From an uncultured Actinomycetes bacterium (GTDB taxonomy: Bacteria; Actinomycetota; Thermoleophilia; Gaiellales; Gaiellaceae): a DNA stretch of 34,582 nucleotides. The first letter of the stretch is position 1. The number at the start of each line of letters is the position of its first letter. A program made the translations under genes and the position numbers. The DNA is taken from assembly GCA_903915545.1 (NCBI GenBank), contig CAIWTI010000277.1:1-34582 (forward strand), in the 5' to 3' direction. The notes beneath the pieces were generated by a model that saw only the letters and a program-made list of their open reading frames with translations, was not told the origin of the DNA and did no database searches. Positions 1 to 34,582 of this stretch are shown here, piece after piece.

Positions 1-420
1 CTGCTCAAGCCGGTCGATCCCGACCGACTCGGCCGCGTGATCGAGCGGCTGATCGAACGGTCACGAACCGATGGTGCTGCCGCACCGCCCGCAAAGATCT
101 CAGTCGTTGTCGGCGGTGGTGTCGAGCTCATCGACTGGGAGGCGATCCACTTCGCTGTCGCAGATGGCGACTACTGCCGCGTCCACACGTCCGACCGTTC
201 GTACCTGTGCACCCAGCCCCTCGGTGATCTCGAGGCGGAGCTTCCACCCGAGCGGTTCGCACGCATTCATCGTTCGACGCTCGTCAACCTTGCGCACGTC
301 GCGGCGGTGCGACGCGTCGGCTCGGATCGGCTAAAGCTCGTGCTCGATGATGGCGCGCGTACCGAACTCGAAGTCGCGCGACGCCAGTCGGCGCGACTCC
401 GAGAACGGCTGAACCTCTAG
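1..420 (+). CDS. Response regulator, C-terminal part with LytTR DNA-binding domain (5' truncated by window edge)
   Basis: Frame is open from base 1 (LLKPVDPDRLGRVIERL..., end of a receiver domain) into a LytTR-type domain (IHFAVADGDYCRVHT...ERFARIHRSTLVNLAHV). Confidence 0.85.
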   Translation: MLKPVDPDRLGRVIERLIERSRTDGAAAPPAKISVVVGGGVELIDWEAIHFAVADGDYCRVHTSDRSYLCTQPLGDLEAELPPERFARIHRSTLVNLAHVAAVRRVGSDRLKLVLDDGARTELEVARRQSARLRERLNL

Positions 421-422
421 CG

Positions 423-863
423 CTACTCAGACGGTGCTTCGTCGACCGCTGGCGGCACGGTGCCACCTGGCTCGTGACCGCCGAGCACAGCGTCCTTGAT
501 GAAGCGGCGCGTCTCGGGTCCGGTCAACGGATTGAAGAGGATGCCGAGTGCGATGCCTGCGACCAAGACGGTTCCCTTACGACCGCCGCGACCCTTCGTC
601 GGTCGACCTTGGAGGCGATCGCTTGCGTGACGGAGATCCTCAATCGCCTCGGTCAGCTTCGCACGCAGGTCGTCGTCGGTTGCCACGCGCGATGCGAGCT
701 GGATCGGCGTTCGCTCTGAACCTGAAAGTTCGGAGTACAACTCGCGTGCCGTGCCAAACGCGCGCATCACATCGCCGCGCAGCTTGTCGTCGGTCATTGC
801 CCGTTCAACGTACGGTTTGATGTTCTCCGCTGCGTCCGCGACTCTGTCCTTGTTCTTCGCCAT
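423..863 (-). CDS. Hypothetical protein with a C-terminal hydrophobic segment (GTVLVAGIALGILFNPLTG)
   Basis: ORF MAKNKDRVADAAENIKPYVERAMTDDKLRG...; AAAGGA Shine-Dalgarno-like sequence about 10 nt upstream of the ATG at 863. A GTG at 872 is an alternative start. Confidence 0.7.
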   Translation of the reverse strand: MAKNKDRVADAAENIKPYVERAMTDDKLRGDVMRAFGTARELYSELSGSERTPIQLASRVATDDDLRAKLTEAIEDLRHASDRLQGRPTKGRGGRKGTVLVAGIALGILFNPLTGPETRRFIKDAVLGGHEPGGTVPPAVDEAPSE

Positions 864-1401
864 GTCGACCACGTCCTTTCACTCACGCATCTTCGGCCAT
901 CCGACTTCACGTCGACTCGGGTCGATTGTCGCCGCCATCATCTCGGCGGTGGCCGTCGCCGCCCTTACGGGCTGCGGTGGCACTGCAAAGGTACAGCGAC
1001 TGACTGGGCCGGGGTTCACGTTTTCGGCGCCGAGCGGCTGGCAGGTGTTGCGCTCCTCGACGTCTGTGACCGCCCAGTCGGGAAGTACCGATCTCGTTGC
1101 GGTGCACACCTATCGCCTGACAAAGACGTACACACCCGATCTGTACGGGGCGTCCGGTCGAGAGCTAGGCGGCACGGTCGCGAAGCTCGCGAAGCAGCTA
1201 AAGGGCACTGTCGCGCACGCGCACACCGTTACGGTCGCGGCGACCGACGCGCACTCCTACCGCATTGATTACGGCGAGACGTCCGAAGAGCTGACCTTCG
1301 TCTTCCGTGATCGCACCGAGTTCGAGCTCGTGTGTCGCTTCGCCAAGGGCACGCCATCCGCGGCCTGCACGTCGCTCATCACGAGCTTCACGCTCGTCTA
1401 G
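862..1401 (+). CDS. Putative secreted lipoprotein of unknown function
   Basis: Signal peptide and lipobox (SRRLGSIVAAIISAVAVAALTGCGG). The start at 862 is uncertain because no clear SD is seen. Confidence 0.6.
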   Translation: MSTTSFHSRIFGHPTSRRLGSIVAAIISAVAVAALTGCGGTAKVQRLTGPGFTFSAPSGWQVLRSSTSVTAQSGSTDLVAVHTYRLTKTYTPDLYGASGRELGGTVAKLAKQLKGTVAHAHTVTVAATDAHSYRIDYGETSEELTFVFRDRTEFELVCRFAKGTPSAACTSLITSFTLV

Positions 1402-1407
1402 CTGCCG

Positions 1408-3840
1408 CTATGCGGCGGTGCCGCGTGCTGCCTGGCGTTCGATCAGCCGTGGCCGCGAGCGGATCGTCCGAACCGCACTCGGCGTGAACGCGGCCGCGAA
1501 GACATCCTGGATCGTGTCGGCCGGGATGAACTCGAGGGTGCCCCGAGCCTCGGGTGGAAGATCGTCTACGTCGTCCATGTTCTCGCGTGGCAGCACGATC
1601 CGGCGGAGTCCGGCGCGTTGTGCGGCGAGCGACTTTTCGCGCACACCACCGATCGGCAGTACCAGCCCGGTGAGTGTGATCTCGCCCGTCATGCCAAGGT
1701 CGGCGGCGACAGGCTCGCTGCGGAGAAGCGACGCGATTGCGGTCGCCATCGTGACACCGGCCGACGGCCCGTCCTTCGGCACCGCTCCCGCCGGAACATG
1801 GATGTGGAGGTCGTGCGTTGCAAACCAGTCGTCCGCGACGTCGAACGCGCTCGCGTGCGAACGCACCCAGGAGAGCGCGGCCCGCGCCGACTCTTGCATC
1901 ACGTCGCCGAGCTGACCCGTGACGGTGAGCGCACCCTTCCCGGGGTACGCAGCAGCCTCGATGAACAGGACGTCGCCACCGGCGGCGGTGTAGGCAAGGC
2001 CGGTCGCAACACCCGGCTGTGAGGTGCGCTTGCGAACCTCGCCGCCATTGCGCCGCGACCCGAGCCAGTCGCGCAACTGTTGATCGTCTACCCGTGTCTT
2101 CTCGGTCTTGCCCTTGGCCACCTGCGTCGCCGCCTTGCGGCAGACATCAGCGAGGCGGCGTTCGAGATTGCGGACGCCCGCCTCACGCGTGTAGTCACGG
2201 ATGATCGTTCGGAGCGCCGTGTCGGGAAGCGTCAGCTGCGAGCGCTTGAGCCCGTTCGCGACGAGCTGCTTGGGCAGCAGATGCCGCTTCGCAATGCCGA
2301 GCTTCTCCGTCTCGGTGTAGCCCGACAGCGAGATTGTGTCCATACGGTCGAGCAGTGGGCCGGGGATCGTGTCCAGCGTGTTGGCGGTGCAGATGAAGAG
2401 CACCTTCGACAGGTCGAACGGAAGGTCGAGGTAGTGGTCGCGGAACGTCGCGTTCTGCTCTGGATCGAGCACCTCAAGCATCGCGCTCGCCGGATCACCG
2501 CGGAAGTCGGAGCCCATCTTGTCGATCTCGTCGATCAAGATCACCGGGTTCGACGAGCCGGCGTCGCGCAACGACCGAAGGATCGTTCCCGGCAATGCAC
2601 CGACGTACGTCCGACGATGACCGCGAATCTCCGATTCGTCGCGCACACCACCAACAGCGATCCGCACGAACTTCCGGCCGAGAGCACGCGCGACCGATTG
2701 GCCGAGCGACGTCTTGCCCACACCGGGAGGCCCAACAAAGCAGAGGATCTGCCCCGAGATCTCGTTGCGCAGCTTCGCGACGGCGAGGTACTCGACGATC
2801 CGATCCTTCACCTTGTCGAGGTCAAAATGCTCCTCGTCGAGCACCGAACGGGCATGCTCAAGATCGAGGTTGTCGTCAGTGTGCGTTCCCCATGGCAGGG
2901 TCAGCACCCACTCAACGTAGGTGCGAATCACGCCGTACTCAGCGGCAGCTGCGGGCAGCCGCTCAAGCCGCGCCAGCTCCCGTTCAACCGACTCACGGAC
3001 GTCAGCGGGAAGCCCGGTGAGCGCGTTGAACCGCGCGCGAAGCTCAGAGAGTTCGGCCTCCTCGGGATTTCCTTCGCCGAGCTCCTGCTGGATCGCCTTC
3101 AACTGCTGGCGCAGGAAGTGCTCGCGCTGCCCCTTCTCCATCTCCGACTGCACCTGCGACTGAATCTTCGAACCGAGTTCGAACACCTCAACTTCGCGCG
3201 AGAGAATCGCCGACACCCGGCGCAGGCGACGCTCGACATCAATCGTCTCGAGGATGTCCTGGCGCTCGCTGGTCGAGATCGTCCGGAGCGTCGAGGCAAC
3301 AAGGTGGCAGAGGGCGCTCGGGTCGGCGACATTCGCCGCTGCAAGCTGCAGCTCCTCCGGCAGGTACGGCGCGAGGCCAATGATCTGCGCGAACTGACCC
3401 TGGACATTTCGTGTGAGTGCCTCGACCTCGGGCGTGTCCAGATTGACGTCGGGGAGCGCCGCAAAGGTGGCTGTGAGGTACGGATCGCTCCCGAGGGCTT
3501 CCGCCAAGCGCACGCGCTGGAGCCCGCCAACAAGAATCCGCAACGTGCCATCAGGCACTTTGATCATCTTGTGGACGACCGCCACCGTGCCGATGTCGTA
3601 GATGTCCGTGAAGCCGGGCTGGTCGATTGCGGCATCCCGCGCCGAAACAAGGGCGACGAGTCGGTCACCTGCGACAACATCGTCGATCAGTGCGACCGAG
3701 CGATCCTGCCCAATCGCGAGCGGTGCCATCGACTGCGGGAACACGACGGTGTCTTTCAGCGGAAGCACGGGCAGCGTGCGCGGGAGCACAACGAGCTCGT
3801 CGCTACCGGCCTCGCCCAGGTCAAACGTGATGCCCGTCAC
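1408..3840 (-). CDS. lon: ATP-dependent protease Lon (LonA type)
   Basis: 810 aa; N-terminal LON domain (LPVLPLKDTVVFPQSMAPLAIG), Walker A GPPGVGKTSLGQSVARALGRKFVRIAVGGVRDESEIRGHRRTYVGA, catalytic Ser in PKDGPSAGVTMATA, catalytic Lys in GGVREKSLAAQRAG. Confidence 0.97.
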   Translation of the reverse strand: MTGITFDLGEAGSDELVVLPRTLPVLPLKDTVVFPQSMAPLAIGQDRSVALIDDVVAGDRLVALVSARDAAIDQPGFTDIYDIGTVAVVHKMIKVPDGTLRILVGGLQRVRLAEALGSDPYLTATFAALPDVNLDTPEVEALTRNVQGQFAQIIGLAPYLPEELQLAAANVADPSALCHLVASTLRTISTSERQDILETIDVERRLRRVSAILSREVEVFELGSKIQSQVQSEMEKGQREHFLRQQLKAIQQELGEGNPEEAELSELRARFNALTGLPADVRESVERELARLERLPAAAAEYGVIRTYVEWVLTLPWGTHTDDNLDLEHARSVLDEEHFDLDKVKDRIVEYLAVAKLRNEISGQILCFVGPPGVGKTSLGQSVARALGRKFVRIAVGGVRDESEIRGHRRTYVGALPGTILRSLRDAGSSNPVILIDEIDKMGSDFRGDPASAMLEVLDPEQNATFRDHYLDLPFDLSKVLFICTANTLDTIPGPLLDRMDTISLSGYTETEKLGIAKRHLLPKQLVANGLKRSQLTLPDTALRTIIRDYTREAGVRNLERRLADVCRKAATQVAKGKTEKTRVDDQQLRDWLGSRRNGGEVRKRTSQPGVATGLAYTAAGGDVLFIEAAAYPGKGALTVTGQLGDVMQESARAALSWVRSHASAFDVADDWFATHDLHIHVPAGAVPKDGPSAGVTMATAIASLLRSEPVAADLGMTGEITLTGLVLPIGGVREKSLAAQRAGLRRIVLPRENMDDVDDLPPEARGTLEFIPADTIQDVFAAAFTPSAVRTIRSRPRLIERQAARGTAA

Positions 3841-4271
3841 GCTGCACCCACAGCGATCGAGATGCGGCCCGCGGCTGGCACCTGCTCGGCAACGGGGAGC
3901 GAGACGGTGATGACACCGAGGTCGTAGCGGGCTGATGCTCCATCGGAATCAACGTCGGCGGGCAGACGAATCTGGCGGCTAAACGAGCCGTACTCGATCT
4001 CCACCTGCTCGTAGACGCGACCTTCGCCGGTCGGACGCGGGCGCTCCCCCGAGATCACGAGGGTTCGCTCGGAGACCGCAAGATTGAGGGTCGCCGGATC
4101 GACACCGGGCACCTCGACGACGACCGTCAAGAGCTCTCCGTCACTCGACCGAAACGCATCGACGTTCGGACGAAAGCCACGCCGCAGCCCTACGAAACGC
4201 GGAACCTGCCACAGGTCAGCAAACAGTTCCTCGATCTCATCTTGGATACGTCGGGTATCGCCTTCGCTCAC
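3837..4271 (-). CDS. Small heat shock protein Hsp20/alpha-crystallin family
   Basis: 144 aa with alpha-crystallin domain (VVVEVPGVDPATLNLAVSERTLVISGERP...YGSFSRQIRLPADVDSDGASARYDLGVITVSLPV); overlaps lon by 4 nt. Confidence 0.92.
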   Translation of the reverse strand: MSEGDTRRIQDEIEELFADLWQVPRFVGLRRGFRPNVDAFRSSDGELLTVVVEVPGVDPATLNLAVSERTLVISGERPRPTGEGRVYEQVEIEYGSFSRQIRLPADVDSDGASARYDLGVITVSLPVAEQVPAAGRISIAVGAA

Positions 4272-4413
4272 GAACTCTCCCCATCTCCGCTCGATGCGGG
4301 TCTGCTGCCGGATACCCGCTGGGAATCGGCGTGCGCCGTGTTGCCTTTAGGCCGTCCACTCCGTTCACACTGTTCTCCGACGCGAGGGCAAAACGGGTCT
4401 TTAGCCTGTCTGC

Positions 4414-6546
4414 GTGGAACGCTGGACACGTCTCGTTCTCCGTCTTCGCTGGGTCGTCGTGCTGGCGTGGGCCCTCATCCTCGTGGCAGGCGGGATCGCG
4501 AGTGGCAAGGTTGCCCCGCTGCTCTCAAACACGTTCTCTGTGCCGGGCACGTCGTCCGAGCACGTGAAGCTCGTGCTGCAGCAGCACTTTGGCGACCGTG
4601 CCGACGGTGCGTTCACCGTCGTCTACCAACTCGCTAACCCTGCGACCCCGGCCACAATCGCCCGACTCCAAGCCGTCAACGCACGCGCGGCTGCCACCAT
4701 TCCGACGGGCTCCGCAGGGCCGCTCGCGCCGGCGGGCAACAGGCTCGTCTACGGCTCAATCGTCTCGACTCTGAAGCTGGCCGACGCGAAGGCCTATACC
4801 GCTCCGCTGCTTCGCACCCTCGGCACCCCGCCTGGCGTCGCCCACACCTACGTCACCGGCGCGGCCGCGATCCAGCACGATCTCGACCCGATCTTCTCCC
4901 AAGACCTCAAGAAGGGTGAGGCGATCGCGATCCCGATCGCACTGCTTGTTCTGCTGCTCGTGTTCGGGCTCTCGCTATCGGTGACGATCCCGCTGATCTT
5001 CGCCGCGTGCACGATCACCGGCACGCTCGGCCTCGTCTATTTCGTTGCGCAGCTCGCCGAAACGCCCACCTACGCGACGAACCTCGTCGAGCTGATCGGC
5101 CTCGGCATCGCCGTCGACTACTCGCTCCTCGTCGTGTATCGGTTCCGCGAAGAGCTCGCCCGCGGCAGGAGCAAGGACGACGCGATTGTCCGCACGATGC
5201 AGACCGCTGGTCGCGCCGTCATCTTCTCGGGCGGCGCTGTCGCACTTGGACTCGCGTTGCTCGTGGCGATGCCACTGCCGTTCATGCGCATGCTCGGTGT
5301 TGCGGGCTTCCTGATCCCCGTGGTGTCAATCGCCGCCGCGGCCACCCTGCAACCTGCGCTGCTCTCGTTCTACGGCCAGCGGGGCACGGCGCGGCGACGC
5401 ATTCTGCCGGGCGAGCCAACCGATCCCGAGCGCGGCATGTGGGCACGGCTTGCCCGCTCGATCATGGCCCGGCCCGTCTGGTACCTCGTTGGCGGCACCG
5501 TGGTGCTTCTCGCCGCCGCCGCACCAGCCTTCTGGCTTCAGGTGACTCCCGGCTCGGCCTACGGCATCCCACGCAGCCCGCAGTCGGTCCGTGGTTTCGA
5601 CCTCTTGCAACGGCAAGTCGGGCCGGGTGCGATCGCGCCGAGCCAGATCTTGATCGACGCCGGCAGCGCCGCAGGTGTCAACGCACCAGCGATCCAAGCA
5701 GCGGCTGGACGCCTCGTCACGGAACTCCGCGCGGATCCCGAAGTTGCCTCGGCCCTCTACGCGCCAACAGGGCGCTTCGTTGACGCGACCAAGCGATACG
5801 CCCAAATCATCGTTGCGGGCCGCCACGATTACGGCTTCCCCGAGGAACAGACATTCGTCCACCGGCTGCGGGACACGCTCATCCCTCGGGCGAAATTCCC
5901 GCCCGGAACGGTTGTCCAGGCGGGCGGTGCCGCCCCGCAAGGCGTCGACTTCCTCCACCAGGCCTACAGCACGTTCGTCCCGCTGATCGCGGCCGTGCTT
6001 GTGCTCACGTACTTGCTGCTGCTGCGGGCGTTCCGCTCTGCGCTGTTGCCATTGAAGGCGGTGCTGCTCAACCTGCTCTCTGTCGGCGCAAGCTACGGCC
6101 TCCTCGTCGTCGTCTTCAAGTGGGGCCTCGGCCACTCCCTCCTCGGCCTCTACCACTTCGGGCAGGTCGAAGGCTGGATCCCGATCTTCCTCTTCGCCAT
6201 GCTCTTCGGCCTCTCAATGGACTACGAGGTCTTCCTCGTCACCCGCATGCGAGAAGCGTGGGACGACGGTGCCGACAACGTCACCGCTGTCGCCCATGGC
6301 CTCGAGCGCACCGGCCGGATCATCACCGCCGCCGCCGTCATCATGTGCGCCGCGTTCGCTGGCTTCATGGCCGGCCGGATCGTCGGCCTGCAGGAGTTCG
6401 GACTCGGGCTCGCCGTCGCCGTGTTCGTTGACGCCACGTTGGTGAGGTCAATCCTCGTTCCGTCGCTCATGGCGGTTCTTGGCCGCTGGAACTGGTGGCT
6501 TCCACCCTGGGCCGCACGCCTCGTACGCGTCGCTCCCGGTCGCTGA
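4414..6546 (+). CDS. MMPL/RND family membrane transporter
   Basis: 710 aa; MMPL-like motifs GLGIAVDYSLLVVYRFREEL and LFGLSMDYEVFLVTRMREAW, multiple TM segments, GTG start. Confidence 0.93.
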   Translation: MERWTRLVLRLRWVVVLAWALILVAGGIASGKVAPLLSNTFSVPGTSSEHVKLVLQQHFGDRADGAFTVVYQLANPATPATIARLQAVNARAAATIPTGSAGPLAPAGNRLVYGSIVSTLKLADAKAYTAPLLRTLGTPPGVAHTYVTGAAAIQHDLDPIFSQDLKKGEAIAIPIALLVLLLVFGLSLSVTIPLIFAACTITGTLGLVYFVAQLAETPTYATNLVELIGLGIAVDYSLLVVYRFREELARGRSKDDAIVRTMQTAGRAVIFSGGAVALGLALLVAMPLPFMRMLGVAGFLIPVVSIAAAATLQPALLSFYGQRGTARRRILPGEPTDPERGMWARLARSIMARPVWYLVGGTVVLLAAAAPAFWLQVTPGSAYGIPRSPQSVRGFDLLQRQVGPGAIAPSQILIDAGSAAGVNAPAIQAAAGRLVTELRADPEVASALYAPTGRFVDATKRYAQIIVAGRHDYGFPEEQTFVHRLRDTLIPRAKFPPGTVVQAGGAAPQGVDFLHQAYSTFVPLIAAVLVLTYLLLLRAFRSALLPLKAVLLNLLSVGASYGLLVVVFKWGLGHSLLGLYHFGQVEGWIPIFLFAMLFGLSMDYEVFLVTRMREAWDDGADNVTAVAHGLERTGRIITAAAVIMCAAFAGFMAGRIVGLQEFGLGLAVAVFVDATLVRSILVPSLMAVLGRWNWWLPPWAARLVRVAPGR

Positions 6547-6600
6547 TCGCTCACGGTAACTCTTCGGTCGGCGGCTCGACGACCATTGGTTCAGGCGAAA

Positions 6601-6657
6601 GGCGGTGGCTCGGTTCGAACGAATTTCGTACAGACGCGCTACGAATTCGCAACCGCC
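6601..6657. repeat. Nested imperfect inverted repeat in intergenic region
   Basis: Outer arms ggcggt (6601-6606)/accgcc (6652-6657); inner arms cgaatttcgta/tacgaattcg with a 1-nt bulge; contains the palindrome gttcgaac (6613-6620). Confidence 0.45.
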
Positions 6658-6813
6658 GCGGCCGATGATGGGAACATGCGCACGCTCGCCGCAGTCACCG
6701 GAACGCTGACAACGATCATCCTGCTGCTCCCGCACTGAGTTTGGTCCGTAGGGCTGCGCCTCGGCGCGGTCCCGGACAAGCGGCGGCGCCAGCCGGCGCT
6801 CTAAGCTCGCGCG

Positions 6814-8037
6814 GTGCGCAGGCTGACCCACATCGCATTCGGACCCGAGGTCGACCCGGCGATCCGACCCGTTCTGATCGTCGGGTTTGGTGGGACGTTC
6901 GCGATGACGATCCTCTTCCCGTACCTCGGGATCTACGCGCTCAAAGGCCTCGGCGCCTCGCAAAACCAGCTTGCCGTCACGTTCGTCCTCGCGGCCGTGC
7001 TCGCCGCTGCGGGCGGATACACCGCGGGGCATCTGTCCGACCGCATCGGTCGTCGGCGGGTGCTGCTCTTCGGCTGGGTCTGCACCGCCACCGTTCCACT
7101 TGGACTCGCACTCGTTGGTCACCATGTTCTCCTCGGCCTCGCATTCGTCGCCGCCTACGGAGCATCGGGCGCGCTCGGCGAATCGGCCGGACAGGCGCTG
7201 ATCGCCGACCTCGTCCCACCCGAGAAGCAGGCGCTCGCCTACGCCTCCGAGCGCGTCGCCGAAAACCTCGGCGTCTGCTTCGGCCCGCCGGTCGGCGCAC
7301 TGCTGCTCCTCACCCACGATTGGCGCGTGCTGTTCCTCACCGTCGTCGCGCTCGTTGGGTGCGTCTGGGTGGTCGCCTACCGGCTGATCCCTGTTCGAGG
7401 GTCGTACGCCCCGAAAGAGGGAACGCCACGACCAGCCTCTTTCACCGCGATCAGACGTGACCGACGGTTCCAGCTCTTCTTGGCGTTCAACGTCCTCGCC
7501 AGCATGACGTACGTCGGCTTCGACTCGGTCTTCGCGATCTCCCTGACCGGATCACACGGGTTCTCGCCGTCGCAGGTCGGGCTCATCCTCGTCGTCAACC
7601 CGATCCTGATCACCTTCACCCAGGTGCGACTCACCCGGCGCCTCCGCAACGTGTCGCCCGCAATCAAGCTCGCAGCCGCGATGCCACTCATGGGGCTCCC
7701 GTTTCTGTTCCTCGCCGTTTCCGACGCGCTGCCAATCGTCGCGCTCCTGGTTCTCGTGTTCGTCGTCGGCGAGATGCTCTGGGTGCCGTCAGCCCAGACT
7801 GTTGTCGCCGGCCTCGCGCCTGCTGAGATCCGCGGGGCCTACATGGGGTTCTACGGCGGCACGTTCCAAGTCGCCTGGGCGCTCACCCCGTTCTTCGGGC
7901 TCCAGATCCGACACAGCTTCGGCGACCTCGCAATGTGGATCGCGATCGCGGCGGTCTCAACGGTCGCTTCCGCGGCGGGTGCGTTCGCCGCCCGAGGTCC
8001 AAGGGTCGCCGCAGCGGTAGCATCGGCGGCGGAATGA
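6814..8037 (+). CDS. MFS transporter
   Basis: 407 aa, about 12 hydrophobic segments; MFS motif A-like GHLSDRIGRRRVLLFG. Confidence 0.9.
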   Translation: MRRLTHIAFGPEVDPAIRPVLIVGFGGTFAMTILFPYLGIYALKGLGASQNQLAVTFVLAAVLAAAGGYTAGHLSDRIGRRRVLLFGWVCTATVPLGLALVGHHVLLGLAFVAAYGASGALGESAGQALIADLVPPEKQALAYASERVAENLGVCFGPPVGALLLLTHDWRVLFLTVVALVGCVWVVAYRLIPVRGSYAPKEGTPRPASFTAIRRDRRFQLFLAFNVLASMTYVGFDSVFAISLTGSHGFSPSQVGLILVVNPILITFTQVRLTRRLRNVSPAIKLAAAMPLMGLPFLFLAVSDALPIVALLVLVFVVGEMLWVPSAQTVVAGLAPAEIRGAYMGFYGGTFQVAWALTPFFGLQIRHSFGDLAMWIAIAAVSTVASAAGAFAARGPRVAAAVASAAE

Positions 8038-8804
8038 AGGGATTGATCTGCGCTGGCGGGAACGCGACACGGCTCGAAGAGCTCACACGCGTCACCAACA
8101 AACATCTGCTGCCGGTCGGCCGCTGGCCGATGGTCTACTACCCGCTGCAGCTGCTGCAGCGCGTCGGCGTCCACGAAGTTCTGATCGTTACGGGCAAGCA
8201 GCACGCCGGCGACTTCATCGACCTGCTGGGTGACGGACGCCTGACCGCGCGCGGCAGCGACGAGGTGCTCTTCGATCTCGACCTCTCCTACAAGGTGCAG
8301 GTTGAAGCCGGGGGTATCGCCCAGGTCGTCGGCATGGCCCGAGATTTCGCGCGCGGCGAGAAGCTCGTCGTGTGCCTCGGCGACAACATCTTCGAGAAGG
8401 CGCAGGCCGACGCAATCGCGAACTGGGACACCGACGACGCTCTCGTCTTTGTGAAAGACGTCCCCGACCCGCAGAACTTCGGCGTGGTCGCGTACGGCGA
8501 CGACGGCTCGGTGGTCGATCTCGTCGAGAAGGCCGGTGTCGTCGACATGCGCTACCCGAGCCCACCATCAAACGATGCGGTCGTGGGTCTCTACTGCTAC
8601 CCACCTGACGTCTTCGACATCATCAGCACGCTCAAGCCATCCAGCCGCGGTGAGCTCGAAATCACCGACGTCAACCGCGAGTTCGTGCGGCAAGGTCGAC
8701 TTTCGGTCAACCAGGTCGATGGCTGGTGGCACGACGGAGGTAAGCACTGGGGCGATCTCGCTGAGGTCGGCCGTTTGATCGACCAGACGGGCGCGAACCA
8801 GTGA
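8034..8804 (+). CDS. rmlA: Glucose-1-phosphate thymidylyltransferase-like nucleotidyltransferase
   Basis: MKGLICAGGNATRLEELTRVTNKHLLPVGRWPMVYYPLQLL, LGDNIFE, GELEITDVN; ATGA overlap with the MFS gene; next to rmlC/D/B. Confidence 0.88.
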   Translation: MKGLICAGGNATRLEELTRVTNKHLLPVGRWPMVYYPLQLLQRVGVHEVLIVTGKQHAGDFIDLLGDGRLTARGSDEVLFDLDLSYKVQVEAGGIAQVVGMARDFARGEKLVVCLGDNIFEKAQADAIANWDTDDALVFVKDVPDPQNFGVVAYGDDGSVVDLVEKAGVVDMRYPSPPSNDAVVGLYCYPPDVFDIISTLKPSSRGELEITDVNREFVRQGRLSVNQVDGWWHDGGKHWGDLAEVGRLIDQTGANQ

Positions 8805-9268
8805 TCCCCGGCCTCGTACGGCACCCGCTCAAGCGGTTCGAAGACGAGCGCGGCTGGTTCTCGGAGCTCGCGCGCGCGAGCGGACTGCCGAAGCCGATCG
8901 GTCAGGTCAACCTGTCGCGCTCTGCGAAGGGCGTGATCCGCGGCCTCCACTTCCACGAGCGCGGCCAGGACGATCTCTTCGTCTGCCTCGACGGAATGGT
9001 CCGCGTCGTCGTGCTCGACCGTACGACTGGCGAGACGTTCACCGAAGACATTGGCGACGACAACCCCGTCGCGATCTACGTGCCCGGCATTCATGCCCAC
9101 GGGTACGAGGCGCTCACCGATTGCCTGTTCAGTTACCTCGTCACCGAGGAGTACGACCCGGCGAACCCCGACGAGCACGGTGTCGCTTGGAATGACCCTC
9201 GCGTCGTCCACCTTTGGAGCACGCAATCTCCGCTTCTCTCCGCCCGGGACACGGCCGCGGCGCTCTGA
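8801..9268 (+). CDS. rmlC: dTDP-4-dehydrorhamnose 3,5-epimerase-like cupin
   Basis: 155 aa; FEDERGWFSEL, NLSRSAKGVIRGLHFHERG, EEYDPANPDEHGVAWNDPRV; GTG start overlapping rmlA by 4 nt. Confidence 0.82.
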   Translation: MIPGLVRHPLKRFEDERGWFSELARASGLPKPIGQVNLSRSAKGVIRGLHFHERGQDDLFVCLDGMVRVVVLDRTTGETFTEDIGDDNPVAIYVPGIHAHGYEALTDCLFSYLVTEEYDPANPDEHGVAWNDPRVVHLWSTQSPLLSARDTAAAL

Positions 9269-10041
9269 TCACGGGTGCTGGTGGCCAGCTCGGCCACGCG
9301 CTCGCTGAGACGTTCCCAGAGGCACTCGCGCTGACCCGCGGCGAGTGGGATGTCACGTTCCCGGCCTCCGAGCTGCTGAAGCCCGAGCTCGTTCTGCACG
9401 CCGCGGCCTGGACGAACGTCGACGGCGCTGAGGACGACCCGCAGGACACCGCTGCCGTCAACGTTGGTGGCGTGCAGCACGTCGCCGAGCTCGGCGCGCC
9501 GTTCGTTCTCTACTCGACCGACTACGTCTTCGACGGCACAAAGCGAACGCCGTATGTCGAGTCCGACCGAACGAATCCGTTGGGCATCTACGGCCGTACG
9601 AAGCTGCATGGCGAGGCAGCCTCAGGCGAGCACGTGTGGATCGTCCGCACCTCCTGGCTCTTCGGCGCAACCGGCAAGAACTTCGTGCGCACGATGCTGC
9701 GCCTTGGCGCGGAGCGGGACGAGGTTGCAGTGGTCGACGACCAGCGCGGCTGTCCCACGTTCGTCGGTCACCTTGCAGCGGCGACCGCGGCGATCACGGA
9801 GCTCCCCTACGGCGTCTATCACGTCGCCGCCGACGGCGACTGCACGTGGGCTGACTTCGCCGAGGCGATCTTCGAAGACGCCGGGCTCGAGTGCCGCGTC
9901 CGCCGGATCACCACGGCCGAGTTCGGGGCGCGCGCGCCGCGTCCGGCGTACTCCGTCCTTCGTTCCGAACGCGGAGCCCCCGAGCTGCCGCACTGGCGCG
10001 ACGGGCTGAGGGAGTGCCTCAGCCTCCTCGGCGCCCGGTAG
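9214..10041 (+). CDS. rmlD: dTDP-4-dehydrorhamnose reductase
   Basis: GALITGAGGQLGHAL, STDYVFDGTKRTPYVESDRTNPLGIYGRTKLHGE, VRTSWLFG. The only in-frame start I see is TTG 9214, giving a 55-nt overlap with rmlC, so the start is uncertain. Confidence 0.88.
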   Translation: MEHAISASLRPGHGRGALITGAGGQLGHALAETFPEALALTRGEWDVTFPASELLKPELVLHAAAWTNVDGAEDDPQDTAAVNVGGVQHVAELGAPFVLYSTDYVFDGTKRTPYVESDRTNPLGIYGRTKLHGEAASGEHVWIVRTSWLFGATGKNFVRTMLRLGAERDEVAVVDDQRGCPTFVGHLAAATAAITELPYGVYHVAADGDCTWADFAEAIFEDAGLECRVRRITTAEFGARAPRPAYSVLRSERGAPELPHWRDGLRECLSLLGAR

Positions 10042-10051
10042 CCTTCCCGCG

Positions 10052-11044
10052 ATGCGTGTCCTCGTTACCGGCGGCGCCGGCTTCATCGGTTCGCACTACG
10101 TGCGCCTTCTGGCCGCACAGGGTGACGAGGTTGTCGTGCTCGACAAGCTCACGTACGCGGGAAACCGCGAGAACATCGCCGATGTCCCACACACCTTCCA
10201 TCAGGGCGATATCGCCGACCCTGACGCTGTCGCGAAGGCCGCGAAGGGTTGCGATGCGATCGTCAACTTCGCGGCTGAGAGCCACGTCGACCGCTCGATC
10301 ATGGGGCCTGCAGAGTTCATTCTCACCGACGTGCTCGGAACCCAAGTGCTGCTCGACTACGCGCGCCATCACGAGCTGCGCTACGTCCAAGTCTCGACCG
10401 ACGAGGTCTACGGCGACATCCCGCTTGAGGCGGCCCCCTCAACCGAGGATGCCCCGATTCGCGCATCCAGCCCGTACTCGGCGTCCAAGGCCGGCGGCGA
10501 CATGCAGGTGCTCGCCTATGTGCGCACCTTCGGCGTCAACGCGAGCATCACGCGCGGTGCCAACACCTACGGCCCGAACCAGTACCCCGAGAAGCTGCTT
10601 CCACTCTTCATCACGAACGCCTTCGAGGGTCTGAACCTGCCCGTGTACGGCGACGGGCGCCAGCGCCGCGAATGGCTGCATGCCGAGGATCACTGCACCG
10701 GCATCGACCTCGTGCTCCGGAAGGGCTCTGCAGGCGAGGTCTACAACGTCAGCGGCCAGGAGCGCGAGAACATGGAGGTGATTCGCGGAATCCTCGACCA
10801 GACCGGTGCGAGTCCTGATCTCCTCCGTCACGTCGCCGACCGTCCCGGTCACGATCGCCGGTACGCGATCGACTCGACGAAGCTGCGGTCGCTTGGCTGG
10901 TCGCCTCGGCACACGCTCGACGGCGGCGGTCTCGCCGACACCGTCGCGTGGTACCGCGACAACCGTGCGTGGTGGGAGCCAATCAAGTCGGGCGAATACC
11001 GCACCTACTACGAGGCGCAGTACGGCAAGCGCCTCGGTAGCTGA
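10052..11044 (+). CDS. rmlB: dTDP-glucose 4,6-dehydratase
   Basis: 330 aa SDR; MRVLVTGGAGFIGSHYVRLL, NFAAESHVDRSI, STDEVYGDI, SPYSASKAGGD, RGANTYGPNQYPEKLLPLFI. Confidence 0.95.
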   Translation: MRVLVTGGAGFIGSHYVRLLAAQGDEVVVLDKLTYAGNRENIADVPHTFHQGDIADPDAVAKAAKGCDAIVNFAAESHVDRSIMGPAEFILTDVLGTQVLLDYARHHELRYVQVSTDEVYGDIPLEAAPSTEDAPIRASSPYSASKAGGDMQVLAYVRTFGVNASITRGANTYGPNQYPEKLLPLFITNAFEGLNLPVYGDGRQRREWLHAEDHCTGIDLVLRKGSAGEVYNVSGQERENMEVIRGILDQTGASPDLLRHVADRPGHDRRYAIDSTKLRSLGWSPRHTLDGGGLADTVAWYRDNRAWWEPIKSGEYRTYYEAQYGKRLGS

Positions 11045-11048
11045 GAGC

Positions 11049-11068
11049 TGGAATCCTCTCGGATTCCA
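11049..11068 (+). terminator. Hairpin downstream of rmlB (terminator-like, no U-tract)
   Basis: TGGAATCC-TCTC-GGATTCCA, perfect 8-bp stem with 4-nt loop; followed by a second hairpin AACGGG...CCCGTT (11080-11102). Confidence 0.5.
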
Positions 11069-11118
11069 AAGGAATCGCTAACGGGTTCCGTGTGAGCCCG
11101 TTGCTACCGTGACCCATC

Positions 11119-12957
11119 GTGCTCCGGCGCGCCCTGCCTGTCATCGCGCTTGTCGCGCTCGGCGCCCTTGGCGCGCTCGCTGCCTCGGTCGTCGCCCAGG
11201 GATCGTTGCTCGACACGACGACGGGAACGTCGGTGTCGGCCCCATCGTCGACTGACGTCACGACGACGACCACAATCCCTACGGGCACGGTGCCGACGGT
11301 TCCAACAACGACGGTGCCGCTGACCACGACTGCACTCACAACGACGGCGCTGACGACCACGGCCCTGACGACGACCGCTCGCACCACGACCGGCGCGACC
11401 ACGGGGACGACGACGACTCCGACCTCGACCGTGCCTGCGGTGAGCGCGTCACCCACCACGATCGTGATTGATGGGCACGGTTGGGGCCACGGGATGGGGA
11501 TGAGCCAGTGGGGCGACTACGGCTACGCCAAGCATGGCTGGACGTATACGCAGATCCTGACCCACTACTACACGGGGGTGACTGTCACGGCGAAGCCGGA
11601 GGTGTCGGTACGCATCCTCCTCTTCGACGGCGTTCGACGTGTCACCTTGGCGTCGGATTCGCCCTGGAAGGTCACCGACTCGACCGGCGCATCCGTGGCA
11701 CTCCCGCCGGGGAAGCTGCTCCTCGGCGCAGACCTGATGATCTCCGGCCGTGTGCTCACCGGGCCACTGACCTTCGATCCGGGCACCACCCCGCTGACGG
11801 TCGGGACACGGGCATACCACGGGAGCGTTGTCGCCACGTCGACGGGAAAGAAGCTGCAGATCATCAATCGCCTGGGCCTCGAGCAGTACGTCGACGGCGT
11901 CCTTGGATCAGAGGTGCCGTCCTCGTGGCCGGCCGAAGCGCTCAAGGCGCAAGCCGTTGCGGCCCGCTCGTACGCGCTGGCTGAGCTCACGACCGTCGTT
12001 ACCGCTCGCGCCTACGACCTCTTCAGCGACACGCGCAGCCAGGCCTACCTCGGCATCTCCTCCGAAACACCCGCGACGCTCGCAGCTGTTTCGGCGACGG
12101 CGGGCCAGGTCATCCTCTCGGGTGGCCAGGTGGCGACCGCGTACTACTCGTCGAGTTCGGGCGGACGCACGGAGTCGTCCCTTGATGCGACAGGCAAGGA
12201 CATTCCCTACCTGCAGTCTGTCGACGATCCGTACGACACCTACGCGCCAAACCACAACTGGGGTCCGGTCCTCGTCGACGGCGCGAAGGCAGCCAAGGCG
12301 CTTGGGATCGCGGGCGGTTTGATCGACCTGCAGACGATCAATGGGCCGACAGGGCGCGTCCAGAAGGCGATCGCAGTGTCACCCACCGCGTCAACGACGT
12401 TCCACGGTGAGACGATCCGCTCCGCGCTCGGGCTCCGCTCAACGTGGTTCTCGGTGCGCTGGCTTGCCCTTGCGAAGAGCCAGACGCTTCCGCAAGGAAC
12501 GGTCACCTCGGTGATACTCACGGGTGTCGTCCGCGGCTTCCCCGTCGTCCAGCTCGAAGCGAAGCCTGCAGGTTCGGTGTGGGCACCCGTCGGCCCGGTC
12601 ACGCCGACGTCGGATGGCTCGTTCTCAATCGCAGTGCGTCCCGCCGTCACGACGAGTTACCGTCTTGCCGCCGGAACGATCCGTGGGGCGCAGATCACCC
12701 TGGCCATCGCTCCCGTTGTGACGGCAACCGCGCTCAATCGGGCGGTCACCGGCACGATCGCGCCGGCAACCGCAGGCGTGCCCGTTGAGCTGCAAGTGCG
12801 AAACGGTGCGGTCTGGCAGGCCGTCGTCGCCAGCACGAGCGATGCGACCGGGGCGTTTGCGCTTGGGGCGCAGCTCGCACCAGGCACCTATCGCGTTCGG
12901 TGCGCTCCTGGCGGTGGTCTCTCGCCAGGGTTCTCTGCCACGATCGTGATCTCGTGA
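11119..12957 (+). CDS. SpoIID/LytB-domain secreted protein (putative peptidoglycan lytic enzyme)
   Basis: Signal-like N-terminus, Thr-rich linker, then GHGWGHGMGMSQWGDYGYAKHGWTYTQILTHYYTG and LGSEVPSSWPAEALKAQAVAARSYAL, which are hallmarks of the SpoIID/LytB domain. Confidence 0.9.
   Translation: MLRRALPVIALVALGALGALAASVVAQGSLLDTTTGTSVSAPSSTDVTTTTTIPTGTVPTVPTTTVPLTTTALTTTALTTTALTTTARTTTGATTGTTTTPTSTVPAVSASPTTIVIDGHGWGHGMGMSQWGDYGYAKHGWTYTQILTHYYTGVTVTAKPEVSVRILLFDGVRRVTLASDSPWKVTDSTGASVALPPGKLLLGADLMISGRVLTGPLTFDPGTTPLTVGTRAYHGSVVATSTGKKLQIINRLGLEQYVDGVLGSEVPSSWPAEALKAQAVAARSYALAELTTVVTARAYDLFSDTRSQAYLGISSETPATLAAVSATAGQVILSGGQVATAYYSSSSGGRTESSLDATGKDIPYLQSVDDPYDTYAPNHNWGPVLVDGAKAAKALGIAGGLIDLQTINGPTGRVQKAIAVSPTASTTFHGETIRSALGLRSTWFSVRWLALAKSQTLPQGTVTSVILTGVVRGFPVVQLEAKPAGSVWAPVGPVTPTSDGSFSIAVRPAVTTSYRLAAGTIRGAQITLAIAPVVTATALNRAVTGTIAPATAGVPVELQVRNGAVWQAVVASTSDATGAFALGAQLAPGTYRVRCAPGGGLSPGFSATIVIS
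11320..11394 (+). repeat. 15-nt coding tandem repeat (five units, (L/R)TTT(A/G))
   Basis: Units ctgaccacgactgca / ctcacaacgacggcg / ctgacgaccacggcc / ctgacgacgaccgct / cgcaccacgaccggc encode LTTTA LTTTA LTTTA LTTTA RTTTG within a longer Thr-rich linker. Confidence 0.85.
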
Positions 12958-14570
12958 GATCCATTCTTCTCTGTTGCGTCGCGCTCGTGCTGTTTCCGAG
13001 CTCAGCGCTTGCTGGACGCTGGGCCGTTGGGGTCCCGGTTGGAGGCATGGCTCAGGCGGAGGCAGCCTTGCCCACCGCCAAAGTGCTGATCCCAGGAAAG
13101 GCGCTGCTCGCGGTTGGCGCGCGACCCCACCTCGTTGGCGCCCGCTATGTCGAGCGTCTCGACACGAAGCATCGGAACGTTGCCTTCGCGAACACCGAGC
13201 CGTACGCCGCCGAGCAGTGGAACCTCGACGCGATCAACGCATGGACGTATTGGCCCGCGCCTCCGCAGCTGCAGGTGATCAAGGTCGCGGTCATCGACTC
13301 GGGTCTCGACGCAGGCCATCCCGAGTTTCTCGGGCGTGTCGCAGCCGGGCGATCGTTTGTGGGATCGCCGTGGACTGTCGACAACGACGGGCACGGGACA
13401 TTCGTGGCGGGAGAGATCGCCGCCGACGCCTTCAATCACATCGGTATCGCGGGAGCGGCGTTCAATGCACAGCTGCTCGTCGCAAAGGTTGTTGATGACG
13501 ACGGCTCGGTCTCGCTCGAAGGCGAAGTCGACGCGATCCATTGGGCTATTACGAGCGGCGCCCGGGTGATCAACCTGAGCCTTGGCGGGGTCCGGGACCC
13601 GATCGACCGCTCGCTCGACTCCTACGCTCCGGTTGAGGCCGACGCGGTCGAGTACGCGTACGCCCACGGGGCTGTCGTGGTGGCAGCAGCAGGCAACGGC
13701 CCGCAGTCGCCCGCGACACCCTGGAATTACGCCGACTACCCCGCGGCCTTGCCCCACGTGATCGGCGTTGGCGCGATTCAGCAGAACGGTGTGGTGCCCG
13801 ACTACTCGAATCGCGACGAGACCTTCCTCGACCTCACAGCACCGGGTGCGGCGATGTTCTCAACCGTCCCACGCGCGCTGATCGACACGCACCTTCCCAC
13901 CTGCCTCGAGGTCGCCTACTCCAACTGCGGGCCCGGAGAGTTTCAGGGCGCAATCGGGACATCGTTCGCCGCACCCGAGGTATCCGCGGCGGCCGCGCTG
14001 CTGCTCGGAGCTCGTCCGGAGCTGAGCGCGGATCAGGTCGCGTGGATCCTTGAGCGTTCGGCAAACGATCAGACAGGCGCGACTGGATGCACAGGGTGTT
14101 CGCCGGGCCACGACGCCCTCACGGGCTGGGGCCTGGTTGACGTTGATGCCGCGCTGCGACTCGCGACACGACCAATCCCACAGCCCGATGCGTTCGAGCC
14201 GAACGATGGCCGGGGTGTCGCCGCGAGGCAGATCGTGCCACCGAAGCAGTTCCATGCGTCTGTCGACTGGTGGGATGACGAGGACGATTACTACGCCGTC
14301 TTTATGCACGTTGGGGATGTGCTCTACGCGAGGCTCACGCCTGACCGCACACGCGCCAGCGTTCATCTCACGATCCTTCCGCCACCGACGAGCGCCAACG
14401 CGCGTCCGACCGAGCGTCCGCTCACCGTCCCCGCCGTGGCCGTTGGCAACCAGTTGCGCGTGGTTGTGAAGGCCCGGGTGCGCGGGACGTACTACGTGCA
14501 CGTTGCGGGCGCTGTTCGCTCGCGGCTGCCGATTGGCTACACGCTCGCCGTCTCGGCGACGCGAACCTAG
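12954..14570 (+). CDS. Secreted S8 (subtilisin-like) serine protease with C-terminal PPC-like domain
   Basis: GTG start at 12954 gives a signal peptide (RSILLCCVALVLFPSSALA); catalytic Asp VAVIDSGLDAGHPE, His DNDGHGTFVAGEIA, Ser GTSFAAPEVSAAAALLL; C-terminus DAFEPNDGRG...DDEDDYYAVFMHVGD...YYVHVAG is PPC-like. Confidence 0.92.
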   Translation: MRSILLCCVALVLFPSSALAGRWAVGVPVGGMAQAEAALPTAKVLIPGKALLAVGARPHLVGARYVERLDTKHRNVAFANTEPYAAEQWNLDAINAWTYWPAPPQLQVIKVAVIDSGLDAGHPEFLGRVAAGRSFVGSPWTVDNDGHGTFVAGEIAADAFNHIGIAGAAFNAQLLVAKVVDDDGSVSLEGEVDAIHWAITSGARVINLSLGGVRDPIDRSLDSYAPVEADAVEYAYAHGAVVVAAAGNGPQSPATPWNYADYPAALPHVIGVGAIQQNGVVPDYSNRDETFLDLTAPGAAMFSTVPRALIDTHLPTCLEVAYSNCGPGEFQGAIGTSFAAPEVSAAAALLLGARPELSADQVAWILERSANDQTGATGCTGCSPGHDALTGWGLVDVDAALRLATRPIPQPDAFEPNDGRGVAARQIVPPKQFHASVDWWDDEDDYYAVFMHVGDVLYARLTPDRTRASVHLTILPPPTSANARPTERPLTVPAVAVGNQLRVVVKARVRGTYYVHVAGAVRSRLPIGYTLAVSATRT

Positions 14571-14573
14571 CCG

Positions 14574-15218
14574 CTAGGCGTCGAGCAGTTCGTCGGCCGG
14601 AACATCGCGCAACACACGCGCAGGATTTCCGACGACGACTTTGCGCGGCGGCACGTTCTTCGTGACGACCGCACCTGCACCAACGAACGCCTCTTCACCG
14701 ATCTCGATCGCGGGGCAGAGGATCGCTCCGCCGCCGACGCGGGCACCCCGGCGAATCGTCGGCCCTTTGATCAGCTCGTGGCGTCGTTCTGTGCGACCCA
14801 TGAAGTTGTCGTTCGTCGTGACGACGCACGGCGCGATGAAGACGTTCTCTTCGAGCGTCGAGTACGCGGTGATGTACGCCTCGGCCTGGATCTTCGTCAT
14901 CGACCCGATCGTCGTGTCGTTCTCGACGAGCGAGCCGCGGCCGATCACGACGTCGTCGCCGACGGTCACGCGCTCGCGCACACACGACTGATCACCGAGA
15001 ATCACGCGGGCGCCGATCGTCGAGCCGGCGAAGACGATGGCACCGGTCGAGACGATCGTGCCGTCACCGATCACCGTGGGTGGCAGCGGCTCGCGCTTGG
15101 CCGTTGAACGCGGCGAGAGCGACGGCTGCTTTCCGACGACCGCGCCTTCGAGGACCTTCACGCCGTCTCCAAGGACAGTTCCTGGGTAGACGATTGCGCT
15201 CGGATGGATCTCGGCCAT
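14574..15218 (-). CDS. Left-handed beta-helix (hexapeptide repeat) acyltransferase, WbpD/WlbB-like
   Basis: MAEIHPSAIVYPGTVLGDGVKV...; hexapeptide repeats; FVGAGAVVTKNVPPRKVVVGNPARVLRDVP; in a wbpA/B/I-like cluster. Confidence 0.85.
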   Translation of the reverse strand: MAEIHPSAIVYPGTVLGDGVKVLEGAVVGKQPSLSPRSTAKREPLPPTVIGDGTIVSTGAIVFAGSTIGARVILGDQSCVRERVTVGDDVVIGRGSLVENDTTIGSMTKIQAEAYITAYSTLEENVFIAPCVVTTNDNFMGRTERRHELIKGPTIRRGARVGGGAILCPAIEIGEEAFVGAGAVVTKNVPPRKVVVGNPARVLRDVPADELLDA

Positions 15219-15222
15219 GGCC

Positions 15223-16194
15223 CTAGCCTTTCGCGGAGTCGAGTGACTGCTGGAGCGATTCGAGCGCCTGCACGACGACGAGACCATCGCGTGCTTCGAC
15301 CCCGGTCCCGCCTTCGCGCACGAGGCGAAGGAAGTGCGAGACCTCAAGCTTCAGCGGCTCGTCGTTCGGGATCTTCGGGCTGAAAATGTCACCGGTTCGG
15401 GTGCGCCATTCGCCGTAGGTCGACGACGGCTCCTCGGGCGCCTTCTCGTAGACGGTGATCTTGCGCTCAAGCTCCATGTCGTCGAACACCGCCATCTTGT
15501 CGCGGCCAACGACGGTGATCTTGCGCATCTTGTGCGGGTCGAGCCACGAGAGGTGCAGGTGGGCGATCTTGCCACTCGGGAAACGCAGGTAACAGAAGAC
15601 GACGTCCTCGACGCCCGGCGTGAGGAAGGAGTTGCCGTGTGCGACCGCCTCGATTGGCTCTTCGCCGACGAGGTAGAGGATCACCGACAGGTCGTGAACA
15701 CCGAGCGACCACAGGGCGTTCTCGTCTTTGCGGATCTTTCCGAGGTTCTGCCGGTTGCCGTAGATGCAGAGCACATCGCCGAGCTCACCACTGTCGATCA
15801 GCTGCTTGAGCTTCAGCACGCCAGGGTGGTAGAGCAGGAGGTGGCCCGGCATCAGAACGAGACCCTTCGCTTCGGAGATCCCCACGAGCTCGGCCATCTC
15901 CGACTCCCGCATTGCCGGTGGCTTCTCGACGAACACATGCTTGCCCGCCTCGAGCGCCTGCTTGGCGAGCGCGTAATGCGTTGGTACGGGCGTGGCGATC
16001 ACGACCGCCTCCAGCTCGGGGTCGGCGATCATCGCCTCGAACGAGTCGGTGAGCTGTGCCTGCGGGAACCGTCGTGCGAACTGCGAGCCGCGATCGGTCG
16101 AGGCGTCGCAGATCCACGTCAGATCGGCGAGGTCGTCGACGTTGCGGACGAGGTTCTGGCCCCACGCACCGAGGCCGGCCTGGCCAACCTTCAC
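15223..16194 (-). CDS. Gfo/Idh/MocA family oxidoreductase, WbpB/WlbA-like (UDP-GlcNAcA 3-dehydrogenase candidate)
   Basis: GTG start 16194: VKVGQAGLGAWGQNLVRN; VEKPPAMRESEM; PGHLLLYHPGVLKLKQLIDSGELGDVLCIYGNRQNLGKIRKDENALWSLGVHDLSVIL. Confidence 0.85.
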   Translation of the reverse strand: MKVGQAGLGAWGQNLVRNVDDLADLTWICDASTDRGSQFARRFPQAQLTDSFEAMIADPELEAVVIATPVPTHYALAKQALEAGKHVFVEKPPAMRESEMAELVGISEAKGLVLMPGHLLLYHPGVLKLKQLIDSGELGDVLCIYGNRQNLGKIRKDENALWSLGVHDLSVILYLVGEEPIEAVAHGNSFLTPGVEDVVFCYLRFPSGKIAHLHLSWLDPHKMRKITVVGRDKMAVFDDMELERKITVYEKAPEEPSSTYGEWRTRTGDIFSPKIPNDEPLKLEVSHFLRLVREGGTGVEARDGLVVVQALESLQQSLDSAKG

Positions 16195-16202
16195 CCGGTC
16201 GC

Positions 16203-17471
16203 TCAAAGCTTCCAGACCTTCCCGAGATCCTCGTGGCCGCGGGTGGCATTGCGGAAGTCGACGGTGACCTTCGAGCGCTTCACGACGTCGGCGTAGTCGA
16301 TCGTCGAGTGTGCGGTGACGATCGCGACGCAGTCGTGGTCTTCCGGAACGAGCGGCGAACACGTCAGCCCCTCGAACTCGGGCACGAAAGGATCGTGGAA
16401 CGCCACGTTCGCCCCTGCGTTCCTCAGCAGGTGGATCAGCTTCTCGGCTGGCGTTTCACGACAGTCGCCGATGTCAGCCTTGTAGGCGACGCCGAGGACG
16501 AGCACCTTTGAGCCCGACAGCGACTTCTGCAGCGTGTGGTTCAAGGCCTGCGAGATCACCGAGCGGCAGAAGTACGGCATGTTGTTGTTGACCTCACCTG
16601 CGAGCTCAATGAACCGCGTGCTGAAGTCAAACTCACGCGCCTTCCACGAGAGGTAGTACGGGTCGAGCGGAATGCAGTGACCGCCAAGGCCCGGGCCCGG
16701 CTGGAAGGGCATGAAGCCAAACGGCTTCGTTGCCGCCGCGCCAATGACTTCCCAGACGTCGATATTCATGCGATCGCAGAGCTGCGCAAGCTCGTTGACG
16801 AGCGCGATGTTGACCGAGCGGAAGATGTTTTCGAGGAGCTTCGTGAGCTCTGCTGCTTCGGGCGTCGAGACGATGTGCACGGTGTCGATCGCCGCGCGGT
16901 AGACATCGGCCGCTGCTTCGCAGCAGGCGGGGGTCAGGCCGCCAAGCACCTTCGGAGTTGTCTTGGTTGTCCAATCGGTGCGGCCTGGGTCGACACGCTC
17001 GGGCGACATTGCAAGGTGGAAGTCGACACCAGCGGTCATGCCGCTACCGGCTTCGAGGATCGGCTTCAGGATCTCGCGGGTCGTTCCCGGGTAGGTCGTC
17101 GACTCAAGGACGATGATCTGTCCCTTGCGGATAACGGGCGCCAAGCTGCGTGCGGCGCTCTCGACGTACGAGAGGTCTGGTTCGCGCTGCTTGGTAAGCG
17201 GCGTCGGCAGGGCGATCAACACGGCGTCGGCTTCGGCCGCGCGGCCGTAGTCGGTTGTGGCGACGATCCGGCCTGCGGCGGCATGCGGCGCAAGCAGCTC
17301 GGAAGCGACGTCTTCGATGTGGCTTTCGCCACGGTTGAGCGACTCAACGACGCGCGGATTGATCTCAATCAGCAGGACGCGACGGCCCGCATCGGCGAAG
17401 GTCTGGGCGAGTGGCACACCGACGTAGCCGGCGCCAACGATTGCGACGTCGAACGTATCCGCGCCGCTCAT
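16203..17471 (-). CDS. UDP-N-acetyl-D-glucosamine 6-dehydrogenase, WbpA-like
   Basis: VAIVGAGYVGVPLAQTFADAG; MSPERVDPG; GPGLGGHCIPLDPYYLSWKAREF (catalytic Cys); VLGVAYKADIGDCRETPA. Confidence 0.9.
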   Translation of the reverse strand: MSGADTFDVAIVGAGYVGVPLAQTFADAGRRVLLIEINPRVVESLNRGESHIEDVASELLAPHAAAGRIVATTDYGRAAEADAVLIALPTPLTKQREPDLSYVESAARSLAPVIRKGQIIVLESTTYPGTTREILKPILEAGSGMTAGVDFHLAMSPERVDPGRTDWTTKTTPKVLGGLTPACCEAAADVYRAAIDTVHIVSTPEAAELTKLLENIFRSVNIALVNELAQLCDRMNIDVWEVIGAAATKPFGFMPFQPGPGLGGHCIPLDPYYLSWKAREFDFSTRFIELAGEVNNNMPYFCRSVISQALNHTLQKSLSGSKVLVLGVAYKADIGDCRETPAEKLIHLLRNAGANVAFHDPFVPEFEGLTCSPLVPEDHDCVAIVTAHSTIDYADVVKRSKVTVDFRNATRGHEDLGKVWKL

Positions 17472-17490
17472 GGGTGAATTCTCCAAATGG

Positions 17491-18525
17491 TCACGGCGAC
17501 GAAGCGTACAGAGCGGCCGCGATGCGCTCAGAGGCATGTCCATCGCCGTAGAGGACTGGACGCTCCTCCGGCATGGCCGCGCGGGCCGCTGCGGCCAGGA
17601 TCGCGTCCGGGTCGGAGCCGACGAGGACGTTCGCTCCAGCCGTGATCGTGTCGACCCATTCGGTGTTCTCGCGCAGCGTCACGCAGGGCACGCCGTACCA
17701 GTACGCCTCCTTCTGGAGGCCGCCCGAATCGGTGAGGATCAACCGTGCCTGCGACGCAAGCGCCGAGAAGTCGAGGTAGCCAAGCGGCCCGATTGTGTCG
17801 AACGAGTGCGGAATCGTCGCGAGCACCCCCGCCGTGCGCGGGTGCGCCGGAAAGACGAGTGGACCCTCAATGCGGTCGAGGGCCGACGCGATCCGCGCGA
17901 GTCTTCCCGGGTCGACGTTCGCCTCGCGGTGGATCGTGACGACGGTGTAGCCGCCCGGCTCAAGGCCGAGGCGCGTGAGGACGTCGGAGCGCTCGCGCGC
18001 GACGGGTGAGAAGAGTCGCGTTGCATCGGCCATCACGTCGCCGACGACGACGCTGCGGCCCGGAACCCCCTCGCTGCGGAGCTGTTTCGCCGCGCGCTCA
18101 TCGGGACAGAGCAGCAACGTTGAGATGCGATCGACGGCGATACGGTTCCGCTCCTCGGGCATCGAGAGGTCGAATGAGCGGAGCCCCGCCTCGATATGCG
18201 CAACCGGGATCGACCCCGCGGCTTCTGCGCCCGCAACCGTCGTATTGGTGTCGCCGTAGACGAGCACCCAGTCGGGTAGCTCTCGCGCGACGACCTCGGC
18301 AAGCGGCCCAACCATCGCCTTGGGATCGGCTGTGCGTAACCCAAGCGACACCTGCGGGGGTGCGATCCCAAGCTCCTCAAAGAACACCTCCGAGAGCTCG
18401 CGATCGTAGTGCTGACCCGTGTGCACGAGCACCTCGTCGATCCCCGCCAAGCGCAGCGCGGCACCCAGCGGAGCGGCCTTGATGAACTGCGGTCGGTTAC
18501 CTACAACAGTGAGTACCCGCATCAC
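17491..18525 (-). CDS. UDP-N-acetylglucosamine 2-epimerase superfamily (WecB/WbpI-like)
   Basis: VVGNRPQFIKAAPLG, VHTGQHYDRELSEVFFEELGI, VYGDTNTTVAGA, HIEAGLRSFDLSMPEERNRI, LTDSGGLQKEAYWYGVPCVTLRENTEWVDT. GNRPQFIK and HTGQHYD look more WbpI-like than WecB-like. Confidence 0.9.
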   Translation of the reverse strand: MMRVLTVVGNRPQFIKAAPLGAALRLAGIDEVLVHTGQHYDRELSEVFFEELGIAPPQVSLGLRTADPKAMVGPLAEVVARELPDWVLVYGDTNTTVAGAEAAGSIPVAHIEAGLRSFDLSMPEERNRIAVDRISTLLLCPDERAAKQLRSEGVPGRSVVVGDVMADATRLFSPVARERSDVLTRLGLEPGGYTVVTIHREANVDPGRLARIASALDRIEGPLVFPAHPRTAGVLATIPHSFDTIGPLGYLDFSALASQARLILTDSGGLQKEAYWYGVPCVTLRENTEWVDTITAGANVLVGSDPDAILAAAARAAMPEERPVLYGDGHASERIAAALYASSP

Positions 18526-18547
18526 GGGTACACTACGCGCGCTTCAC

Positions 18548-18620
18548 GGGCCGTTAGCTCAGTTGGTAGAGCAGGGGACTCTTAATCCCAAGGTCGAAGG
18601 TTCGAGCCCTTCACGGCCCA
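18548..18620 (+). tRNA. tRNA-Lys (anticodon CTT)
   Basis: Cloverleaf by eye: acceptor GGGCCGT/ACGGCCC (7 bp), D-arm GCTCAGTTGGTAGAGC, anticodon loop CTCTTAA, T-arm GAAGG-TTCGAGC-CCTTC; CCA not encoded. Confidence 0.96.
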
Positions 18621-18887
18621 TCCGTTACGACATCGCTGCCGCTTGTACGTTCGACCATCGGGAACGAGCTCAAGTGGTTGTGACCTCCCCCTTTACTTTG
18701 CGCGGCATCTTTACAGCGCAGACAGGGTTGCCTCGGCTAGAAAGAGTGGTCTGTCTACTACCTCGGCTGTAGCCGCCAATGCGAGCTGCACGCGCTGCGA
18801 GACCCCGCAGCCCCGAGTGGATGCCCCAAACCATGTGGCTTCTGGAATCCGTCGGAAGCAACTCAATTCACATGGAAGGAAATCCAC

Positions 18888-19553
18888 ATGTCAGATCTCC
18901 TCACGCTCGAAACGCTCGACGTTGACGGTGCGATCCGCGAATCCGCGGAGGCCGCGGGCCACTCCCGTGGTGCGTTTCTCACGAAGGCCGGTACGGGGAT
19001 TGGTGCCCTCATCGCAGGCGGTGCGTTGCTCGGCGCTCTGCCAGAGATCGCTTCGGCCGGCGTGTCGAGCGGCGACATCAAGATCCTGAACTACGCGTTG
19101 ACCCTTGAGTACCTGGAGGCTTCGTTCTACGCAGAAGCGGTGAAGAAGGGTGCACTGACGGGTGAGACGAAGGCATTTGCGAAGGTCGTCGCGGGCCACG
19201 AGGCCGCACACGTCACCGCCCTTAAGGGGACGCTCGGTTCAAAGGCCGTAGCCAAGCCGAAGTTCGACTTCGCAGATACGACCTCAAGCCAGGCGAAGTT
19301 CCAGGCGACATCCGAAGTCCTCGAGTACACGGGCGTGAGCGCCTATCTCGGGCAGGTCGGCCACATCAAGTCGGGTGCTGTTCTCGCCGCGGCTGGATCG
19401 ATCCTTCCTGTTGAAGCGTGGCACGCCGCATGGATCGCCGACATCCGGCGGCAGGGTGGGGCGCCGTACCCCGCTCCGGTGGCATTCGCCGCCGGTAAGA
19501 CCATGGCCCAGATTCTCACCGCAGTGAAGGCGACAGGCTTCATCGTCGTCTAG
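18888..19553 (+). CDS. Ferritin-like domain protein with N-terminal Tat/TM-like signal
   Basis: GHSRGAFLTKAGTGIGALIAGGALLGA signal-like segment; helices with LEYLEASFY, GHEAAHVTAL, EVLEYTGVSAY, VEAWHAAW (ExxH motifs); SD ggaagga upstream. Confidence 0.85.
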   Translation: MSDLLTLETLDVDGAIRESAEAAGHSRGAFLTKAGTGIGALIAGGALLGALPEIASAGVSSGDIKILNYALTLEYLEASFYAEAVKKGALTGETKAFAKVVAGHEAAHVTALKGTLGSKAVAKPKFDFADTTSSQAKFQATSEVLEYTGVSAYLGQVGHIKSGAVLAAAGSILPVEAWHAAWIADIRRQGGAPYPAPVAFAAGKTMAQILTAVKATGFIVV

Positions 19554-19563
19554 CCCTACTCCG

Positions 19564-19601
19564 GCCGGGACGGCGGCGTGTTCCAGCGTCGTCGTCCCGG
19601 C
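19564..19601. terminator. Bidirectional terminator-like hairpin between convergent genes
   Basis: gccgggacg-gcggcgt-gttcca-gcgtcgt-cgtcccggc: about 16-bp stem (with GU pairs), 6-nt loop, between the stops at 19553 (+) and 19626 (-). Confidence 0.75.
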
Positions 19602-19625
19602 GGAACTCGCTCAGCGCGCTGACGG

Positions 19626-19835
19626 CTATCGCTTCCGCGGCGCGCGCGGCATTGGGCCGGCAGCGATCACGAGTGCGCAAACGATGAGCACTGCACCAGT
19701 GCCAAAGAGCGTCATTCCGACCGACACACTGTCCGTACCCCATGCAAGAATTGCCCCGAGGGTGACGAATCCGATCCCTACCGCTCGGCTGAGACGGCGC
19801 ACCGACGTGAGTGCTCTGATCGTTGGTGACTGCAC
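19626..19835 (-). CDS. Small two-TM hypothetical membrane protein
   Basis: 69 aa, two hydrophobic segments (GIGFVTLGAILAWG; GTGAVLIVCALVIAAG), GTG start; divergent from ctaC. Confidence 0.5.
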   Translation of the reverse strand: MQSPTIRALTSVRRLSRAVGIGFVTLGAILAWGTDSVSVGMTLFGTGAVLIVCALVIAAGPMPRAPRKR

Positions 19836-19901
19836 AGTCTGCCTCCTCGTTCGAACGGTTCCCCCGGCACGCGTCGCGCGTTTCGTTTAGGGTACGCGCC
19901 C

Positions 19902-20909
19902 GTGACTCGGGGATCGATTTTCAAACTGCTCGCGTACGCCGTCGTCGCCGGTGCTGTGACGACCGCTGTCGCCGTTCTTATTCCGTGGTTGCCGACTGCA
20001 GCAACGCGTCAGGCAGACCGCATGTGGTTCTCCATCTGGTTCGCGGAGATCATCGCGATCGTCGTTTTCGCCGTCGTAGCAGCGGTTCTCGTCTACTGCG
20101 TGGTCGAATTCCGCGCGAAGCCGGGTGACCTGAGCGACGGCCCGCCGACCCATGGCCACACGATGCTGGAGATCATCTGGACGGCGATCCCAACGGTTCT
20201 CGTCGTGGCAATCACGATCGTGGCCGCCATCGTCATCCATGACAACGGGAAGGCTGGAGCGAATCCGCTCGTGGTCAAAGTGATCACGCAGCAGTTCACC
20301 TACCAATTTGAGTATCCGAACGGCAAGACGTACGACATCCTCCGTCTTCCGAAGGATCGCAACGTCAAGCTCGACCTCTCATCGAAGGACGTCATCCACT
20401 CATTCTGGGTGCCCGCATTCGGTGAGAAGTCAGACGCAGTCCCGGGGATCTCGACCTCGATTGTGATCACCCCGACGCGTACCGGCTACTACCCAGTCAT
20501 CTGTACCCAGCTCTGCGGTCTCGGCCACGCGCTCATGCGCAGCGAGGCGATCGTGCTTGAGCAGGCCGCATTCGACACCTGGTACACCTCGGCCGACGCA
20601 GCCCCCGCACCCGCTGCGGGTGGCGACGACGGTAAGACGATCTACACCACGGCTGGCTGTGGCGCGTGTCATACGTTCACTGCAGCGGGCTCGGCCGGAA
20701 AGATCGGACCGTCGCTCGACAACCTGAGCAGCGCGGCTGCAAAGGCCGGCCAGTCGCTGGACGATTTCATCAGCTCCTCCATTACTGATCCGGACTCAAG
20801 CCTGGCAGCCGGTTACGCCAAGGGTGTTATGCCCTCGACGTACAAGACCAGCATTTCGGGCACACAACTCGATTCACTCGTCAAGTATCTCGCGGAGAAC
20901 ACGAAATGA
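19902..20909 (+). CDS. ctaC: Cytochrome c oxidase subunit II with fused C-terminal cytochrome c domain (caa3-type)
   Basis: Two N-terminal TM helices, CuA motif CTQLCGLGHALM (20502-20537), C-terminal heme c motif CGACH with a downstream Met (KGVMPS). Confidence 0.95.
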   Translation: MTRGSIFKLLAYAVVAGAVTTAVAVLIPWLPTAATRQADRMWFSIWFAEIIAIVVFAVVAAVLVYCVVEFRAKPGDLSDGPPTHGHTMLEIIWTAIPTVLVVAITIVAAIVIHDNGKAGANPLVVKVITQQFTYQFEYPNGKTYDILRLPKDRNVKLDLSSKDVIHSFWVPAFGEKSDAVPGISTSIVITPTRTGYYPVICTQLCGLGHALMRSEAIVLEQAAFDTWYTSADAAPAPAAGGDDGKTIYTTAGCGACHTFTAAGSAGKIGPSLDNLSSAAAKAGQSLDDFISSSITDPDSSLAAGYAKGVMPSTYKTSISGTQLDSLVKYLAENTK

Positions 20910-22831
20910 CATCAGTCGCGCACGACCACCATCACGCTCCGGCGTCACCTTCCGGTCTCCGGAAGTTCACCGCCCCGGGCTGGTATCGCGTTCTCTGGAC
21001 GACGCCGCTCGTCGGTCTCATCGGCCTCGGCATCGTCGGCCTGATCCGCTCGGCAGCTGGTTGGGATCCCGTTTGGAAGTCCGGACCGCTCGCGACCGTC
21101 GGCACGGTCTCGTTCCCAATGGGCCTCCTGATTGGTCTTGGCGGCTTCGACTTTTGGACGTACTACGCATCGGGTAAGAAGACGCGCCCAGAGAGTCACG
21201 ATGGTCATGGTGCGACGAGCTGGAAGGACTACTTCCGGATCAACACCGACCACAAGGTGATCGGCATTCAGTACACGGTCACGACGATGTTCTTCTTCGT
21301 CGTCTCGGGCCTCATGGCGCTGCTTTTCCGTGCCGAGCTTGCGAAGCCGGGCGACCAGTACTTCAACCCGCAGACATTCAACATTCTTGTCACAGAGCAC
21401 GCGATCCTGATGATCCTGCTCGTGATTATCCCGGCGTTTGCCGGACTCGGAAACATCGTCATCCCGCTGATGATCGGCGCGTCTGACATGGCGTTCCCGA
21501 AGCTCAACGCGCTCTCGTACTGGCTGCTGCCGATCGCTGGCATCACGTTCATGGCCGGCATGTTTGCTCCGGGCGGCGGTCCGTCGGCCGGCTGGACGTG
21601 TTACGCGCCGCTCTGTGCGCATCAGCCCATGGGCAACATCTTCTTCAACATGGCCGTCCAGTGGGGTGGTGCGAGCTCGATCATGACCGCACTCAACTTC
21701 CTGGTCACGATCATCACGATGCGCGCGCCGGGCATGACGTTCTGGCGGATGCCGCTCCTCGTGTGGGCCAACTTCTCCACCTCGCTGCTCGTCGTGCTCG
21801 CCACGCCGTTCATCGCCGGCTCGCAGTTCTTCGAGCTCTTCGATCGCGTGATGCACACGAACTTCTTCGAAGCATCGGGCGGTGGGTACGTGCTCGGGTA
21901 CCAGCACATCTTCTGGTTCTACTCACATCCGGCCGTCTACATCATGCTGCTGCCTGGATTCGGGATCATCTCCGAGGTGATCGCGGTGATGAGCCGCAAG
22001 CCGATCTTCGGGTATCGCCTGATGGCTTTGTCATTGCTCGCGATCCTTGTGCTCGGCTTCTCGGTGTGGGCTCACCACATGTACGTCGCCGGCATGGCTG
22101 GCTGGCTGCGCGTGCCAATGATGGCTAGCACCTTGCTGATCGCCGTGCCGACCGGCATCAAGATCTTCTCGTGGCTTGCCACGATGTGGAACGGCAAGAT
22201 CAACTTCAACACGCCAATGCTGTGGGCGACGGGCTTCATCGCGACGTTCGTCATCGGCGGCCTCTCCGGCGTGTGGCTCGGCGCGGTGTCGATCGACATT
22301 CCGGTCAGCTCGACCTACTTCATCGTCGCGCACATCCACTACGTGCTCTTCGGCGGCTCGGTGTTCACGATCTTCACGGGCATCTACTACTGGTACCCCA
22401 AGGTCACGGGCCGGATGTACAACGAAAAGCTTGGGAAGCTGCATTTCTGGATGACGTTCATCGGCTTCAACGCAACGTTCTTCCCGATGCACTACCTCGG
22501 CACGCAGGGCATGCCGCGCCGCGTCGCTGACTACGCTCCGCGCTTCCACGACCTGAACGCGTTTGCGTCGATCGCCTCGTACTTCCTCGGGGCATCAACC
22601 GCCATCTTCCTTTTCAACATGATTTGGTCATGGACGAAGGGTGAAGTTGTTGGCTCGAACCCTTGGCGTGCAATGACACTCGAGTGGCAGGTCAGCTCAC
22701 CTCCGCCGATCTTCAACTTCGAAGAAGTGCCACAGATCGTCGGCGGCCCCTACGAGTTTGGCGTCCCCGGCGCCCGGCATGCCATCCTCGGCTCGGCGCA
22801 GGCAGAGCCGGTAGCTACCGGCGGCCACTAG
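20906..22831 (+). CDS. ctaD: Cytochrome c oxidase subunit I (heme-copper oxidase, A2-like)
   Basis: IFWFYSHPAVYIMLLPGFGIISE, PTGIKIFSW, MIGASDMAFPKLN, VAHIHYVLFGG; overlaps ctaC by 4 nt; N-terminal extension of about 110 aa. Confidence 0.96.
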   Translation: MTSVAHDHHHAPASPSGLRKFTAPGWYRVLWTTPLVGLIGLGIVGLIRSAAGWDPVWKSGPLATVGTVSFPMGLLIGLGGFDFWTYYASGKKTRPESHDGHGATSWKDYFRINTDHKVIGIQYTVTTMFFFVVSGLMALLFRAELAKPGDQYFNPQTFNILVTEHAILMILLVIIPAFAGLGNIVIPLMIGASDMAFPKLNALSYWLLPIAGITFMAGMFAPGGGPSAGWTCYAPLCAHQPMGNIFFNMAVQWGGASSIMTALNFLVTIITMRAPGMTFWRMPLLVWANFSTSLLVVLATPFIAGSQFFELFDRVMHTNFFEASGGGYVLGYQHIFWFYSHPAVYIMLLPGFGIISEVIAVMSRKPIFGYRLMALSLLAILVLGFSVWAHHMYVAGMAGWLRVPMMASTLLIAVPTGIKIFSWLATMWNGKINFNTPMLWATGFIATFVIGGLSGVWLGAVSIDIPVSSTYFIVAHIHYVLFGGSVFTIFTGIYYWYPKVTGRMYNEKLGKLHFWMTFIGFNATFFPMHYLGTQGMPRRVADYAPRFHDLNAFASIASYFLGASTAIFLFNMIWSWTKGEVVGSNPWRAMTLEWQVSSPPPIFNFEEVPQIVGGPYEFGVPGARHAILGSAQAEPVATGGH

Positions 22832-22835
22832 TGCC

Positions 22836-23645
22836 GTGCCTCACATCCTCGTGATCGCGAACGAGACAGCTGCTTCCCCGGCGCTCCTCGATGCCCTGCG
22901 CACCCGCAGTGGAGAAGAGGGCCTCTCGGTGACGATCATCGCCCCGGTCAACGAGCCGCGCCACGGGTACGTCGTCTATGAAGACACCCGTCGCGCCTCG
23001 GCAGGTCGTCGCGTTGAACGTCTGCGCAACCGCCTCATCGAAGAAGGCATCGCCGCACAGGCGTATGCCGTCGAGACAGGCCCTGTCCAGGCGGTCAAGG
23101 ACGCGCTCGTGCAGCTCAGCCCGCAGCCGACAGAGATCGTGCTTTCGACAAACGCGCCCGAGCGCTCGAGCTGGCTCCGTCGCAACGCGCTTGCCGACAT
23201 CGAGAAGGCCGCAAAGGGTATGACGGTGCGGCACCTCATCGCCGAGGACGACAAGGCCCCGGCGATCGAGAAGAACATCCTCGTTGTCGCCAACGAGACC
23301 GTTGTGTCGCGCGATCTCCTTCAGGCGATCCGTGCTCGGCACGCTGCAGGAGAAGCAAGCTTCTTGATCATCGCGCCGCAGAGCGACGATGAGCATCATC
23401 CGGAGGCAGAACGGCGTCTACGTCGCGCAGTGTCTGTGCTTCGCACCGACGGGATCGATGCGCACGGCCAGGTCGTGCACCCCGACCCCTTCACCGCAAT
23501 TCTTGAAGCGACCGATGACGAGGTCATCGACGAGATCATGATTTCCACGTTCCCTGGCCAGCGCTCCGGCTGGCTCCGCCGCGATCTGGTGGAGCGAGTT
23601 CGCAAGGAGACAGGCCTTCCCGTCGACCATGTGGTGTCCGAATGA
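22836..23645 (+). CDS. Tandem-duplicated Usp/Rossmann-like domain protein of unknown function
   Basis: Two halves align by eye: PHILVIANETAASPALLDALR...EIVLSTNAPERSSWLRRNALADIEK and KNILVVANETVVSRDLLQAIR...EIMISTFPGQRSGWLRRDLVERVRK; GTG start 5 nt after ctaD; overlaps ctaE by 4 nt. Confidence 0.85.
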   Translation: MPHILVIANETAASPALLDALRTRSGEEGLSVTIIAPVNEPRHGYVVYEDTRRASAGRRVERLRNRLIEEGIAAQAYAVETGPVQAVKDALVQLSPQPTEIVLSTNAPERSSWLRRNALADIEKAAKGMTVRHLIAEDDKAPAIEKNILVVANETVVSRDLLQAIRARHAAGEASFLIIAPQSDDEHHPEAERRLRRAVSVLRTDGIDAHGQVVHPDPFTAILEATDDEVIDEIMISTFPGQRSGWLRRDLVERVRKETGLPVDHVVSE

Positions 23646-24259
23646 GCGCAGCAGCTGAAGCACACGAACATCACGGCCCGCCACCGATCCATTACAGCTC
23701 GCGGATCAACCCGGCCGTACTCGGAATCTTTCTCTTCATCGGGTCGGAGATCATGCTCTTCGGCTCGTTCTTCACGGCCTATTTCTTCGATCGGATCGTC
23801 GCGCGTCCGGCCCAGTGGCCGCCGCTCGACGCTGCCGGCGTGCCGTTTGAGCGGCCGTGGTTCCTCGCGCTCATCAACACGTTGATCCTCGTCACGTCGA
23901 GCTTCACGATCCACTGGGCAACCGTGGCGTGTAAGCGCGGAAACCGCGCGGGCCTTCAGGCCGGCATGGTGCTGACGTTCCTGCTTGGTCTCACGTTCCT
24001 ACTCACGCAGGTCATCGAGTACCACCGCATCGGGTTCAACACGCACGACACCGCGTTCGCGGCCACGTTCTTTGGCCTCACCGGCCTTCATGGATGCCAC
24101 GTCTTCATCGGCCTCCTGATCCTGCTCGCCATGACGATCCGTGCTTTCCGCGGACACTTCTCACCCGAGTCGCACCACGGGCTTGAGGTGGGCGGTATCT
24201 ACTGGCACTTCGTCGACGTCATGTGGATCGTCGTTTACGTCACCGTCTACGTGCTCTAG
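23642..24259 (+). CDS. ctaE: Cytochrome c oxidase subunit III
   Basis: 205 aa, multiple TMs; LGIFLFIGSEIMLFGSFFTAYFF, GLTGLHGCHVFIGLL, YWHFVDVMWIVVYVTVYVL. Confidence 0.95.
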   Translation: MSAAAEAHEHHGPPPIHYSSRINPAVLGIFLFIGSEIMLFGSFFTAYFFDRIVARPAQWPPLDAAGVPFERPWFLALINTLILVTSSFTIHWATVACKRGNRAGLQAGMVLTFLLGLTFLLTQVIEYHRIGFNTHDTAFAATFFGLTGLHGCHVFIGLLILLAMTIRAFRGHFSPESHHGLEVGGIYWHFVDVMWIVVYVTVYVL

Positions 24260-24271
24260 GGGCTGCGAAAA

Positions 24272-24652
24272 GTGCGCAAAGCTTTCATCATCATCCTCGC
24301 CGCCACCGGCCTTCTCACCGCAGGATGCGGTGCAGTCGGAATGGTCAAGTCGGGCGACGCCGCGAAGGGCAAGACGCTCTACATGTCCAAGTGTGCGAGC
24401 TGCCACGTTCTCAACGACGCAGGGTCGACAGGCGTTGTCGGTCCGAACCTCGACGACTCGTTTGGCCCCGACTACTGCCAGGGCTTTAGCGAGCAGACCG
24501 TTCGTGACGTCGTCCGCGGTCAGATCGCATATCCCGAGATGCCAATGCCGGCCGACATCGTCCGCGGCAGCGAAGCCAACGACATCTCGGTCTACGTCGC
24601 ATCGATCGCCGGTAACAACTACGACTGCTCGACGTACGCAGGAGCGAAGTAG
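24272..24652 (+). CDS. Lipoprotein-type small cytochrome c
   Basis: Lipobox LLTAGCGA, heme motif CASCH, Met-containing MPMPADIV; directly after ctaE. Confidence 0.9.
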   Translation: MRKAFIIILAATGLLTAGCGAVGMVKSGDAAKGKTLYMSKCASCHVLNDAGSTGVVGPNLDDSFGPDYCQGFSEQTVRDVVRGQIAYPEMPMPADIVRGSEANDISVYVASIAGNNYDCSTYAGAK

Positions 24653-24675
24653 TTCTCGCACCATCTAGGTCTTGA

Positions 24676-24701
24676 CGAGCGGCGCCTTCGGGCGCCGTTC
24701 G
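24676..24701. terminator. Bidirectional terminator-like hairpin with UUCG loop
   Basis: cgagcggcgcc-ttcg-ggcgccgttcg: 11-bp stem (one GU) with TTCG tetraloop between convergent genes ending at 24652 (+) and 24717 (-). Confidence 0.8.
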
Positions 24702-24716
24702 CGTTAACCCCGACGG

Positions 24717-25007
24717 TTAGCTCGGCGAGTCGGGGGGCTCGTTCGGTGCGAGCGCGTGCGTCTCGCTCGCGGTCGCGTCCGCAGGGACCGAAGCGGGGGG
24801 ATCAGGCAGAAGGAAGACGTTCTCCTCGTCCGCCGAGCGCGGCGCTGGCCGCGAGAACCACCACCCGGCCGCCGCGGTGAGGATCAGGAAGACGGCGAGG
24901 CCGAGCCAGCGGTCGAGCTTCGCACCGAGCACGATCAAGCCGAAGTACCCGATGAGACCGAGCAGGAAGCGGAACGCTGTCTCCTCATTCTTCACGGGAT
25001 TACGCAT
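24717..25007 (-). CDS. Hypothetical membrane protein
   Basis: 96 aa with two TM segments (FLLGLIGYFGLIVLGAKL; WLGLAVFLILTAAAGWWF) and a Pro/Ala/Glu-rich tail. Confidence 0.65.
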   Translation of the reverse strand: MRNPVKNEETAFRFLLGLIGYFGLIVLGAKLDRWLGLAVFLILTAAAGWWFSRPAPRSADEENVFLLPDPPASVPADATASETHALAPNEPPDSPS

Positions 25008-25009
25008 TG

Positions 25010-25906
25010 CTACTTCTTCAGCAGGCTCTTGAGAGCGGTCTTCGCCTGTGGTGCGAGCGGATCATTTGGCGAGAGCTTCAGGAATGCCCGGATCGCCTTG
25101 ATCGCAACCTGCTTGTTCGTTGAGGCGCTCGTGAGCTGCGCTGCCTGGCTCGCGATCTGTCCAAGCCGGAACTGGGTCGTTGCGTCGTTCGGTTGGAGCA
25201 CAGCGAGCTTCTGGTAGGTCGCAACCGCATTCTGCTCGGCAGTCGCGAGGTTCTGGAACGCGGTGCTGGACTGCGTTGACAGCACGCCACCCGCAGCACT
25301 CGAGATCGGATCGAGCAACCCACCCTGGGCAGCGAACGCCTTCCCGAGCGATGACGACGCCGCCGGCTGGAACACCGGGTTTGCAGCCTGGAAGGTGTAG
25401 ATCCCCTGGGCGATCGCATAGTCGTTCTCGTAGTTCGTCGCCTGGCGCAGGTAGATGCCCGCGAGCTCTTCGACGGCCGAGGCGTCCTTCGGCTTGAGGG
25501 CGATGTACTGCGAGAGCGCGTTCGCCGCGTCGGGAAGCTTGTTCTTCTGCTCAAGCCCCGTTGCGTAGTCGCGCCACGCCTTCGAATCCTTCGGGTTCTT
25601 GACAGTCGCCTTCTGGAGCTTCGAGATGTTGGCACCCGTGCTTCCCGACCCTTGGAACATGTTCTGCAGCACGGAGTTCAGGCCCGTCGAACCAGAGCCA
25701 ACACCGAAGAGCACGAAACCTGCCGCGAAGAAGATTGCGAGGAGCACGAACACCCACTTCGCGTGGCGCCGCAGGCGACTGAAGAAGAGCTGATCCTCCC
25801 ACGAGGGGGGCGCCTTCTTCTTCCGCGTGGTCTGGGCGACCGAAGGGCTCGCTACGCGAGCATTCGGGCCCGTGCGGCGCTTGCGGTGCTGTGTACCTCG
25901 TGCCAC
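25010..25906 (-). CDS. TPR-repeat protein with N-terminal membrane anchor
   Basis: WVFVLLAIFFAAGFVLFG TM segment, then TPR-like units (DSKAWRDYATGLEQKNKLPDAANALSQYIALKPKDASAVEELAGIYL...). Confidence 0.8.
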   Translation of the reverse strand: MARGTQHRKRRTGPNARVASPSVAQTTRKKKAPPSWEDQLFFSRLRRHAKWVFVLLAIFFAAGFVLFGVGSGSTGLNSVLQNMFQGSGSTGANISKLQKATVKNPKDSKAWRDYATGLEQKNKLPDAANALSQYIALKPKDASAVEELAGIYLRQATNYENDYAIAQGIYTFQAANPVFQPAASSSLGKAFAAQGGLLDPISSAAGGVLSTQSSTAFQNLATAEQNAVATYQKLAVLQPNDATTQFRLGQIASQAAQLTSASTNKQVAIKAIRAFLKLSPNDPLAPQAKTALKSLLKK

Positions 25907-27108
25907 GACGTCTCTCCTTGGCGGTAGCGGGTGGTGCCGTCGACGATTGTTTCAAGAATGCGTTCCGGCGCGCCACCGAAGACGGCGGCGACGACGGGAT
26001 CTTCCACGGGATCGTACGGACTTCCGGCGAGCGAGAGCACAGTGACGTCTGCCTTGGCTCCCGGAGTGAGGGTGCCGATGCTCCCAGAGAGGCCGAGGGC
26101 GCGGGCTGCGCCACCGGTGACGAGGTCGAGTGCGGCTGCGGCTGACAACGCATCGGGTCGCCGAGCGCGGCCACGTGCCGCGTAGATCGCAGCACGCAGC
26201 TCCTCCCAGATGTCGAACGAGGGCGTCGATGCGGGGGAGTCGGTACCGAGTCCGACGCGCATATCGGCGGCGAGAAACTCGGCGAGTGGTGCGACGCCGC
26301 AGCCGAGGAGCGCGTTGGAGCGTGGGCAATGCACGACTGGCACATGTCGAGCGGCAAGCAACGCGATGTCGTCCGCCGTCACTTCAACGCAATGGGCGCA
26401 CAGGAGGTCGGGGCCTAGGACTGGCTCGAGCGTCTGCACAGCGCGCTTTCCGGTGGGGGGAGCGAGTATTGCAGCGTTGGGTGCCATTGGGCCTGTCCCG
26501 GCGACGAGCCACTCGTTCTCATTCGCGCTCTCGGCAAGGTGGGTGCCTACCGGGATACCCAGGCTGAGGCACCACTCATACACCGCGAGGCTGCACGTGT
26601 ACGGGGCATGGGGCGATACGCCGAGCGTTACAAGCGGTGATGATCCGGCTGCGGCGCGCTTCTCGGTGAACTGAGCGGCCGCGACGGCGGGATCGCTGCC
26701 GAAGACTTCGAGGTAGACGATCGCGCGAAGGCCGAGTGTTGCCGCGGCGACTGCGGCGGCGCCCGAAAAGCTGTAGTCAGCCGTCGTGGTGATGCCGGCG
26801 GTCAGGCTGTCTGCCGCGCCCCGCGTCGCGATCGCGACCATGTCGGCGAAGTCCAGGGCGCGTTTGCGTACGACGTGGGTGCCAATCCACGTACCGAACG
26901 GCTCGCCATCACCGAAGCCCGCGTAGGTCGCGTATTCGAGGTGCGAGTGCGCATTGATGAGGCCCGGCAGGATCACCGCGTTGTCGAAGTGGCGATCGCC
27001 TGGCCCTTCGGAGACGTCGACAATGAGGCCGTCAGCCCAAGTCACGCGCCCGTTGCGGATCGGTGGTCCGTCGGCGGGAATCACCCAGCCGGCGGAGAGC
27101 GAGGTCAC
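25852..27108 (-). CDS. Amidohydrolase superfamily deaminase (TRZ/ATZ/aminodeoxyfutalosine deaminase-like)
   Basis: INAHSHLEYA, SPHAPYTCS, VGTHLAES, LLCAHCVEVTADD, VVHCPRSNALLG, GLGTDSPAS; overlaps the TPR gene start by 55 nt and tatC by 4 nt. Confidence 0.85.
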   Translation of the reverse strand: MTSLSAGWVIPADGPPIRNGRVTWADGLIVDVSEGPGDRHFDNAVILPGLINAHSHLEYATYAGFGDGEPFGTWIGTHVVRKRALDFADMVAIATRGAADSLTAGITTTADYSFSGAAAVAAATLGLRAIVYLEVFGSDPAVAAAQFTEKRAAAGSSPLVTLGVSPHAPYTCSLAVYEWCLSLGIPVGTHLAESANENEWLVAGTGPMAPNAAILAPPTGKRAVQTLEPVLGPDLLCAHCVEVTADDIALLAARHVPVVHCPRSNALLGCGVAPLAEFLAADMRVGLGTDSPASTPSFDIWEELRAAIYAARGRARRPDALSAAAALDLVTGGAARALGLSGSIGTLTPGAKADVTVLSLAGSPYDPVEDPVVAAVFGGAPERILETIVDGTTRYRQGETSWHEVHSTASAARARMLA

Positions 27109-27875
27109 GTCGTGGTGCCGGCCGTGTCAGCCTGCGACCGGCGGTCGAGCCACCACGAAACCCAGATCGAGGCTTCGAACAGGATCGCAAGCGGCACGGT
27201 TTCGACCATCGTCGTTACCGGGTCGACGCCTGGGAGCGCAACACCAATGCACGCCACGATGAAGTAGCCGAGCCGACGATTCTTCCGCAGCTTCTCGGTG
27301 GTCAGCACGTTCATGCGTGTGAGTCCGACGACGAAAAGCGGGAGTTCGAAAACGATTGCCATTGCAAAGAGGACGTGGATACAGAACGTGAGGAACGGTT
27401 TCGCCTGGATCTGGACGTCGTAGATGCTGTTGTCGTAGTTGGTGAGGAACGTCTCGGCTGCGGGCAGCGCGACGAAGTACCCAAATGCGACACCGGCGGC
27501 CATCAGGATGCCCGCGACGAGCCCGAAGACCCGCAACAGCATGGCATGACGTGGATCGAATGCCGGAATGAAGAACGCCCACGCCTGCCAGATGATGAAC
27601 GGCAGCGCGATCAGGAAGCCGAAGTAGATCGAGATCCACAGCGACGTCATGAACGGTTCGCCGACGTTAAGCGTCGTGATCTTCTGATGGTGCGCCGGAA
27701 GCGTGATCACCAGCCAGTGGATCAGGTGCTTGTGGATCGTGAAACCCACGATGATGCCGACCGCAAGGACGGCGATCACAACAAATAGGCGTTGACGCAG
27801 CTCGTCGAGATGCTCGACAAGCGTTGCTTCCTCACCGTGGTCTAGACGGCGTGGAAGCCTAGGCCTCGCGAGCAT
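27105..27875 (-). CDS. tatC: Sec-independent (Tat) protein translocase TatC
   Basis: LVEHLDELRQRLFVVIAVLAVG, FGFLIALPFIIWQAWAFFIPAF, six-TM architecture, VVGLTRMNVLTTEKLRKNRR. Confidence 0.95.
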   Translation of the reverse strand: MLARPRLPRRLDHGEEATLVEHLDELRQRLFVVIAVLAVGIIVGFTIHKHLIHWLVITLPAHHQKITTLNVGEPFMTSLWISIYFGFLIALPFIIWQAWAFFIPAFDPRHAMLLRVFGLVAGILMAAGVAFGYFVALPAAETFLTNYDNSIYDVQIQAKPFLTFCIHVLFAMAIVFELPLFVVGLTRMNVLTTEKLRKNRRLGYFIVACIGVALPGVDPVTTMVETVPLAILFEASIWVSWWLDRRSQADTAGTTT

Positions 27876-27881
27876 CGACGC

Positions 27882-28148
27882 CTAGACGGTTTCGGAGTGC
27901 CGCTCGGGCTCGTCAGCGACGGGCGGTGCGGGCGGGGCCGGCGGCGCAGGGGCGACCGGGGTCTGGGCCGGGATCTGGACCTGAGTTGCCTCAGTCTTGT
28001 TGCCGCCGCTGACGGAGTCCTTGAACTCGCGCATACCCGTGCCGAGTGAACGGCCGATCTCGGGGAGGCGCTTGGCGCCGAAAAGCAGCAGAGCAAGCAG
28101 GAGGAGCAGGATGATCTCGGTAGGGCCGATGTTTGGCATGTGGGCCAT
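27882..28148 (-). CDS. tatA: Twin-arginine translocase subunit TatA/E
   Basis: IGPTEIILLLLLALLLFGAKRLPEIGRSLGTGMREFKDSV, then a Pro/Ala-rich tail. Confidence 0.93.
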   Translation of the reverse strand: MAHMPNIGPTEIILLLLLALLLFGAKRLPEIGRSLGTGMREFKDSVSGGNKTEATQVQIPAQTPVAPAPPAPPAPPVADEPERHSETV

Positions 28149-28351
28149 CGTAGCAGGGTGCGATGGGCGATTGGTTCCAGGAAAGCGTTGCGAGAGTGTT
28201 AGGTCGCCCTACCGTTCCCGCGACCGGACCGGCTACCATGGCGTTCCCCGTACGGCACCGACCAGACGGAGCCGGGGCAGATCGAAGACGGCCACCGCCG
28301 AATCCGACCTGGCCTCCCCGACGGGGACATGGAGACGAGGAGAACAGAGTC

Positions 28352-29119
28352 GTGGCATTGCTCGAACTGAAGGATCTGCACGTTTCGCTCGAAGACGGCA
28401 CCGAGATCGTCAAGGGCGTGAACTTGAAGGTGGACTCCAATGAGGTCCACGCGATCATGGGGCCGAACGGCTCCGGTAAGTCGACGCTTTCCTACGCGAT
28501 CGCTGGCCACCCGGCCTACCAGATCACGCAGGGCCAGATTCTTCTCGACGGTGAGGACATCACCGAGACCGAGGCCGACGAGCGCGCCCAGAAGGGCCTC
28601 TTCCTCGCGTTCCAGTACCCCCACGCGATTCCTGGCGTAACTGTCACGAGCTTCCTGCGCAGTGCGATCAATGCCGTGCGCAAGGCCAAGAACGGTGCCG
28701 TCGACGATCCGATTCCGGTTCCCGAGTTCCGCACCGAGCTCTTCGCGCAGATGGAACGTCTCTCCGTCTCACGCGAGCTTGCGTCGCGCTACTTGAACGA
28801 CGGCTTCTCGGGCGGCGAGAAGAAGCGCGTCGAGATCCTCCAGATGGCGATGCTGAAGCCGCGCATCGCCGTGCTCGACGAGACCGACTCTGGCCTCGAC
28901 ATCGACGCCCTCCGGATTGTGGCTGGCGGTGTCCAGGAGCTCATCGGCCCGAACATGGGCGCGCTCGTGATCACCCACTATCAGCGGATTCTCAACTACA
29001 TCAAGCCCGACTTCGTGCATGTCTTCGTCGGCGGCAAGATCGTCGAGGAGGGCGGCCCTGAGCTCGCCAAGAAGCTCGAGGAGTCGGGCTACAAGGAATG
29101 GGAAGGGGTGCCGGCATGA
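28352..29119 (+). CDS. sufC: Fe-S cluster assembly ATPase SufC
   Basis: GTG start 28352; [79 protein letters not shown]. Confidence 0.95.
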
Positions 29120-30534
29120 CCCAGACCGAAAACGAAATCGTCGAGGGGATCGGCTCCGATTACGCGATCAAGTACGGCTTCCATGTCGCCGAGGATTACT
29201 TCTTCAAGTCGGGCCGTGGTCTGTCGCACGAACTGGTTGATGCCATCTCGTCGCATAAGAACGAGCCCGACTGGATGCGGAAGTTCCGCCACAAGTCGCT
29301 CGACTACTTCAATGCGCGCGCCATGCCGAACTGGGGCGGTGCGCTGAGCGAGATCGACTTCGACAACATCTACTACTACATCCGCCCCACCGAGAAGCAG
29401 GCTGACTCGTGGGAGGATCTCCCGGCCGACATCAAGGACACCTGGGACAAGCTCGGCATCCCGGAGGCAGAAAAGAAGTACCTAGCCGGGGTTGGTGCCC
29501 AGTACGAGTCCGAGGTCGTCTACCACAAGCTTCAGCAGTCACTGACTGATCAGGGCGTGCTGTTCCTCGACATGGACTCGGCTCTGCGTGAGCACGAGGA
29601 CATCATCAAGGAGCACATCGGCACGATCATCCCGCAGAACGACAACAAGTTCGCCGCGCTGAACAGCGCCGTGTGGTCGGGCGGGTCGTTCATCTACGTG
29701 CCGAAGGGCGTCCGTATCGAGATGCCGCTCCAGGCGTACTTCCGTATCAACGCCGAGAACATGGGTCAGTTCGAGCGGACGCTCATCATCGTCGACGAGG
29801 ATGCCTACGTGCACTACGTCGAAGGCTGCACCGCGCCGATCTACTCAAGCGACTCGCTCCATTCGGCTGTTGTCGAGATCGTGGTCAAGAAGGGCGGCCG
29901 CTGCCGCTACACGACGATCCAGAACTGGTCGAACAACGTCTACAACCTCGTCACCAAGCGCGCAGTCGCGCACGAGGACGCCACGATGGAGTGGGTCGAC
30001 GGGAACCTCGGGTCGAAGCTGACGATGAAGTACCCGGCGATCTGGCTCGTTGGTAATCGTGCCCACGGCGAAGTGCTGTCGATCGCGTTCGCGGGTAAGG
30101 GTCAGCATCAGGACGCGGGTGGCAAGTGCGTCCATCAGGCTCCGAACACCACATCGGTGATCACGTCGAAGTCGATCTCGAAGGACGGCGGTCGAGCTGG
30201 TTACCGTGGTCTGCTCGAGGTCGCCCACGGTGCGAAGGGTGCGAAGTCGAAGGTTGTTTGCGACGCGCTGATCCTCGACGATGAGTCGCGCTCCGACACC
30301 TATCCGACGATCCGCATCGACGAGAACGACGTCGACATCGGCCACGAAGCGACCGTGTCGAAGATCGGCGAAGAGCAGCTCTTCTACCTCATGTCGCGCG
30401 GTCTCAGCGAGGCTGAGGCAAGCGCCATGGTCGTGTCGGGCTTCGTTGAGCCGATCACCAAGGAGCTGCCGCTTGAGTACGCGGTCGAGATGAACCGGCT
30501 GATTCAGCTGCAGATGGAGGGCTCGGTTGGCTAA
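29116..30534 (+). CDS. sufB: Fe-S cluster assembly scaffold SufB
   Basis: [65 protein letters not shown] overlap with sufC. Confidence 0.96.
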
Positions 30535-31708
30535 CGCCGAGGCCGCAGTTCGGTTCGCCGAGCTGCCGGTGCCGACGACCCACGAGGAGCCCTGGCGCTT
30601 CACCGACCTCCGCGGCTTCGATCCCGCGTCGTATCCCGTACCCACCGAGGCTATCGGTGCTGCGGCTGCGTCCGTGCTCCCCGACCTTGACGTTGCGGCG
30701 TCGGCTGAGGTCAGCGAGGGCGGGATCACGATCCACGCAGACGCGCTTCCGGCAGGTGTGCGGTTTGAGGTGCTCGATGAACACGACCCGCGTCTCTACG
30801 GCCTAGTCGGTTGGAGCGACAAGTTCACGGCGCACAACGCGGCGCTCTGGAAGCACGGCCTGCTCGTACAGGTCGCGAAGGGCGTTGAGCTCGAGAAGCC
30901 GCTGTACGTACGGATCGCCAACTCCGTTCCTGGTGGCGCGCTCTTCTGGCGCCTACTCGTGGTTGCTGAAGAGGCCTCGCGGTTCACGCTGATCGAGGAG
31001 TACGCCTCGGCGTCGCCCGACCTTCCGGGCTACACGAACGCGGCGGTCGAGCTGTACGTCGAGCAGTCGGCGAAGCTCGAGTACGTCTCTGTCCAGAACC
31101 TCTCGCGCGAGACCTGGCACTTCGCCACGCACCACGCGCGGGTTGAGCGCGACGCCGAGCTCGATTGGGTTGCCGGCGGCTTTGGCTCGAAGCGCGGAAA
31201 GATTCGGATCCAGAACGACCTGAACGGTCCCGGCGCAACGTCACGGGTCACCGGCGCGTATTTCGCCGACGGCGATCAGCACCTCGACTATGACACCTTC
31301 CAGGAGCACATCGCTCCGAACACCGAGAGCGACTTCGCGTTCAAGGGTGCGCTCCGTGAATCGGCGAAAGCTGTCTGGCGCGGGATGATTCGGGTCGAGA
31401 AGGATGCGCAGAAAACAAACGCTTACCAGGAGAACCGCAACTTGCTGCTCTCCGACACGGCGCACGCCGACTCGATTCCGGGCCTGGAAATCATGGCGAA
31501 CGACGTGCGCTGTACGCATGGTGCGACGCTTGGGCGGGTCAATCGCGACGAGGTCTTCTACTTGATGGCGCGCGGTCTCTCGCGGGCTGAGGCGGAGCGG
31601 CTGATCGTTCGCGGCTTCTTCCAGGACGTGCTCGACCGCATCGAGCTCCTGCCGGTACGCGAGGCGCTTGGCCAAGCGCTTGAGTCGCGTATCCCTCAAG
31701 CGCTGTAG
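30527..31708 (+). CDS. sufD: Fe-S cluster assembly protein SufD
   Basis: [88 protein letters not shown] start 30527. Confidence 0.93.
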
Positions 31709-31793
31709 CGGCTTAGGTCGGCGATCTGTCGGCCTGTAGTGGTCTGGTACAACGGACCTGTCTGCTCCCCGACCTGGAAAGCGTGAACTCCTG

Positions 31794-33077
31794 ATGACCG
31801 ACAAGCAGAAGCCCTCCGACGACTCTCCTCGCCTTTCGCGTAAGCGCCTTCTGGCTGCTGCGGCCGCGACGGGACTCGTCGCCTCGACCGAAGGTGTCGC
31901 GCGTGCTGCCGAGTACGCGCAGCCGACGACCATCGCGCTCGGAACGCAGCCGAAGGGGCTCCCGGTTGGCCAGCACGTGTGGGAGCCGTCGATGAAAACC
32001 GACACAGGCGGCAATCCGATTGGCCCGAAGTACAACCGGCTGCTCTTCTTTGATGTGTTGAAGGCGCCGACCGTCGCGTCGGTGCGCACCCTTGAGGCCG
32101 CGCTTCGTACGATCGAGCGGACGTATCCGTGGAATGCCGCGGGTGTCGTGTTCACCGTTTCGTGGGGGCCGCACTACTTCGAGAACGTGCTGAAGGTGGC
32201 GAGCCCGGTGCCGCATCCGCAGCAGCTCTCCGACTTTGAGTACCCGATCTTCGACGGGTACGACGTCTGCATCCATCTTGCGAGTGACGACCAAAACATC
32301 TTGGTCGCGATCCAGAACGCCTTCACCGCTGGCGCGAAGCTGCCAGGCGGAGCGAAGGCTGATCTGAGCGGGATCTTCCGTTGGCGCGAGACGCGCACGG
32401 GCTTTGCGGGCGACGGTATTCCGGCCGCACATCAGACGAACGTGACCGGTATCCCCGCGGGCGGCGTCGTTCCGGCGAGCTCGCCTCTGTTCATGGGGTT
32501 CAAGTCGGGCTATGTGAAGAATCAGGCGAGCGAGAGCAGCATCACGATCACAACGGGCGAGTTTGCGGGCGGCACGACGCAGCATGTGAGCTACATCCGT
32601 CTCAAGCTCGACCGCTGGTACGGCGGGATGAGCCAGACCCAGCGCGTGCAGCTGATGTTCGGCCCACAGATCACCCAGGACCAGGTCACTGCGTTCAAGG
32701 ACGATCCGCAGAGCAAGCCTGAGGCGCTGAACAGCGACGCGGTCACGTACGGCATGGTCGGCCACGCGCAGGCTGCGGCTCGCGCGCGCACGACGACCGG
32801 CCCCGTGATCATCCGCCGCGACTTCGACACGATCGATGGTGGCGTTGCGGGTCTGCACTTCGTTGCGGTGCAGAAGTCGATCGACGACTTCGTGACGATG
32901 CGCCAGGCGATGAACGCGACCAACGCACCGCGGCTGAACCCGGCGATCACGACAACGACGAACAACGGAATCAACGAGTTCATGTTCGTCCTGCGACGCG
33001 CGAACTACATCGTGCCGCCGCGGACGAAGCGTTCGTTCCCGCTGTTCGCCTACCAGGCGCAGGCGCTCAGCTCGTAG
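31794..33077 (+). CDS. DyP-type peroxidase-like (heme-binding fold) protein with Tat-like signal; GxxDG motif degenerate
   Basis: LSRKRLLAAAAATGLVAS signal; LFMGFKSGYVKNQ at the GFxDGTxNP position; GGTTQHVSYIRLKLDRWY; candidate proximal His in VGHAQAAAR; IIRRDFDTIDGGVAGLHFVAVQKSIDDFVTMRQAMN matches the DyP C-terminal pattern. Confidence 0.7.
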   Translation: MTDKQKPSDDSPRLSRKRLLAAAAATGLVASTEGVARAAEYAQPTTIALGTQPKGLPVGQHVWEPSMKTDTGGNPIGPKYNRLLFFDVLKAPTVASVRTLEAALRTIERTYPWNAAGVVFTVSWGPHYFENVLKVASPVPHPQQLSDFEYPIFDGYDVCIHLASDDQNILVAIQNAFTAGAKLPGGAKADLSGIFRWRETRTGFAGDGIPAAHQTNVTGIPAGGVVPASSPLFMGFKSGYVKNQASESSITITTGEFAGGTTQHVSYIRLKLDRWYGGMSQTQRVQLMFGPQITQDQVTAFKDDPQSKPEALNSDAVTYGMVGHAQAAARARTTTGPVIIRRDFDTIDGGVAGLHFVAVQKSIDDFVTMRQAMNATNAPRLNPAITTTTNNGINEFMFVLRRANYIVPPRTKRSFPLFAYQAQALSS

Positions 33078-33083
33078 CGGGCG

Positions 33084-33440
33084 TCAGTCCGGGAGGGCTT
33101 GTTGGAGCTTCCCGGCCATGCGCCACGCGTCTTCGTGTGAGATGGCAAACCGGCCCCACTCGGCGTCGGTGAACTCGACGACGACCGCGAGGCCGCGCCG
33201 GTAGATCGCGTCGAAATCTTTGCTGCCGCGGCGACGCGTGGTGCCGAGCATGATCACGCCAGGGATTCCCGTTCCTGGCGGTCGGAGCCCGCGCACCTCC
33301 GTCCAGCCGTTCTCGACGGCTCGAATCTCCGTGACGTTCGCGAGCGGCGCGCGCGGGTCAGAGAGGCGGAAGGCACCGAGCTTCTCGAGCCGTGAGAGCC
33401 GGACGACGACGTCCCCGTTCTCTGTTTCGAGTGTGGCCAC
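33084..33440 (-). CDS. Hypothetical protein
   Basis: 118 aa intact ORF (MATLETENGDVVVRLSRLEKLGAFRLSDPRAPLANVTEIRAVENGW...), convergent with the DyP-like gene. Confidence 0.65.
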   Translation of the reverse strand: MATLETENGDVVVRLSRLEKLGAFRLSDPRAPLANVTEIRAVENGWTEVRGLRPPGTGIPGVIMLGTTRRRGSKDFDAIYRRGLAVVVEFTDAEWGRFAISHEDAWRMAGKLQQALPD

Positions 33441-33464
33441 GTCAGAAAGCCTAGACGGATGTCG

Positions 33465-34582
33465 CTACTTGCGAACGAGCGGCTTGTACTTGATCCGGTG
33501 CGGCTCAAGCGCGTCGGCGCCGCGGGTCTCGGTGACCCACGCTGCGTAGTCGCTGAATCCGCCTTCGAACCACGTGACAACCGAATCGCCCTCGAACGAG
33601 AGGATGTGTGTCGCGACGCGATCAAGGAACCACCGATCATGGGTGATCACGACGGCGCAGCCGGCGAAGTCAAGGAGCGCGTCTTCGAGCGCGCGCAGCG
33701 TGTCGACGTCGAGGTCGTTCGTCGGCTCGTCGAGCAGCAGGACGTTGCCACCGCTGCGGAGCAGCTTCGCGAGGTGCACGCGGTTGCGCTCGCCGCCGGA
33801 CAGCATTCCGACCGGCTTCTGCTGGTCACCACCGCGGAAGTTGAACCACGCGGTGTATTGGCGCGAGTTGATCTCCTTCTTGCCGAGCTCGATGATGTCG
33901 AGCCCACCGCTGATCTCCTGCCACACCGTCTTCTTTGGGTCGAGATCGCCGCGTGACTGATCGACGTAGGCGAGCTGCACCGTTTCGCCAAGGCGAATGT
34001 CGCCCGAGTCTGGCTCTTCCTGCCCGGCGATCATGCGGAAGAGCGTTGTCTTGCCCGCGCCGTTTGGCCCGATCACACCGACGATGCCGGCGGGCGGCAG
34101 GTTGAACGAGAGATCTTCGAAGAGGAGCCGGTCGCCGAAGCCCTTCGTCAGACCCTTGGCTTGGATGACGAGGTCGCCAAGGCGCGGCCCCGGCGGAATG
34201 TGGATCTCGACCTTGTCGAGCTTGATCTGCTGCTCGTCGGCGAGGAGCTTCTCGTAGGCCGAGAGGCGCGCCTTCGACTTTGCGTGGCGCGCCTTGGGGC
34301 TCATCTGCACCCACTCAAGCTCGCGTTCGAGCGTGCGTCGGCGGGCCGACTCCTGCTTCTCCTCGAGCAGCAGGCGCTGCTGCTTCTGGACGAGCCATGA
34401 GGTGTAGTTGCCTTCGAACGGTAGTCCCTTGCCGCGGTCGATCTCAAGAATCCAGCCGGCGACGTTGTCCAGGAAGTACCGGTCATGGGTCACAGCGATG
34501 ACGGCACCCTTGTACTCGGCGAGGAAGCGCTCGAGCCAATAGACGGATTCGGCATCAAGGTGGTTGGTCGGCTCGTCGAGCA
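33465..34582 (-). CDS. ettA: ABC-F family ATPase, EttA-like (energy-dependent translational throttle), 5' end beyond window
   Basis: Frame is open to the window edge ([23 protein letters not shown]...THDRYFLDN); linker [34 protein letters not shown]; second [60 protein letters not shown]. Confidence 0.93.

Follow-up and report, generated by a model that had tools for sequence, protein, structure and literature searches.

A predicted tandem universal stress protein-fold module encoded in the A2-type caa3 oxidase operon of an uncultured actinobacterium

Introduction

To our knowledge, few cases are known in bacteria of a cytoplasmic sensor domain that directly controls a terminal oxidase. We also know of no function for the Thermus thermophilus protein TT0030 (PDB 2IEL). 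Among the members of the universal stress protein (USP) superfamily (PF00582) are tandem proteins such as TTHA0350, UspE and Rv2623, and domains of this fold also occur on membrane machines. So far as PMC5549992 presents it, Rv2623 acts with the transporter Rv1747, and it is cited as a USP-fold regulator of a membrane machine. TeaD, in the account given by PMC8280820, is a USP that belongs to the TRAP transporter TeaABC and regulates it, transport rising when TeaD is deleted. The KCC/NKCC transporters, themselves membrane proteins, bear a tandem of USP-like lobes at their cytoplasmic C-terminus (PMC8280820), and the membrane protein KdpD contains a USP-fold sensor domain that has been seen bound to c-di-AMP (PDB 7JI4).

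Here we analyze a stretch of 34,582 nucleotides from an uncultured Actinomycetes bacterium of the Gaiellaceae (contig CAIWTI010000277.1; hereafter the window), in which a gene between ctaD and ctaE is predicted to encode a soluble protein of two USP-fold domains (U1 and U2; the whole protein is termed UU). The U domain resembles TT0030 in family, fold and SxWLR motif, but TT0030 is a single domain whereas UU is a tandem. With the USP superfamily and its tandem members UU shares both fold and arrangement; however, its ATP motif is replaced, it falls below the Pfam cut-off that some of its relatives reach, and it belongs to an oxidase operon, as a gene of its own or as a fusion. Like TeaD as discussed in PMC8280820, UU is encoded with a membrane machine, although TeaD is a single domain, binds ATP and has a transporter as its partner. 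The KCC/NKCC lobes are placed as in the CtaD-U-U fusions described below, but they belong to eukaryotic-type transporters with an ATP/ADP site in the inner lobe (PMC8280820), and their C-terminal domains were matched to UU by Foldseek only, with no sequence similarity found. The KdpD domain differs in being single, in belonging to a histidine kinase and in having 10% identity. What we propose is a USP-fold accessory module, in itself of a known sort, on a terminal oxidase. An initial annotation of the window knew of no standard cox operon component with this architecture, and our literature searches for a USP-oxidase fusion or for 2IEL likewise found nothing relevant and no description; the domain itself, on the other hand, does have a relative in 2IEL.

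Results

The genes of the locus are ordered ctaC-ctaD-UU-ctaE-cytochrome c (Table 1). Four bases separate the end of ctaD (22831) from UU, and the UU stop codon TGA (23643-23645) overlaps the ATG of ctaE (23642) in a 4-nt ATGA, which confirms the overlap with ctaE given in the initial annotation. Judged from the YSHPAVY motif and the cytochrome c domain on subunit II, the oxidase is of the A2-type caa3 class. A second, shorter CtaD of the same genome (contig C199) is without a U domain, and this ties UU to the A2-type caa3 oxidase at this locus. In comparison with two close relatives, synonymous changes greatly outnumber non-synonymous ones in UU, with dN/dS of 0.11 for U1 and 0.02 for U2, values comparable with those of ctaD and ctaE. 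UU is therefore a real, selected gene under strong purifying selection. No transmembrane segment was predicted in the UU protein.

Table 1. Positions of UU, its domains and motifs, and the neighboring oxidase genes in the window.
Feature	Position	Strand	Description	Evidence
ctaC	19902-20909	+	Subunit II with C-terminal cytochrome c domain (CGACH)	
ctaD	20906-22831	+	Subunit I, 641 aa, COX1 (PF00115); YSHPAVY, A2-type	
UU	22836-23645	+	Tandem USP-fold protein, 269 aa, GTG start	ORF call, translation, half-half alignment, model
U1	22836-23246	+	First USP-like domain, long form, faster-evolving half	Alignment, tree, dN/dS
A-N-E-T of U1	22857-22868	+	Follows strand 1	Conservation; predicted strand 3-8
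RSSWLRR of U1	23163-23183	+	At the site of the USP ATP motif	Translation, profile alignment, motif scan
U2	23268-23645	+	Second USP-like domain, short form, very strongly conserved	Alignment, dN/dS, model
A-N-E-T of U2	23289-23300	+	Follows strand 1	Conservation; predicted strands
RSGWLRR of U2	23562-23582	+		Translation, profile alignment, motif scan
ctaE	23642-24259	+	Subunit III (COX3); 4-nt overlap with the end of UU	
Cytochrome c	24272-24652	+	Small, membrane-anchored (CASCH)	
Two-TM protein	24717-25007	-	Homologue of the N-terminal part of 2TM+U proteins in relatives; U domain missing	

The two halves of UU are homologous, as the initial annotation had stated: they align over 134 columns with 34% identity (58.5 bits, E 6e-17), and their Smith-Waterman score of 154 is far above that of shuffled sequences (mean 29, sd 5, maximum 58, n=1000). 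Searches of Pfam and NCBIfam gave no acceptable match to UU and no Usp match; matches to DUF3197, SurE, Hfq and DotU were rejected as being below cut-off and not common to the family. A profile built from 29 related domains found 2IEL in hmmsearch with an E-value of 3.4e-17 over 130 positions (3-132), with the ATP-binding USP MJ0577 far behind. Pfam Usp (PF00582) was weakly matched by 14 of the 29 profile members, and two full-length relatives scored 30.5 bits (L034) and 24.0 bits (L070) against its gathering cut-off of 24. AF2 models had pLDDT values of 86 for the tandem and 94 for U2 alone. Foldseek placed 2IEL first for these models, followed by USPs and tandem USPs (TTHA0350, UspE, Rv2623); other matches were USPs with AMP or cAMP, the KdpD USP domain with c-di-AMP and the USP-like C-terminal domains of KCC/NKCC. 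The models have the five-stranded parallel alpha/beta HUP fold, with TM scores to USPs of about 0.6-0.75. Taken together, the profile and AF2/Foldseek matches identify the U domain as a divergent branch of the USP fold, in line with the USP/HUP-type Rossmann fold suggested earlier. By sequence, then, the domain is not an orphan but kin to TT0030, and its best match is a protein of solved structure and uncharacterized function.

Both halves contain ILVxANET and RSxWLRR. The site matching A-N-E-T after strand 1 is that of the adenine-binding Asp in USPs. The USP nucleotide motif G-2x-G-9x-G(S/T), as defined in PMC3673472, is present in 0 of the 83 domains checked, and its replacement in the window is thereby upheld; at the same site most of the 83 domains have S-x-W-(L/M), in the window ST..RSxWLRR. 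The conserved RS(S/G)WLRR motif of the initial annotation is thus found in both halves of UU, but RSxWLRR in its full form is a typical trait of cox-linked tandems and is not universal, and across relatives the motif is really SxW(L/M). Together with N/T after strand 1, P37, H and others, S-x-W-(L/M) makes up the conserved core among relatives. The invariant N, T, P, T, S, W and H lie mostly directly C-terminal to predicted strands, and the ends of strands are the usual ligand edge in such folds; these residues may therefore form a pocket. SxW(L/M) is lost in one half in two families, the first in f8 (L150-L152, L156, L083) and the second in f5 (L119-L124), suggesting a division of labor between the halves.

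In the domain tree all UU second halves form one clade (96/90) and all first halves fall on one side of a weakly supported branch (59/90), a topology consistent with one old duplication. The cox-linked tandem halves are apart from the standalone copies; deep forks are weak, also where the fused domains of f5 are placed, and these could be the tandem in either order.

The domain was found in 129 of 199 genomes of the class and in 74 of 297 genomes of the phylum. In nearly all of the loci from the window's family (f1) that were examined first, the tandem is located between ctaD and ctaE, and a third U copy often follows ctaE, in a protein made of two TM helices and one U domain (2TM+U). The order ctaD-UU-ctaE also occurs in f8, f10, f11 and one genome outside the class. 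The survey of cox operons that the initial annotation had proposed thus found UU present in most relatives, fused in others and missing from about 7/36 of f1; linkage or fusion to ctaD is conserved, as for an accessory subunit of the A2-type caa3 oxidase. For f1 the figures, about 29 genomes with UU and 7 without among those with a readable ctaD locus, are a hand count comparing the domain survey with the ctaD survey. One locus scored as lacking UU (L035) does contain it; ctaD and ctaE share a frame there, which produced a false score.

In the seven f1 genomes without UU (G010, G016, G123, G187, G198, G211, G218) ctaE directly follows ctaD, and the two genes are likewise adjacent, with UU missing, in f3, f12 and one f10 genome. 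Such clean absence indicates that the oxidase works without UU, and that UU is accessory rather than a core cox subunit (I-IV). The 2TM+U protein persists in four of the seven genomes. Among them is G010, of the same genus as the window, which has lost UU and kept 2TM+U; the window genome is the reverse, having UU and, on the opposite strand, a 2TM protein without a U domain.

In-frame fusions of U domains to CtaD occur in at least two families. CtaD of f2 carries one U domain. In f5, CtaD-U-U is a single ORF in which both domains were confirmed by translation in 6/6 genomes examined (L119-L124; e.g., L122:2995-5742): these CtaD proteins are 913-981 aa long and end in two USP-fold domains, of which Pfam sees nothing beyond COX1, and a linker of ~20 aa separates these domains from GARHA, the conserved end of CtaD. 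Of the 36 f5 genomes in which CtaD was matched over its full length, about 35 have CtaD open frames of 913-1008 aa, a count by us of frame lengths that suggests fusion and is backed by translation in the six. Long open frames over UU in many f1 genomes (about 920-1120 aa) were rejected as fusions, their frame differing from that of ctaD. The fusions imply that the U domains touch subunit I of the A2-type caa3 oxidase at its cytoplasmic C-terminus, and contact of the predicted U module with CtaD is well supported.

Away from cox, the window genome also has standalone U paralogues and canonical USPs. One standalone single U domain (L157, G000:C209, 8879-9352, + strand), which the tree places near the 2TM+U copies, has a PfkB-like kinase and an MFS-like transporter as neighbors by ORF reading. 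Canonical USP domains at G000:C10:4091-4483 and 6118-6519 lie in open frames of 649 and 630 aa, perhaps as fusions with other domains. The neighbors of standalone U genes in other classes showed no common theme, and a plasmid search for a 2IEL-like protein, aimed at the Thermus context, gave no match.

Discussion

We consider it probable that UU is a cytoplasmic USP-fold module docked on CtaD, accessory and regulatory, that tunes the activity or assembly of the oxidase. The C-terminus of heme-copper oxidase subunit I is in the cytoplasm and the fused domains start soon after it, which places them on the cytoplasmic face near the CtaD end; from the same topology, UU is expected on the cytoplasmic side. 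The unfused UU genes in the same position would most simply encode the same module, and UU would dock on the cytoplasmic C-terminus of CtaD. A-N-E-T, P, ST..RSxWLRR and H at the C-terminal edges of strands most likely represent a remodeled ligand- or protein-binding pocket, the occupancy of which would shift the seating of the module on CtaD and so tune oxidase activity or assembly. That UU regulates activity or assembly is suggested by analogy, since USP domains on membrane machines are known regulators.

More tentatively, subunit I may carry UU as a tandem USP-type sensor. UU would then bind a small molecule of the cytoplasm, whether an adenine nucleotide, cAMP, c-di-AMP or another compound, in a novel pocket built on SxWLRR, and would control the rate or coupling of respiration allosterically. 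If so, terminal oxidase activity would be gated directly by the energy or stress state of the cell. With the ATP motif lost, canonical ATP binding is less likely, but this does not speak against every ligand. Against the reading of UU as a docked regulatory module stand its clean absence from some relatives, the lost nucleotide motif and the disappearance of SxW(L/M) from one half in f8 and f5. USPs with fully degenerate motifs mostly show no ligand (PMC3673472), although in TTHA0350 the degenerate half does bind ATP.

We regard as rather unlikely a dedicated assembly or stability factor with no small-molecule ligand, in which UU would hold the CtaD C-terminus, bridge subunits I and III in biogenesis, or scaffold oxidase dimers or supercomplexes. 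Absence of the USP nucleotide motif from 83/83 domains would suit such a factor, yet the pocket-edge residues are among the most conserved, beyond what is expected of a plain scaffold. Tandem domains are natural dimerization modules and, like the fusions to the CtaD C-terminus and the position of the gene between subunits I and III with its overlap with ctaE, would fit this role, which agrees less well with the clean loss of UU from relatives with otherwise similar oxidases and with the third, membrane-anchored copy often found downstream of ctaE. We also rejected the idea that UU is a cox assembly factor already described, since USP goes unmentioned in a review of these proteins in bacteria (PMC9145763). 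That UU is an ordinary USP merely co-transcribed with the cox genes and acting elsewhere in the cell is improbable, for although the fold, the standalone paralogues and canonical USPs of this genome, and the unrelated neighbors of standalone relatives in other classes would allow it, CtaD is fused in frame to U domains in at least two families and the cox-linked halves are apart from standalone copies in a tree with weak deep forks.

The evidence favors a regulatory or docking module for UU, not separated from an assembly role; the oxidase-dedicated role put forward in the initial annotation agrees with the conserved ctaD-ctaE placement and the CtaD fusions. This reading offers a likely function for an orphan domain whose structure was solved in 2006 (2IEL), and gives an extra component to look for in the A2-type caa3 oxidases of this actinobacterial class. 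A natural test construct exists in f5, with two USP-fold domains joined to CtaD throughout the family.

Two further features lie upstream of the cox operon: a ferritin-like gene (PF13668; window 18888-19553, + strand), found at the same position in L005, and a tRNA-Lys (CTT) at 18548-18620 (+ strand), whose overlapping ORFs are spurious.
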